From positions 372,001-436,000 of the forward strand of contig BPIC01000004.1 of the NCBI GenBank assembly GCA_026003895.1: DNA of 64,000 nt. The letters run 5' to 3'. Below are positions 1-64,000 of this stretch, piece by piece (position 1 is the stretch's first letter; every line of letters starts with the position of its first letter). The position numbers and the translations under genes were made by a program. The notes under the pieces were generated by a model. That model was given only the letters and a program-made list of their open reading frames with translations. It made no database searches and was not told the origin of the DNA. The stretch is from Dehalococcoidia bacterium (GTDB taxonomy: Bacteria > Chloroflexota > Dehalococcoidia > SpSt-223).

Positions 1-729
1 GACTGGCAATATCCATTGAATTACGGCGATGTCTTTCGCATCCGCGACATCAACGGCGCGAGCCCCCTTGTCGTTGAACGCTACCGTCAGCTCTTGAATG
101 GGGAACCGCGCGAACGCGTGTGGCAGTTGCTCAACGTCAAGTACTACGTCACGTGGCAGGGCGGCTTTCCGAACGCTGAGAAGGTGAGCGTCGAGCGGAC
201 GGGCGACAAAGACGTGAACCTCTATGCGTTGCCGGACCCGTTGCCACGCGCCTACGTCGTCCATAACGCGACGGTGATCGCCGACGACGCGCGGGCGCTC
301 CGCACGGTGTTATCGCCGCAGTTTGATCCTGGCACAACGGTCGTGCTGGATCGCGAGCCTCCGATCGCGCCGAGCGGCCGCGCTACCCGATCGCCGGCGA
401 CGGTGCGCGATCTCGCGCCGGATCGCCTTGTTAGCGAGACGACGCTCGCCGAGCCGGGCGTGCTGGTGCTCTCGGAGGTCTTTTATCCGGGCTGGCGGGC
501 GACGGTGAACGGCCAGCCGGCAGAGATCTTGCGAGCGCAGCACACGCTGCGGGGCGTGGCCCTCCCGGCCGGAACGCACACTGTTGAACTGGTCTTTGAT
601 CCGCTCACGGTGAAGTTCGGAATCGGGCTCAGTGTGGCCACGGTCGCGCTCTCGCTGCTCGCGCTTGGCATGCTGGCGCTTTGGCCGGCGCGAGGAAGCC
701 AAAGGGAAACAAACTCGCCTGCCAGCTAA
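1..729 (+). CDS. YfhO-family membrane protein, C-terminal part
   Basis: The reading frame is open from base 1, so the gene begins outside the window and only its last 242 codons are present. The tail has the pattern typical of YfhO-type proteins: a soluble extracytoplasmic beta domain with a FYPGWRATVNGQPA motif (a ligand-like surface loop in the family), a PAGTHTVELVFDP strand, then one terminal hydrophobic helix and a short basic tail. YfhO proteins are large polytopic membrane proteins linked to glycosylation of envelope polymers in Firmicutes; the substrate here is unknown. No ribosome binding site can be assessed. Assignment to the family is fairly secure, the precise role is not. Confidence 0.75.
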   Translation, partial: DWQYPLNYGDVFRIRDINGASPLVVERYRQLLNGEPRERVWQLLNVKYYVTWQGGFPNAEKVSVERTGDKDVNLYALPDPLPRAYVVHNATVIADDARALRTVLSPQFDPGTTVVLDREPPIAPSGRATRSPATVRDLAPDRLVSETTLAEPGVLVLSEVFYPGWRATVNGQPAEILRAQHTLRGVALPAGTHTVELVFDPLTVKFGIGLSVATVALSLLALGMLALWPARGSQRETNSPAS

Positions 730-892
730 CGGTGCGGTGGGCGAGGCATGGCTGATCGAAAGAATGCGCTTCGGCCCCGTGACCGACCGAGGATCACCGG
801 CCGACGAAGCGGACGACTAACCGATACCAGTGTGGCGCTGAGGCGCCTGTGAGGGGCGGCGAGAAGCCGGTGCCGGCTTTGTGCGCGAGCGC

Positions 893-1312
893 TTACTCGG
901 TGATGCGGAGCGTGCCAGCGCGAAGGGCGTTCACCCGCGCTTCGAGGCCCTTGGTCAATCCGACGAGATGGCCTTCGGGGTCGGCGACGTACGCCATGGC
1001 AAAGCCCGAGAGCTTGAAGGGCGGATTGACGAGCGTGCCGCCGATCGCTGTGAGATGGGCGAGAGCGGCCTCGATATCGGCGACCTCGAAGATGAGGGTG
1101 GCGGGCGCCTCGCTGCGGTCCGCCGGGATGGGGAGCCGACGGCCGCCCATGCCGATTTCGAGGATCGACCAGCCCGGCAGGAAGAGCTGGCAAACGCGGC
1201 CGGGGTGGTGATTGGCGACAGGCAGGCCTAGTCCGTCGCGGTAGAACGCCGCCACACCATCCACATCCTCGACCCGCAGCATGATCACTGGCAGCGAGGT
1301 TGCCTGCACCAT
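893..1312 (-). CDS. VOC (glyoxalase/bleomycin-resistance) family protein
   Basis: A 139-residue single-domain protein of the vicinal-oxygen-chelate fold. The N-terminal half has the typical start PVIMLRVEDVDGVAAFY with GLGLPV following, and the second half carries FEVADIEAALAHL and AYVADPEGHLVGL, the two beta-alpha-beta-beta-beta modules expected of the family. The ATG at 1310-1312 is preferred over an ATG 32 codons upstream because a GGGAGAA Shine-Dalgarno precedes it and the upstream extension looks unlike protein. VOC proteins act as metal-dependent lyases, isomerases or dioxygenases, or as antibiotic-binding proteins; nothing here identifies the substrate. It stands alone between genes of different types. 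Confidence 0.8.
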   Translation of the reverse strand: MVQATSLPVIMLRVEDVDGVAAFYRDGLGLPVANHHPGRVCQLFLPGWSILEIGMGGRRLPIPADRSEAPATLIFEVADIEAALAHLTAIGGTLVNPPFKLSGFAMAYVADPEGHLVGLTKGLEARVNALRAGTLRITE

Positions 1313-2446
1313 CACGTTTCTCCCAAGCGCGGGACCAGGATACGGCGTTCGCGGCTCGCGCCCGGCTACAAGGAGACCGAGCCGGCAACCGCCGGCCGCG
1401 CTGGGCACGGCGTGAGCGGCTCGCAGGGGTATGCCGATCTCCCGAGCACAACAACACGCCCGTCGGGCTGGCGAGCCGGAGCGGGCGCGGAGTCAGGAGA
1501 GGCGGCACTGCGCTGCCAAGCCGGGGGCCTGTCGGCGGGCTGCCACCCGTCCGGCCACTTCAACGATAGCAGGCGCGGTGTAAACGAGGCGTGAAGCCCG
1601 GTGACCAGAAGGCAAAGGTTCTGTGAAGAAGTCCCTGCGAACGCTCCAGCAGCGCCAACCGTGCTGGTTGGGTGCGTCGGCTATCGTGAACCTGCAGGCG
1701 AAGCGCTGCCATTTCCCGCGGCGGTTCTGGCTCTCTCACCCCGCGAACGAGCTCCGCGCCGTACCACTCTAGCGAGGATCGTGCCGGAAGCGCCGATTGA
1801 GAGCGCCATCCGAGGTGACGTGGACCAAGCGCGGCACGATGCTCTCGGGGCTAAGGCCGCTGACAACGATGCTGCCGTTGGCGTTGGTCCGCTTCGCAGC
1901 GAGCCGATCGACTTCCGGGACGCAGGTTGTCAGGCGACGCCGACTCTCGGTCTGAGTCGCCAGCCAGCGGTGAGACGGCTGCGGGCGCCGCGAGTGGCTC
2001 GGAGCAGGCCACGCTTTCTCCCCGGCGACGATGATGGATCTATCCGGCTCCCGAGTCTGGGCGGTGGCGACCACGCCGCCACTGGTGGCCATTGGGAGCG
2101 CCGAACTGCTCGAGCCGGACACGGAGTCGAGCCCACCGTAGCGGCGGCTGCTAGCCAAGCCGTGATCGCCAGCGTGAGAAGGGGGCAATCAGCGAAACGA
2201 CGCGAGCACCGTAGTGAGAAGCGAACCAAGCCGTCGAGGGCGACTGCCCTCAAGTTCATGAGCGCCTCGTTCGTCCGACGCGTGTTCTTGAGAACCTAGT
2301 CGTGCTGAGTTGAACGCGGCTGAACGTCCGGCGAGTATCGAGCGCCGGGCGGCCAAACGAAGATCGCTGTGACGGCGATCAGGGGGTAGGCTGCGCACGA
2401 GCTGTCGGCTCTTGCCCAATCCCGGAAAGGTTGGGCGGGCGGAGGG
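1313..2446. other. 1.1-kb stretch without a secure gene
   Basis: Apart from the doubtful frameshifted reading on the minus strand, I see no supported gene here. A 232-codon plus-strand ORF at 1601-2299 is basic, low in hydrophobic periodicity and matches nothing I recognise; long open frames occur by chance at this GC content. No tRNA fold other than the one at 2447-2519 was found. Confidence 0.5.
1681..2259 (-). pseudogene. possible frameshifted small secreted protein
   Basis: On the minus strand an ATG at 2259 opens a frame with a plausible signal sequence (LLTLAITAWLAAAATVG). It then loses frame, and protein-like text continues in the two other frames (ALPMATSGGVVATAQTREP, then SGLSPESIVPRLVHVTSDGA, then ILARVVRRGARS). 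This may be one exported protein broken by indels, as many others in the window are. No family is recognised and no single frame is convincing, so this is a weak call. Confidence 0.22.
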
Positions 2447-2519
2447 AGCGGGTGATGGGATTCGAACCCACGACATCTTGCTTGGGAAGCAAGCACTCTG
2501 CCAGCTGAGTTACACCCGC
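2447..2519 (-). tRNA. tRNA-Gly (anticodon CCC)
   Basis: Read on the minus strand, a complete 73-nt cloverleaf can be drawn. The acceptor stem is GCGGGTG/CACCCGC, the D stem ACTC/GAGT with an 8-nt loop, and the anticodon stem CTTGC/GCAAG around the loop TTCCCAA, which puts CCC at positions 34-36. The variable region has 5 nt and the T arm is GTGGG-TTCGAAT-CCCAT. The discriminator is U and CCA is not encoded. It reads GGG glycine codons. It is divergent from rpoBC, with only 18 bp to the putative rpoB -35 box. Confidence 0.95.
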
Positions 2520-2537
2520 AAGTGCCTTGCCGCCACC

Positions 2538-2567
2538 TTGACACCGATGACGGCGAACGACTACAAT
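2538..2567 (+). promoter_or_regulatory. sigma70-type promoter for rpoBC
   Basis: A perfect -35 TTGACA (2538-2543), an 18-bp spacer and a -10 TACAAT (2562-2567) point towards rpoB. Predicted initiation near 2574 would give a leader of about 410 nt. No gene lies between, so rpoBC is the natural target. Inferred from consensus match only. Confidence 0.75.
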
Positions 2568-2875
2568 GACGTGTTGGTTAGGCAAGCACTCCGGAGTTCG
2601 AAGGTTCCCCTCGCAGGCGGTTCATCCCCCGAAGCCTTGGAGTCGATTCTGATTCGACCCGCGTTCATTATATCGAAGCGATCCGGCCGTCGCAAGCCGG
2701 CGGTCGCTTCGCGAACGTTTCCTCGGCCGCGGGTGCCGGCACGCGCGACGATCCGTTCCTGCGACGTCGAGCCGTTTCGTCCCGGCGGGCTTGTCGATCG
2801 ACACCGTATCTAGCCTCGGAGATACGACGCGATCGAGCCGGCCGTTCCGCAAGGACTGTTTCCCTCCCGTTTCAC

Positions 2876-2900
2876 GCCGCGGAAGTTCTCCGCGGCTTTT
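2876..2900 (+). terminator. terminator-like hairpin in the rpoB leader (possible attenuator)
   Basis: GCCGCGGA (2876-2883) pairs perfectly with TCCGCGGC (2889-2896) over a 5-nt loop and is followed at once by TTTT. It lies downstream of the promoter at 2538-2567 and 86 nt before the rpoB start, so it would act within the rpoBC transcript. A second hairpin, CGTATCT/AGATACG (2805-2811 with 2820-2826), precedes it. Leader attenuation is the inference. The T-run is short, so read-through is likely high. Confidence 0.5.
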
Positions 2901-2986
2901 CGGCCTGGTCGTCCGTCGCGCTCCGGCGGCGCTTCCGCCACTCGGCGGAGTTCGCACCCTTCAGCGAAGGTCGGGAGAGTTCGAGC

Positions 2987-6706
<3,720 letters not shown>

Positions 6707-6708
6707 CG

Positions 6709-11055
<4,347 letters not shown>

Positions 11056-11065
11056 CCAAGCCGTC

Positions 11066-11097
11066 GCCCTTCCTACCACTCCGGGGTTAGGAAGGGC
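11066..11097 (+). terminator. perfect 10-bp hairpin after rpoC
   Basis: GCCCTTCCTA (11066-11075) pairs without mismatch with TAGGAAGGGC (11088-11097) around a 12-nt loop, 11 bp after the rpoC stop. There is no clean T-run, so termination may be partial. A new promoter begins five bases later, which supports a transcription-unit boundary here. Confidence 0.55.
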
Positions 11098-11101
11098 GGA
11101 T

Positions 11102-11130
11102 TTGACTTTCCGGCGCAGAGCGGGTACCCT
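11102..11130 (+). promoter_or_regulatory. sigma70-type promoter for the str/S10 block
   Basis: TTGACT (11102-11107), a 17-bp spacer and TACCCT (11125-11130) lie between the rpoC hairpin and rpsL. Initiation near 11137 would give a leader of about 210 nt before the TTG start of rpsL. It is the only good match in this 290-bp gap. It probably drives rpsL-rpsG-fusA and perhaps the whole ribosomal block downstream. Confidence 0.65.
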
Positions 11131-11346
11131 TCAGTATCGCCCCGCTGTGCGCGGGAGGCATTGCCGTGCAATGCCGGCTGTGATGCCAGTCTCGTGATAA
11201 CGGGAAGCGCCGCGCTGACCAGCCCGCTTCCAGGTTCATGAAGAGGCGTCGCGGCCATTTTGTTTGCCTTGGAACCGGCCGCCGGGCCGCCCGCCGCAGG
11301 ATGCACCGGGACGCCGTGCTGCCAGCGACAGATCGGGAGAGAGCGA

Positions 11347-11784
11347 TTGCCGACAATTAGTCAGTTGATCCGGAAGGGTCGCAAGCCGACGGTGAAGAAA
11401 ACTAAGGCGCCAGCGCTGCGCTTTAGCTACAACGCGCTGACCAAGCGGTCGGTGCGGCGTGACAAGGGCTCGCCGCAGAAGCGTGGCGTGTGCGTCGCCG
11501 TCAAGACGATGACGCCAAAGAAGCCGAACTCGGCCTTGCGGAAGATCGCCCGCGTCCGGCTGAGCAACCAGATGGAAGTGACGGCCTATATCCCGGGTGA
11601 GGGGCACAACCTGCAGGAGCACTCGGTGGTGCTGATTCGCGGCGGCCGTGTCAAGGACCTGCCGGGCGTGCGGTACCACATCGTGCGCGGGGCGCTCGAT
11701 TGCCGCGGCGTGGAAAACAACAAGTCGCCGCGCAACCAAGGCCGCAGCAAGTATGGCGTCAAGCGACGCAAGCAGACGAAGTAG
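11347..11784 (+). CDS. rpsL: 30S ribosomal protein S12
   Basis: A 145-residue S12, slightly longer than the common 124-140 because of an insertion ([12 protein letters not shown]) after the N-terminal [11 protein letters not shown]. The decoding-centre loops [19 protein letters not shown] and [17 protein letters not shown] are intact, and the lysines whose substitution gives streptomycin resistance are wild type. The TTG at 11347 is chosen because it begins the conserved [10 protein letters not shown] and follows GGGAGAGAG. An in-frame ATG at 11260 would add residues unlike any S12. First gene of the str cluster, 9 nt before rpsG. Confidence 0.96.
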
Positions 11785-11793
11785 GGGGCCGGG

Positions 11794-12264
11794 ATGCCAC
11801 GACGCGGTCAGGTCGAGAAGCGGATCCCGCCGCCGGACCCGAAGTATGGGAGCCGGCTCGTCCAGCGCTTCATTAATAAAGTGATGCGTGACGGGAAGAA
11901 GAGTGTCGCGGAGCGCTGCGTCTACGGCGCGTTCGAGCTGGTCGAGCGCCAAGCACGCCGACCGGCGATGGATGTGTTCGAGCAGGCGGTTCGCAACGCG
12001 ACTCCGATTCTCGAGGTGAAGCCGCGCCGCGTCGGCGGCGCGACCTACCAAGTGCCAGTTGAAATCAAAGGAGACCGGCGCACGTCACTCGCCATCCGTT
12101 GGTTGATCGGGTCGGCGCGGGCGCGCAGCGGCAAATCGTTTGCGGAAAAGCTCGCCGCAGAGTTGCTCGACGCGGCGCAAGGACAGGGAGCAACGATCAA
12201 GAAGCGCGAGGATACGCATCGGATGGCCGAGGCGAACCGCGCCTTCTCGCACTACCGATGGTAG
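11794..12264 (+). CDS. rpsG: 30S ribosomal protein S7
   Basis: A 156-residue S7, the 16S 3'-major-domain primary binder. It begins [10 protein letters not shown], continues with the conserved [16 protein letters not shown] and [12 protein letters not shown], and ends [12 protein letters not shown], the usual S7 C-terminus. A GGGGGCCGGG purine run precedes the ATG. Usual position between rpsL and fusA. Confidence 0.97.
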
Positions 12265-12422
12265 GCTGCTAGTTTGCTGGCTGGCGCCAGCGCGCTGGCC
12301 GCCGTTTGAGGAACGAAAACGAGACAGATCGGGCGTCGGACGAAACGCCCGGTCCGGCCAGCGCGCCACGGCGCGTGGCCGCTGGAGTTCGCGACAGATT
12401 GTCGTGCCCCTTGGGGAACTGT

Positions 12423-14498
12423 ATGCCACGCCCGATTGCGTTGGAAAAGATCAGAAACATCGGCATCATTGCCCACATCGACGCGGGCAAGACGACGACG
12501 ACCGAGCGCGTGCTGTTCTATACCGGCAAAACGTATAAGCTGGGCGAGGTCCACGAGGGCACGGCCGTCATGGACTGGATGGTTCAGGAACGAGAGCGCG
12601 GCATCACGATCACTGCCGCAGCGACGACCGCCGAGTGGAACGGGCATCGGATCAATATCATCGACACCCCCGGTCACGTCGACTTCACCGCCGAAGTCGA
12701 GCGCAGCCTGCGCGTCCTCGACGGTGGCGTGGTCGTCTTCGACGCCGTCGCGGGCGTCGAGCCACAATCCGAAACCGTCTGGCGGCAGGCCGATAAATAT
12801 CGCGTTCCGCGTATTTGCTTCGTCAACAAAATGGATCGGATGGGCGCCGACTTCTGGCGAACCGTCACCATGATCGTGGAGCGCCTCGGGGCGAACCCGG
12901 TGCCAATCCAAATTCCGATCGGCTCGGAGTCCAGTTTCAAGGGCGTCGTCGATCTGCTCGCTAACCAAGCGATCATCTACACCGATGATCTCGGCACCAA
13001 ACTTGCGTCGACGGCCATCCCAGAGGAGCTCGCCGAGGAAGCTGCCAAGCACCGCGAGGCAATGCTCGAAAAGATCGCCGAAACCGACGACGAGCTGGCG
13101 TTGCGCTATCTCGAAGGCGAACCGATCTCCGTCGAGGAGCTGAAGGCGGCACTGCGCCGGGCGACCCTTGAATCAAAGCTCGTCCCCGTGCTGTGTGGCG
13201 CAGCGTTGAAGAATAAGGGCATCCAGCCGATGCTCGATGCAGTGGTCGACTACTTGCCGTCGCCGGCGGATAAACCCCCGTTTGTCGGCACCCGCCCGGG
13301 AAGCGACGAGCAAATCGAGCGGCGGCCGAGCGACGACGAGCCCTTCAGTGCGCTCTGCTTCAAGATCGTCACGGACCCCTTTGTCGGCCGCCTCGCCTAT
13401 TTCCGTGTGTACTCCGGCCACCTGAGCGCCGGCTCGCAAGTGCTGAACTCCACCAAGGGACAGCGCGAGCGCATCGGCCGTCTGCTTCAGATGCATGCCA
13501 ACAGCCGTGAGGAGATCCCCGAGATCTGGGCTGGCGACATCTGTGCGACGATCGGACTGAAAAACACCTTCACCGGCGACACGCTGTGCGACATCGAGAA
13601 CCCGATCCTGCTTGAGACGATCCGGTTCCCCGAACCGGTGATCGACGTTGCGGTCGAGCCGAAGACCCGCGCCGACCAAGACAAGCTGGGGAACGCGCTG
13701 GCACGGCTCGCCGAGGAAGACCCGACCTTCCGGGTTCGGGTGGACCCAGAAACGAGCCAAACGATCATCTCGGGGATGGGCGAGTTGCACCTCGAGGTGC
13801 TCCTCGACCGGATGGTGCGCGAGTACAAGGTTGAGGCAAATGTCGGCCGGCCGCAGGTCGCGTATCGCGAACGGATCACCCAACCAGCGAGTGCCGAGGG
13901 ACGCTTCGTTCGCCAGACCGGCGGCCGGGGCAAGTTCGGTCATTGCGTGCTGAAGGTCGAGCCGAATGAGCCGGGCAAGGGCTTCGAGTTTGTCGACGCA
14001 ATCGTTGGTGGCGCAATCCCGCGCGAGTACATCGGCGCGGTGCAAGACGGTGTCCGCAAGGCGCTCGAAACGGGGGTGATCGCCGGCTTTCCGGTGGTCG
14101 ACATCAAGGTGACGCTGTACGACGGCTCGTACCACGAGGTCGACTCGGATGCCCTCTCGTTCGAGATCGCCGGTTCGATGGCGGTCAAAGAGGCGGTCCG
14201 CAAGGGGAAGCCGGTGTTGCTCGAACCGATCTTCAAGGTCGAGGTGACGACGCCAGACGAGTTCACCGGCGACGTGATCGGCGATCTCAACCGGCGGCGT
14301 GGCCACATCCAAGGGATGGAGCCGCGCGGAAACGCGACGACGGTGCGGGCGTTGGTGCCGCTCTCGACGATGTTCGGGTATGCCACCGACATTCGCTCGA
14401 TGACGCAGGGCCGAGCGACCTATTCGATGGAATTCGATCACTACGCCGAAGTGCCGAAGTCGGTCGGCGAGGAGATCTTGGCGAAGGCGCGCGCCTAG
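12423..14498 (+). CDS. fusA: elongation factor G
   Basis: A 691-residue EF-G, the ribosomal translocase GTPase. G1 is [14 protein letters not shown]3 DTPGHVDF and G4 NKMDRMGA. Domain II follows, then domain IV with [14 protein letters not shown] and the C-terminal [12 protein letters not shown]. The ATG at 12423 gives the canonical [15 protein letters not shown] start; an in-frame ATG at 12306 would add 39 residues that do not look like EF-G. A 158-bp gap separates it from rpsG. The gene normally next, tuf, is absent: rpsJ begins 42 bp after the stop. Confidence 0.97.
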
Positions 14499-14540
14499 GC
14501 GCGTCGACTTGGGCCGCTTCGGCCCGTCCCTGGGGGACAA

Positions 14541-14849
14541 ATGGCGCGACAAAAGATACGCATTCGCTTGAAGGCGTTCGACCACCGAATTCTGGACCAG
14601 TCGGCGGAGCAGATCGTCGAAACCGCCGAGCGGACGGGTGCCCAAGTGGCGGGGCCAGTGCCATTGCCGACGCGCATCCAGAAGTGGACGGTCATCCGAT
14701 CGCCGCATATCGACAAGGACTCGCGCGAGCAATTCGAAATCCGCACCCACAAGCGGCTGATCGACATCCTTGAGCCGACGAGCCGGACGGTGGACCAGTT
14801 GATGCGGTTGAACCTGCCGGCGGGTGTCGACATCGAAATCAAGCTGTAG
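14541..14849 (+). CDS. rpsJ: 30S ribosomal protein S10
   Basis: A 102-residue S10 of standard length, starting [20 protein letters not shown] and keeping [19 protein letters not shown] and the C-terminal [16 protein letters not shown]. Besides its place in the 30S head, S10 (NusE) joins NusB in antitermination. First gene of the S10 cluster, preceded by CTGGGGGAC as Shine-Dalgarno. Confidence 0.97.
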
Positions 14850-14897
14850 GGCGCGCGCCGGTGTCCTCCGCGGACCGCCCGGCGCAGGAGAAGGATG

Positions 14898-15542
14898 ATG
14901 GCTGAGGTGGACGGCATTCTGGGCCGAAAGCTCGGGATGAGCCAAGTGTTCCGTCAAGATGGGCGGGTGGTGCCGGTCACCGCGATCGAGGCGGGGCCGT
15001 GCACGGTTACCCAGGTGAAAACCGTCGAGAAGGACGGCTACTCGGCTGTGCAGGTCGGGTTTGGCACAAAGAACAAGCTGAACCGGCCGCTGCGCGGGCA
15101 TCTCCGCAAGGCAGGGGTTCAATCGGTGCGCTACCTGCGCGAGTTTCGGCTTCCGGCCGACCCCTCGATTGCGCTCGGCGCCACGATTGACGTCGGGATT
15201 TTCAAGCCGGGCGATCACGTGGATGTGGTCGGCATCTCGAAGGGGAAAGGGTTTGCTGGTGTCGTCAAGCGCCACCGGTTCGGCGGTGGGCCGAAGACAC
15301 ACGGCCAGTCGGACCGCCACCGCGCTCCTGGCTCGATCGGCTCCGGCACAACGCCGGGGCGCGTGCTGCGCGGCCTCCGGATGGCGGGCCATATGGGCCA
15401 CGAGCGGGTCACGGTGCAAAACCTCGAAGTGGTCGAGGCCGACCCAAACCGCAATTTGCTGCTCGTCAAAGGCTCGGTTCCCGGGGCCAACAACGGGCTA
15501 CTGATCATTCGTCGCGCCGTCAAAAGCGGGGCAAAGAAGTAG
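14898..15542 (+). CDS. rplC: 50S ribosomal protein L3
   Basis: A 214-residue L3 beginning [18 protein letters not shown]. It has the central [25 protein letters not shown] loop that reaches the peptidyl-transferase centre, the [15 protein letters not shown] motif and a basic C-terminus. Two adjacent ATGs occur (14895 and 14898). The second has the better distance from AGGAG at 14886-14890, so it is used here; the first would add one Met. Confidence 0.96.
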
Positions 15543-15554
15543 GCGAGGGCGATC

Positions 15555-16223
15555 ATGGAAGTCTCTGTACGGAACCTCGCGGGTGAAGTCGTCTCGACGA
15601 TCGACGTCCTCGATTCCGTCTTCGGCGCGGCCATCAATGCCCCGCTGATCTACCAAGCGGCGGTGCGCTACAACGCGAACCAGCGCCAAGGCACCCGCGA
15701 CACCAAAACTCGCGGCGAAGTGGTTGGCGGCGGCGCCAAGCCGTATCGCCAAAAAGGGACCGGCCGGGCGCGCCAAGGCAGCATCCGCGCTCCGCACTAC
15801 CGCAAGGGTGGCGTCGTCTTCGGTCCGCACCCGCGCGACTTCAGCCAGCGGATGCCGGTCAAGATGCGCCGAGCGGCGTTGCGCTCGGCGCTTTCCGGCA
15901 AGCTCGCCGACGCCGAACTCCTCGTCGTCGAAGATTTGACGCTCGCCGAGCCGAAGACACGGCTGATGGTGGAAGCGCTGCAACGGCTCGGTGTCACCCG
16001 AACCGCAGTGCTCGTCACCGGTGAGCTTGACCCGCTGGTCATTCGCAGCGCCCGGAACATTCCGGGCGTCGATATCACCTATGCCAAGGTGCTGAACATC
16101 GGCGACGTGTTGAAGCACCGCTACGTCGTCATGACCGTCGACGCGGTACGCCGGGTCGAAGATCGGCTGAAACCGCCGGAGCGGCTGACGGCCGAGGAGA
16201 CGGGCGAGGAGGCGGTGGCGTGA
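15555..16223 (+). CDS. rplD: 50S ribosomal protein L4
   Basis: A 222-residue L4. The tunnel-lining loop [20 protein letters not shown] is intact and followed by [14 protein letters not shown]. The C-terminal 20 residues form an acidic tail ([16 protein letters not shown]) beyond the usual end. In gammaproteobacteria L4 autoregulates the S10 operon; no comparable leader is evident here. Its stop overlaps the GTG of rplW by 4 nt. Confidence 0.96.
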
Positions 16224-16507
16224 ACCAACTACTCGAGATCATCCGCCGCCCGGTCGTGACCGAGAAGAGCACGATCCTCGCCACGCAGGATCGCTACGTC
16301 TTCGAAGTCGCGTCGTGGGCGAACAAGATCCAGATCAAGCAGGCGGTGGAAACGGCGTTCAACGTCGACGTCGTCGATGTCCACACGATGACGATGCCGG
16401 GCAAGATGCGCCGGGTCCGCCGCAACCGGGGCATGACCTCGCCGTGGAAGAAGGCGATCGTTCAAGTGCAGCCGGGCCAGAAAATCGAAGTGTTCGAGGG
16501 GGTCTAG
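16220..16507 (+). CDS. rplW: 50S ribosomal protein L23
   Basis: A 95-residue L23, at the tunnel exit where trigger factor and SRP dock. The N-terminal LLEIIRRPVVTEKST and ASWANKIQIKQAVETAF are diagnostic, followed by the extended loop KMRRVRRNRGMTSPWKKAIV. It starts with GTG in a GTGA overlap with the rplD stop, so it is probably translated by re-initiation. Confidence 0.96.
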   Translation: MNQLLEIIRRPVVTEKSTILATQDRYVFEVASWANKIQIKQAVETAFNVDVVDVHTMTMPGKMRRVRRNRGMTSPWKKAIVQVQPGQKIEVFEGV

Positions 16508-16510
16508 TCG

Positions 16511-17341
16511 ATGCCGATCCGGATCTATCGCCCCACCTCGCCCGGCCGCCGCAACGCCTCCGGGCATACCTTTGAAGAGATCACGAAGAAGAAGCCGGAA
16601 AAGTCCCTGCTTGCGCCGCTGAAGAAGAGGGCGGGGCGGAATAACAGTGGCCGGATCACGACTCGCCATCGCGGCGGTGGCCACAAGCGTCGCTACCGCA
16701 TCATCGACTGGAAGCGAAACAAGTTCGGCGTCAACGCGACCGTGCTGGCGATCGAGTACGACCCCAATCGCTCGGCGCGTATTGCCCTCCTCGAATACGA
16801 AGACGGCGAACGGCGCTACATTATCGCGCCGCTTCAGGTGAAGCCGGGGGATGTGTTGCGGAGTGGGCCGGATGCCGACATCCGAGCGGGGAACGCGCTG
16901 CCGCTGGCAAACATCCCTACGGGGACGATGGTGCACAACGTTGAGCTGATCGCCGGCCGCGGCGCTCAAATGGTGCGCTCCGCCGGCACAGCCGCGCAAG
17001 TGATGGCAAAAGAAGGCGACTACGTGTTGCTGCGCTTGCCCTCCGGCGAGCTCCGCCGTGTGCGGGCGGAATGCCTCGCAACGGTTGGCCAAGTGGGCAA
17101 CGTTGAGCACGAAAACATCAAGCTGGGCAAGGCTGGGAGGAATCGTCACCTTGGCCGGCGACCGACGGTCCGCGGCTCGGTGATGAACCCGCGCGACCAT
17201 CCGCACGGTGGCGGCGAGGGGAAAGCGCCGATTGGCCATCCTGGCCCGAAGACGCCCTGGGGCAAGCCGGCGCTTGGCTACAAGACGCGTTCGCGGAAGA
17301 AGCCGTCGAACAAGTACATCGTGCGGCGTCGGAAGAAGTAG
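16511..17341 (+). CDS. rplB: 50S ribosomal protein L2
   Basis: A 276-residue L2, required for subunit association and peptidyl-transferase assembly. It carries [20 protein letters not shown] near residue 40 and the catalytic-region loop [17 protein letters not shown], including the conserved histidine. The C-terminus, [18 protein letters not shown], is normal. It starts 3 nt after rplW. Confidence 0.97.
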
Positions 17342-17353
17342 GGGAGACGTCCA

Positions 17354-17644
17354 ATGTCGCGATCGACCAAGAAGGGGCCGTTTGTCGAGGCGAAGCTCCT
17401 GCAGAAGATCGAGAAGGCAAACCGGTCGGGGCAGCGCACCCTGATCAAGACGTGGTCGCGGGCGTCGACGATCGTGCCACAGATGATCGGCCACACCATC
17501 GGTGTGCACAACGGCCGGGCACACATCCCGATTTTCATCACTGAGAACATGGTCGGCCACCGGCTTGGCGAATTCGCGGAGACCCGGAAGTTCCGCGGCC
17601 ACGTCAACAAGTCGGAGCGCGCCAGCCAAGTTCGCCGGAAATAG
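17354..17644 (+). CDS. rpsS: 30S ribosomal protein S19
   Basis: A 96-residue S19 of normal length: [16 protein letters not shown] start, central [20 protein letters not shown] and C-terminal [15 protein letters not shown]. It pairs with S13 in the 30S head. A GGGGAG Shine-Dalgarno (17341-17346) precedes the ATG. Confidence 0.97.
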
Positions 17645-17652
17645 GAGGCGAG

Positions 17653-17997
17653 ATGCCGGAAGTGAGGGCGGTTGCCAAGCGGATCCGCGTCTCGCCGCGC
17701 AAAATGCGGCTGATCGTCGATCTGATCCGCGGCCGTCGCGTTGACGAGGCGATGGCTATTCTGCGCTATCTGCCGTCGCCGCATGCCAAGGATGTCTACA
17801 AGGTGGTCAAGTCGGCAGCGGCAAATGCAGAAGCGAACAACATGATGGACCCCGACGATCTGGTCATCGTTCGGGCGTTCGTGGACGAAGGTCCGACGAT
17901 GAAACGATATCGGGCCCGCTCGCGCGGACGGGTCAGCCCGATCTTGAAGCGGTCGAGCCATATCACGGTCGTCGTCGACGAGCAAAGGGGAACGTAG
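17653..17997 (+). CDS. rplV: 50S ribosomal protein L22
   Basis: A 114-residue L22 with the domain signature RISPRKMR-type text (RIRVSPRKMRLIVDLIRGR) and the tunnel beta-hairpin GPTMKRYRARSRGRVSPILK. The macrolide-related loop shows no visible insertion. AGGAGG at 17644-17649 is the Shine-Dalgarno. The stop is directly followed by the ATG of rpsC. Confidence 0.97.
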   Translation: MPEVRAVAKRIRVSPRKMRLIVDLIRGRRVDEAMAILRYLPSPHAKDVYKVVKSAAANAEANNMMDPDDLVIVRAFVDEGPTMKRYRARSRGRVSPILKRSSHITVVVDEQRGT

Positions 17998-18999
17998 ATG
18001 GGCCATAAAGTGCACCCGATCGGGTTCCGCCTCGGGATCAACAAGACGTGGCAGTCGAAGTGGTATGCCGACCGGCAGTATACCGATTTGCTCCACGAAG
18101 ACATGCGGATCCGTCAGTTGATCACCTCACGGTTCGTCGATGCCGGTATTCCGCGTGTCGAGATCGATCGTCAGGCGAACCAAGTGGGCGTGACGATCCA
18201 CACTGCGAAGCCGGGCATTGTCATCGGTCGTTCGGGCCAGAAGGTCGACGAGCTACGCGATAACCTCGAAAAGCTGACCGGCAAGCGTGTGCGTGTCAAT
18301 ATTGCCGAAATTCGTCAGCCAGAGCTCGACGCCTATCTCGTGGCGCGGTCGATCGCCGATCAGATCGAACGGCGCGTCTCCTACAAGCGGGCAATCAAGC
18401 AGGCGGTGACCCGATCGATGCAACGCGGAGCGCAGGGGATCCGCATCATCATGTCGGGCCGGCTCGGCGGGGCGGAAATGTCGCGCCGCGAGCGCGAACA
18501 CGCCGGTCAGGTGCCGCTCCAGACGTTGCGCGCCGATATCGACTTCGGCATCGCCGAGGCGCACACGACCTTCGGCGTGATCGGCATCAAAGTGTGGATT
18601 TATCGTGGCGACGTGATCGGGCCTCGCCAACAGCGCATCGAGGCCGAGCGCCGGGCGGCTGCAGCGGGTGAGCGTCGTGCGCCGCGCGAGGGCCGCGACG
18701 AGCAGGATCTCGATCTGGACGTTGCTCCCGTTGACGCGCTGCCGCCAGAGGCCGAGCCGGTCATCGAGGCTGCCCCGGCTCCCGTGTCGGAGCTGGACCT
18801 GATAGCCGAGCGCGAACGTCAGCTCGCCGAGCGGGAACGTCTTCTCGCTGAGCGCGAGCGTGCGCTTGCCGAAGCCCAGGCCGCTGCTGCGGCTGCAGTC
18901 CCGCAGCCGACGGTCGACGCGCCGCGCGGTGAGCCGACCACCCCTTCAGCCGCTGGCTCAGCGAAACCGAGCGAGCCATCTGGCGAGTCGGAGAGCTAG
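17998..18999 (+). CDS. rpsC: 30S ribosomal protein S3 with coiled-coil C-terminal extension
   Basis: The first about 210 residues are a standard S3: [18 protein letters not shown] start, a KH-type segment around [16 protein letters not shown], then [16 protein letters not shown] and [13 protein letters not shown]. The protein then continues for about 120 residues not found in ordinary S3. There is a Glu/Arg/Ala stretch, an acidic-proline linker, and three consecutive near-identical heptads of the type AERERxL (about residues 264-285), which should form a coiled coil. A Pro/Ser/Glu tail ends it. The heptads are in frame and the next gene follows by 2 nt, so this is not a frameshift artefact. 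Function of the extension is unknown. Confidence 0.93.
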
Positions 19000-19001
19000 C
19001 G

Positions 19002-19532
19002 ATGTTGATGCCAAAGCGGGTCAAGCACCGCAAGCAATTTCGCGGCCGGCGCAAGGGCGAGGCCCAGAGCGGCAACCAACTGGCGTATGGGGAGTTTGGG
19101 ATCCAGTCGCTCAGCGCTGCCTGGGTCGATAGCCGGCAGATCGAGTCGGCGCGGCGTACGATCACGAACTACATCAAGCGCGGCGGGAAGGTCTGGATTC
19201 GGATCTTTCCGCACAAGCCGGTGACTGCCAAGCCGGCTGAAACTCGTATGGGGTCCGGTAAGGGGGCACCCGACCATTGGGTTGCCGTCGTCAAGCCGGG
19301 ACACATTCTGTTTGAGCTTGCCGGCGTTCGGGAAGAGGTGGCCAAAGAGGCGCTCCGCCGCGCCGGCCACAAGCTGCCGGTTGAGACGAAGTTCGTCGTG
19401 CGGCAGCGCCCCGAATCCGAGGTCGCGGACGGCTCCGAGGCGAGCCCGGCAGAGGACGACGCTCGTCCCGCCGAAAGTGCCGCGGAGCGGGAGGGCGTCG
19501 CGGCGCCGACCGGCGAAGGGAGCGGGCAATGA
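19002..19532 (+). CDS. rplP: 50S ribosomal protein L16 with acidic tail
   Basis: L16 core of about 140 residues ([19 protein letters not shown] start, [18 protein letters not shown] and [18 protein letters not shown]), binding 23S rRNA near the A site. About 35 further residues rich in Glu, Ala, Asp and Ser follow ([20 protein letters not shown]). The extension overlaps the start of rpmC by 4 nt. Length is 176 against the usual 137-145. Confidence 0.94.
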
Positions 19533-19763
19533 AGCTTCGTGACCGGCGCGAGCAGCGGCAAGCGTTTCGGAACGCCACCGACGCCGAGCTGCAGCGCCAG
19601 CTCAACGACCTCTATCGCGAGCTGTTCAATCTGCGGATGCGTCATGTCACCCGCCAGCTCGACAACGACCGGGAACTCCAGAACGTGCGACGGTCGATCG
19701 CCCGGCTGAAAAACCATCATCCGCGAACGCGAGCTGGCGCGGGCGCTGCAAAGCGAGGGCTAG
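19529..19763 (+). CDS. rpmC: 50S ribosomal protein L29 (frameshifted in this sequence)
   Basis: Starts [20 protein letters not shown] and carries the L29 signature [20 protein letters not shown]. After SIARLK the frame is lost at a run of five A (19709-19713). Removing one A restores [16 protein letters not shown] and a stop at 19761-19763, 1 bp before rpsQ. Left uncorrected, the frame runs into rpsQ and ends at 19789. L29 sits at the tunnel exit. The gene is essential or nearly so, so a sequencing insertion is more likely than a real mutation. Confidence 0.88.
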
Positions 19764-19764
19764 C

Positions 19765-20065
19765 ATGTTTCAAGACCGACGCACGCTGATCGGCACGGTG
19801 GTCAGCAACAAGATGGACAAGGACGGTCGTCGTGGCCGTCGAGCGGGTGAAGCGCCACCCGCTCTACCGGCGGACGATCCGCCGGACGACGAAATACAAG
19901 GCGCACGACGAGAAGAACGAATGCCGCCTCGGCGACGTGGTGAAGCTCGTCGAGAGCCGGCCGCTCTCCAAGGAGAAAGCGCTGGCGGGTGATTCAGATT
20001 TTTGAAGCAAAGGCGACGTGCCGGAGGTCAAGCCGCAGGACGTCGGCGTTGGCGAGGGTGCGTAA
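19765..20065 (+). CDS. rpsQ: 30S ribosomal protein S17 (frameshifted in this sequence)
   Basis: The start [19 protein letters not shown] is a clear S17. One extra G near 19815-19820 breaks the frame. Without it the text continues [18 protein letters not shown] and [22 protein letters not shown] second extra A near 19977 hides the end [12 protein letters not shown] third indel near 20010-20016 may hide an acidic tail ([15 protein letters not shown]) ending at the TAA 20063-20065, directly against the rplN ATG. The exact C-terminus is uncertain for this reason. Confidence 0.82.
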
Positions 20066-20438
20066 ATGATTCAGCAGGAGAGCCGGCTCCGCGTGGCGGA
20101 CAACACCGGAGCCAAAGAACTGCTTTGCATCCGTATCGTTGGCGCTGGCGCCCGAAAGGTGGGCCACGTCGGCGACATCATCATCGCTGCGGTAAAAGAG
20201 GCCCAGCCTGGCGGTTCCGTGAAGCGAGGCGACGTGGTGCGGGGCCGTCATCGTGCGGACGGCGAAAGAGTAATCGCCGGCCGGACGGGTCCTACATCAA
20301 GTTCGACGACAACGCGGCGGTCATTTTGTCTGACAAGCAGAAACCCGCGCGGGACGCGCATCTTCGGCCCGGTGGGCCCGCGAGTTGCGCGAGCGCCAGT
20401 TCATGAAGATCGCCTCGCTCGCCCCAGAGGTGTTGTGA
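20066..20438 (+). CDS. rplN: 50S ribosomal protein L14 (frameshifted in this sequence)
   Basis: [20 protein letters not shown] and [15 protein letters not shown] identify L14. Four single-base insertions can be placed by homology to the family: about 20243 (extra G), about 20273 (extra T), about 20342 (extra A) and about 20372 (extra G). Removing them gives 122 residues with [37 protein letters not shown] and the C-terminal [11 protein letters not shown]. The stop at 20436-20438 overlaps the rplX ATG by one base. Uncorrected, the frame passes straight into rplX and mimics a fusion. Confidence 0.85.
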
Positions 20439-20752
20439 TGGCGAAGGTGAAATCAGGCGATACCGTTCTCATTACGAACGGTCGTGAGAAGGGCAAGCAA
20501 GGCAAAGTTAGCCGAGTCATCCCGAAAGAACAGCGGATCGTCGTCGAAGGGGTGAACTTGGTGCGGCGGCACACCAAGCCGCGCGGCCAGGCGCGCCGCG
20601 GCGGGATCATCGACAAAGAAGCGCCGCTCCACATCTCGAATGCGATGGTGATTTGCCCAAACTGTGGCCGACCGACTCGGATCGGCTACTTCATCGACGA
20701 CCAAGGTCGGAAAAGCCGGCAGTGTAAGAAGTGCGAGGGGGTGTTCGACTAA
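20438..20752 (+). CDS. rplX: 50S ribosomal protein L24
   Basis: A 104-residue L24. The KOW motif is in [20 protein letters not shown], followed by the conserved [12 protein letters not shown] and [12 protein letters not shown]. The C-terminal half has paired cysteines (CPNCG and CKKC) that may bind zinc. L24 is an assembly initiator of the 50S subunit. Its ATG overlaps the rplN stop (TGATG) and its TAA overlaps the rplE ATG. Confidence 0.95.
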
Positions 20753-21297
20753 TGGCTCCCCGATTGCGCGAACTCTACGAGCGGGAGGTTGCGCCTGCCC
20801 TGCAAAAAGAGTTCGAGTACAAGAACGTGATGGAAATTCCGCGCATCCACAAGGTCGTGCTGAACATCGGGATGGGTGAAGCGGTGCAAAACGCCCGGGC
20901 GATGGATGCTGCGGTCAAAGATCTGGCGACGATCGCTGGGCAGCAGCCGCTCGTCCGGAGGGCGCGCAAGTCGATCGCGGCGTTCAAGGTGCGCGCCGGG
21001 ATGCCGGTGGGCTGCATGGTAACCTTGCGTGGCGAACGGATGTGGCATTTTCTTGACAAGCTCCTGAACGTCGCGCTGCCGCGGGTGCGCGACTTCCGAG
21101 GCGTCTCCGACAAGTCGTTCGACGGTCGCGGGAACTACTCGCTTGGGCTCAAGGAACAGTTGATCTTCCCGGAGATCGACTACGACAAAATCGACAAGAT
21201 CCGTGGCTTGCAAGTGTCGATTGTCACCACCGCGCGGACGGACCAGGAGTCGAAGCGGCTTCTGCAGTTGCTGGGCATGCCGTTCGTCCGCAATTAG
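20752..21297 (+). CDS. rplE: 50S ribosomal protein L5
   Basis: A 181-residue L5, the 5S rRNA-binding protein of the central protuberance. Landmarks are [15 protein letters not shown], the [19 protein letters not shown] segment and [20 protein letters not shown]. The start at 20752, one base into the rplX stop, is preferred because GAGGGGG at 20736-20742 precedes it. Confidence 0.97.
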
Positions 21298-21353
21298 GCC
21301 GAGAACGGCGCGGCAGGGCGCCGCGCGATGGCCGCCGACCACCAGGAGGGGCG

Positions 21354-21539
21354 TTGGCTAAAGTAAGCAAGATTGCGAAGTCTCGCAAGACTCCCAAATT
21401 CAAGGTCCAGCACCGCAACCGCTGCCTTCGCTGCGGCCGACCGCGCGCGTTCATCCGCAAGTTCGCGCTGTGCCGGATCTGCTTCCGCACGCTCGCGCTG
21501 AAGGGCGAGATCCCCGGCGTGACGAAGTCGAGCTGGTAG
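21354..21539 (+). CDS. rpsZ: 30S ribosomal protein S14 type Z (zinc form)
   Basis: A 61-residue short S14 with the four-cysteine zinc ribbon [20 protein letters not shown] and the C-terminal [11 protein letters not shown] typical of the zinc-dependent form. It starts with TTG after AGGAGGGGCG, a very strong Shine-Dalgarno that compensates for the weak codon. A 56-bp gap follows rplE. Confidence 0.95.
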
Positions 21540-21549
21540 GAGGCGGACC

Positions 21550-21948
21550 ATGACGATGACCGATCCGATTGCGGACATGCTGACGCGGCTGCGAAACGCC
21601 GTTCAGGCGAAGCACGATTTCGTCGTGATGCCCGCGTCAAAGATCAAGGTCGCCATTGCCAAGATCTTGCTGGACGAAGGGTTCATCAAAGACTACGAGG
21701 TGCAGCGCGACGGCGCCAAGCAGACGCTGAAAATCACGCTGCGCTACACCGGGAAGAAGCAACCGGTGCTGAGCGGTTTGCAGCGCGTCTCCAAACCAGG
21801 GTTGCGCGTCTACGTCCAGCGCGGGGAGATTCCGCGCGTCTACGGCGGGCTCGGCATCGCCGTGATGTCTACCCCGCAGGGCGTGATGACCGGCCAGCAA
21901 GCGTGGCGGCAGCGCGTCGGCGGCGAAGTCCTCTGCTACGTCTGGTAA
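21550..21948 (+). CDS. rpsH: 30S ribosomal protein S8
   Basis: A 132-residue S8: [20 protein letters not shown] start, [17 protein letters not shown], then the C-terminal [20 protein letters not shown] and a terminal Trp. S8 binds helix 21 of 16S rRNA and in E. coli represses the spc operon; no operator was identified here. GGAGG (21539-21543) precedes the start. Confidence 0.97.
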
Positions 21949-21958
21949 GGAGGGAACG

Positions 21959-22513
21959 ATGTCGCGCATTGGTCGCGCACCCATCGCCGTGCCAGCCGGC
22001 GTGACGGTGGACATTCAGCCGGGGCTGGTGCGAGTAAAAGGGCCGAAGGGGCAACTCGAGCGGAAGGTCAACCCCGATCTTCAGATCAAGCTCGAAAATG
22101 GCACCCTCACCGTTGCACGCCCGGACGATGAGAAGGAGCACCGCGCCCAGCACGGCCTGACCCGCACGCTGATTGCCAACATGGTCACCGGCGTGACGAC
22201 CGGCTTTAGCAAGTATCTCGAAATGAGCGGCGTCGGCTATCGCGCTCAGTTGCAAGGGCAGAAGCTTGTCCTTCAGGTCGGCTACTCGCATCCTGTCGAG
22301 ATTGAGCCGCCGAACGGAATTACGTTCGTGGTCGAATCGCCCACGCGCTTTGCGGTCCAAGGGATCGACAAGGAGCTCGTTGGCCAGACGGCGGCGAATA
22401 TCCGCGAGGTTCGGCCGCCCGAGCCGTATAAGGGGAAGGGCATTCGCTACCAAGGTGAGGTGGTGCGGCGCAAGGCAGGCAAAGCTGGGAAGGCCGGCGG
22501 AAAGAAGAAGTAA
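21959..22513 (+). CDS. rplF: 50S ribosomal protein L6
   Basis: A 184-residue L6 with the duplicated fold. It opens [19 protein letters not shown], then [20 protein letters not shown] and the C-terminal signature [21 protein letters not shown]. Lies at the factor-binding site near the sarcin-ricin loop. AAGGAGGG before the ATG. Confidence 0.97.
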
Positions 22514-22516
22514 GCC

Positions 22517-22885
22517 ATGTTCAAACGAGAGGATCCGCGAGCGGCGCGCCGCCGCCGGCACCTGCGCGTTCGCAAGAAGGTGTTTGGGAAACCGGCGCGG
22601 CCGCGCCTCGCCGTCTATCGCAGCCTCGCGCACATTTATGCCCAGATCATCGATGACACCAGCCGACGGACATTGGTAGCCGCGTCGACGCTCGATCCGG
22701 AGGCGCGCGGTCAGTTGGACGGCAAAACCAAGACCGAAGAGGCGAAAGTGGTCGGTCGGCTGATCGCCGAACGCGCCAAGAAGGCCGGGATCGACACCGT
22801 GGTGTTCGACCGCGGCGGCTACATTTATCACGGCCGGGTCAAGGCCCTGGCCGAAGCAGCCCGCGAAGCCGGGCTCGTCTTCTAG
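22517..22885 (+). CDS. rplR: 50S ribosomal protein L18
   Basis: A 122-residue L18, partner of L5 on 5S r[17 protein letters not shown] near the N-terminus, [20 protein letters not shown] and the C-terminal [21 protein letters not shown] are diagnostic. It starts 3 nt after rplF and is followed 11 nt later by rpsE. Confidence 0.97.
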
Positions 22886-22896
22886 GGGCAGGCACG

Positions 22897-23427
22897 ATGC
22901 GTATCGATCCACGAAGTGTGGCGCTCGAAAAGGAGCGCGTCGTCTCGGTCAACCGGGTCGCCAAGGTGGTCAAGGGCGGGCGTCGGTTCAGCTTCAGCGC
23001 TGTCGTCGTCATCGGCGATGGGCGCGGCCATGTTGGGGCCGGGCTGGGCAAGGCCAACGAAGTCCCGGAGGCGATCCGCAAGGGCACCGAGGACGCGAAG
23101 AAAAATCTGATTCGGGTGCCGCTTGTCGAGCACACCATCCCGCACCAGATCCAGTCGGAATTTGGGGCGGCAAAGGTGCTGCTCAAACCGGCCAGCCCCG
23201 GAACCGGCGTGATTGCCGGCGGTGGCGTCCGCGCTGTCGTCGAAGCGGCGGGAATCCGCGACATTCTCACAAAGTCGCTCGGGTCGAACAATCCGGTGAA
23301 TGTCGTGCGCGCCACCATCGCGGCGCTCGCGGCGCTCAAGAGCCCGGAGGAGGAGCGCGAGCGCCGGCCGCGGCGCAACGGCCGACCCGTCGTCGCCGAC
23401 ACGCCGACGGAGAGCAACGATGAGTAG
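22897..23427 (+). CDS. rpsE: 30S ribosomal protein S5
   Basis: A 176-residue S5. The RNA-binding domain carries [19 protein letters not shown] and [20 protein letters not shown]; the C-terminal domain has [14 protein letters not shown] and the helix near [16 protein letters not shown] basic then acidic tail follows. It overlaps rpmD by 8 nt. Confidence 0.97.
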
Positions 23428-23605
23428 ACTGCGCATTACTTGGACGAAGAGCACGATCGGCTACAGCCAGCGCCAGCGCGACACGATTCGCAGTCTGGGC
23501 TTGCGCCGCCTGCACCAAACGGTCGAGCGCGAGGACACGCCGGCGACCCGTGGCCTCATCGACAAGGTGCGCCACCTCGTCGTCGTGGAAGAGGTGGCCT
23601 CATGA
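23420..23605 (+). CDS. rpmD: 50S ribosomal protein L30
   Basis: A 61-residue bacterial-type L30: [20 protein letters not shown] and [20 protein letters not shown]. The ATG at 23420 lies inside the end of rpsE; an ATG further upstream in the same frame (23300) only reads the antiphase of rpsE. The last codons overlap rplO in an ATGA junction. Confidence 0.95.
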
Positions 23606-24139
23606 GAATGGACGAACTGATTGCGCCGCCACGCCAAGCGCGCAAGCGTGTTGGCCGCGGCAACGCGACTGGCCAAGGCACCTATGCCGGCAAGGGCCTC
23701 AAGGGTCAAAAGGCCCGCACCGGCGGCGGCCCCAGCCCACGCTTCGAGGGGGGGACAGCTTCCCCTCATCAAGCGGCTTCCCGAAAAGCGCGGCTTCAAA
23801 AACAAGTGGCGCACCGAGTACGCCATCTTCAATGTCGAAGATTTCTCCGAGCTGGACGACGGCACCGAGATCACGCCCGAGGTGCTGCGCGAGATCGGAC
23901 TGTTGAAGGACGATCTTCCGGTAAAGATCCTTGGCAACGGCGACTTGAACGTGAAGCTGACCGTGCGCGCCCACAGGTTTTCGGCGTCGGCTAAGGCGAA
24001 GATCCAAGCAAGCGGCGGGGTCGTCGAGGAGCTCGCCTACGAAGCGCCGCGGACCAGCCGCTCGCGGGGGCCCAACCCGCGACCGAAGACGCCGCGCAAG
24101 ACGGCCGCAAGGGCGGAGACGAAATCGGCGGCTCGCTAG
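23602..24139 (+). CDS. rplO: 50S ribosomal protein L15 (one frameshift in this sequence)
   Basis: The N-terminal part ([35 protein letters not shown]) and the C-terminal part ([17 protein letters not shown] through [18 protein letters not shown]) are both clear L15, but lie in different frames. The break is a run of seven G at 23748-23754; with six G the reading is continuous at about 178 residues. L15 is a late 50S assembly protein. A Lys/Arg/Thr-rich tail ends the gene. The start overlaps rpmD by 4 nt; a second ATG two codons on is equally possible. Confidence 0.9.
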
Positions 24140-24183
24140 GCCGCCTCGTTTACACTTTCCGCAACTCGCGCCAAGGAGGGGGA

Positions 24184-25491
24184 GTGGAGCAACTACGAGC
24201 GGTGCTGGATGCCTTCAAGCTTCCAGACCTGCGACGCAAAATCCTCTTCACATTTGCCATGCTGGTCGTCTTCCGGTTCGTTGCCCACGTGCCGGTGCCG
24301 GGGCTGAACCCGGAAGCGCTCGAGCAGTTGTTTACGACTGGGCCGAACGCGGCTCTGCTCGGCATGCTCGACCTCTTCTCTGGCGGGGCGCTCCGGAACT
24401 TCAGCGTGGCGGCGATGGGGGTCTATCCCTACATTACGGCCTCCATCGTGGTGCAGCTCCTTGTGCCGATCATCCCCCGGCTGGAGGCGCTCTCGAAGGA
24501 GGGTGAGGCTGGCCGCCAGAAAATTGCCCAACTGACGCACTACCTAACCATCCCCCTCGCCTTGCTCCAGGGCTATGGCCAGCTGGTGCTTTTGCGAAAT
24601 CAGCAAACGCCAGTTATTCCGCGGCTTGGCTTCACGGGCGACGACCTGGTACCGACGGTCGCCATGTTGCTCAGTCTGACCGCGGGCACGGTGTTTTTGG
24701 TTTGGCTCGGCGAGCTGATCACGCAATACGGCATCGGGAACGGCGTCTCGATCATCATCTTTGGCGGCATCGTCGCCAACATCCCGTCGATCATCGGCCA
24801 GACCTTCTTTGCGTCCGATCAAATCATCGGTCTCGTGGTGTTCGTGATCCTCGGCGTGCTGACGGTTGCGGGCATCGTGGTGTTCACGGAAGCACAGCGG
24901 CGGGTGCCGGTCCACTATGCCAAGCGGATGCGTGGATCGCGGCTCTACGGCGGCCAGAGCACCCACATCCCCTTGAAGGTCAACTCGGCCGGCATGATCC
25001 CGCTCATTTTCTCGATGTCGATCATGATCCTGCCGGGCACGATTGCCAGCTGGTTCCAATTCTCCAGCACGCCGTGGGTCGCCCAAGCGGCCGTTTGGAT
25101 GCAGCGCCTGTTTGATCCGACGAGCCCGCTCTATTGGGCGTTCTTCTTCATCATGACGGTCGGGTTCACGTTCTTCTACACGATGGTCATCTTCCAGCAG
25201 CAGCGGCTGGCGGAGAACCTTCAAAAGTATGGCGGGTTCATCCCGGGGATTCGCCCCGGCAAGCCGACCGACGAGTACTTGATGAAAGTGCTGACTCGGA
25301 TCACGTGGGCGGGAGCGCTCTTCCTTGGGGTAATCGCGATCCTGCCCTATTTTGCGCAGATTGTGACCAACATCCAGGCCGTCCAGCTCTCCTCGACCGG
25401 GCTACTCATTATCGTCGGCGTCGTGCTCGACACGATGAAGCAGCTCGAGGCGCAGCTGTTGATGCGCCACTATGAGGGGTTCATTAAGTAG
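24184..25491 (+). CDS. secY: preprotein translocase subunit SecY
   Basis: A 435-residue SecY, the ten-helix channel subunit of the Sec translocon in the cytoplasmic membrane. Visible landmarks: the plug region GMLDLFSGGALRNFSVAAMG, EALSKEGEAGRQKIAQLT, QYGIGNGVSIIIFGGIVANI, and the cytoplasmic loop QRRVPVHYAKRMRG. The C-terminal segment is GGFIPGIRPGKPTDEYL. It starts with GTG after AAGGAGGGGG. adk begins immediately after its stop. Confidence 0.97.
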   Translation: MEQLRAVLDAFKLPDLRRKILFTFAMLVVFRFVAHVPVPGLNPEALEQLFTTGPNAALLGMLDLFSGGALRNFSVAAMGVYPYITASIVVQLLVPIIPRLEALSKEGEAGRQKIAQLTHYLTIPLALLQGYGQLVLLRNQQTPVIPRLGFTGDDLVPTVAMLLSLTAGTVFLVWLGELITQYGIGNGVSIIIFGGIVANIPSIIGQTFFASDQIIGLVVFVILGVLTVAGIVVFTEAQRRVPVHYAKRMRGSRLYGGQSTHIPLKVNSAGMIPLIFSMSIMILPGTIASWFQFSSTPWVAQAAVWMQRLFDPTSPLYWAFFFIMTVGFTFFYTMVIFQQQRLAENLQKYGGFIPGIRPGKPTDEYLMKVLTRITWAGALFLGVIAILPYFAQIVTNIQAVQLSSTGLLIIVGVVLDTMKQLEAQLLMRHYEGFIK

Positions 25492-26151
25492 ATGCCGTAT
25501 GTCGTGCTGCTCGGTCCGCCGGGCTCCGGGAAAGGCACCCAAGCCGGCGCACTGGCACAGGCGCTCGGCGCGCTTCATCTCTCGACAGGCGACCTCTTTC
25601 GCGAAAACTTGAGCCAAGGGACCGAGCTCGGCCAGCTCGCGAAGAGCTACATGGACCGCGGCGCCTACGTGCCGGACGACGTCACCGTGGCGATGGTGTT
25701 CGACCGGCTGCGCAAGCCGGATGCCGCGAACGGCGCGGTGTTGGATGGCTTCCCCCGCACCCTGCCCCAGGCGGAGGCGCTCGATCGTGGTCTCGCCGAG
25801 CGCGGCGCCCAAGTCGATCGCGCCATTCTCCTCAACGTGCCAGACGAGGAACTGATCCGCCGGTTGAGCGGCCGCTGGCTCTGTCGCGTTTGCGGCACGC
25901 CCTATAACCTGACGAGCAGTCCGCCGAAGCAACCGGGGATCTGCGACCGCGACGGCGGGGTGCTGTATCAACGAGACGATGACAAGCCGGAGGTCGTCCG
26001 GACGCGCCTCGAGGTGTATCGCGACCAGACGTTGCCATTAGTGGAGTACTACCGGCGCCAAGGCAAACTCGTCGAGGTGAACGGCGCTGGCGACATCGCC
26101 ACGATCCAGCGCCACCTCGTGGCGGCTGCAACCGAGGCTGCCGCCCGATGA
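25492..26151 (+). CDS. adk: adenylate kinase
   Basis: A 219-residue long-form adenylate kinase (ATP + AMP to 2 ADP, cytoplasm). The P-loop is GPPGSGKGTQAG at residue 7. The AMP site has LSTGDLFREN and DGFPRTLPQAE. The LID contains CRVCGTPYN and CDRDG, that is three Cys and one Asp, as in zinc-binding adenylate kinases of Gram-positive type. It abuts secY (TAGATG) and overlaps map by 4 nt, the usual secY-adk-map order. Confidence 0.97.
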   Translation: MPYVVLLGPPGSGKGTQAGALAQALGALHLSTGDLFRENLSQGTELGQLAKSYMDRGAYVPDDVTVAMVFDRLRKPDAANGAVLDGFPRTLPQAEALDRGLAERGAQVDRAILLNVPDEELIRRLSGRWLCRVCGTPYNLTSSPPKQPGICDRDGGVLYQRDDDKPEVVRTRLEVYRDQTLPLVEYYRRQGKLVEVNGAGDIATIQRHLVAAATEAAAR

Positions 26152-26921
26152 CCGATCGCCAGGTCGTGCTGAAGTCGCCGCGGGAAATCGCGCTGATGCG
26201 TGAGGCGGGCCGGATCGCGGCGCTCGCCCTGCGGGAGACAGCGAAGGCGGCCGAGCCCGGTGTGACCACCGCCGAGCTCGATCGGGTAGCAGAAGCCGCG
26301 ATCCGATCGAGGGGTGGCATCCCGTCGTTTAAGGGGCTCTACGGCTTTCCGGCCTCGATCTGTTGCTCGCTCAACGATGAAATCGTTCACGGCATCCCGA
26401 GTACGAAGCGGACGATCCGCGCTGGGGACCTCGTCAAGATCGACATTGGCGTCAAACGCGAAGGCTATCACTCCGACACCGCGCTCACGGTCGGCGTCGG
26501 CGCAATTCCTCCGGAGGCGCAGCGGCTGATCGAGGTGACGGAGCAAGCGCTTTGGGCGGGAATTCGCGCCTGTTGCGCCGGCGGACGGGTGCGCGACATT
26601 TCGGCGGCGATCGAGCGCTACGTACGGAGTCAAGGCAACTACGGAATCGTTCGCCAGTACGTCGGGCACGGTATCGGCCGGCAGTTTCACGAAGCCCCCC
26701 AAGTGCCAAACTACCTCGATCCGCGCCACCCGGTGAACACACCGCTCAAGCCTGGGCTGGTGATTGCGATCGAGCCGATGCTGAACGCCGGCAGTTGGGA
26801 GACGAAGCAACGGCCTGGCGATAGCTGGACGGTGTATACGGCGGACGGGTCGTTGTCGGCGCATTTCGAGCATACGGTTGCGATCACTGCGGGTGAGCCG
26901 GAGGTGCTGACTCTGCCGTGA
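26148..26921 (+). CDS. map: type I methionine aminopeptidase
   Basis: A 257-residue enzyme removing the initiator Met from nascent proteins. The five metal ligands can be read in order: Asp in KIDIGV, Asp in [10 protein letters not shown], His in [12 protein letters not shown], Glu in AIEPMLNAG and Glu in FEHTVAIT. There is no N-terminal SH3-binding or zinc-finger extension. It overlaps adk in an ATGA junction. infA, which usually comes next, is absent. Confidence 0.97.
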
Positions 26922-26928
26922 TCCGCGG

Positions 26929-26958
26929 GTGGCACGGGGAGCCGGAAGGACGTATACT
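26929..26958 (+). promoter_or_regulatory. possible internal promoter before rpmJ
   Basis: TATACT (26953-26958) is a good -10; the best -35 is the weaker GTGGCA (26929-26934) with an 18-bp spacer. It lies in the 163-bp gap after map, the largest inside the spc/alpha block, and could boost rpmJ-rpsM-rpsK-rpsD-rpoA-rplQ. Confidence 0.4.
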
Positions 26959-27084
26959 TCCCAAGTTCGCCCGATTACCGGCGCGTCTCTTTGCCTGGCA
27001 GAAATCCGTCGCGATGTTGTCGCCAGGGGACTCGAAGGCCGCACTGCCCGCGAGGTTGATTGCAGGCCGAAACAGGGAACGACG

Positions 27085-27198
27085 ATGAAGGTTCGAGCAT
27101 CGGTCAAAGCGCGGTGCGAAAAGTGCAAGATCATCCGCCGGCATGGCAACGTGCTGGTGGTCTGTGCCAACCCCAAGCACAAGCAGAAGCAAGGGTAA
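27085..27198 (+). CDS. rpmJ: 50S ribosomal protein L36 (zinc form)
   Basis: A 37-residue L36: [19 protein letters not shown] with the zinc ligands C-x2-C-x12-C-x4-H completed by [13 protein letters not shown]. The ATG at 27085 is used; a GTG/ATG 52 codons upstream in the same frame gives an implausible extension. rpsM follows after 4 nt. Confidence 0.96.
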
Positions 27199-27202
27199 CG
27201 AT

Positions 27203-27586
27203 ATGGCCCGAATTGCAGGTGTTGATATCCCGCGAGAGAAGCGCGTCGACATCTCGCTCCGCTACATCTACGGCATCGGTCCGTATTTGGCGAGCAAGGT
27301 GTGCGAGCAGGCGAACGTCAATCCAGCAACCCGTGTGCGGGATCTGACGGAAGATGAGGTCAACCGCCTTCGCGAGTTGATTGAGAAGACCTACGTGGTC
27401 GAGGGCGACCTTCGCCGCGAGGTCCAGATGAACATCAAGCGGCTGATCGATATCGGCTGCTATCGCGGGTCGCGACACCGCAAGGGCCTGCCGGTGCGCG
27501 GTCAGCGTACTCGGACGAATGCCCGCACCAAGCGCGGGGCACGCAAGACGGTCGCCGGCAAGCGGCGGTCGACAGCGAAGAAGTAA
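27203..27586 (+). CDS. rpsM: 30S ribosomal protein S13
   Basis: A 127-residue S13 starting [19 protein letters not shown]. The helix-turn-helix region [19 protein letters not shown] follows, and the C-terminus [20 protein letters not shown] with a Lys/Arg tail contacts tRNA and the intersubunit bridge. The Shine-Dalgarno (AAGGGTAA) is weak. Confidence 0.97.
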
Positions 27587-27607
27587 GCCGGAAGCGCGGA
27601 GAGAAGC

Positions 27608-28006
27608 ATGGCGGATCCTCGGCGACGCCCGCAGCGCGGCCGACGGCGCGAACGAAAGTCCGTGCCGCGCGGGCGTGCCTATGTGCAGTCCTCGTTCAAC
27701 AACACACTGGTCACGATCACCGATCCGAACGGCAACGCGCTCGCCTGGTCGAGCGCTGGGTCGTCAAACTTCAAAGGCTCTCGTAAGAGCACGCCGTTCG
27801 CCGCCCAAGTTGCCGCCGAAAACGCGGCGCGCAAGGCGATGGAGCATGGCGTTCGCCAGGTCGACGTGTTCGTTCGTGGTCCCGGCAGCGGCCGCGAGGC
27901 CGCGATCCGCGCCCTGCAAGCGAGCGGCATCGTCGTGACGAGCATTACCGACGTAACACCAATTCCGCACAACGGCTGCCGTCCGCCGAAGCGGCGCCGG
28001 GTGTAG
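27608..28006 (+). CDS. rpsK: 30S ribosomal protein S11
   Basis: A 132-residue S11 with the core motifs [39 protein letters not shown] and the C-terminal [20 protein letters not shown] basic N-terminal extension of about 20 residues precedes the core. It forms part of the 30S platform. Confidence 0.97.
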
Positions 28007-28041
28007 CCCGGACCGCGAGCGGGAAGCAAGGAGAGACGAGG

Positions 28042-28671
28042 TTGGCTCGCTATCATGGTCCGGTCTGCCGACAATGCCGGCGGGCTGGCGAAAAGCTCTT
28101 TTTGAAGGGTGAACGCTGCTACACCCCCAAGTGCGCCATCGAGCGCCGGAACTTCCCGCCTGGTCAGACGGCGTCTGGACGGCGGCGCAAGCTCTCGGAG
28201 CGAGGCGTCCAACTGCGCGAGAAGCAAAAGGTGCGCCAGACCTATGGTGTGTTGGAGCGGCAATTCCGCCGCTACTTCGCCGAGGCGACCCGCCGGCCGG
28301 GGATGACTGGCCTCCAACTGCTCGAGCAGCTTGAATTGCGGCTCGATAGCGTGGTGTATCGGCTTGGGTTGGCCGATTCACGCAAGCAGGCGCGCCAAAT
28401 CGTCAATCATGGCCATATCGAGGTGAACGGCCGCAAGACCGACATCCCCTCGATGGTGCTGAAGCCGGGGATGGTCGTCGCCGTCCGGCCCAACAGCCGC
28501 ACCAAAGAGTATTTCAAGATTCAAGCCGAGAAACTTCCTGAAAAGTCGATTCCCGCTTGGCTCTCGCTCGACGCTGCCACGCTGACTGGCCGTGTGCTGA
28601 GCAAGCCATCGCGGGCGGAGATGCCGCAAAATCTCAACGAGCAAGCCGTCGTCGAGTACTACTCGCGTTAG
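28042..28671 (+). CDS. rpsD: 30S ribosomal protein S4 (zinc form)
   Basis: A 209-residue S4. The N-terminal cysteines CRQCRR and CYTPKC form the zinc site of the C+ type. The S4 RNA-binding domain is [34 protein letters not shown]. It starts with TTG after AAGGAGAGACG. S4 nucleates 30S assembly and in E. coli represses the alpha operon; no pseudoknot was searched for here. Confidence 0.97.
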
Positions 28672-28714
28672 TGACTGGGGTCGCGTCCAGCGACCGAATG
28701 GGTAGACCACCGTG

Positions 28715-29821
28715 ATGATAGATCGCGTTCGCGGCGCCGACGCTGCCGCGCCAGAGACGCAGACACCAAAGATTGAGCCGCTGGATGTCTTCTCGACCTA
28801 CGGCCGGTTTCTGATCGAGCCGCTCGAAGCCGGCTTCGGCACCACGCTCGGCAACGCGCTCCGTCGCGTGCTGCTCAGCTCGCTCCCGGGCGCGGCTGTC
28901 ACCCGTGTCAAGATCGACCAAGTGCAGCACGAATTTCAGCCGATCCCGCACGTCCGCGAGGATACCGTTGGGTTGCTGCTGAACATCAAAAAGATCCGCC
29001 TGCGCGCCTATTCGGACCGGCCGGGCCGGCTCATCTTGGACCGCCAAGGCCCGGGTGTTGTCACGGCTGCCGATATCGAGGTGCAGGGCGACTTCGAGAT
29101 CGTCAATCCCGATCTCTACCTCGCAACGATCGATTCCGCCGAGGGCCGGCTGTCGATCGAGTTCCAGGTCGAGCACGGCAAGGGCTATGTCCCCGCCACC
29201 TCCCGTGATGGCGGGGCGATCGGCGTCATTCCGGTCGATGCGATCTTCACGCCGGTGCGCAAGGTCAATTTCATCGTCGAGCCGATGCGCATCGAAGTGA
29301 CGAACTACGACCGGCTCGTCCTCGAATTGTGGACGGACGGGACGATCCAGCCGCTGGATGCCGTGACGCGTGCTGCGGCAATCCTGATTGACCATTTCCG
29401 GCTGTTCACCGACCTCAAGAAGCCAGGCCCGCGCCAGATCGAGCGCGCCCGCCCGGGCGCGAGCCTGCTGCCGCCGCAGTTGTACGAGACGCCGATCGAG
29501 GAGCTCGACCTTTCCGTTCGCACCTACAACGCGCTGAAACGCGCCCAGATCACCAAGGTCGGCCAGGTTGTCGAAATGAGCGACGACGACCTGATGGCGG
29601 TTCGCAACTTCGGCCGGAAGTCGCTCGATGAGCTGCGGCAGAAGCTCGCTCAACGCGGGTTTATCAGCCCCGACTCGATCAGCGCGGCAACCTCTGACGA
29701 GGAGGACGACGGCGAGGAGGCGGTCGGCGAGGACGGGACGGAATACCTGCGCGAGGCGGACGGCACGTTGATCCGCGATGAGTTCGGCAACCCGATCCCG
29801 AAAGAAGAGGGCACGCTATGA
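28715..29821 (+). CDS. rpoA: DNA-directed RNA polymerase subunit alpha
   Basis: About 368 residues. The N-terminal dimerisation domain has GRFLIEPLEAGFGTTLGNALRRVLLSSLPG; the C-terminal domain has LDLSVRTYNALKRAQITKVG and VRNFGRKSLDELRQKL, which contacts UP elements and activators. After the alpha-CTD there is an unusual tail of about 45 acidic residues (SDEEDDGEEAVGEDG) not found in common alpha subunits. GTG at 28712 and ATG at 28715 are adjacent; the ATG has the better spacing from GGTAGA. It overlaps rplQ by 4 nt. Confidence 0.96.
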   Translation: MIDRVRGADAAAPETQTPKIEPLDVFSTYGRFLIEPLEAGFGTTLGNALRRVLLSSLPGAAVTRVKIDQVQHEFQPIPHVREDTVGLLLNIKKIRLRAYSDRPGRLILDRQGPGVVTAADIEVQGDFEIVNPDLYLATIDSAEGRLSIEFQVEHGKGYVPATSRDGGAIGVIPVDAIFTPVRKVNFIVEPMRIEVTNYDRLVLELWTDGTIQPLDAVTRAAAILIDHFRLFTDLKKPGPRQIERARPGASLLPPQLYETPIEELDLSVRTYNALKRAQITKVGQVVEMSDDDLMAVRNFGRKSLDELRQKLAQRGFISPDSISAATSDEEDDGEEAVGEDGTEYLREADGTLIRDEFGNPIPKEEGTL

Positions 29822-30171
29822 GACACGCCGTTCGTGGCCGCCAATTCGGCCGGGATTCTGGTCATCGTAAGGCGATGTTTCGCAACCTCGTGACCGACGC
29901 CCTACGATACGAGGCAATCACGACCACTGAGGCGAAGGCGAAAGAGATCCGCCCGATGGTCGAGAAGATCATCACCTACGGGAAGGAAGGCACCGTGTAC
30001 GCACGTCGCAAGGCGGCACGTGTGCTCTACGATCCGTTGGTCGTGCGGAAGGTGTTTGATGTGATTGCGCCGCGGCTCGCCGACCGCCAAGGCGGCTACG
30101 TGCGAATCACCAAGCTCGGCGTTCGCAAGGGCGACGGCACGCCGATGGCGCGACTCGAGGTGCTGAGCTAG
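29818..30171 (+). CDS. rplQ: 50S ribosomal protein L17
   Basis: A 117-residue L17: MRHAVRGRQFGRDSGHRKAM, FRNLVTDALRYEAITTTEAKA and the C-terminal GGYVRITKLGVRKGDGTPMA. Located near the tunnel exit. ATGA overlap with rpoA; truA continues in the same frame directly after its TAG. Confidence 0.97.
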   Translation: MRHAVRGRQFGRDSGHRKAMFRNLVTDALRYEAITTTEAKAKEIRPMVEKIITYGKEGTVYARRKAARVLYDPLVVRKVFDVIAPRLADRQGGYVRITKLGVRKGDGTPMARLEVLS

Positions 30172-30954
30172 CTGGACCAGAGGCCCCACGCCTTTCGGCT
30201 TCGCGTCGCGTACGACGGTGCGGATTTTGCCGGGTTCCAACGCCAGCCGGCTCGACCGAGCGTCCAAGAGGCAATCGAGACCGCGCTATGGCGCTTGACG
30301 GGCGAGCGGATCACGATCCGTTACGCTGGCCGGACGGATGCTGGAGTCCACGCCGAAGGTCAGGTGATTGCCTTCGAGACGCGGCGGGAGCTGGACGAGC
30401 GGTCGGTGCTGGCGGGGCTCAATGCCAATCTGCCGCCGACCATCGTCGCGTGGGAGGCGACGGCGGTAGAGCCAGGCTACGACCCGCGGCGGCGGGCGCT
30501 CAGCCGGCGCTACCGCTACCAAATCGAACACCGGCCGTGGCCGACGCCCTTCCTGCGCCGCTATAGCTGGCACGTGCGGGAGGCGTTGGATATCGCGGCG
30601 ATGCACCGCGCTGCCCAAGCGCTGGTGGGTGAACACGACTTCGCGGCGTTCGCCCACCGGAGCGGGGTCGCGGTTGGTTCGACGGTGCGCCGAGTGACGT
30701 GGATCGCCGTTCGGCGCACAGAAGACCAAGTGCGGGTGGAGATTGAGGCGAATGCCTTCTTGCCGCACATGGTTCGGAATATCGTTGGCACGCTGGTCTG
30801 GATCGGCCGCGGCCGATTGGGAGAGAATGAGCTACCGCGGATTCTGGCGAGCCGGGACCGCCGGCGAGCCGGGCCGGCCGCGCCGGGTCACGGCTTGTTC
30901 CTTGTGCAGGTCCGCTACCCGGACGACCCCGAGGCAGTCGGGGAGAAGGAGTAA
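30172..30954 (+). CDS. truA: tRNA pseudouridine synthase A
   Basis: Modifies uridines 38-40 of the tRNA anticodon arm. The catalytic Asp is in [10 protein letters not shown], preceded by [16 protein letters not shown] and followed by [15 protein letters not shown] and [19 protein letters not shown]. The conserved N-terminus lies upstream of the first ATG (30295). The frame is open only back to the rplQ stop, and contains no ATG, GTG or TTG before the conserved part. The likeliest start is the CTG at 30172, adjoining the rplQ stop and 11 nt after GAGG, unless an indel hides a normal codon. About 260 residues, normal for TruA. Confidence 0.88.
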
Positions 30955-30956
30955 CG

Positions 30957-31445
30957 ATGGCGGGTTATCGCACGTATAGCGCGACCCCGCGCGACATCCA
31001 TCGCGACTGGCACGTCATCGACGCCACCGGGCAAACGCTCGGCCGGCTGGCGACCCAGATCGCGACACTGCTGCGTGGGAAGCACAAACCGATCTACACC
31101 CCGCATCTGGACACCGGCGATTACGTCGTCGTCGTCAACGCCGGTAAGTTTCGTGTCTCCGGCAACCGCCTGACGGACAAGATTTACTATCGTCACTCCC
31201 AATATCCGGGCGGGCTGAAGGCGGTCACGATGCAGAAAATGCTCGAAACGCATCCGACGCGCATTATCGAGCACGCCGTCCGCGGGATGCTGCCGGACAC
31301 GAAGCTTGGCCGTGCCCAGTTCAAGAAGCTGAAGGTGTATGCTGGTCCGACTCATCCGCATGAGCGCCACATCGCTGGCTTGAAGAAGCAGCAAGAGAAG
31401 AAGCAGACCGTCGCCGCGACCGAGACGCCGGCGAAGGAGGCCTAG
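30957..31445 (+). CDS. rplM: 50S ribosomal protein L13
   Basis: A 162-residue L13: [40 protein letters not shown] and the signature [14 protein letters not shown]. The C-terminal 20 residues are a charged extension. GGGGAGAAGGAG is an exceptionally strong Shine-Dalgarno. Paired with rpsI as usual. Confidence 0.97.
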
Positions 31446-31448
31446 CTC

Positions 31449-31847
31449 ATGACTACCCCACGAACCAGCCTCGGCGGCGGTGTCGGCAAGCGCAAGACCG
31501 CGGTCGCTCAGGTGCGCCTTGTGCCCGGCAACGGCCAGATTGTGGTCAACGGCCGGCCGCTCGAGGCGTACTTCCCGCGCCTGACCGACCAGATCATCGT
31601 CCAGACGCCGTTTCGCGTCGCCGGGGTCAGCAATTTCACCGCGATGGTGAAAGTCCAGGGCGGAGGCACGAGCGGGCAAGCCGGCGCGGTGCGCCACGCC
31701 ATCGCTCGCGCCCTGGTGGAGTACGACGAAGAGCTGCGCTCCGTGATGCGCCGCAATGGCCTGATGACGCGCGACGCCCGCATCAAAGAGCGCAAGAAGT
31801 ACGGTCTCAAGCGCGCTCGCAAGGCGCCGCAGTATACCAAGCGCTAG
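31449..31847 (+). CDS. rpsI: 30S ribosomal protein S9
   Basis: A 132-residue S9: GGGVGKRKTAVAQVRLVPGN, VQGGGTSGQAGAVRHAIARA and the conserved basic C-terminus KYGLKRARKAPQYTKR, whose last residues contact P-site tRNA. Last gene of the block; a terminator follows within 3 bp. Confidence 0.97.
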   Translation: MTTPRTSLGGGVGKRKTAVAQVRLVPGNGQIVVNGRPLEAYFPRLTDQIIVQTPFRVAGVSNFTAMVKVQGGGTSGQAGAVRHAIARALVEYDEELRSVMRRNGLMTRDARIKERKKYGLKRARKAPQYTKR

Positions 31848-31850
31848 TCG

Positions 31851-31881
31851 ACGCGCGGGGCGCCCGCGCGTTCACTTTTCG
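31851..31881 (+). terminator. intrinsic terminator of the ribosomal block
   Basis: ACGCGCGGG (31851-31859) pairs with CCCGCGCGT (31863-31871) around a 3-nt loop, then TTCACTTTT. It starts 3 bp after the rpsI stop. The following 230 bp up to 32109 hold no recognisable gene or tRNA. Confidence 0.75.
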
Positions 31882-32109
31882 ACGGCCTGACGACTGGGTC
31901 GCTTCGCATGTCGTCGGTGTGGCGTCCTCGAGCGCCGCGGGTCGGTAGCGGGCACAGGGCGCACCCGGCAGCGGCCTCGCTGAACCCAATGAAGGCGACG
32001 CCGCCCCGGCGTCGCTCGGGGTCCCAAGGTGCCTGCAACGTATGGTGTTGCAACCGCCAGCGGGGTGAGCGGCTCCACCCTTAGGTGTGAGGGTCGCGAA
32101 CTCGACGCG

Positions 32110-33204
32110 TCAGGAAAAGAGCCAACGTGTCAGGCCTTCGTTGGCGGGTCCATCCCACTCCGGGGTGAGCAGACCAAACGGCTCGCGTGCGCCGAACACG
32201 CGGCCACGCCCGGGCGTGGCGCTCGACATCGTGCCGTTCAGCGGCCAATAGGTCCAACTCGCGTCGCGTTCGTCGAGATAGTCCAGCAGCACACGCAGCC
32301 AGAGCGCGGTCGCCCGATCGGACCCCTCGGTCCATTCGCCGATGTCCAAGCCAAACTCGCCGACGAAGAGTGGGGTGTTGCCAAGGTCTCCCCAGCGCCG
32401 TTCCCACCGGCGCCGCATTGACTGAGCCGAGCGCGGTCGCGCGTGATACCAAACGTAATCGTGGACCGAGTAGACAAGCCGTCCCGGCGCTGGCAGCCGC
32501 ACCGGGGCATCGGCTGCGCCGCGCACGTCACTGGCGTGGTCGATGCCCTCCACAACAATCAGCAGGTCCGGATTTTCGGCGAGGATCGCGGCACCGGCCC
32601 GCTCGGCGGCATCGCGCCACGAGTAAGCTGGCTGGCGGCTCGTCCATCGCGCCGGGCCGCGAGGCTCGTTCCGAAGATCGGCGGCGATGACGAGCGGGTC
32701 CGCCCGGTAGCGTTGGGCCAGCAAGGTCCAGTGGGCGATCCAGACGGCCTCCGGGTAGGCCGAGACATGCCAGAGGTCGTTGCCGTCGCCCCGGTCACAG
32801 CACCAGTCAGCGAAGCTGGTGTGGTTGTCGAGGATAACCGCCAAGCCGGCGGCGGTGAGCGCTGCGACGGTCTGGTCGAACACGGCGAGCGCCGATTGGC
32901 CGCGAAGCGCGGGGTTGGCGGCAACCGCCGCATCGGGGACCGTGGGATTCTCCGCAACGAGCTGGTTCGAGAAGGGGAGGCGAACGCAGTTCGCCCCGAG
33001 CGCCGTGATCAGCGCGACGATCCGCTCGAGCGGCTGGCGGTGGAGGCCGCCGACGACGAAATCCGGGCTCTCGGCGCCATACCAATTGACGCCGCGCAGC
33101 CGCACGGACCGACCGTCGCGGTCGAGAATGGATCGGCCGGCGGCACGCAGGGGAGGTCGAATCCGCTCAGCCAGACGAGTGCTCTCGGGACGGGGCAGAT
33201 CCAA
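32110..33204 (-). CDS. glycoside hydrolase family 5 (endoglucanase-like)
   Basis: A (beta/alpha)8 glycosidase of the GH5 cellulase type, about 364 residues. Landmarks: SVRLRGVNWYG at the first strand, ALGANCVRLPFSN, AVILDNHT, the acid/base Glu in AADLRNEPRG, YSVHDYVWYH, and the nucleophile Glu in PLFVGEFGLD. A C-terminal Trp-rich strand (ASWTYWPLNG) follows. No signal peptide is visible from the chosen start. That start is uncertain: TTG at 33204 is the first plausible codon before the conserved part and overlaps the histidine-kinase gene by 38 nt; further upstream the same frame is only antiphase of that gene. Substrate is a guess (beta-1,4-glucan or mannan). Confidence 0.82.
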   Translation of the reverse strand: MDLPRPESTRLAERIRPPLRAAGRSILDRDGRSVRLRGVNWYGAESPDFVVGGLHRQPLERIVALITALGANCVRLPFSNQLVAENPTVPDAAVAANPALRGQSALAVFDQTVAALTAAGLAVILDNHTSFADWCCDRGDGNDLWHVSAYPEAVWIAHWTLLAQRYRADPLVIAADLRNEPRGPARWTSRQPAYSWRDAAERAGAAILAENPDLLIVVEGIDHASDVRGAADAPVRLPAPGRLVYSVHDYVWYHARPRSAQSMRRRWERRWGDLGNTPLFVGEFGLDIGEWTEGSDRATALWLRVLLDYLDERDASWTYWPLNGTMSSATPGRGRVFGAREPFGLLTPEWDGPANEGLTRWLFS

Positions 33205-34534
33205 CGGCGGCGACTGGCAGCGTGAATGAGAACTCCGAGCCGACGTTGACTTCGCTCGTTGCCCAAATGCGGCCGCCGTGTGCTTGCACGGTATGTTTGG
33301 CGATGGCCAAGCCGAGCCCAGCGCCGGTGTTGGCGCGGGAGCGATTGGCCTTGTAAAACCGTTCGAAGACGCGGCCAAGCTCCTCAGGTGCGATTCCGAC
33401 GCCGGTGTCGCGCACCCAGAACCGGACAAATGCGGGGGTGGTTGGGGTCGATTCGATGACCATCGGGTCGACCCCAACGGTGACGGTTCCGCCGGGTGGC
33501 GTGAACTTGATGGCGTTGTGGACGAGGTTGACGAGCGCTTGCTCGACGCGTTGCGGGTCGGCGGCGACGGCGGGTAGACCGATCGGCGCGTCGACCTCGA
33601 GCGTTAGTCCGGCACGAGTCGCTTGCCCGGCGAGGCGCTCCGCCACGGCATGGCAGAGCGTTTCGGGCGCCACTGGCTCAAGACGCATGGCGAGTTCGCC
33701 GGATTCGATGCGGGTCAACTCGAACAGTTCTTCGACCATCTGGTTGAGGCGGTCGACCTCGACTTCGATCCGGCTAAGGAAGGATCGCGACACTGTGGGG
33801 TCGTCGAGTGCGCCGTCGAGCAGCGTCTCGGTGAGCGCTTTGAGCGACGCGACAGGGGTACGCAACTCGTGGGAGACGTTGGCGATAAAGTCGCGTCGCA
33901 CGGTCTCGGCGCGGCGCAGCTCGGTCACGTCTTGCAGGAGAAGGACGACCGGGACATCGCCGGGCTGAGCGGGGCGGGCGATAGCGTGAACGAAGCGTTT
34001 TGGCGCCGTGAGCTCGACGACAATCGGCTGGGGCTGCTCGCCACGGAGCGCTTCCCGTGCAAGCTCCACCAGTTCGTGCTGACGGACCGTCTGGACGAGG
34101 GTGCCACCCTGCCCGAGGGTGCCAAGCAGATCGCCGGCGGCCCGGTTGGCGAGCTCGACCCGGCCGTGCGCATCGAGAATGACGACGCCGACGGGCAGTC
34201 GCTCGACGACCGCTTCCCAGCGGCGCTGCTTGGCGGCTGCTTCATCGCGGAGGGCGAGACGCGAATCGGCCAGCGCCCGGACGGCGCGGCGCAATCCAGC
34301 AAGGCCTCGCCCGCTCGTGCCGACCGGCCCGCCAGCCAGCCGGACGAACTCCTCGCGCACCTCCTCGACCGGCGCGAGTATCCACCGAGAGGCGAACAGA
34401 GCGAGAAGCGCGGCAAGGACTCCGCTGGGAAGGGCGGCGAGCCCGGCAAGCCAGCCAACGAAGGGCGTGAGCAGCAGCATACTCAGGCTGGCGATGATGC
34501 CGGTGGCGACGACGATGCGCAGCCGCAGCCCCAC
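33167..34534 (-). CDS. PAS-containing sensor histidine kinase (PhoR/WalK-like)
   Basis: A membrane-bound sensor of about 455 residues. Two N-terminal hydrophobic helices (IVVATGIIASLSMLLL and the next, around AALLALFASRW) are followed by a short linker. A PAS fold comes next (VERLPVGVVILDAHGRVELA). The H-box is FIANVSHELRTPVASLK, the N-box LVNLVHNAIKFTPPGG, and the ATPase boxes are RDTGVGIAPEE and GAGLGLAIAKHTVQAHGG. GTG at 34534 lies one base after the response-regulator stop with AAGG six bases before it. An upstream GTG at 34564 would overlap that gene. There is almost no periplasmic loop, so membrane or cytoplasmic sensing is likely. Confidence 0.9.
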   Translation of the reverse strand: MGLRLRIVVATGIIASLSMLLLTPFVGWLAGLAALPSGVLAALLALFASRWILAPVEEVREEFVRLAGGPVGTSGRGLAGLRRAVRALADSRLALRDEAAAKQRRWEAVVERLPVGVVILDAHGRVELANRAAGDLLGTLGQGGTLVQTVRQHELVELAREALRGEQPQPIVVELTAPKRFVHAIARPAQPGDVPVVLLLQDVTELRRAETVRRDFIANVSHELRTPVASLKALTETLLDGALDDPTVSRSFLSRIEVEVDRLNQMVEELFELTRIESGELAMRLEPVAPETLCHAVAERLAGQATRAGLTLEVDAPIGLPAVAADPQRVEQALVNLVHNAIKFTPPGGTVTVGVDPMVIESTPTTPAFVRFWVRDTGVGIAPEELGRVFERFYKANRSRANTGAGLGLAIAKHTVQAHGGRIWATSEVNVGSEFSFTLPVAAVGSAPSREHSSG

Positions 34535-34535
34535 C

Positions 34536-35228
34536 TCAGGCCTTAAATCGGTAGCCCACTCCACGGACGGTTTGGATCAAGTCCGGCCGCCCGGGGTCGT
34601 CCTCGATCTTTTCGCGAAGCCCGCGAATGTGGACGTCGACGGTACGCGTTCCACCATCGTACTCGTAGCCCCAGAGGTTTTGGAGCAGCACGTCGCGCGT
34701 GAGCACCCGACCGCGGTTCCGCATCAGGTAGGCCAGCAGGTCGAACTCTTTCGGCTTGAGGGCGATCGGCCGGCCGGCGCGGGTAACCTCGTGGCGGGCC
34801 AAATCAACGGTCAGGTCGCCCGCGGTAAGCTGTTCGTCGGTTGACGTCTGTGGCTCGGCTCGCAGCATCTGAACGCGCCGCAGCGACGCCCGCACGCGCG
34901 CCAAGAGCTCGCGGAAGCTGAATGGCTTGGCAAGGTAATCGTCTGCGCCGATTTCGAGGCCGACTACCTTGTCGATCTCGCTGGCCTTGGCGGTGAGCAT
35001 CAGGATGGGCGAGGTTGTCTCGCTGCGTAAGGTGCGGCATACCTCGAAGCCGTCGAGCTTCGGAAGCATCACGTCCAGCACGATAAGGTCCGGGCGCAGG
35101 CGGCGCGCCACCTCGAGCGCTTCGAGCCCATCGTAGGCGACGCTGACGTCGTGACCTTCGCGCTTGAGGTTATAGCGGATGGTGTCGACGAGCGATGGCT
35201 CGTCGTCGACAACTAGGATCCGAGCCAA
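34536..35228 (-). CDS. OmpR/PhoB-family response regulator
   Basis: A 230-residue two-component regulator. The receiver domain has the acidic pair in ILVVDDEPSL, the phospho-acceptor Asp in LIVLDVMLPKLDG, Thr in PILMLTAKAS and Lys in DYLAKPFSF. The winged-helix DNA-binding domain has LKPKEFDLLAYLMRNRGRVL and YDGGTRTVDVHIRGLREKI. It starts with TTG after GGGATG. Being cotranscribed with the PAS kinase gene, the pair resembles PhoRP or WalKR, but the target genes cannot be named from the window. Confidence 0.93.
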   Translation of the reverse strand: MARILVVDDEPSLVDTIRYNLKREGHDVSVAYDGLEALEVARRLRPDLIVLDVMLPKLDGFEVCRTLRSETTSPILMLTAKASEIDKVVGLEIGADDYLAKPFSFRELLARVRASLRRVQMLRAEPQTSTDEQLTAGDLTVDLARHEVTRAGRPIALKPKEFDLLAYLMRNRGRVLTRDVLLQNLWGYEYDGGTRTVDVHIRGLREKIEDDPGRPDLIQTVRGVGYRFKA

Positions 35229-35521
35229 AAGAACATCCCTCTCTCAATGTCCGGCCACCCGACCTGCGACGCGGTGGTGGGCGCCACGCTGAGCTTGGCT
35301 GCCGGGAGCGCGAGGCCGGCAAAGGCGGCGGCCGGTGGCAAGAAGAATACGATTCCGAGCCAGGCGACGAGCCCAACGACGAGGGTAATCACGATGGCGA
35401 GCACGATCCGCAGGCGAGCGCGGTTCGTGCGCCGGCGCTGCGCTTCGAGAATGCGCGACTGGCGCAGCTCCTTCCGCCGGGCAATTCGCTCGGTCGCGCG
35501 GTTTGGCGGCTGATTGGTCAT
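35213..35521 (-). CDS. small single-pass membrane protein
   Basis: A 102-residue protein with a basic, Arg-rich N-terminus (RIARRKELRQSRILEAQRRR), one long hydrophobic segment (VLAIVITLVVGLVAWLGIVF) and a short extracytoplasmic C-terminal part. The basic side suggests N-in topology. ATG at 35521 follows GGAGAGGAAA; a TTG four codons earlier is less likely. It overlaps the lipoprotein gene by 4 nt and the response-regulator gene by 16 nt, so all are cotranscribed and perhaps translationally coupled. I do not recognise a family. Confidence 0.7.
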   Translation of the reverse strand: MTNQPPNRATERIARRKELRQSRILEAQRRRTNRARLRIVLAIVITLVVGLVAWLGIVFFLPPAAAFAGLALPAAKLSVAPTTASQVGWPDIERGMFFWLGS

Positions 35522-36522
35522 TTTCCTCTCCAATCGCCGCCACCAACACCGCCAGGCTCGCGGAGACGCACAAGCTCCTGCCCATCCGGATTCATCGCGT
35601 AGATCGCCTTCGCGCCGATGACGAGCAGCCGCCGGCCGTCCACCGACCAGAGTGTCGTCGGGTCGTCCTCTTGAAGTTTAGCCACCTGCTGGTACTTGGA
35701 GCCGTCGGTGCGGACTTTGTACACGTCGGTCGGAACGCCGTGCAGCACCGGCCGCGCAAGCTGTCCGGGGACGAGCGCCGGTGCGCCGGGGCGCTGGATT
35801 GACGGGATCAGTGCACCAGCGAAGGCGACCTCTGCGCCATCGGGCGAGATTCGCGGCCAGTACATGGCGACAAACTGGTCTTCCGCGACAAGTTGCTGGG
35901 GCGATGAGCCGTCGGCGTTCGCCATCCAAAGGCTCTGACTGGCGGTCTGTGGGTTCACTTTAATGTACGCGATCTTCTTGCCATCGGGAGAGATCGTCGG
36001 TTGGATGGCGTCTCGTACTAACGAGACGACATTGCCAGTGTTCAGCTCCAGCCGAACGATCTCGATAATGTCGCCGCGGTATTGCCCATTGCTGATGATG
36101 GGCGCGAACCGGCTGTAGACGATGCTCTGGCCGTCGGGGGCGAAGTACGGGGATTCCAGCATCTCGCCGGCAACGGTGTGCTGGCGGATCAGCGTCAGGT
36201 CACTGCCATCGCGGCGCACCGAGTAGAGGTCGGTGCCGGGCGGAACGCCGCGCTGCGGCGGCGGATACATCGAGAAGACGACGCGTTGTCCATCCGGGGA
36301 CCAGACCGGGTCTTTCGCAACCGCGCCGGCGGGCAATTCAACGAGCTTTCTCTCCTCGCGGCTGCCTATGGTGAACGTGTAGAGCTGGTCGTTCTTGATG
36401 TAGACCACGTCGCCGGTCAGCCCGCCCGAAGCGGGAGGGGCGGTAGTGCAGCCGAGCGACATCATGGCCGCAAGCGCGAGCAAACCATTCCGCACGGAGC
36501 CGCCGACTGATGCTCGTCTCAT
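35518..36522 (-). CDS. TolB/PD40-type beta-propeller lipoprotein
   Basis: A 334-residue exported protein. The lipobox is MSLGC with the modified Cys at about residue 25. The rest is a WD40-like beta-propeller of PD40 repeats: DPVWSPDGQRVVFS, SPYFAPDGQSIVYS, QPTISPDGKKIAYI, WPRISPDGAEVAFAG and a final TLWSVDGRRLLVI. Such propellers bind proteins or polysaccharides at the cell surface. It is the first gene of the five-gene operon that includes a two-component system, so it could be a sensory accessory (inference). It has no Shine-Dalgarno; the ATG lies 7 nt after a -10 box. Confidence 0.85.
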   Translation of the reverse strand: MRRASVGGSVRNGLLALAAMMSLGCTTAPPASGGLTGDVVYIKNDQLYTFTIGSREERKLVELPAGAVAKDPVWSPDGQRVVFSMYPPPQRGVPPGTDLYSVRRDGSDLTLIRQHTVAGEMLESPYFAPDGQSIVYSRFAPIISNGQYRGDIIEIVRLELNTGNVVSLVRDAIQPTISPDGKKIAYIKVNPQTASQSLWMANADGSSPQQLVAEDQFVAMYWPRISPDGAEVAFAGALIPSIQRPGAPALVPGQLARPVLHGVPTDVYKVRTDGSKYQQVAKLQEDDPTTLWSVDGRRLLVIGAKAIYAMNPDGQELVRLREPGGVGGGDWRGK

Positions 36523-36529
36523 ACAATCG

Positions 36530-36559
36530 ATGGTAGCCGGTTGCCCACTGGAGTTTCAA
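36530..36559 (-). promoter_or_regulatory. promoter giving a leaderless TolB-like transcript
   Basis: On the minus strand TTGAAA (36559-36554), an 18-bp spacer and TACCAT (36535-36530) are followed by only 7 nt and then the ATG at 36522. Initiation at the usual distance would fall on or next to the start codon, so the mRNA would be leaderless. It should drive the five genes down to the GH5 gene. Confidence 0.65.
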
Positions 36560-36656
36560 AAGGGCGGATCGATTCGTGGCGCCACATCGGCGAGCTGGTA
36601 TGGATGGAGCGGAGACGGCTGGAACGCACGGGTCGTCGGAATCGCGGGAGCGGGCG

Positions 36657-36992
36657 ATGGTACACGCAGAGATGTATCACCTGCGGGTGTGTGGCGGTCC
36701 GCGTTGCGCCGAGCGGGGGAGCGACGAGCTCCGCCGGGCGTTCGAGCAGGCGCTCGCGTCGCGTGGGCTCGGCAACCGGGCGGCGGTGTCGCGGATCGAC
36801 GGCGTGTGCCACGGCAGATGCCGGTTCGGCCCCAATGTGTTTGTCTCACCGGGGGACATCTGGTATCGCGACGTGTCCGTCGCCGACGCGATGGCGATCG
36901 TGGAGGAGCACGTTGGCGCGGGCCGGCCGGTGACTCGACTGATCGGCGAGTCGCCGGCCTTTCTGCAGCTTGACGATGACGTGCCGTGGTAA
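36657..36992 (+). CDS. thioredoxin-like [2Fe-2S] ferredoxin
   Basis: A 111-residue protein of the thioredoxin-fold 2Fe-2S ferredoxin family (related to NuoE and to Aquifex-type ferredoxin). Four cysteines are placed as CGGPRCAE near the N-terminus and GVCHGRCRFGPNVFVSPG in the second half, followed by YRDVSVADAMAIVEEH. The ATG at 36657 is preferred over one at 36576 because GGGAGCGGGC precedes it and the family motif starts a few residues on. It is divergent from the lipoprotein operon. Electron partner unknown. Confidence 0.85.
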   Translation: MVHAEMYHLRVCGGPRCAERGSDELRRAFEQALASRGLGNRAAVSRIDGVCHGRCRFGPNVFVSPGDIWYRDVSVADAMAIVEEHVGAGRPVTRLIGESPAFLQLDDDVPW

Positions 36993-37092
36993 ACTGACGG
37001 CCCCATCATTGTCCAGCCGGGCTGTCCGGTGGCGCAGCATTCTGCGGCTGCAAAGCGGCGCATCAGGCGCGAACAGTACGGTATCCGAAATG

Positions 37093-37122
37093 TTGACCGG
37101 CTGGTTTACCCGATGCTAAAGT
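37093..37122 (+). promoter_or_regulatory. promoter before the DppBC-type permease genes
   Basis: TTGACC (37093-37098), an 18-bp spacer and TAAAGT (37117-37122), 70 bp before the permease ATG. The 199-bp gap holds no other feature. The -10 is a 4 of 6 match. Confidence 0.5.
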
Positions 37123-37191
37123 CACGCAATCACTCGGCTAAACGGGGCCGCAGCGGATCGTTGCGCGTGCCGGAAATTGGGGTAACGGCTC

Positions 37192-38136
37192 ATGGCGAGG
37201 CTGATCGTCAACCGGCTGATCCAGCTAGTGTTCGTGATTGTCGCAGTATCGAGCTTGCTGTTCGTCTTGATGCGCGCCTCGGGCGACCCGGTCTCCGTTC
37301 TTTATGGTGATATTGACAACGAAACTCGCTTGAAGCTCCGGAAAGAGCTTGGTTTTGACGATCCCTTGATCGTCCAATACGGTCGTTTCTGGGGCGATCT
37401 GTTGATCCCGAAGTTTGACGCCCGTGGTAACTTGCGCTGGTTCGACTTCGGCGACTCGCTTCGGGCTCGCCGCCCGGCAATGCAGGTCGTGCTCGACAAT
37501 CTCGGGAACACCGTTCAGTTGGCGCTCGTTTCCCTCGTTCTCGCGGTGATCGTTGGCATCCCCCTTGGTATCTTCTCCGCGATCACGCGCGGCCTACCGT
37601 CGGTGTTCTTTATGCTGATGGCGCTGATTCTACAATCAACGCCGTCGTTCTTCCTCGGCATCATCTTAGTGCTGATCTTCGCGGTGCAGTTACGCGTCTT
37701 ACCGCCGTTCGGCTATGGGACGCCGGCGCACTACATTATGCCGGCGATATGTTTGGCGGCGTTCCCGATGGCCCGCTTGGCGCGCTTGATGCGTTCGGCG
37801 CTGCTCGACGTGATGAGCCTCGACTATATCCGGACGGCGCGGGCGAAGGGATTGTCGAATAGCATGGTGATCATTCGGCACGCGCTTCGAAACGCGATGA
37901 TTCCGATCGTCACGGCGATCGGTCTTGACATCGCGTTCCTCTTGAGCGGTTCGGTGATCATCGAGAATCTTTTCGCGTGGCCGGGCATCGGTCGCCAACT
38001 CGTTACCTCGACCTTCACGCGTGACTACAACGTTGTCCAGTCGATCGTGTTCATTATTGCGATCTGGATCGTGGCGGCCTTCCTTTTGGTCGACATCACC
38101 TATAAGTGGATCGACCCGCGTATCAAGTACGACTAG
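37192..38136 (+). CDS. ABC transporter permease, DppB/OppB type
   Basis: A 314-residue inner-membrane permease of the peptide/nickel (PepT) class. It begins ARLIVNRLIQLVFVIVAVSS, has MRASGDPVSVLYG in the first periplasmic region, six hydrophobic segments, and the EAA-type coupling loop DYIRTARAKGLSNSMVIIRHALRNA. The end VVAAFLLVDITYKWIDPRIKYD is typical of DppB. It is followed by the partner DppC gene. No binding protein or ATPase gene is adjacent, so the rest of the importer is elsewhere. Confidence 0.93.
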   Translation: MARLIVNRLIQLVFVIVAVSSLLFVLMRASGDPVSVLYGDIDNETRLKLRKELGFDDPLIVQYGRFWGDLLIPKFDARGNLRWFDFGDSLRARRPAMQVVLDNLGNTVQLALVSLVLAVIVGIPLGIFSAITRGLPSVFFMLMALILQSTPSFFLGIILVLIFAVQLRVLPPFGYGTPAHYIMPAICLAAFPMARLARLMRSALLDVMSLDYIRTARAKGLSNSMVIIRHALRNAMIPIVTAIGLDIAFLLSGSVIIENLFAWPGIGRQLVTSTFTRDYNVVQSIVFIIAIWIVAAFLLVDITYKWIDPRIKYD

Positions 38137-38231
38137 GTGGTGCGGCGGAGCGATTGCCCCGCCGAGGTTCGTGTTCCCGCTCCGGTCCACTGGCTGAGTC
38201 AGCCGGAGCGACCAAGGAAGAAGGAGAGGCG

Positions 38232-39152
38232 ATGGCGAGCAACACGATGGCGCAGGTTCAGGCGATTGATCAGCCGGCGCTTAAGAAAGTGCGCGTTCGC
38301 ACCTTTGGCGACCGGCTGCGCCGTGGCATCTTCACCCATGCTCCGGCGACGATCAGCCTCTTCGTGATCATCTTCTTCGCGCTAGTCGCAATCTTTGCTC
38401 CGCTGATTGCGCCGCACGACCCAATCAAGGTCGACATTATCAAGCGGTTGCAGCCGCCGGTGTGGCAGGGTGGGCTGCCCGGCTACATCCTCGGCACCGA
38501 TCAAATGGGCCGCGACGTGCTTTCCCGCCTCATTTATGGGACCCGCGTCTCTCTCCAGGTCGGCTTCTTCGCGACAATCATTTCGGTCGTCCTCGGAGCT
38601 ACGCTCGGGATCATCGCCGGCTTCTATGGTGGCCGACTCGACGACATCATCATGCGGCTTAACGACATGCAGCGCGCCTTCCCCTTCCTCGTGCTCGCCA
38701 TCGCCATTATCGCTGCGGTCGGGCAAGGCCTGGACAAGCTGATCATTGTGTTGGGCGTCTTCGGCTGGTCCAACTACGGACGGTTCGTTCGCGGTGAAGT
38801 GCTCGGTCTGCGCGAGAAGGAGTTTGTGGAAGCCGCCCGCACCATTGGGGCGTCGAATGCGCGAATCATGTTCCAGCACATGCTGCCGAACGTGACCTCG
38901 ACTCTGCTTGTCCTTTCGAGCTTCTCGGTCGCGGCGCTCATCATCGCCGAGAGCTCACTCTCGTTCCTTGGGCTTGGGGTGCCGCTGCCGACGCCGTCGT
39001 GGGGCAACATGCTGTCTGACGGCCGTGAATATATGGAGACGGCGTGGTGGCTGGCGATCTTCCCCGGTATCGCCATCGGCATCATCGTGCTTGCCGTCAA
39101 CGTGCTCGGCGACCGCCTGCGCGACATTTTTGACGCTCGCACCACTCTCTAA
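38232..39152 (+). CDS. ABC transporter permease, DppC/OppC type
   Basis: A 306-residue partner permease. The N-terminal OppC-like segment is followed by PLIAPHDPIKVDI, GTDQMGRDVLSRLIYGTRVS and the coupling loop REKEFVEAARTIGASNARIMFQHMLPN. The C-terminus is SLSFLGLGVPLPTPSWGNML, then VNVLGDRLRDIFDARTTL. ATG at 38232 follows AAGGAGAGG; the same frame is open 42 codons further upstream but not protein-like. With its partner it forms the membrane channel of a peptide, nickel or sugar-oligomer importer. Confidence 0.93.
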   Translation: MASNTMAQVQAIDQPALKKVRVRTFGDRLRRGIFTHAPATISLFVIIFFALVAIFAPLIAPHDPIKVDIIKRLQPPVWQGGLPGYILGTDQMGRDVLSRLIYGTRVSLQVGFFATIISVVLGATLGIIAGFYGGRLDDIIMRLNDMQRAFPFLVLAIAIIAAVGQGLDKLIIVLGVFGWSNYGRFVRGEVLGLREKEFVEAARTIGASNARIMFQHMLPNVTSTLLVLSSFSVAALIIAESSLSFLGLGVPLPTPSWGNMLSDGREYMETAWWLAIFPGIAIGIIVLAVNVLGDRLRDIFDARTTL

Positions 39153-39175
39153 CTGCGCTCCGCTTCGTCCTTCCG

Positions 39176-39205
39176 ACGCCCGGCACCATGCCGGGCGTTT
39201 GTCGT
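39176..39205 (+). terminator. terminator between the permease operon and yqeY
   Basis: ACGCCCGGC (39176-39184) pairs with GCCGGGCGT (39190-39198) over a 5-nt loop, then TTTGTCG and ATTTGT. It lies 24 bp after the dppC-type stop and before a convergent gene, so may serve both strands. The 110 bp that follow hold nothing recognisable. Confidence 0.75.
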
Positions 39206-39315
39206 ATTTGTGACGCCTCGGGCTCGGCGTCCGCCCTGCGCCGATCGGCTTCGCCTCCAAGGGGGACGACGGGCGCCGAGTCCGTCCGCGCCAAGCGCAC
39301 GGCGGCGGTCGAACG

Positions 39316-39843
39316 TCAACGGCGTTGGGCGAGGAGCTCGCTGACGACGGCATTGACCTCGCGGCCGTCGGCTTTCCCGCGTAACTCCTGCATTGCTCGC
39401 GGCATGACACGCTTCATGTCGCCCGGACCGGTGGCGCCGACCTCCTCGATGATGCGCTGAACAATTTCGGCGATGGCGGCGCGGTCGAGCTGGGCGGGAA
39501 GGTAGTCGGTGAGCACTGCAAGCTCGGCTTCTTCCCGGGCGACGAGGTCGGGACGGTTGGCCTTTTGGTACGCGACAATGCTGTCTTGCCGCTGCTTCAC
39601 CTCACGGCGAAGAACGGTGAGTACGGCGTCGTCATCGAAGTGCACCGGCTCAACTCGAATGCCGGCGGCCTCAATCTCCTCAGGTGTCTTGCCGGCGGCC
39701 AGCCGCTCGTAGGCGGCTGCTTCGGCGGCTTGCTCGGCCTTGCGGATGGCGGCAAGGAGCAACCGCAGCGTATCGCGCCGAACGGTATCGCCACTGCGGG
39801 TGGCCGCCTTCAAGTCCTCGTTCAGTCGTTCTCGAATCGTCAT
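39316..39843 (-). CDS. GatB/YqeY domain protein
   Basis: A 175-residue protein with the YqeY helical fold that also ends GatB. It starts MTIRERLNEDLKAATRSGD, then RLLLAAIRKAEQAAE, EVKQRQDSIVAYQKANRPDL, ELAVLTDYLPAQLD, and ends DMKRVMPRAMQELRGKADGR with VNAVVSELL. It carries an extra segment of about 20 residues between the first two helices. AAAGGAGCACG precedes the ATG. The family binds tRNA-like ends in GatB; the free-standing protein has no settled role. Confidence 0.9.
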   Translation of the reverse strand: MTIRERLNEDLKAATRSGDTVRRDTLRLLLAAIRKAEQAAEAAAYERLAAGKTPEEIEAAGIRVEPVHFDDDAVLTVLRREVKQRQDSIVAYQKANRPDLVAREEAELAVLTDYLPAQLDRAAIAEIVQRIIEEVGATGPGDMKRVMPRAMQELRGKADGREVNAVVSELLAQRR

Positions 39844-39980
39844 CGTGCTCCTTTCAAGGTGTCGCCTCGAGCGGTCCGAGTATGATTGGGTAGACCACGA
39901 CTACGGCGCCGGCCGGTCGATGGAGCCAGATCCGTCTCGGCTGGCGGAGGAGCCAATCTGGACATTGAATTCATGCCGCC

Positions 39981-40415
39981 GTGTCAACCGAACGATACCG
40001 TACGCTGACCGCCAGTGACGTGGCGGACGCGGCGAGCGCCTGTGCCGCGGCTGGTCCGCCGACGCTGTCGCTCGCCGTCCGTCAGTTTGATGATGGCGAC
40101 TATTTCGCCTGCCATGAGACGCTCGAAGACCTCTGGCGCGCCGAGCCGGGACCGGTGCGGCGGGTCTATCAAGGTATCCTCCACGTGGCGGTTGGGCTGT
40201 ACCACCTCCGGCGCGGCAACCGCCATGGCGCAGTGACGAAGCTTCGCTCGGGACTGGACTACCTTGCGCCCTTCCCCTCGCGCTGCCACGGGCTCGACCT
40301 CGGTCGGCTTCGGGCCGAGACAACCGCCTTAGTAGAAGCGATCGAGGCGCTACCGGCGGAACGGTTGGGTGACGTGGGAAATCGACCGGCGCCCCGACTG
40401 GGTCCGCTCGCCTAG
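39981..40415 (+). CDS. DUF309 domain protein
   Basis: A 144-residue all-helical protein. The DUF309 signature is clear: [20 protein letters not shown] with the conserved HE pair, then [24 protein letters not shown] and [12 protein letters not shown]. Function is unknown. The GTG start at 39981 has no clear Shine-Dalgarno. The stop shares the palindrome CTAG with the stop of the convergent HNH gene. Confidence 0.85.
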
Positions 40416-40952
40416 GACGCCTCTTCGGCGAGGTAGTCGTCGAGCGGCAGAAACTTGTGCCAGCCGTTGTGTTGCTGCAAGTACGAGGCGAAGATGTAAT
40501 AGGCGCTCGCGCTTGGCCGGCGCGGTTCCCGCCGCAGGTGCATCCGCGCCTCCTCGGGTGTCCGGTTTCCCTTGCGATGGTTGCACGCCTTGCAGGCGCT
40601 CACCAGATTCTCCCAAACATGCTTGCCGCCGCGTTGGCGTGGCACGGACGTGATCGAGGGTCAGATCGCGCGATTTCACCCCACAATACTGGCAGGTGTA
40701 GCCATCGCGAAGGAACACTTCGCGCCGCGAGAGACGGACCTGCGGTCGAGGTCGGCGGATCAAGTAGATCAGGCGGATGACTGACGGCAGCGGGTGCGAT
40801 TGGCTGGTCGAACGCACGGTGCCCCGACCGTGCTCGAGCACCTCCGCCTTCCCGCGATCGAGCAGAACAATCGCGCGCCGGGCGCTCGTCACATTCAAGG
40901 GCTCGTAGTTTTGGTTGAGGACGAGGACGGGCGTATTGACACGGCCATGCAT
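40412..40952 (-). CDS. HNH endonuclease (one frameshift in this sequence)
   Basis: Common HNH-family protein of about 179 residues. The N-terminus [20 protein letters not shown] and [20 protein letters not shown] are followed by the zinc pair CQYC and LTLDHV. The frame then breaks at GG 40647-40648. With one base removed it continues [20 protein letters not shown] and [13 protein letters not shown], completing the HNH and zinc motifs. The stop overlaps that of the DUF309 gene on CTAG. Such stand-alone HNH proteins are widespread in Actinobacteria and Chloroflexota and their target is not established. Confidence 0.85.
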
Positions 40953-41073
40953 CGCCGAAGGTCTCCCTCCGCTACGATTGTACGGGATGATTCATCCGTG
41001 ACGAAACCAACTTCCTGCCTGCTTTCCCCCCTCGCCGCCTCACACCGAACGGGTCGATGCGCTGATTGCCGGG

Positions 41074-42483
41074 GTGCTGGCCGTCGCGACGATGCTCACC
41101 CGCCTCCCGGTCCGCACCACAATGCTCTTCAACTGGGATTCCGCAAATTTTGCCCTCGCCACCCGGTGGTACGACGTCACTCAGCACCAGCCGCACCCGC
41201 CGGGGTATTTCCTGTACGTTGCGCTTGGTCACCTGCTGCTTCCGCTCTTCGCTGGGGACGCGAATGGCGCACTGGTCACCGTCAGCATGCTCCTGAGTTC
41301 GGCTGCGCCGGCCCTCACCTACTTGCTCGGTGCGGCGCTGTTCAGCCGGCTTGCCGGGCTGGGCGGCGGCATCTTCATGATGACGAGTGTCACCTTTTGG
41401 AGCTACGGTGGTCTGGCGCTCGCCTATCCGGCGTTGGCCGTCTTTTCGACGTGGGTCGCATGGAGCGCCTACCGGACGACCTGGCAGGGTGACCGAGGCG
41501 CGTGGTTGCCGCTGGCGGTCGCCTATGGTGTCGGCGGGGGGTTCCGGCCGGATCTGCTGCTCTTCCTCGGGCCGATCTGGATGGTGGGGCTGGTCCGGGT
41601 CGGTTGGCGCCGTCTCGGCGCGGCCGTCGCGCTGACCGCCGCGTTGCTGGCGAGCTGGCTGGTCCCGACGGTCGCGCTCTCGGGCGGGGTTGGGAAGTAT
41701 CTGGCCGTCCTCCAAGCCTACACCGACCGAGATGTCCTCGACCGCTACTCCTCGACCCGCGGTGGTGTCGGCGCACTGCTCTCCACACTGCGCGATCTCG
41801 TCAGCTATACGTGGTATGCGCTCTATGCGCTGGTGCTGCCGCTTGTCGCCGGTGCGATCGCGCTGCTGGTGTGGCGACCACGGCCAGACGGACGTTGGCT
41901 CTTTTTTACTATCTGGCTTGCGCCGCTGTTGCTCTTTTACGTCGTCGTCCACATTGGTGACCCGGGGTACGTCTTTAGCTTCTTGCCGGCGCTCTGCATT
42001 TTGGCGAGTCAGGCGATCGTCGCGCTGGCTCGCCGGCTGACGTCTCGACGAACGATTGGGCTGGCGGCCGCGGCGCTGGCGGCGGTGGCGATGCTGAACG
42101 CGGGGATCTTCCTCTTCTCCTCGCGGCTGCTGACGGCGCAGGGCGTGCGGGAGCACGATCGGCAACTTGCGGCGAAGATTGCGGCGCTGCGGGCAGCTCC
42201 GAACGACGGGGCGACGTTGCTGCTCTCCTACGACAGCTACCGTCATCTGCAGTACTACCTGCCGGAGTGGCGTTCGAGCCTCTGGGTGGACCCCTTCGCG
42301 GCCGCGCCCCAACAGACGGCGCTTGCGCCGGAGACGCGCTGGCTACTGGTAGTGGATGATCGGCTGACGAAGCAGCGTGGCTCGCTTCCCGGCGCGGAGC
42401 CGGCCGAGGCCGGAATGACGCGGGTGCCAGTCCGGCCGGGACAGACGCTGACCTTCGGCGCAGGCGTTCTGGCGCTAGAGTGA
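41074..42483 (+). CDS. GT-C fold membrane glycosyltransferase (ArnT/PMT-like)
   Basis: A polytopic protein of at least 469 residues with about ten hydrophobic segments. The first extracytoplasmic loop has NWDSANFALATRWYD and QPHPPGYFLYV, the acidic and HPP-type motifs of GT-C lipid-linked sugar transferases. The C-terminal about 100 residues form a soluble domain (LLLSYDSYRHLQYYLPEW). The conserved text starts before the GTG at 41074 (TERVDALIAGVL), but an in-frame stop at 40999-41001 blocks it. A GTG at 40998 in another frame (MTKPTSCLLSPLAA) suggests an indel near 41040. The true start may therefore be 40998. Confidence 0.8.
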   Translation: MLAVATMLTRLPVRTTMLFNWDSANFALATRWYDVTQHQPHPPGYFLYVALGHLLLPLFAGDANGALVTVSMLLSSAAPALTYLLGAALFSRLAGLGGGIFMMTSVTFWSYGGLALAYPALAVFSTWVAWSAYRTTWQGDRGAWLPLAVAYGVGGGFRPDLLLFLGPIWMVGLVRVGWRRLGAAVALTAALLASWLVPTVALSGGVGKYLAVLQAYTDRDVLDRYSSTRGGVGALLSTLRDLVSYTWYALYALVLPLVAGAIALLVWRPRPDGRWLFFTIWLAPLLLFYVVVHIGDPGYVFSFLPALCILASQAIVALARRLTSRRTIGLAAAALAAVAMLNAGIFLFSSRLLTAQGVREHDRQLAAKIAALRAAPNDGATLLLSYDSYRHLQYYLPEWRSSLWVDPFAAAPQQTALAPETRWLLVVDDRLTKQRGSLPGAEPAEAGMTRVPVRPGQTLTFGAGVLALE

Positions 42484-42756
42484 TGGGGAGGGCGAGGCGG
42501 AGATATCGATGCCCTGCGCCTGAGCACTCTCCGGAAGCATGCCTTCGAGGACTCGCTCCAAGGCCATCGAGTGGCTGCAGAAGTTCCACCCTTGGAAAAA
42601 GTGGCAGCTACAGCGCCAGCGGCCCTGCTCCAGCGTCACCGTATGATCGTCGTTTTCCCCGTGAAAGGTCGCCGAGAGCGACGTGAACAGAATGCGGTTG
42701 CGCTCCTGCGCGTAGCGGCGGGCCTTCTCGATCTTTCCGATGACGCTAGAGTTCAT
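42475..42756 (-). CDS. SWIM zinc-finger protein
   Basis: A 93-residue protein whose core is a SWIM finger, C-x-C-x8-C-x-H, read in RWRCSCHFFQGWNFCSH, preceded by strands (ATFHGENDDHTVTLEQG). SWIM fingers bind nucleic acid or proteins; small stand-alone versions have no assigned role. GGGAGG lies 5 nt before the ATG. Its last 9 bp overlap the convergent glycosyltransferase gene. A long leader with a good promoter, a hairpin and palindromes precedes it, so it is probably regulated. Confidence 0.85.
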   Translation of the reverse strand: MNSSVIGKIEKARRYAQERNRILFTSLSATFHGENDDHTVTLEQGRWRCSCHFFQGWNFCSHSMALERVLEGMLPESAQAQGIDISASPSPSL

Positions 42757-42799
42757 TGGACCTCCCGAGCCCTAGTTTCCCACGGGAAACGGAGCCCCC

Positions 42800-42839
42800 G
42801 AAAACGCACAACACCGCAACGAAGCCCGTCGCGGTGTTG
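42800..42839 (-). promoter_or_regulatory. terminator-like hairpin in the SWIM-gene leader
   Basis: On the minus strand CAACACCGC pairs with GCGGTGTTG (42839-42831 with 42817-42809) over 13 nt, and is followed by TGCGTTTTC. It sits between the promoter at 42933-42962 and the gene. A second element, the near-palindrome GTTTCCC-AC-GGGAAAC (42775-42790), lies between it and the Shine-Dalgarno. Both could control this gene; inference only. Confidence 0.45.
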
Positions 42840-42926
42840 GTGGTGACAGATTCGGTTGTGGCCGAAAGGAGCATTCGGCATCCTTGCCGTCCGCCGCCGG
42901 CCCGGCGACAGACCCGTCTCCCGGTT

Positions 42927-42962
42927 GCGTATGTTATACGCGCGATACGGGTTTCGCGTCAA
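42927..42962 (-). promoter_or_regulatory. promoter with overlapping palindrome before the SWIM gene
   Basis: On the minus strand TTGACG (42962-42957), an 18-bp spacer and TATAAC (42938-42933). The -10 is covered by the perfect inverted repeat GCGTAT-GTT-ATACGC (42927-42941), a likely operator position. Initiation near 42926 gives a leader of about 170 nt. Confidence 0.6.
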
Positions 42963-43015
42963 TCCACTGTGGCAAGCAAGCCAGCGGTCGGCGTTTCGTC
43001 CGACGGGGAGAATGA

Positions 43016-43924
43016 ATGGCCCAAGAACGAGTCGGTTTCATCGGGGTCGGCGTCATGGGCCGGCCGATGGTGCGTAATCTCCTGAAGGCGAGGGTTCCGG
43101 TCACGATCTGGGCACGCCGGCGGGAGAGAGTGGAGGACGTGCTGGCGGCGGGCGCAACGTGGGCCGAGTCCCCCGCGGCGGTGGGGGCAGGGTCGGATGT
43201 CGTGATTACGATGCTACCGAACTCGCCCGAGGTCGAGGCGGTGGTGTTGGGGCCGAATGGGGTCCTCGAGGGATTGCGCCCGGGCGGCGTGGTGGTGGAT
43301 ATGAGCACGATCGCCCCAGCCGCGAGCCGGCGGATCGCTGCCGTCTGCGCCGAGCGGGGAGTCGGCTTCCTCGATGCGCCAGTAAGCGGCGGAACGGTGG
43401 GAGCGGCGGCAGGGACGCTGACGATCATGGTCGGCGGCGACCGCGCAACCTTCGAGCGGGTGCGGCCGATCTTCGAGGTGCTCGGCGCACCAGAGAACCT
43501 CGTGCACGTCGGGCCGATCGGGTCCGGCGAGGTCGTCAAGTTGGTGAACAACGTGATGGCTGCGGGGATCGCGGCGGCGGTCGCCGAGGCGCTGCTGCTG
43601 GGGGTCAAGGCGGGCGTGCCACTCGAGACGCTAACGCGGATTGTCGGGGCGAGCACCGGGGCGAACGCGCAGCTGAGCACCGTGTTTCCGCTGCGTGTCT
43701 TCAACGGCTCGTTCGCGCTCGGCTTTGCGACGGACTTGATGACGAAAGATGTCGAGCTCGCGCTGGATCTCGGGCGGGCGATCGGGTCGCCGCTGCCCGT
43801 GGCCGAGCGCGTCCTCGAACGCTTCCGGGCGGCGCAGGCGGCCGGTTACGGACAGGACGATTACACGTCGGTCATTCGACCGCTGGAGGCAGAAGCTGGC
43901 ATCGAGGTGCGGCAACAGGCCTAG
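43016..43924 (+). CDS. beta-hydroxyacid dehydrogenase (3-hydroxyisobutyrate type)
   Basis: A 302-residue NAD(P)-dependent oxidoreductase of the HIBADH/GarR/GLYR family. The Rossmann motif is GFIGVGVMGRPMVRNLL, then the substrate-site DAPVSGGTVGAAAGTLTIM. The catalytic Lys is in GEVVKLVNNVMAAG and the C-terminal helical domain has FATDLMTKDVELAL and GYGQDDYTSVIRPLE. Several substrates are possible (3-hydroxyisobutyrate, tartronate semialdehyde, succinic semialdehyde). GGGGAGA precedes the ATG. Its stop shares CTAG with the convergent PLD gene. Confidence 0.9.
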   Translation: MAQERVGFIGVGVMGRPMVRNLLKARVPVTIWARRRERVEDVLAAGATWAESPAAVGAGSDVVITMLPNSPEVEAVVLGPNGVLEGLRPGGVVVDMSTIAPAASRRIAAVCAERGVGFLDAPVSGGTVGAAAGTLTIMVGGDRATFERVRPIFEVLGAPENLVHVGPIGSGEVVKLVNNVMAAGIAAAVAEALLLGVKAGVPLETLTRIVGASTGANAQLSTVFPLRVFNGSFALGFATDLMTKDVELALDLGRAIGSPLPVAERVLERFRAAQAAGYGQDDYTSVIRPLEAEAGIEVRQQA

Positions 43925-45033
43925 CCGCGGCGTGCCGCTTCGCGTACCCGATAAAACTCGTCGAGATAGCGCTTGGCGAGGCCGGGGTCGTCGATGATGA
44001 GCAGATTCTCGTCGTTGCTGCGGTCGGCATTCTCTGAGAAGTTGTACGAACCGAGCAGCACCGTTTGCTCGTCGATGACGATCCACCTTGTGGTGCATGA
44101 TGTAGGGGTTGCCGTCCTGAACCACCTCGATTCCGGCTGCTTGCAGCTTGCGCATCTCGGCGAACTGCGTCTCCGAATCCGGTGCGCTCGACGACGCCGG
44201 CCACCTTCACGCCGGCCCTTGGCTCGATCGATCATGGCGTCGCCAATGGGGTCGCTCGTGAATTGAAAACGCCATGAAAACGATGCTGGAGCGGGCTTGG
44301 CGCAGCCGTTGGACGATCCGATCGGCGACTTTGTCTTGCGGGGCGAAGAGCGTTTCGATCGTCGCGCCGTCGACCATGACGCGCGGGTTGGGAACACCGG
44401 CTGGCTTGCTCGGACCCGAATTGGCGGCTCGTAAACATCTTCTCGAACTCCGCCGCGTAGTTTTCGGCAACGCGGGGAGAGAACATGACCAAGGCGTTGT
44501 TGTTGTGGCGAAACGTGTCGTTGGTGGTGAAGTTGTAACGAGCCGGTCCAGACCGCCTCACCGTCGCGGACGACGAACTTGTGGTGCATGATTGCCCCCG
44601 CGGCGATCAGCGACGATCGGAATGCCTCCGTCGCGGACCCGCGCGAGCGCGGCTTGGATGGCAGGGTCGTCATTCTCGACGGTGTCGGTGTCGGTGACCA
44701 TCCGCACGACGACGCCGCGCTGTTTCGCGCGGACGAGAGCCTCGGCGACATTGGCCAAGTCGAAGTCGTAGATGGCGATATCGAGTTGGCGGCGAGCGCC
44801 GTCGATGAAGGCGACGAGCCGCTCGTCGATACCGCTCCGCCGCTCGGGCCGGTCGATCGGGATAGCGCGGCTCGGTGAACCAGACGTCGTACCAGCCGCC
44901 GGAACTCGAGGGCGCTCCGTCTATCGCGCCGCTGCGTTCGACGAGCCGAGGAAACGACGACGGCAACCGTCACGCACAAGCAGAGCGCCAGCACAGCGAG
45001 GGCGATCGAAAAGGCGACGAGACGGCGGCCCAT
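43921..45033 (-). pseudogene. phospholipase D-like protein, multiply frameshifted
   Basis: An exported PLD-superfamily protein in about eight frame pieces. The N-terminus MGRRLVAFSIALAVLALCL is a signal anchor. Fragments in the three frames give YDFDLANVAEALVRAKQRGV, then the first HKD motif AIMHHKFVVRDGEAVWTGS with NFTTNDTFRHNNNALVMF. The second half has KVADRIVQRLRQARSSIVFM and the second HKD, MHHKV...VIDEQTVLLGSYNFSENAD. Each join I checked is repaired by removing one base, for example GG near 44088. The gene is probably intact in the organism. Substrate (lipid, nucleic acid or other phosphodiester) unknown. It overlaps the upstream gene by 1 nt. Confidence 0.75.
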
Positions 45034-45580
45034 CAGCAGTCTTCCCGCTCGGGAAGGCAGCTTTCGCGATGACCCTCGGGCTGCCCGCGGTCGTATGCTG
45101 ACCGGTCAACGGACTCGTTCGGCGGCTGAGTAAGGCCGCTGAGTGGAGCGGGGTCAGGCACGTGGCCGGCGCCCGTCTCAGCGGCGCTAGCGCGGTTTTC
45201 CGAGGCCGGTGCAATCGCTGGGAGGTCCGGCCAACGTGGCGACTCGCCGCCCCCACCGCCCTCGGGCGGTGCGTGCTCGGTCGTGGCGGCTGCTTCGGTA
45301 AGGCGCACGGCTTGCCGAATCTGGCGGCGAAGCTGCCGAAGCTGCTCGTAGAGTGCGGGCCTCCGCGGCGGCGCTGTCCTCGATGGAAGCCGTGGAGGCG
45401 ACCGCCCTGCTGGGCGAGCGGAAGGGCCCACTGCAGAATCTCCGCAAACTGCTCGTCGGTCAAGCCGCCGCGTAGCCGCTCGTCGGTGAGGATCGTCTCC
45501 TCGGCGAGCTGAAGTCGCCGCTGCATCTCGCTTGGGTCCACCCGCTGCTCCGCACCTGGTCGCTGCTTGGTCAGCGCCAT
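45033..45580 (-). pseudogene. unrecognised protein, frameshifted
   Basis: Starts MALTKQRPGAEQRVDPSEM and reads RRLQLAEETILTDERLRGGL and TDEQFAEILQWALPLAQQGG. It loses frame near 45365-45400 and continues ALYEQLRQLRRQIRQAVRLT, ending in a Pro/Gly/Glu-rich, probably unstructured tail (TTEHAPPEGGGGGESPRWPD). With one base removed it would be about 180 residues. The helical middle resembles a short coiled coil. No family recognised. Its TGA overlaps the ATG of the PLD gene, so the two are cotranscribed. Confidence 0.5.
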
Positions 45581-45647
45581 CCTTTCTAGGGTACAGCACT
45601 GTCGACTGATACGATACCTGCGGCGTTTCGCGCCGGGAGCCATCGCC

Positions 45648-46229
45648 GTGTCCAAGCGCCTCGCCTGGCTGCGCTTCATCATCCGGACTCTGCTCGGACT
45701 GAGTCGACCGGGGCGATTGGCTCGACGAGGGGCGCGTCCTCGGTTGCGCGTATCCCAAGTCCCCCGCGCGCGCTCGCGGCGCTCGCCGAACAGGGCGTCG
45801 GCCTTCTGATCAATCTCCACCGAGAGGCCGCACGATCTGGCGCTGCTCGCCCGGTTCTCGTTGCGCGAGGTGCACCTTCCCATCCGTGATCTCGCTGCGC
45901 CAACGCCTCGGCAGATTGATACCGCGCTTGCCGCCGTCGACGCCGCGCTGGCAAGCGGGACGGCGGTTGCCGTCCACAGCGGCGCTGGGCTCGGACGCAC
46001 TGGAACCCATCCTTGCCTGTCTGTTGGTCGCACGGGGGGCGACTCCGAGGCGAGGCCATGGCGCGCGTCCGCGCACTGCGTCCCGGCTCGATCGAGACGG
46101 CGGCGCAAGTCGAGTCAGTGCGGCGGGCCTGGCGCACGTCGAAGTGTCCGCAAGCAGGCACTCCAAGCCAATACGGAACGCCCGAACGAGGTCGGGAGCG
46201 CTGCCTCGCCGGACTATCGACTGGACTAG
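45648..46229 (+). pseudogene. dual-specificity phosphatase-like protein, frameshifted, active-site Cys replaced by Ser
   Basis: Fragments in three frames assemble into a small DUSP/tyrosine-phosphatase fold: DWLDEGRVLGCAYPKSP, then ALAALAEQGVGLLINLHREA, then FSLREVHLPIRDLAAPTPRQ. The signature loop is VAVHSGAGLGRTGT, and a helix RVRALRPGSIETAAQVESVR follows. The expected motif is HC-x5-R; here the codon is AGC, Ser, in place of Cys. No indel is needed at that point, so this is a substitution. GTG at 45648 follows GGGAG. At least four indels disrupt the frame, so both decay and poor sequence are possible. Confidence 0.65.
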
Positions 46230-46348
46230 TTGGGACGACCTGAACGCCTCACCCCCGTCTGGGTGGCGGCTCCATCGAAAAGGCGGTCTCGGCACCGGGC
46301 CGATGACGTCCACCCCGCGACCCACGTGGCGGACTACTACTCCGACGG

Positions 46349-46800
46349 TCAGCCGGAGCAGACTACCGGGATGGCACGAACTACTCGCCCCATAATCTGG
46401 CAGATGACGTCGCGGCTCCGCGGGCGCGTGTCGAAGTCGACAAGGACCACCTGTTGCCACGTTCCCAAGAGCGGAATGCGGTCGAAGAAGGGAACGACAA
46501 GCGAGGGGACCGAGCAATGCGGCGCGAACATGGGAATGGCCATTGTTGTCGTTCCAGCGCTCGTTATGGGCGTAGACGCGCGAGCGAGGAGCGATCGTCT
46601 CGAACGCCGTCGCGAGGTCGGCGACGAGGCCCGGTTCGTACTCGATGGTCGTGAGGCCGGCGGTGGAGCCGGTGACAAAGAGCGTGGCCGTGCCGCGCGA
46701 AAGCCCGCTTTCCGAGCAGCGCAGTCCGGAGCGCGGGCGTCAGGTCGACGATATCGTCGTTGCCGTTGGTGGTTACCTCGAACTTGCGGCTGATGATCAC
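46349..46800 (-). pseudogene. YjbQ/UPF0047 family protein, frameshifted
   Basis: The first frame gives IISRKFEVTTNGNDDIVDLT. Removing one base near 46725 restores SESGLSRGTATLFVTGSTAG and LTTIEYEPGLVADLATAFET. A further removal near 46515 gives SLVVPFFDRIPLLGTWQQVV, LVDFDTRPRSRDV. This is the UPF0047/YjbQ fold, some members of which have thiamine-phosphate synthase activity in vitro. It begins with GTG at 46800 in a GTGA overlap with the mscS stop. Confidence 0.75.
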
Positions 46801-47398
46801 GGGACAGCCCCGTCTGGCCCCTCGGGCTGGGTGGCAATTTCGAGTGGCGTCGGGGTGAATGCGCCGCGGTTCACGATTGCCTCGCTAAAGAGGATCGCGT
46901 TTGGCCACCATCACTTTGCCCCCCCGTCGTCGCACGTCAAGATGGTGACCCGCACGCTGACGGACTGCACTGTGCCCTCAAACTCCTTGACTTTGATCCG
47001 CTGCCCGATGCGAAACGGTCGCTCGACGAGTAAGTAGACGCCCGGCGATGAAATTGCGCAGCACATCCTGCATGGCGAGGGTAAAGGCGAGTGTCGCGAT
47101 GCCAAGGCCAGCGGCGACCGCTGTGAGATCGACACCGAAGATCGCAAGGCCCACGGCGCCGACAACCGCCCAAGTGACGAGGATGAGGGTACGGTCGACG
47201 ACGAAGACGGTGTGCGTCTCGAAGCGGCGGCCAACGGCACGTCGGACCCCCGCGCCGCAGGCGGGCGGCCATCACCCAGAGCACCAGAGCAACGACAAGC
47301 GTTTGAATGATGCGGACGGCAAAGGGTGTCGCCGCTTGCAGCGTGGACTCCCACCAGAACTGGAAGCCCGTGATGAGGGGATCGAGCCAGGCAGCCAT
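46797..47398 (-). pseudogene. small-conductance mechanosensitive channel (MscS family), frameshifted
   Basis: The start MAAWLDPLITGFQFWWESTL and the helix RIIQTLVVALVLWVMAARL lie in one frame; the diagnostic MscS segment lies in others: VYLLVERPFRIGQRIKVKEF and EGTVQSVSVRVTILTCDDG. Removing single bases, for example in the G and A runs near 46920 and 46905, restores KVMVANAILFSEAIVNRGAF and a stop at 46799-46797. The protein would be about 198 residues, short for MscS, with fewer N-terminal helices. Role: pressure-release channel in the membrane. No Shine-Dalgarno is present; a TATAAT box ends 7 nt before the ATG. Confidence 0.75.
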
Positions 47399-47405
47399 TG
47401 GCCAG

Positions 47406-47430
47406 ATTATATCGACCGGTCCCGTACACT
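47406..47430. promoter_or_regulatory. back-to-back -10 boxes for two leaderless genes
   Basis: On the minus strand TATAAT (47411-47406) ends 7 nt before the mscS ATG. On the plus strand TACACT (47425-47430) ends 6 nt before the ATG of the CoxG-like gene. The -35 regions of both are poor matches and overlap each other. Neither gene has a Shine-Dalgarno, which supports leaderless initiation. Confidence 0.5.
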
Positions 47431-47436
47431 TGGACG

Positions 47437-47892
47437 ATGCGTTTCGAAGGTTGCCGCACGCTGCTCGCGCCGCCCGAGGTGGTTTGGTCGACACTCCTCG
47501 ACCCGGGCGTGCTTCGCACTTGCATCCCCGGCTGTCAGGAGGTCCGGCTCGACGGCGCGGAGTATCACGTTCGCGCCACCCTTGCAATGCTTTTCGTGCG
47601 CGGGACGTACCAAGGGCGCGTTCGCCTCGTCAACCCCGTACGGCCGCATGCCTTCCCAACTGGACGCCGATACCGCTATCGGGGTCGTGAGCACGTTTCG
47701 TACCGTCTCACCGGCGACTCGACAACGACGCTTCACTATTTCTGTGAGGCGTATCTCGAAGGGACCTTGCCTTCGCTTCGGTGAGTCGCTCATTCGCACG
47801 ATAGCGAACCGGCTTCTGGACTCAGTATTTCGCCTGTCCTCGCCGCCCGGCTCGCGACGCTCCGTGATGGGCGTTCCAGCCTCGAGGACTAG
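47437..47892 (+). pseudogene. CoxG/SRPBCC-like protein, frameshifted
   Basis: The first 110 codons read MRFEGCRTLLAPPEVVWSTL and LDPGVLRTCIPGCQEVRLDG, the typical start of CoxG-type SRPBCC proteins (carbon-monoxide dehydrogenase subunit G and relatives), then STTTLHYFCEAYLEGTLP. A base too many near 47775 produces an early stop. In the other frame the text continues RFGESLIRTIANRLLDSVFR, and after a further shift ARLATLRDGRSSLED with a stop at 47890-47892. No CO dehydrogenase genes are nearby, so a lipid- or cofactor-binding role is only possible, not shown. Confidence 0.65.
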
Positions 47893-47970
47893 CCTTGCCT
47901 CGGGCTCGAGGTGGCGACGACGCTCGGGGACACGGCCGGGAAGCGCTCGCTCGCGAGCTGACCCGAAATG

Positions 47971-47994
47971 AAAAACCCGCTCCAGCGGAGCGGG
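47971..47994 (-). terminator. terminator of the rplU-rpmA-rpmE operon
   Basis: On the minus strand CCCGCTCC pairs with GGAGCGGG over a 3-nt loop and is followed by five T (plus-strand A run 47971-47975). It lies 24 bp after the rpmE stop. Confidence 0.85.
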
Positions 47995-48017
47995 CGAGGC
48001 CGCGGCGGAGTGCGGGG

Positions 48018-48221
48018 TTAGTCGGTGATGCCAAAGCGGCGCTTGAAGCGCTCGACGCGGCCAGCAGTGTCGACGATGCGCTGCTCGCCAGTGAAGTAGG
48101 GGTGACACTTGCTGCACACGTCGACGCGCATGGACGCCTTCACCGAGCCGGTTTCGAAGGTCTGCCCACACGAACAGGTGATAATCGCCTTGGTGTAGTT
48201 CGGATGAATCTTCTCTTTCAT
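48018..48221 (-). CDS. rpmE: 50S ribosomal protein L31 (zinc form)
   Basis: A 67-residue L31 starting [20 protein letters not shown]. The zinc ligands are CSC and [10 protein letters not shown]. The C-terminus [12 protein letters not shown] is normal. Its ATG overlaps the rpmA stop by 4 nt. In this operon it is grouped with L21 and L27, an arrangement less common than rplU-rpmA-obg. Confidence 0.96.
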
Positions 48222-48481
48222 TCCGCTGCCACCGGAAGAACCGACGCCTTGCGATGATCCTGGCCGGCGCGCTCGAACTTGACGACGCCGTCGATCAGCG
48301 CAAAGAGCGTGTGGTCACGGCCGACGCCGACATTGCGGCCCGGCTTGATCGGTGTCCCGCGCTGCCGGACGATGATGCCGCCGGCGCGCACTGGCTGACC
48401 ATCATAGAGCTTCACGCCGAGCCGCTTGGCGTTGCTGTCGCGGCCGTTGCGCGAGCTTCCGACTCCCTTTTTGTGCGCCAT
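48218..48481 (-). CDS. rpmA: 50S ribosomal protein L27
   Basis: An 87-residue L27: [40 protein letters not shown] and [20 protein letters not shown]. The N-terminal Lys-rich arm that reaches the peptidyl-transferase centre directly follows the Met, so no cleavable N-terminal extension of the Firmicute type is present. It starts 2 nt after the rplU stop and is preceded by GGAGGCAAC. Confidence 0.97.
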
Positions 48482-48483
48482 AG

Positions 48484-48801
48484 TTAGTTGCCTCCGACGA
48501 TGCTGTCGATCCGAACGCGCGTATAGCGCTGGCGATGGCCAAGCCGCCGGCGATAGCGCACTTTTGGCTTGTACTTGAACACGACGATCTTCTCGCCCTT
48601 CACTTCTCGCAGCACCGTTCCGGTCACTTTTGCTCCGGCAACGGTCGGCTGCCCGACGGTGACCCGCGGGCCGTCGGCAAGGAGAAGCACCTTCTCGAAC
48701 TCGACGGTCGCGCCGGGCTCCAGATCGCGCCGGTCGACGTCGAGCACCTGGCCGGCGCGGACCTTCACCTGATGCCCACCAGCGTCTACGATCGCGTACA
48801 C
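48484..48801 (-). CDS. rplU: 50S ribosomal protein L21
   Basis: A 105-residue L21: [38 protein letters not shown] and [23 protein letters not shown] at 48801 is chosen for the conserved start and for GAGGGTGG before it; upstream codons in frame are not L21-like. A 7-bp hairpin (48815-48831) stands just before the Shine-Dalgarno, and a stronger terminator-like hairpin lies further up the leader, suggesting control of this operon at the RNA level. Confidence 0.96.
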
Positions 48802-48847
48802 GTTTCCACCCTCGGCCGGCGTCGCGCCGGCAACAGATCGACACACG

Positions 48848-48872
48848 AAAAAGGCGCTCCGGGCGGAGCGCC
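48848..48872 (-). terminator. terminator-like hairpin in the rplU leader
   Basis: On the minus strand GGCGCTCC pairs with GGAGCGCC over GCCC and is followed by five T and C. It lies 48 bp after the stop of the deacetylase-like gene, for which it could be the terminator, but also downstream of the promoter at 48883-48912, so any rplU transcript must pass through it. Confidence 0.7.
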
Positions 48873-48882
48873 GCTTACAGGA

Positions 48883-48912
48883 AGTGTAGCAATGGCCTAG
48901 CGGCTTCGTCAA
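48883..48912 (-). promoter_or_regulatory. promoter of the rplU-rpmA-rpmE operon
   Basis: On the minus strand TTGACG (48912-48907), an 18-bp spacer and TACACT (48888-48883) preceded by TTGC (an extended -10 feature). It begins 8 bp after the deacetylase-like gene. Initiation near 48876 places the terminator-like hairpin at the very 5' end of the transcript. Confidence 0.65.
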
Positions 48913-48920
48913 ACGTGCCC

Positions 48921-49989
48921 TCAGCCACCGGTGATTGGGACCCAGCGCCGCCCGGACGCCAAGGCAACCAAGTCCTCCGAGGTCAGGACGCGCAGATGAG
49001 CTGCTGACCACGCGACCAGTTCTTCGTAGGCTGCCCAGATCCTCGCCTGTTCGCTCGCGGAACGGACCTGCGATGGATCGGGGGCATCGAGGTCGTAGGG
49101 TGGGGAAAGAGGCCGCGTCCGATCCCTATCGGCGAAGTAGATCAGGGTCCAACTTTCTGCCCCACGGCGGACGAAATTGTTCTCGTGGATCAGCGAGGTG
49201 ATGATTGGCGGCCGCGTGGCCGACCACGCGGCGAGCCGCCGCTGGAGGTAGGGAAGCGGCTCAAAATCGGCGGCGTCTTGCCTGCTCAGCATGTTCCACC
49301 AGAACTGATTTGTGACGCGGGCGTTCGACCAGCGGGTGACGCTGAAGTCGCTCGGCCGGATGAGCAGCCCGCTGTCCCATTCGAAGGGACGATCGATCGC
49401 CGTTCCTTCCTCGTGGTAGATCACGATCGCCTGTGCGCCAAGCTCGCGGAGCAGCCGTTTGGCGGCGGCGCGGACGGCTTGCTTGTCGGATGGCGTGCCA
49501 ACGGTCGACGGTGGCCGGCCGAACAGCGCCGTCATGTAGGTGAAGCCGCCCGGCCGCGAGCGATCCAGCTCGCCGGTGCGAAGGTCGAGCCGGTAGGTTT
49601 CGTACTCGAGGAGCGCGGTAGTCAGCGCCTCGCCGCTCAGCCCGGCGATGGGCCCGTCAAAGCCGGCCCACATCGGATGCGGCGCTCGCACATGGTAGCT
49701 AATCGTCTGTCCCGTCTCGTTGAGTGCCGCGATGACGTCCGGGCGGCGGTCGGCATATTCTTCGGCCATGGTTGGCGTCAGATAGAAGTCGCCGCGGACA
49801 CCATAGCGCCGGAACATTGCCACGAGGCGCAGGACCGTGTCGGCGCTCTCATCGAGGTGGCGCCAGTCGTGAACGTTGATTGCGAACGTGATTATCGGCG
49901 TCTCGAAGGCGCGGGCGCTGCCAGCGAAACTGAGGGCGAGCCCACTCGCGAGTGCCCCTGCCAAGAACTCGCGGCGACTGGGGGGTCAT
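48921..49989 (-). CDS. TAT-exported polysaccharide-deacetylase-like protein (one frameshift)
   Basis: Mature part of about 330 residues in one frame: ETPIITFAINVHDWRHLDES, FRRYGVRGDFYLTPTMAEEY, GQTISYHVRAPHPMWAGFD and SLIHENNFVRRGAESW. The pattern of an early Asp/His strand, a YGVRGDFYL strand and a SYHVRAPHP strand resembles NodB-type deacetylase folds, though the full metal triad is not certain. The signal is split. At a run of six G (49980-49985) one extra base hides MTPSRREFLAGALASGLALS, a twin-arginine signal peptide. With it the start is ATG 49989, overlapping the stop of the upstream gene and following AAGGAGGACG. Confidence 0.6.
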
Positions 49990-51123
49990 CGGCGTCCTCC
50001 TTGCCGGGCGGCTCGCATTGGAACACCGAATTGCACTGCTGGCAGCATGCGGCGGTTCGCGCCGGCGCCTTCTTCGGCGCGCGGGTCCTCGCCGGGGTTC
50101 GCAACCTCCCACGCCCGGTAGGCGTCGGCCATCTCAGAGAAGGTTGCCCAGCGCACCTGGCCAGCGCGAACGGCCGGGTCGATGGTGTCAGTGAGGAACT
50201 GCTCGACGACGGTGTGCGGGTCGGTCGGGCTGCTCTGGAACTCGCCGGGGTGGATGGTGATGTGGGAAGACGTTTGACCCGGTCCGCACGGGCGTCGGCG
50301 ATCGAGGCGGCGACACTCTCGCGAACGAATTGAAAGTAACCGGCGTCTCCGCCCATATCCGGGGAGCGGCGGGAGCTGGCGTAATCAAGCCGGGTGTACT
50401 TGCCAGTCGGGAGGTAGACGATCGCGCCGTTCGGGTCGTGGCGAGCGAAGTTCGACAGGTCGGTCGCACTCGGCCCTCCCGCCGGCCGCCACGGGTGGAT
50501 GCCCATCACCGACGGATCAGAAGACTGGGTGCGAGGGTCCTTATAGTCGCTCTGGTTGTCGAGCCCGGCGAGCGCCGCCGCCTCCAACACCCCCGGGATA
50601 GAGATTGCCACCCGCTCCAATAGCGGATGGACCGGACGCCGAGGGCGCGAATGAAGCCGATTTCTTCCGCCATGACCGCCGCCCATGTGCTGACCGGCAG
50701 CGTCTCTGGGTTCCGACCGAGATGGGCGTCCTCGTGGAAATGGAGCGCGATCTCGTGGCCCCGCCCCTCGAGCTCGGCGAAGATGGTGTCGCCACGGGAG
50801 AGAGCAACCGTGGTAAACGGCGTTTGGGCCTGAATGGTCAGCCGGCCGCCGTGGCGTTCGGCGATGGTGGCGAGCAGCCGCACATCGTCGGCATGCCGCT
50901 GGTAGAGCGCGGAATTGAAGTAGCTTGCGGTGCTGCTGCTTGGCGGGGTGACGGAGCCGGCGAGGGCGCTCGGCGTCGCGCCGAACGGCTCGATGTGAAT
51001 CCCAATGCCGAACAAGAGCGTTCCACCCGCGGCTCGCGTCGCCTGTGGCAGCGCAAAGGCGAGCGCTCCCGCACCGATCGTCGCTCCCGCCAGCCCGAGG
51101 AACTGTCGCCGTGTGGTCTGCAT
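49986..51123 (-). pseudogene. second TAT-exported deacetylase-like protein, frameshifted
   Basis: MQTTRRQFLGLAGATIGAGA is a twin-arginine signal. The mature part reads TLLFGIGIHIEPFGATPSAL, LYQRHADDVRLLATIAERHG, GRGHEIALHFHEDAHLGRNP and VMAEEIGFIRALGVRSIRYW. Frame is lost near 50620 and again near 50265. The continuations are GVLEAAALAGLDNQSDYKDP, then PTGKYTRLDYASSRRSPDMG, and finally FLTDTIDPAVRAGQVRWATF. The histidine-rich LHFHEDAHLG strand and overall order suggest a polysaccharide-deacetylase-like fold similar to its neighbour. The stop lies inside the ATG of that neighbour. Confidence 0.55.
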
Positions 51124-51193
51124 CGTTCCATCCTTTCCGTGCCGGCCTTGCTCAAGGCACGGATCGGTGGGCTTGGTTGGTTCAATGATGTGA

Positions 51194-54100
51194 TCAATCG
51201 CACAGTCGAGCTGGCGTGAGGCGCGGCTTTCGTCGCCGGACCGTTCGAGCCGGCCGGACATTGAGGGCGCGCGGCCCGTCGAGAAGGGAATGAATGCCCG
51301 TCCAACCGAGGTAGGCGCGGTGCGGCGCTTCTGGCAGGTCGACAGTGATCGACGCGACGTTGTTCTTGTGGTTGCGCTCCGCTGCGGCGTTGCGCCAAAC
51401 CACGGCATAAATGGTGTGGCGGGCGCGTTGGCCGGTGGCGTCCCAAAGGACGGTGGCGGTGCTGCTCTTGCCGGCGTGGACGATGGGCAGGATGTGATGA
51501 CCGATCCGGCGGCCACCTGTCCGCGGGTCGCCGTCGTAGAAGGCAACCGGCACATTGGCAAACGATGCCCCGGTGGCGCTCACGCGCCGCCGTGAGGGTA
51601 ACGAGCGTGCGTCCCGTTACCGCGGAGGTGGGGACCCCCCGGGCGGGCGAGCGCCGAGGATGAGATCGCGAGGTCGCGCGGACCGGCGCCGGGCGCGGAG
51701 CAAACGTCGACGGCGCCGTAGGCAAGCCGGCCGAGCCGTGAAGGCGGATCGTCCCGGTGTTCGGCCGCGCTGTTCGGCGCGACCTGAAGCTGGAACCAGC
51801 CACGATTGTTCGCCTCGTGAACCTCGGGGATCTGGTGGTTCGGGTCGACGACCGCCCAGATGTCGTAGGAGCCGGCCGCGGGCGCGGTCCAAGCTGCGCT
51901 GGCGAACGACACGCCTTGCGGCGCGATCGAGATGACCGAGGTACTGGCGATGGGGGTGCCGCCAGCCGTGGGGTCGCCGTTGAAAAAACGTGAGGTGAAC
52001 CGGTCCGCCCCAGCCGACGATGCTGTAATTGCGAACCCGGGCGGTGAGGGTGATCGGCTCCCCCGGTGTCGGGCAGGCAGGGTCGATAAAGATGTCGGTC
52101 GAGTAGAACTGTTGCGGATAGACGGTCTGATTGACGCGGTTCTTCAGCGTGAAGGTGAAATCGGGCTTGGTCGTCCCGTAATACTGCGGGAGAATCCAGT
52201 TGCTGGCGCCGGGAATCGTGCCGGGCGTTGCCGAATAGGCGATCTCGAAGTAGCCTTCCTCGGTCCAACCGGCGGATGGCCCAACGTTGTAGCTCCAATC
52301 TTCGTCGTCCAAGTCTTCAAGGTACCCGGTTAGGCTCGTGGTTTGGTCGAAACTTCGCTGCGAGCCTTGAATCGCCGTCTTCGAGAAACTTGCATCGAGA
52401 CTCGCGCCAAGTTGGCTGCCGCCGATCGCCGCGATCTCCTTCAAGAAGGAGAAATTGAAGTTCAAGTTATAGCTCTGGCTCTTGACGGTGGTCGTGGTGA
52501 CGGGTCGTCTCATTGTCGATCGTCCAGCCCTGTGCTTGGCCGGTGGCGACCTGAGCGAGATATTGCGGTTGCAGGAGTTGGGTGACGACGTTGGTTGGTC
52601 CGATCGGCGGATAGGAGAGGACATTGCTAGGGTCGTGGTTTGGCCGATAGAACCACGTCTCGAGGCCACTGGCAATCTCCGCCTGCTGGATGGGCTGGCA
52701 GCCCGGTCGAATCGCAGGTCTCGGCCGTCGGCCAGATGACGGCGAGGGTACCCTTGCAGCACGTTGTGCAAATAGAGCGGATACTGCCAGATCGTATATT
52801 CGACGGCGCGAAACATGACGATGTCGTCTGACGTGGCGCGGTTGGTTGTTCCGAACGACGATGCGGCAAAGGCGGTCGTCGTCTTGTCAAAGTTTTGGCC
52901 GTAGGTGAAGCCCAGGCCGCCTTGCACTGCCGATTCGACATCCTCCGGCGGTCCAGCGCCGATCGACCACGACCGCTGCACCTGCGTCGATTGTTGGGTC
53001 GAGGAGATGGTCGTGGTGTTGTAGTTCGTCCGCGTGCAGTCGTCGTAGCCCTGAAGGCAGTTGCTGCTCTGCCAGTTGACATTCACCGTGATGGTGGCCG
53101 ACGGGCCGATCTCGGGGAACTGGTCAAAATGGGTTGGCGGTGCGTAAAGGATACCGTCGACCTCGCTCAGCATCTGCTGGTCGATCGCGACGGTGGGCTG
53201 CCCGACGCGCAAACTGCGCCCCGCGAAGTCCCCCGCCACGATCGCCACGCTCGGCGTCGTTGGACCGAGCCCGCCGGAGAAGCTGCGGGGTGTAGTTGTC
53301 GATGTCGAGCCTTGACCAATCGGGGGCAAATTCCAGAACTGCCGATTGCACCGGGTGGTAGGGATCGCCAGACTGGATGAGATAGATCGGCTGTTCCTGT
53401 GCGATCGACACTTGGCTAGCTCTGGGCCTGGCAGCGGGCTCGATGTCGGCGTAGGCCGTGCCCGAGGTGAGTGAGAGCAGCCCAGACACGAGGTCGTCGT
53501 TGTGATAATCAAATGGGATCTTGAAGTAGAGCGGCTGGACGAGGGTCTGATCGATCTGGAAGCTACTGGTGAATGAGAGTGCATAGACGGAGAAATCGAC
53601 GAAGTAATCCCCTTTGAAGACGCAGGCATCGGTGGTCAAGTAGGGAGCGATGATGACGATCTGATCGGAGGGTGTCTGCCGCAGCCGGTAGCGCCCTGCC
53701 GCCGCGCGGAGCACGCCGGGGGCCCCACTTTTTGTTGCAGGGGGAGTAGCCGGCGCCGGCGGTCGGCGTCGTGGGGTCATTCCACCCGCCGATGCGGGTG
53801 ATGCTGCTGCCCGTGACGCGAAGAAGCACGAGCTGGGTGTAGATCGTGTTGAAGGTGGATCCGCCGCCGAAGATCGGGGGTGTTCCCGAAGACCGCAACC
53901 GCAAGCTCGTCACTGCCGTTGCCATCGAAGTCGCCAGCAGTCAGGCTGAGGTTCCCACCGAGCGGCACCTGCGCAAAGGAGCCAGTCGGGTCGGTCACCA
54001 CGACCTGCGTGAGGGCCTGCTGTTGCAACGCACCGGACGGCGTTGCCTGAAACGTGGCGACCCACACCTTGCCCGTGGTGTCGATCCAGCCGAGGGCGAG

Positions 54101-54967
54101 TTCGTCTTGGCCATTGCCGTTGAAGTCGCCGACGGCAAGAGAGAATCCCGGCGTGTCGGGATGCTTCCGCAACGATGCGCCCAAATTGACCGGACAAAGG
54201 TGTTCTTTCCACTGAAGCTCGAGCGACCCCGGCGCGGACGGGACCCAAAGGCGAAGGCAGAGGTCGAAGTTGGCGCGCTGAAAGGCCGTCGCCAGTTGGG
54301 CTATCGGCGTTGTGGACGTGTAGGGTGGGCTGAAAAAAAACCCGGTCTTGACCTGCACCTCCGGAGAATCGGCAGGGAAAATCGTCCAGAGCGGCTCGCA
54401 GGTCGACTGCGCGGTTGCCGCATAGCTCAGGCTGGTGGTGAACGTCTGGATGGAGTAGCTCAGGCACATGCTTTGGAAGGGGTCGACAACGGGGGAAATC
54501 AGTTCGTCTTGGCCGTCGCCGTTCAAGTCGCCGGCGGCTGCCGAGCCAAGTAGTTGACGCGTGCTGCTGCCGACGTAGTCCCGGGCGCTCACGAGCTGAT
54601 AGGAAGCGCTGGTTGCGGTGTAAATGCTGCTCGCCAACTGTTGGAAGCCGGTGCTGGCGAGCGGGCTGACGACTGCAATCTGATTCAGCTTCAAGATCGT
54701 CGGATTCGCGGAGAGCGGGTCGCTCTGCACACCACGCGCGATAAGTTGGTCGAGCGTGGGCACTCCATTGGTTGCGGACCGTGCCGAGGGATGTTCGCGT
54801 CCCGGTTTGTGACGCGGGATGAAGGGCTGGACCGCTGGCTGTTCGGCCGGCGCGATTGATGGTTCGGGCGGCGCTGGAGCCGCGTTGGCCGACGGGGCAG
54901 GCATCGCGGTAAGGACGAGCCCGCAGGCGAGACAGACAAGCAGGACAATGGCAGACAAGCGTAGCAT
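51194..54967 (-). pseudogene. giant secreted FG-GAP and CARDB repeat protein, multiply frameshifted
   Basis: A surface or secreted protein of about 1250 residues in at least seven frame pieces. The N-terminus MLRLSAIVLLVCLACGLVLT is a signal peptide. Three FG-GAP/integrin-like repeats follow: AAGDLNGDGQDELISPVVD, AVGDFNGNGQDELALGWID and TAGDFDGNGSDELAVAVFG, calcium-binding by family. The middle (about 600 residues: Gln/Thr/Ser-rich, aromatic, for example SSTQQSTQVQRSWSIGAGPP) matches nothing I know. The C-terminal part has two CARDB-type Ig-like domains (SYDIWAVVDPNHQIPEVHEA and VPVAFYDGDPRTGGRRIGHH). Breaks lie near 53880, 53720, 53285, 52750, 52500, 51985 and 51600. It is followed on the same strand by the two TAT-exported proteins. 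Confidence 0.65.
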
Positions 54968-55175
54968 CAGGAGCGCACTCCGGTGTGGAACCGCCGACGC
55001 ATCCCCAGCCAAAAGCGCCGCCGCCGGCTGCGGTCGCCCTCGCGCAGCCAGTCTTACCACGTTGTCGAGGGCGTGGTCTAGGGTGCTTTCCCGTATGTGT
55101 ACCGCCGCCCCGTCGTTCCCCGCGGCTTCCTGATGGTGAACTGGCCGACAGATCCGATGGCGACACCGGGAGGGG

Positions 55176-56192
55176 TTAACGACCGAGGCCGAACGTGATG
55201 ATCGACGCGAGGCTGAGCGATGCGATCAGCAGGGCGGTTCCCAGTCCCAGCAGGAAGGGGGAGAGCCCTGTCTTGCGGAGGTCGGCGATCGAAGTGTTCA
55301 GCCCGACGCCAGCGAGCGCGAGCAAGATGCCAAAGCGAGCCGCTTCGTCCATCCAGCCGGTCAGCGGCGGCTGGATTACCCCAATGGTGCGAAGCAGGAC
55401 GACCGCCAGAAAGCCGACGACGAACAGTGGCACGGCGCCGGCCGCGCCGCGTCGCGCCGCTGCCGCACCCCGCCCCCACCACCACGCGATGCCGACGATC
55501 AAGGGCGCCATCAGTGCGTTGCGCGTCAGCTTGACGATGGTCGCCGCGCTGAGTGCTGCCGAGCCGTAAGCGGCTGCCGCTGCGACGACTTGGCTGGTGT
55601 CGTTGATTGCCGTTCCGGACCAGAGGCCGAAGACCACCTCAGGGAGCTGGGTCGCGATTCCGACGAGCGGATAGACAAAGACGGCCAGCGTGCCAAAGAG
55701 GGTGATCGTCGCGACCGCGAAGCTGACCTCGCTCTCCTCGGCCTCGATCACCGGTGCGGTCGCGATGATTGCGGAGTTGCCGCAGACGGCGGTGCCGACG
55801 CCAATCAGCAGTGCTAGCCGACGCGGCAGTCCGAGGAGGCGGCCGATGCTGTAGGCAAAGACGAGCGCGATCGCCATCAGGACGATGATCAGCGCCACCG
55901 CTTGGAGGCCGATGGCGAGCACCTCGCCGAGCGCCAATCGGGCTCCGAGGAGGATGATGCTGGCACGCAGGATGCGCTGGACGGCAAAGCGAACGCCGGG
56001 CTTTGCTCTGCTCGGCAATCTGACCGTGTTTGCTAGGACGAGGCCGAGGATGACGGCCACGAGCACTTCGCTGATGGTGGCCGGAAGGAAGCGGCCGACC
56101 ACTCGTGCGACGATGGCGACGGCGAACACGATGACCAGCCCCGGCACGAGAGTGCGCAGCCAGAGCGGTGCGGCGACCGCGAGAGCAGTCAT
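55176..56192 (-). CDS. YeiH-family putative membrane exporter
   Basis: A 338-residue protein with about ten hydrophobic segments, of the UPF0324/YeiH family. Motifs: SEVLVAVILGLVLANTVRLP, RILRASIILLGARLALGEVL, GVGTAVCGNSAIIATAPVIE with the conserved CGNSAI, and FGLWSGTAINDTSQVVAAAA. The family has been linked to sulfate or sulfonate export in some bacteria; this is annotation by relation and not shown here. The ATG overlaps the stop of the oxidoreductase gene (ATGA), so the two are coupled. A 208-bp gap without recognisable features separates it from the giant protein gene. Confidence 0.9.
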   Translation of the reverse strand: MTALAVAAPLWLRTLVPGLVIVFAVAIVARVVGRFLPATISEVLVAVILGLVLANTVRLPSRAKPGVRFAVQRILRASIILLGARLALGEVLAIGLQAVALIIVLMAIALVFAYSIGRLLGLPRRLALLIGVGTAVCGNSAIIATAPVIEAEESEVSFAVATITLFGTLAVFVYPLVGIATQLPEVVFGLWSGTAINDTSQVVAAAAAYGSAALSAATIVKLTRNALMAPLIVGIAWWWGRGAAAARRGAAGAVPLFVVGFLAVVLLRTIGVIQPPLTGWMDEAARFGILLALAGVGLNTSIADLRKTGLSPFLLGLGTALLIASLSLASIITFGLGR

Positions 56193-57346
56193 TCGCGTGG
56201 CACCGCACCATTGACCTGAAGCACCCCGCTGCTGCGCTCGACGGGCCGATCGATGCGCACGAGCGCCCCGCCGCGGTCGGCGGACTCGTAGGCAGCGAAG
56301 ACGGTCCGGATCAGCTCGCGGGCAGCGCGTGCCGACCCTTCCGGGACGCGGTTGTGCGCGATCGCCTCGAGGAAGCGGCGGAAATGCTGGCCGGTCGCCG
56401 GTGCAAACGGCACGGCCGGCTCGCGAGCAAGGACCCGAGATTGCCCGCCGCGTTCGACGCGCACCTCGCCGCCGCGCACGAAGGAGAAGCGCAGCCGTGG
56501 CCGGCCAGCTTCGCTGTTCCAGCCAATCTCGGCGCGCGCGACCCCACCCAGCGAGATCCGCAGCGAGGCGTGCTCGCAATCGAGCCGCATTTCGAGGTAT
56601 TTCTGGGGCGCGTGACTGCGCCGATTGAAGACAAGATTGGCAACCCGGTCGCCGGCGAGGTCGAGCCGGACGACGCTGATGAGGTCGGCGTTCTGCGCCG
56701 GCAACGGATAGGGAGTCCGTGCCGAGACGGCATACGGCTGGTCGGCTGGGTAGCCCGGCGCGATCGGCGGCGTCGGCCAGCCGCCGAACAAGAAGGACAC
56801 GAGATCGATCGCGTGGGTCGCGAACTCGAACAGAATGCGCCGTGAGAGGGCGGCACGCCACGGAGGATCGTGCTCGGGCGGCAGGTTCATCTGTTGCCAC
56901 ACCTGGAGCAGATAGGGCTTGCCGAACAATCCGCGGGCGATGGCGGCACGCGTCTTGCGGTAGATGCGCATCTGGCGATACTGGTTGTTCACCGCGATCA
57001 GCTTGCCGGCGCGATCGGCGGCGGCGACCACCTCATCGGCCTCAGCGACACTCATCACGAATGGCTTTTCGCAGAAGACGTGACAGCCGGCATCGAGGGC
57101 GAGCAGGCAGAGGTCGCGATGGCTGCTCGGAGGGGTCGCGATGACGACAACGTCCGGGTGGGTGGACTCGATCAACGCCTCGGCGCCCTCGAACACGTGG
57201 GGGACGCCGACTCGGTGCGCCCAGTTGCGGCGTTGTGGGTCGGCGTCAGCGCCGCCAACGATCTCGACGCTCTGGATTGAGCGCAGCGCCGGCAGGTGAA
57301 TGCGCTCTGCTGCGCCGCCGAGCCCGATCAGTCCTACACGTACCAC
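56189..57346 (-). CDS. Gfo/Idh/MocA family oxidoreductase
   Basis: A 385-residue NAD(P)-dependent sugar-type dehydrogenase. The Rossmann fold reads VRVGLIGLGGAAERIHLPAL with ADADPQRR. DVVVIATPPSSHRDLCLLAL and the family EKP motif in HVFCEKPFVMSVAEADEV follow, then the substrate domain with ILFEFATHAIDLVSFLFGG, whose His is in the usual catalytic position. GTG start at 57346. Substrates of this family are cyclic polyols, amino sugars or biliverdin-like compounds; none can be singled out. Confidence 0.9.
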   Translation of the reverse strand: MVRVGLIGLGGAAERIHLPALRSIQSVEIVGGADADPQRRNWAHRVGVPHVFEGAEALIESTHPDVVVIATPPSSHRDLCLLALDAGCHVFCEKPFVMSVAEADEVVAAADRAGKLIAVNNQYRQMRIYRKTRAAIARGLFGKPYLLQVWQQMNLPPEHDPPWRAALSRRILFEFATHAIDLVSFLFGGWPTPPIAPGYPADQPYAVSARTPYPLPAQNADLISVVRLDLAGDRVANLVFNRRSHAPQKYLEMRLDCEHASLRISLGGVARAEIGWNSEAGRPRLRFSFVRGGEVRVERGGQSRVLAREPAVPFAPATGQHFRRFLEAIAHNRVPEGSARAARELIRTVFAAYESADRGGALVRIDRPVERSSGVLQVNGAVPRE

Positions 57347-57429
57347 TGGCGTCCTCCGTCCGGCGCGGAATTGTAAGCCCTCGATCGCGAGCGGACGTGC
57401 GCGGCGCGTTCGGCGCCCCGGGCCGGCGG

Positions 57430-58596
57430 CTACGCCTCGACGAGCGCGGACCGCAGGCGGGCGACGATGGTGGGGAGGAGGTCGAGCACCGTCTGGATGT
57501 CGTCATCGGTGGTATCGGGGCCGAGGGTGAGGCGGAGGCTGCCGCGCGCCACTTCGGACGGCAAGCCCATGGCGGTGAGGACATGGGACGGCTCGAGCGA
57601 GGCCGAGGTGCACGCCGACCCGCTTGAGGCGGCGACGCCCGCGAGGTCGAGCGCCATCAGCAGCGACTCGCCATCCACACCCTCGAAGGAGAAGCTGGCG
57701 TTATTGGCGAGGCGCAGCGTGCGGTGGCCATTCAGCCGAGCGTTGGGGATGCACTGAAGCACCCCATCGATCAGCCGGTCGCGGAGGCGGACAATCCGTG
57801 GCCGGACCGTTTCCCGTTCGCGCATCACGACGTCGAGTGCCGCGGCCATCCCGACGATGGCGGGCACGTTCTCGGTGCCGGCGCGACGGTTCCGCTCTTG
57901 GGAGCCGCCGTATTGTTGGGGCTGGAAGGGGGCGCCCCGCCGGACATAGAGCAGGCCGACGCCTTTTGGACCGCCGAATTTGTGGCCGGAGAGGGACAGG
58001 AGGTCGACGCCGAGCGCGTCGACATCGAGATCGAGGTCGCCCGGCGCCTGAACGGCGTCGGTATGCAGCCAGATGCGACGGGGCTGGGCCCGCAACAGGG
58101 CGGCGATCTCGCGGATAGGCTGCACGGTGCCGACTTCGTTGTTCGCCAGCATCACCGAGACAAGGATGGTCCGGTCGGTCAGCGCGGCGGCGATGGCGTC
58201 CGGCGAGACCAGTCCATCGCTGTCGACGGGCACATAGGTTACCTCGAAGCCGAACTTTTCGAGGTAGTCGCAGGTGTGCAACACCGCGTGGTGCTCGATC
58301 GCGGTGGTGACGAGGTGATTGCCGGTGGCGCGGGCAGCGAAGGCAACGCCCTTGATGGCGGTGTTGTCCGACTCGGTGCCGCCGCTTGTGAAGATGAGAT
58401 CGGCGGGGCGGCAGCCAAGCCAACTGGCGATCCGCTCGCGGGCGTCATCGACCGCTTGGCGCGCCTGACGAGCGATGCCGTAGATGCTGGATGGATTGCC
58501 GAAGCGCTCCGAGAAGTAGGGAAGCATCGCTGCCAGCGCCTCGGGATGGACCGGCGAGGTCGCCGCGTAGTCGAGGTAGATTGGTCGCCGGGCCAC
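57430..58596 (-). CDS. cysteine desulfurase (NifS/IscS type)
   Basis: A 388-residue PLP enzyme that removes sulfur from cysteine for Fe-S clusters and tRNA thiolation. [20 protein letters not shown], the PLP lysine in [20 protein letters not shown], the histidine in [17 protein letters not shown], and the catalytic cysteine loop [20 protein letters not shown] are all present; this is the group I (IscS/NifS) loop form. GTG at 58596 follows GAGGAGGGGCA. No IscU or SufU gene is adjacent. A TACAAT -10 box lies at 58637-58632 on its strand with a Fur-type box just upstream. Confidence 0.95.
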
Positions 58597-58660
58597 TGCC
58601 CCTCCTCACCCGCGCCAGCGCGGGCCGATTGATTGTACCATCGGGCGGCCTCGTCTTTGG

Positions 58661-58681
58661 GCGAATGAGAATCACTCTCAT
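58661..58681. promoter_or_regulatory. Fur/Zur-family operator candidate
   Basis: The core TGAGAAT-C-ACTCTCA (58666-58680) is a 7-1-7 inverted repeat with one mismatched pair, the geometry of Fur-superfamily boxes. It differs from the Fur consensus TGATAAT-n-ATTATCA at three arm positions. It lies in the divergent region between the cysteine desulfurase and the CDF exporter, just upstream of the TACAAT box of the desulfurase, so a bound regulator could cover its -35 region. Confidence 0.5.
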
Positions 58682-58867
58682 CTCCGAAACGTTGCACCGG
58701 TACGATCGTCTCCTGCGCCTCAATTGTGCATTCTCACTCCTTGCTTTTCCTCACCAGATTATCTCGTGTGTTCAACGACACTGTTTGAGTATCGGATACG
58801 AGGAACGCGCTCTCGATATCTTGAGCGGCCGAATGCAGCATCTTGAGAAATCGTGTATGCTTCGGGC

Positions 58868-59881
58868 GTGACGATGCGACGAACGACGGCGATCCTACGC
58901 GATGCCCTGCACTGTCATGTCCCCGAAGGGCAGCATGACCACCACGATCACGAGGATACCGAGAGTCACGATCACACCGACCATCGGCTCACTGGGACGA
59001 GCGGGCGGCGTCTGGCGCTTGCGCTCGTCGTGACGGCGGTCTTTTTCGTTGTCCAGCTTGTCGGTGGGTTCTGGACCGGCTCGCTCGCGCTGCTGGCCGA
59101 TTCGGCGCACCTGCTCGGTGATGCAGCGGCGCTGCTGCTGGCGCTGGGGGCAGCGTTGCTGGCGGCCCGGCCGGCGAGTGTTCAGCGGACATTCGGGTTC
59201 CGGCGTGCCGAGGTGCTGGCGGCGCTCATCAACGGCATCACGCTTGTTGTTGCCGCGTTCTGGATCGGCCTCGAGGCGTTTGAGCGGCTGCAGGAGCCGC
59301 ATCCAATCGCAACGGGTCCGATGCTCGCGATCGCGCTGGCAGGTCTCGTTGCGAACGCCGTGAGTCTGCGGATCCTTGGCCACGGCCATGGGCTGAACGA
59401 GCGCGGTGCCTATCTCCACGTGCTCGGGGATCTGCTTGGCTCGGTCGCGGTTGTGGTTGCTGGCCTGCTGATCGCTGTCTTCGGCTGGTACCTCGCCGAT
59501 CCAATTCTCAGCTTGTTCATTGGCCTTTTGGTGCTGGTGAGCGCGTTTCGGCTGATCAAAGAGGCGGTCGACGTTCTGATGCTTGCTGCGCCGCGGCATC
59601 TTGATGTTGCGGCAATCGCTCGCCGAATGAACGAGGTGCCGGGCGTCGTCGCCGTGCACGACTTGCATCTCTGGACGGTGACGAGCGGATTTGTTTCGCT
59701 GTCGGCGCACGTGCTGATCGCCCCGACCGCCGAGTCCTGCACGGTCTTGGAAGACCTCTCGCGATTGCTCAAGGCTGAGTTTGGTATCGAGCATTCCACG
59801 CTCCAAGTGGAGCATGAGTCGGCGCAGGCGGCGATCCACAGCGCCTGTGCGCCGTGCGCCGAGGTCGTCCAGTCGGGCTAG
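58868..59881 (+). CDS. cation diffusion facilitator (zinc-type efflux protein)
   Basis: About 337 residues. A histidine-rich N-terminal tail (EGQHDHHDHEDTESHDHTDH) precedes six membrane helices. The metal-site motifs are SLALLADSAHLLGDAAALLL in helix II and LHVLGDLLGSVAVVVAG in helix V, the latter with the His/Asp pair typical of zinc transport. The C-terminal domain has VPGVVAVHDLHLWTVTSGFV. The end carries CAPCAE. GTG 58853, GTG 58868 and ATG 58874 are possible starts; none has a Shine-Dalgarno. TATGCT at 58856-58861 ends 6 nt before GTG 58868, so that start is chosen as a possible leaderless one. Its stop shares CTAG with NDH-2. Confidence 0.9.
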   Translation: MTMRRTTAILRDALHCHVPEGQHDHHDHEDTESHDHTDHRLTGTSGRRLALALVVTAVFFVVQLVGGFWTGSLALLADSAHLLGDAAALLLALGAALLAARPASVQRTFGFRRAEVLAALINGITLVVAAFWIGLEAFERLQEPHPIATGPMLAIALAGLVANAVSLRILGHGHGLNERGAYLHVLGDLLGSVAVVVAGLLIAVFGWYLADPILSLFIGLLVLVSAFRLIKEAVDVLMLAAPRHLDVAAIARRMNEVPGVVAVHDLHLWTVTSGFVSLSAHVLIAPTAESCTVLEDLSRLLKAEFGIEHSTLQVEHESAQAAIHSACAPCAEVVQSG

Positions 59882-61059
59882 TCGGCCGGGCGGTGGCGGT
59901 CGCTCCACTCGCGCAACAGCGCCATTCCGCCAATCGACTCGACGTAGCGCTGCTCGGTGAAATTTTTGACGGCCAGCCCTGGCAGCCCGCGGAGCGTCAG
60001 TGGGCCGACGCGGGCGACAGCGTTGTCGCGGCCGACGGAAATTGCTTCGCCGAGGTAATTCGGTCGGAAGGGGCGGAGAGCTCGGCCAGCGATGGCGCGC
60101 GCGACGTTCTCGGCGGCGGCACGCGCGGCTTGGGTGGCGAGCTGGGCGGACGCGGGTAATCGCTCGCCGGAGCGCGGATCGAGCACGGCGAGACAGTCGC
60201 CGACGACGAAGACGTTGGGGTGATCGGGGAGTCGCAGGAAGTCGTCGGTGGCAAGCGCCCGCTGGCGGAGCGGCAGGTTGGCGGCGGCGACCACGGTGGG
60301 CAGTTGGATGCCGCCCGCCCAGATCATCGTCCTCGTCCGGATTTGATCGCCGGAGGAGAAGTGGACGATGCCGTCGTGGAAGGCTGTCACGACCTCATTA
60401 AGCCGGACCTCGACGCCCTTGGCGCGCAGGATGCGCGCGGCTTCGCGGCCGAGATCGCTGGGGAAGCGCGGCAGCAGGGCGGCGGTGGCCTCCGCCAGCA
60501 CGATGTGACCGCCGGCTGGACGGTTCCAATCGTGGCGCAGCCAGTCGGCTAATTCGCCGGCGAGTTGGACGCCGGTTGCCCCGCCGCCGCCGATGACGAT
60601 GGTTTGCCAAGCCTCGCGTTCGGGCGGTGTGGCGCGTTCTAACCCGGGACGAAGCGTCTCGAGGTGGGTACGCAGCCGGCGCGCGTCCTCAAGCCAGCGG
60701 AGGACGAAGGCCTCGCCGAGACCCGGAATGCCGGCGTCGCTTACTTCGCTGCCGAGCGCGATGACGAGCCACTGATAGCCGATCGGTTCGTGATCGGTCT
60801 GCACCCGCTGTTCGGCGAGGTCGAACCCGGTGACGGTGCGCTGAACGACACGGACGCCGCCACGGACGCGATCGAACGGGATGGCAAGCCGTTCGATAGG
60901 CGAGGTGAACGCAGCGGCTTCGTGAAGCTGGATGACCAGTTGATGAACCGGCTCGCGATCGACGATCAGGATGTCGAGATCAGGCTGGAGCTGGTGAAGG
61001 GTCCGGGCGAAGGTGAGGCCGCCATAGCCGCCCCCAAGGACGAGGACGTTGGCGTTCAT
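59878..61059 (-). CDS. NAD(P)/FAD-dependent oxidoreductase, type II NADH dehydrogenase-like
   Basis: A 393-residue flavoprotein of the NDH-2 family. The FAD motif is VLVLGGGYGGLTFARTLHQL at the N-terminus; the NAD motif TIVIGGGGATGVQLAGELAD is near residue 155; then MIWAGGIQLP and NVFVVGDCLAVLDP. It would pass electrons from NADH to quinone at the inner membrane face without pumping protons. ATG at 61059 precedes the conserved text; an ATG six codons upstream is also in frame. Convergent with the CDF gene, sharing CTAG stops. Confidence 0.9.
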   Translation of the reverse strand: MNANVLVLGGGYGGLTFARTLHQLQPDLDILIVDREPVHQLVIQLHEAAAFTSPIERLAIPFDRVRGGVRVVQRTVTGFDLAEQRVQTDHEPIGYQWLVIALGSEVSDAGIPGLGEAFVLRWLEDARRLRTHLETLRPGLERATPPEREAWQTIVIGGGGATGVQLAGELADWLRHDWNRPAGGHIVLAEATAALLPRFPSDLGREAARILRAKGVEVRLNEVVTAFHDGIVHFSSGDQIRTRTMIWAGGIQLPTVVAAANLPLRQRALATDDFLRLPDHPNVFVVGDCLAVLDPRSGERLPASAQLATQAARAAAENVARAIAGRALRPFRPNYLGEAISVGRDNAVARVGPLTLRGLPGLAVKNFTEQRYVESIGGMALLREWSDRHRPAD

Positions 61060-61207
61060 CGAAGATGCGGAACGCATGAATGTGCAGTCATGCCGAGGAT
61101 CATGCCAGGAGACGGGCGTCTCTCGCTATCAGGGGCGGTCTCCCCAATATCTAGGGGCTTGGTCGCGTGGCGAGGGCGCATCTTGGCGATCGCAGGCGTG
61201 GTTCTGC

Positions 61208-61236
61208 TTGCCCGGCCTCGGGGGCGTTGCTATACT
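61208..61236 (+). promoter_or_regulatory. promoter of dnaN
   Basis: TTGCCC (61208-61213), a 17-bp spacer and TATACT (61231-61236). Initiation near 61243 gives a 63-nt leader that begins almost at once with the hairpin TCGTTTCA/TGAAACGA (61248-61255 with 61264-61271). No dnaA gene or clear DnaA-box cluster is nearby, so this is not evidently an origin. Confidence 0.65.
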
Positions 61237-61305
61237 CCGAAGCCACTTCGTTTCACCCGCGGCTGAAACGAGCGGTCGGGGCGAACCTCTCGATGAGGAG
61301 CAGCG

Positions 61306-62448
61306 ATGCGTGTCTCGTGTCTCCAGGAGAACCTCAAGCGCGGCCTGAGCATCGTGGGCCGTGCTGTTGCCACGAAGTCGACGCTGCCGATTACCGGCAA
61401 CATCCTTCTGGCGACTGACGAGGGACGGCTGCGTCTTTCTGCCACCAACCTGGAGATTGGCATCACCTGCTGGATCGGCGCGAAGGTGGAAGAAGAAGGC
61501 GCGATCACGATTCCTGCCAAGCTGCTGACCGAGTTCGTTGGCGCCCTGCCGAACGATCGCATCGACCTCACGCTTACCGGCAAGATCCTCCGCCTGCGGT
61601 GCGCTCGCTTCGAGGCGCGCATGAATGGACAAGATGCGGACGATTTCCCGCCGGTGGCGACGTGGGAATCGCTGGACGGGGAGAGCGCCTCGGTGACGCT
61701 CGATCCGGAGGCGTTGCGCGAGGCGATTTCGCAGGTGGTGTTTGCTGCGGCATCGGACGAAGCACGGCCGGTGCTTGCGGGCGTGCTGCTCCAGATCGGT
61801 GACGACGAGATGACGATGGCGGCGGCGGATGGTTTCCGGCTCTCGGTACGCCGTCTCCCAGTGCTCGAGCGCAGCGGGGATGGGCCGGTGGAGATCATTG
61901 TGCCGGCGAAGTCGCTCGCCGAGGTGGGGCGTGTGCTTGCCGATCAGGACGATCCGGTACGCGTGGCCATACCGCGCGGCAAGGGCCAGATCCTGTTTCA
62001 TCTGAGCGGGGTCGACCTCGTGTCGCAGCTCATTCAGGGCAATTTCCCGAATTACGCTCAGTTGATCCCGACAGACTACGCCAGCCGTGTTGTGGTCAAC
62101 ACCGACGATTTTCTCGCCGCGACCCGTCCGGCGGCGATCTTCGCCCGGGATAGCAATGGGATTGTCCGCATCGAGTCGTTTCCTGGCGAAGATCTTGCTC
62201 CCGGCAAGATGATCATCCGTGCACGCGCCGAAGAACTGGGCGACAATCAAGGCGAAATCGACGCCGTTGTCGAGGGCAGCGAAGCGAAGATCGCCTTCAA
62301 CGCCAAATATCTCACGGACGTTCTCTCCGTGATCGACGCGCCACAAGTTGCGCTCGAAACGAAAAGCCCCTCCTCCCCCGGTGTCATCCGTCCTGTGGGA
62401 GAAGACTCCTTCACCCACGTCATCATGCCGATGTTCGTGACGTGGTAG
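61306..62448 (+). CDS. dnaN: DNA polymerase III subunit beta (sliding clamp)
   Basis: A 380-residue clamp with three repeated domains. Landmarks are MRVSCLQENLKRGLSIVGRA, TLPITGNILLATDEGRLRLS and TNLEIGITCWI, then AAADGFRLSVRRLPV and LIQGNFPNYAQLIP, and the C-terminal HVIMPMFVTW. The usual clamp end is close to MPMRL/V, so MPMFVTW is a slightly altered, extended end. Its last 21 bp are one copy of a direct repeat that recurs at 63846-63866, so the 3' end may have been rewritten by an integration. GAGGAG is the Shine-Dalgarno. dnaA is not adjacent. Confidence 0.96.
   Translation: MRVSCLQENLKRGLSIVGRAVATKSTLPITGNILLATDEGRLRLSATNLEIGITCWIGAKVEEEGAITIPAKLLTEFVGALPNDRIDLTLTGKILRLRCARFEARMNGQDADDFPPVATWESLDGESASVTLDPEALREAISQVVFAAASDEARPVLAGVLLQIGDDEMTMAAADGFRLSVRRLPVLERSGDGPVEIIVPAKSLAEVGRVLADQDDPVRVAIPRGKGQILFHLSGVDLVSQLIQGNFPNYAQLIPTDYASRVVVNTDDFLAATRPAAIFARDSNGIVRIESFPGEDLAPGKMIIRARAEELGDNQGEIDAVVEGSEAKIAFNAKYLTDVLSVIDAPQVALETKSPSSPGVIRPVGEDSFTHVIMPMFVTW
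62428..62448 (+). repeat. direct repeat copy 1 (end of dnaN), possible attL
   Basis: These 21 bp cover the last seven codons of dnaN including the TAG. They recur at 63846-63866 in the same orientation with one difference (C at 62441, T at 63859). Flanks of the two copies are unrelated. Confidence 0.85.
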
Positions 62449-62489
62449 GGCGACCACAATTTATAGGGTAGACTTGCCCGCTGTATTGG

Positions 62490-62699
62490 CTATATAGTGG
62501 TTTCGGTAGCTTTACTCATGTAATCATCCGAGGAAGCAAGACCCAGTTCAATGAGGTGGATCAGTTCGATAGCAGCCGCGTTCGCCGGGTTCCGTTCTGA
62601 CTTGCTCCCTCTCCCGCCGTCGTAGCACACGAAACAAACGTGTGTTCCTGCGACCCCCTTCTCCATCACCAATCTGCCTCGGCCATGGTTGTCAGTCAT
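62490..62699 (-). CDS. doubtful small hypothetical protein
   Basis: A 69-codon frame starting MTDNHGRGRLVMEKGVAGTH with a CFVC pair and a helical end (AIELIHLIELGLASSDDYM). No Shine-Dalgarno is evident. It may be a genuine small cargo gene of the inserted segment or chance. The rest of 62449-62978 holds nothing else I can support. Confidence 0.25.
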   Translation of the reverse strand: MTDNHGRGRLVMEKGVAGTHVCFVCYDGGRGSKSERNPANAAAIELIHLIELGLASSDDYMSKATETTI

Positions 62700-62978
62700 G
62701 AACAAGGGCAGCTTGGCTCAAAGTTCGGCCAAAGTGAACGCCGAATACTTTTCCTCGAATGATTGCTGTGGCAATGTACAGACCGAACGATGTTCGTCGG
62801 AGCGATTCAGACGCGGGGTGTCGTGCCGGTCCGTAGTTTCGTTCCGTGACCAGAGGGCGCCTTGCTCTACGCCAAGCTGATACAGCCTTATCGAGAGCCT
62901 GTTAGACGTTACTTGATCATTCGGGACCATACTCGATTAGGTAGTATACATTATATCCATGGCTGCCGAGGAGGTGCG

Positions 62979-63779
62979 ATGGACATTAAGGACCAAGAAA
63001 AGGCCGCAGTCGGTCGGCATGTCACTGAAGCGCGGGAACATGCCGTGATGTGGGAGGAGTCCCTTAAGGCATTGCTCGAATGTTTTCGGATCGTTGATAC
63101 CGCCAAGCTCAAGGGTGCAAATAAGGTGCGGTTCGGACTTCTTCTAACCGCATGGAACCATCTTATGGCTTCGTACGATCTGGCCGTTCGGGGCTACTTT
63201 GGTCCCGCATTGGCTCTCCTACGGATGGGTCGAGATTCCTATCTCGCCGCCTGGTATTTGGTCGCTGAGCCGAAAGAGTGGCGCAAGTTTGCATATAAGA
63301 AGTATCAAGCTGAACGCTTCGAAGCTCGCAAGATGGCAAATAGCATTAGGTCCTTCACTTTGAAGTATATAGAATCACAGAACAACAAGACAAAGCAGGA
63401 AATCAAACAGGAGAAGCAGGAATTCAAGAAAGTTTTCGACGGGTTCTTCAAGCACACGCGAGTCTTGAATGACTTCAATCATGTCAACGGGCGAATGCTT
63501 TCGCTTGCCTTCGTGGACAATCGACCAAAGGGGTCTGGATCATCGTACTGGGTTGGCCCGAGAGCTGACCCAGCAGCGTTCGGTGGTGTCGCCTTTTTGG
63601 CTGCACTCATCCTCTCGTATCAAGCAACGGCAATGTCGGTTCTATACGATCTAATGCAGATAAAGGAGCTAGCTGCGCTTCAAGACTTGGAGACGCGAAT
63701 CCTCAACTACATGGAGTCGCAGAGAAAATTTCCTAGTTGGAAGAAGAGGACCGCAGCAGAGGAACGGGGTGGACAGTAG
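62979..63779 (+). CDS. hypothetical protein encoded in the inserted segment
   Basis: A 266-residue, mostly helical, cytoplasmic-looking protein. ATG at 62979 follows GAGGAGGTG; the frame is open further upstream (to 62862), but that part lacks a ribosome site. Notable parts: HAVMWEESLKALLECFRIVD; the hydrophobic helix pair LLLTAWNHLMASYDLAVRGY and FGPALALLRMGRDSYLAAWY; a very Lys/Glu-rich coiled-coil stretch (QNNKTKQEIKQEKQEFKKV, about residues 136-154); and a C-terminal hydrophobic helix FGGVAFLAALILSYQATAMS before a charged end. Base composition and codon use differ from the neighbours (many AAG, AAA, ATA codons). I do not recognise the family. An AT-rich TATACA at 62945-62950 could be its -10. 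Confidence 0.8.
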   Translation: MDIKDQEKAAVGRHVTEAREHAVMWEESLKALLECFRIVDTAKLKGANKVRFGLLLTAWNHLMASYDLAVRGYFGPALALLRMGRDSYLAAWYLVAEPKEWRKFAYKKYQAERFEARKMANSIRSFTLKYIESQNNKTKQEIKQEKQEFKKVFDGFFKHTRVLNDFNHVNGRMLSLAFVDNRPKGSGSSYWVGPRADPAAFGGVAFLAALILSYQATAMSVLYDLMQIKELAALQDLETRILNYMESQRKFPSWKKRTAAEERGGQ

Positions 63780-63845
63780 TTTGAGGCCGTCCGAATCATA
63801 GCTGTATGGGCATCATGCGAGTTTGGTGCACTTAAGCCGAATACT

Positions 63846-63866
63846 CCGATGTTCGTGATGTGGTAG
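63846..63866 (+). repeat. direct repeat copy 2, possible attR
   Basis: Second copy of the dnaN-end repeat, 20 of 21 identical and in the same orientation, about 67 bp after the end of the hypothetical gene. GC-rich sequence resumes right after it. Confidence 0.85.
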
Positions 63867-64000
63867 CAGACACCCCAAGCGCCTGATTCCCTCACTCTGC
63901 CCAGTTCTGACATTGCGGCGCAAAGGCGCCTATCTCGGCGGGCGCTGCGGCCGCGAGGCGAATTGCTCGATCGGCGCCAACGGCGGTGCCCGCCGAGGCG
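63867..64000. other. GC-rich flank, no gene recognised
   Basis: The last 134 bp return to the base composition of the chromosome. I see no start codon with a ribosome site and no RNA gene. It may be the original sequence downstream of dnaN. Confidence 0.4.

Follow-up and report, generated by a model that had tools for sequence, protein, structure and literature searches.

Integron cassettes form strings of small units served by the tyrosine integrase IntI at attI and attC sites, and elements of the staphylococcal cassette chromosome (SCC) type in rlmH use the serine recombinases CcrAB. In Dehalococcoides, ssrA-specific genomic islands employ the serine recombinase DsiB (McMurdie 2011, PMC3146451, which also draws a comparison with SCC), and diverse large serine recombinases (LSRs) have been found to converge on a single conserved target gene, for genes other than the one considered here (Durrant 2022, PMC10083194). 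Neither dnaN, the sliding clamp nor the Chloroflexi appear in the main text of the latter paper (PMC10083194), dnaN is not mentioned in PMC3146451, PMC2764846, or PMC13390414, and the open-access literature searched yielded no account of integration at dnaN, subscription journals and preprints lying outside that search. The 1.4-kb segment described here is very probably a small mobile cassette integrated site-specifically into the dnaN 3' end, the latter serving as attB for an LSR family that extends across the class.

The window analyzed is a 64,000-nucleotide stretch of a Dehalococcoidia genome, labeled G000, with G001 and G002 as its congeners. According to the ORF list, dnaN, encoding the beta-subunit sliding clamp (380 aa), occupies positions 61306..62448 on the forward strand; its product ends in HVIMPMFVTW*, the gene is 92% and 82% identical to its counterparts in G002 and G001, and its 3' end is the attachment site considered here. 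An earlier note on this DNA had claimed that the last 21 bp of dnaN recur 1.4 kb downstream in the same orientation with one mismatch and without similarity past either copy, and the repeat search bears this out. The final 21 bp of the gene (attL-side core, 62428..62448, forward strand, CCGATGTTCGTGACGTGGTAG) are matched at 20 of 21 positions by a second copy (attR-side core, 63846..63866, CCGATGTTCGTGATGTGGTAG) lying 1,418 bp downstream on the same strand, and the identity breaks off sharply to the left and right of the copies. With up to three mismatches tolerated, the core pattern gave two matches in 19 kb and none in 200 shuffles, and the 3.98-Mb genome, searched for more repeats as the note had proposed, holds no copies besides these two. 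The window core reads GTGAYGTGG, versus GTNCARTGG in the rest of the class. The clamp ends in FVTW in G000 and G002 and in FVQW in G001 and nearly all others, and the second window copy would encode FVMW; because of this variation at the core (window 62437-62448), the end residues of the clamp may record successive integrations.

Between the copies lies a unit of 1,397 bp (62449..63845) whose GC content is 51.3%, compared with 62.4% in dnaN, 65.6% in the 2 kb past the second copy, and 64.3% in the whole window; it is the lowest value among 1,253 window segments of equal size, and the drop in composition followed by a return to GC-rich sequence was as the note had described. The separate gene that it placed between the copies is also present: the sole plausible gene in the unit runs from 62979 to 63779 on the forward strand behind a good ribosome-binding site (GAGGAGGT) and encodes a 266-aa protein of the DUF5677 family (Pfam E 1.5e-7, 32.1 bits vs a cut-off of 27.1), with an upstream TTG at 62862 as another possible start, giving 305 aa. 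A search of the remaining 392 genomes of the class sample gave no homologues of this cargo at E<=1e-5, and none were found in plasmids. A single-sequence structure prediction was all-helical with a pLDDT of 50, too low to interpret, and the only PADLOC result, a match of this protein to Cas8b, was set aside as probably spurious. No LSR remnant was detected between the two core copies, in keeping with the note's description of an element without its own integrase. The left arm of the second core (63816..63845, forward strand) comprises the 30 bp where LSR-type junctions carry an element-derived arm; it matches the arm profile (55 copies) weakly, within the top 4.6% of background and below 82% of true copies.

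The class-wide form of the core, CCVATGTTYGTNCARTGGTRR, encodes MPMFVQW* and constitutes the 3' end of nearly all dnaN genes read. It is present in 313 of 393 genomes scanned, with two or more copies in about 90 of the 393 (counted from the table) and a maximum of 17, while a reversed control pattern gave single matches in nine. Extra copies were seen at 18 of the 55 dnaN loci read, and these copies, 22 in total, are without exception located past the dnaN stop and oriented like dnaN; when relatives were sampled without selection, 8 of 41 had extra copies. Contigs end within 1.5 kb of dnaN in 13 of 39 cases on the 3' side and in two on the 5' side, an excess expected for a variable or repeated site. 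Relatives also show the bracketed arrangement of the window with different cargo. Judged from these sequence comparisons, the dnaN 3' end is a class-wide integration hotspot for phages, islands, and strings of small cassettes, rather than the unusual attachment site that the earlier note took it to be.

Empty and occupied sites can be paired in relatives. In genus g85, the flank follows dnaN at once in G245, an empty site, while G154 reaches the same flank only 6.6 kb later, past its last core copy; G417 and G096 also have the flank after a core copy, which in G096 is 4.0 kb from dnaN, and G334 has a near-clean empty site in which dnaN and the flank adjoin save for a small indel. Likewise, the sequence past the last copy in G199 and G210 is the sequence directly after dnaN in G123 and G014, and these flanks align from the first base after the stop. 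Such pairs indicate that the DNA between dnaN and the last copy was inserted and that dnaN was left intact. Together with the bracketed loci carrying other cargo, the empty and occupied sites of g85, another genus of the class, support the proposal, made in the note, of site-specific integration with dnaN as attB. An empty site in relatives thus exists for the family (G245, and nearly so G334), but for the window insertion no base-exact one was found: in the congener G002, dnaN is followed by ~0.66 kb and katG without an insert; G000 has 3.4 kb in this place, and the intergenic DNA does not align.

A tyrosine recombinase, the enzyme that the note had suggested looking for, was not found adjoining the dnaN arrays checked, and the enzyme linked to the site is instead an LSR. 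Its gene lies directly behind dnaN in convergent orientation in G033, G052, G082, G199, G210, and G145 (503-612 aa), and the same layout is seen in named Dehalococcoidia and Chloroflexi contigs. The G033 protein has resolvase, recombinase, and zinc-ribbon domains, and the C-terminal residues of these LSRs, TT-x-QT-W/S-A and variants, are an antisense reading of the core itself. A tree built from 103 LSRs places every one of the 21 whose 3' end bears a core inside one 26-member clade (SH-aLRT 96); among the other five members, L195 and L196 have the core just beyond the gene in opposite orientation and L187 has it ~270 bp off. No LSR of this clade was found in the window unit or in its genome, which is 80.5% complete, and the window unit is therefore classed with the LSR-less units of this site rather than with the LSR elements. 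That genome does contain two related LSRs of 564-595 aa (G000:C4:42720-43061 and 55478-55816), of a type distant on the tree and 380 kb from the locus.

The IMG/VR contig G394 (40 kb) combines capsid/head, portal, and terminase genes with an LSR beside the core, and this core appears to be an attP-like, unintegrated site since its left arm is not dnaN. A second IMG/VR contig, G393, is similar, and G395 begins within a dnaN tail. Locus L150 of G393 and locus L190 of the Chloroflexi MAG K_Offshore_80m_m2_170 have the same core and arms, so that the element is common to a phage and a binned genome. In G033 (L048), a second, broken LSR at 8750-9439 stands behind the attR-side core, making two stacked elements at this locus. 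Truncated LSRs directly after dnaN were seen in two Dehalococcoides-like, single-contig genomes of 1.4-1.5 Mb (L071 in G049 and L072 in G014), and from their sequences these look like relics of former integration at dnaN among bacteria that have been cultured.

In the mechanism we propose, the LSR would recombine a site on the element with the dnaN 3' end as attB. At most copies the left edge of identity is ATS-CCVATG, and elements with a common right arm often also share synonymous FVQW* codons and the stop, an example being TTC GTT CAA TGG TGA ctaaatcc in G199 and G210. Since in several elements the right arm brings these codons and the stop along with it, crossover would take place where the core begins on its left side (CCVATG). 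Each integration would resupply the last codons of dnaN, and with these supplied by the element the essential gene would stay intact. The window unit, being without an integrase, would have been inserted by an LSR acting in trans, the source of which may be an element since lost or one absent from the incomplete assembly.

Units of this kind are common in the class. Among 65 core-bounded units measured, the median length is 2.2 kb and 29 are under 2 kb, which makes the window unit typical. Most small units have no LSR and stand in tandem arrays, and LSR-less units of similar size commonly have intact cores at both ends. In G381, two overlapping contigs together show eight core-like sites, dnaN's own included, no more than 7 kb from dnaN. 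The congeneric G013 and G144 have two units in common, at 93-96% identity, in opposite order. Array cargo includes HipA, ParE, toxin-antitoxin systems, OLD/GajA-like (Gabija-like) ATPases, ABC transporters, and PAS kinases. Judged by its sequence, the window unit fits this cassette type: it occupies the same site, is of similar size and low in GC, and carries a single gene. At L168 in G273 (3648-3751), two cores stand 83 bp apart and enclose a spacer of 62 bp, seemingly a mini-unit that is empty.

A comparison with the described systems shows both likenesses and disparities, and by analogy the dnaN system would work like the ssrA islands and SCC with the addition of integron-like arrays. The ssrA islands (PMC3146451) belong to the same bacterial class, have the LSR beside attL on the opposite strand as at dnaN, are flanked by 20-bp direct repeats that, like the dnaN core, derive from the 3' end of a conserved single-copy gene, and occur in tandem with several members lacking an integration module, as in the dnaN arrays. 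In contrast, the dnaN system targets a protein gene rather than tmRNA, its units are mostly small and LSR-less, and the repeat itself codes for the C-terminus of its LSR. The dnaN LSRs make up a separate clade in a tree that did not include DsiB. The window unit was rejected as an ssrA island of the DsiB type because no tRNA or tmRNA gene was found near the locus and its target is dnaN.

Like SCC, the dnaN system combines serine recombinases, insertion at the 3' end of a protein-coding housekeeping gene with that gene kept intact, composite arrays, and recombinase-less members; unlike SCC, it involves another gene and another phylum, a single LSR instead of a CcrA/CcrB pair, and mostly one-to-three-gene units. 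With integrons it shares strings of one-to-few-gene units, each bounded by sites and with no recombinase aboard, one anchored end, and a unit order that differs between relatives. It departs from them in its serine recombinase, in a site that is the dnaN 3' end and not attI/attC, and in an orientation and structure unlike those of folded attC. The window unit was also rejected as an integron cassette, as no tyrosine recombinase stands beside the arrays checked and the cores are derived from dnaN. We raise as a tentative possibility, one we lean slightly against, that the whole constitutes an integron-like system run by LSRs, in which small recombinase-less cassettes with a full core would be stored in tandem behind dnaN and gained, lost, or reordered in trans by the LSRs of resident phages and islands.

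The 1.4 kb could instead be the remainder of a larger LSR element, a phage or island, after deletion of its recombinase, and would then never have been a self-moving unit. Several relatives, the Dehalococcoides-like G014 and G049 among them, have decayed LSR pieces next to dnaN, which lends this some weight, as do the many loci that retain only a few bases of LSR-like arm. We nevertheless consider it less likely, given that no LSR trace is detectable between the window copies and that comparable LSR-less units with both cores intact are common and vary in order among related genomes. Still more doubtful is that the dnaN tail was duplicated, in tandem or segmentally, or that homologous recombination imported it with a neighboring gene, in either case without a site-specific recombinase: downstream copies in G009, G051, G013, and G006 are dnaN-like for 25-60 bp, past the core, but in the window and at most copies identity ends at the left edge of the core, as at LSR junctions.

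Foreign DNA flanked by direct repeats is also what a transposon or insertion sequence would leave by target-site duplication, an origin to which we give almost no credence: 21 bp is long for such a duplication, the repeat is always the dnaN 3' end, downstream and on the same strand, a fixed site that contradicts this reading, and neither a transposase nor terminal inverted repeats are present inside the segment (ORF list, repeat search). That the genome is only 80.5% complete might invite suspicion of an assembly artefact, yet the segment lies within a 466-kb contig; a chance repeat would sit poorly with shuffles that give no matches and with the recurrence of the same layout in unrelated assemblies, and both are exceedingly improbable. 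Against the integrated cassette, still the preferred reading, count the genome's lack of an LSR of the dnaN clade, the failure to find a base-exact empty site for this insertion, the weak fit of the left arm at the second copy, and the core sequence that differs from that of the rest of the class.

Phages, islands, and cassette arrays would thereby share an essential replication gene as their landing site throughout a large and mostly uncultured class. Predicted attB/attP pairs and a recombinase clade are now available as candidates, and a possible serine-recombinase counterpart to integron cassettes is offered. The arrays also provide a catalogue of cargo located by position alone, including toxin-antitoxin, OLD/Gabija-like ATPase, transporter, and DUF5677 genes.

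Two further observations concern the core. In family f20, the sole core match in many genomes ends in TGGGAR rather than TGGTRR, and the core-bounded arrays of this family (L083, G139:C5; L084, G240:C194) stand behind a sequence other than dnaN, a possible second landing site. At L054, L039, L051, and L067, the loci with the dnaN-like stretches of 25-60 bp, the extended likeness contains synonymous changes and three of the four segments carry toxin-antitoxin genes; the exchange there may have been homologous or may have used a different crossover point.
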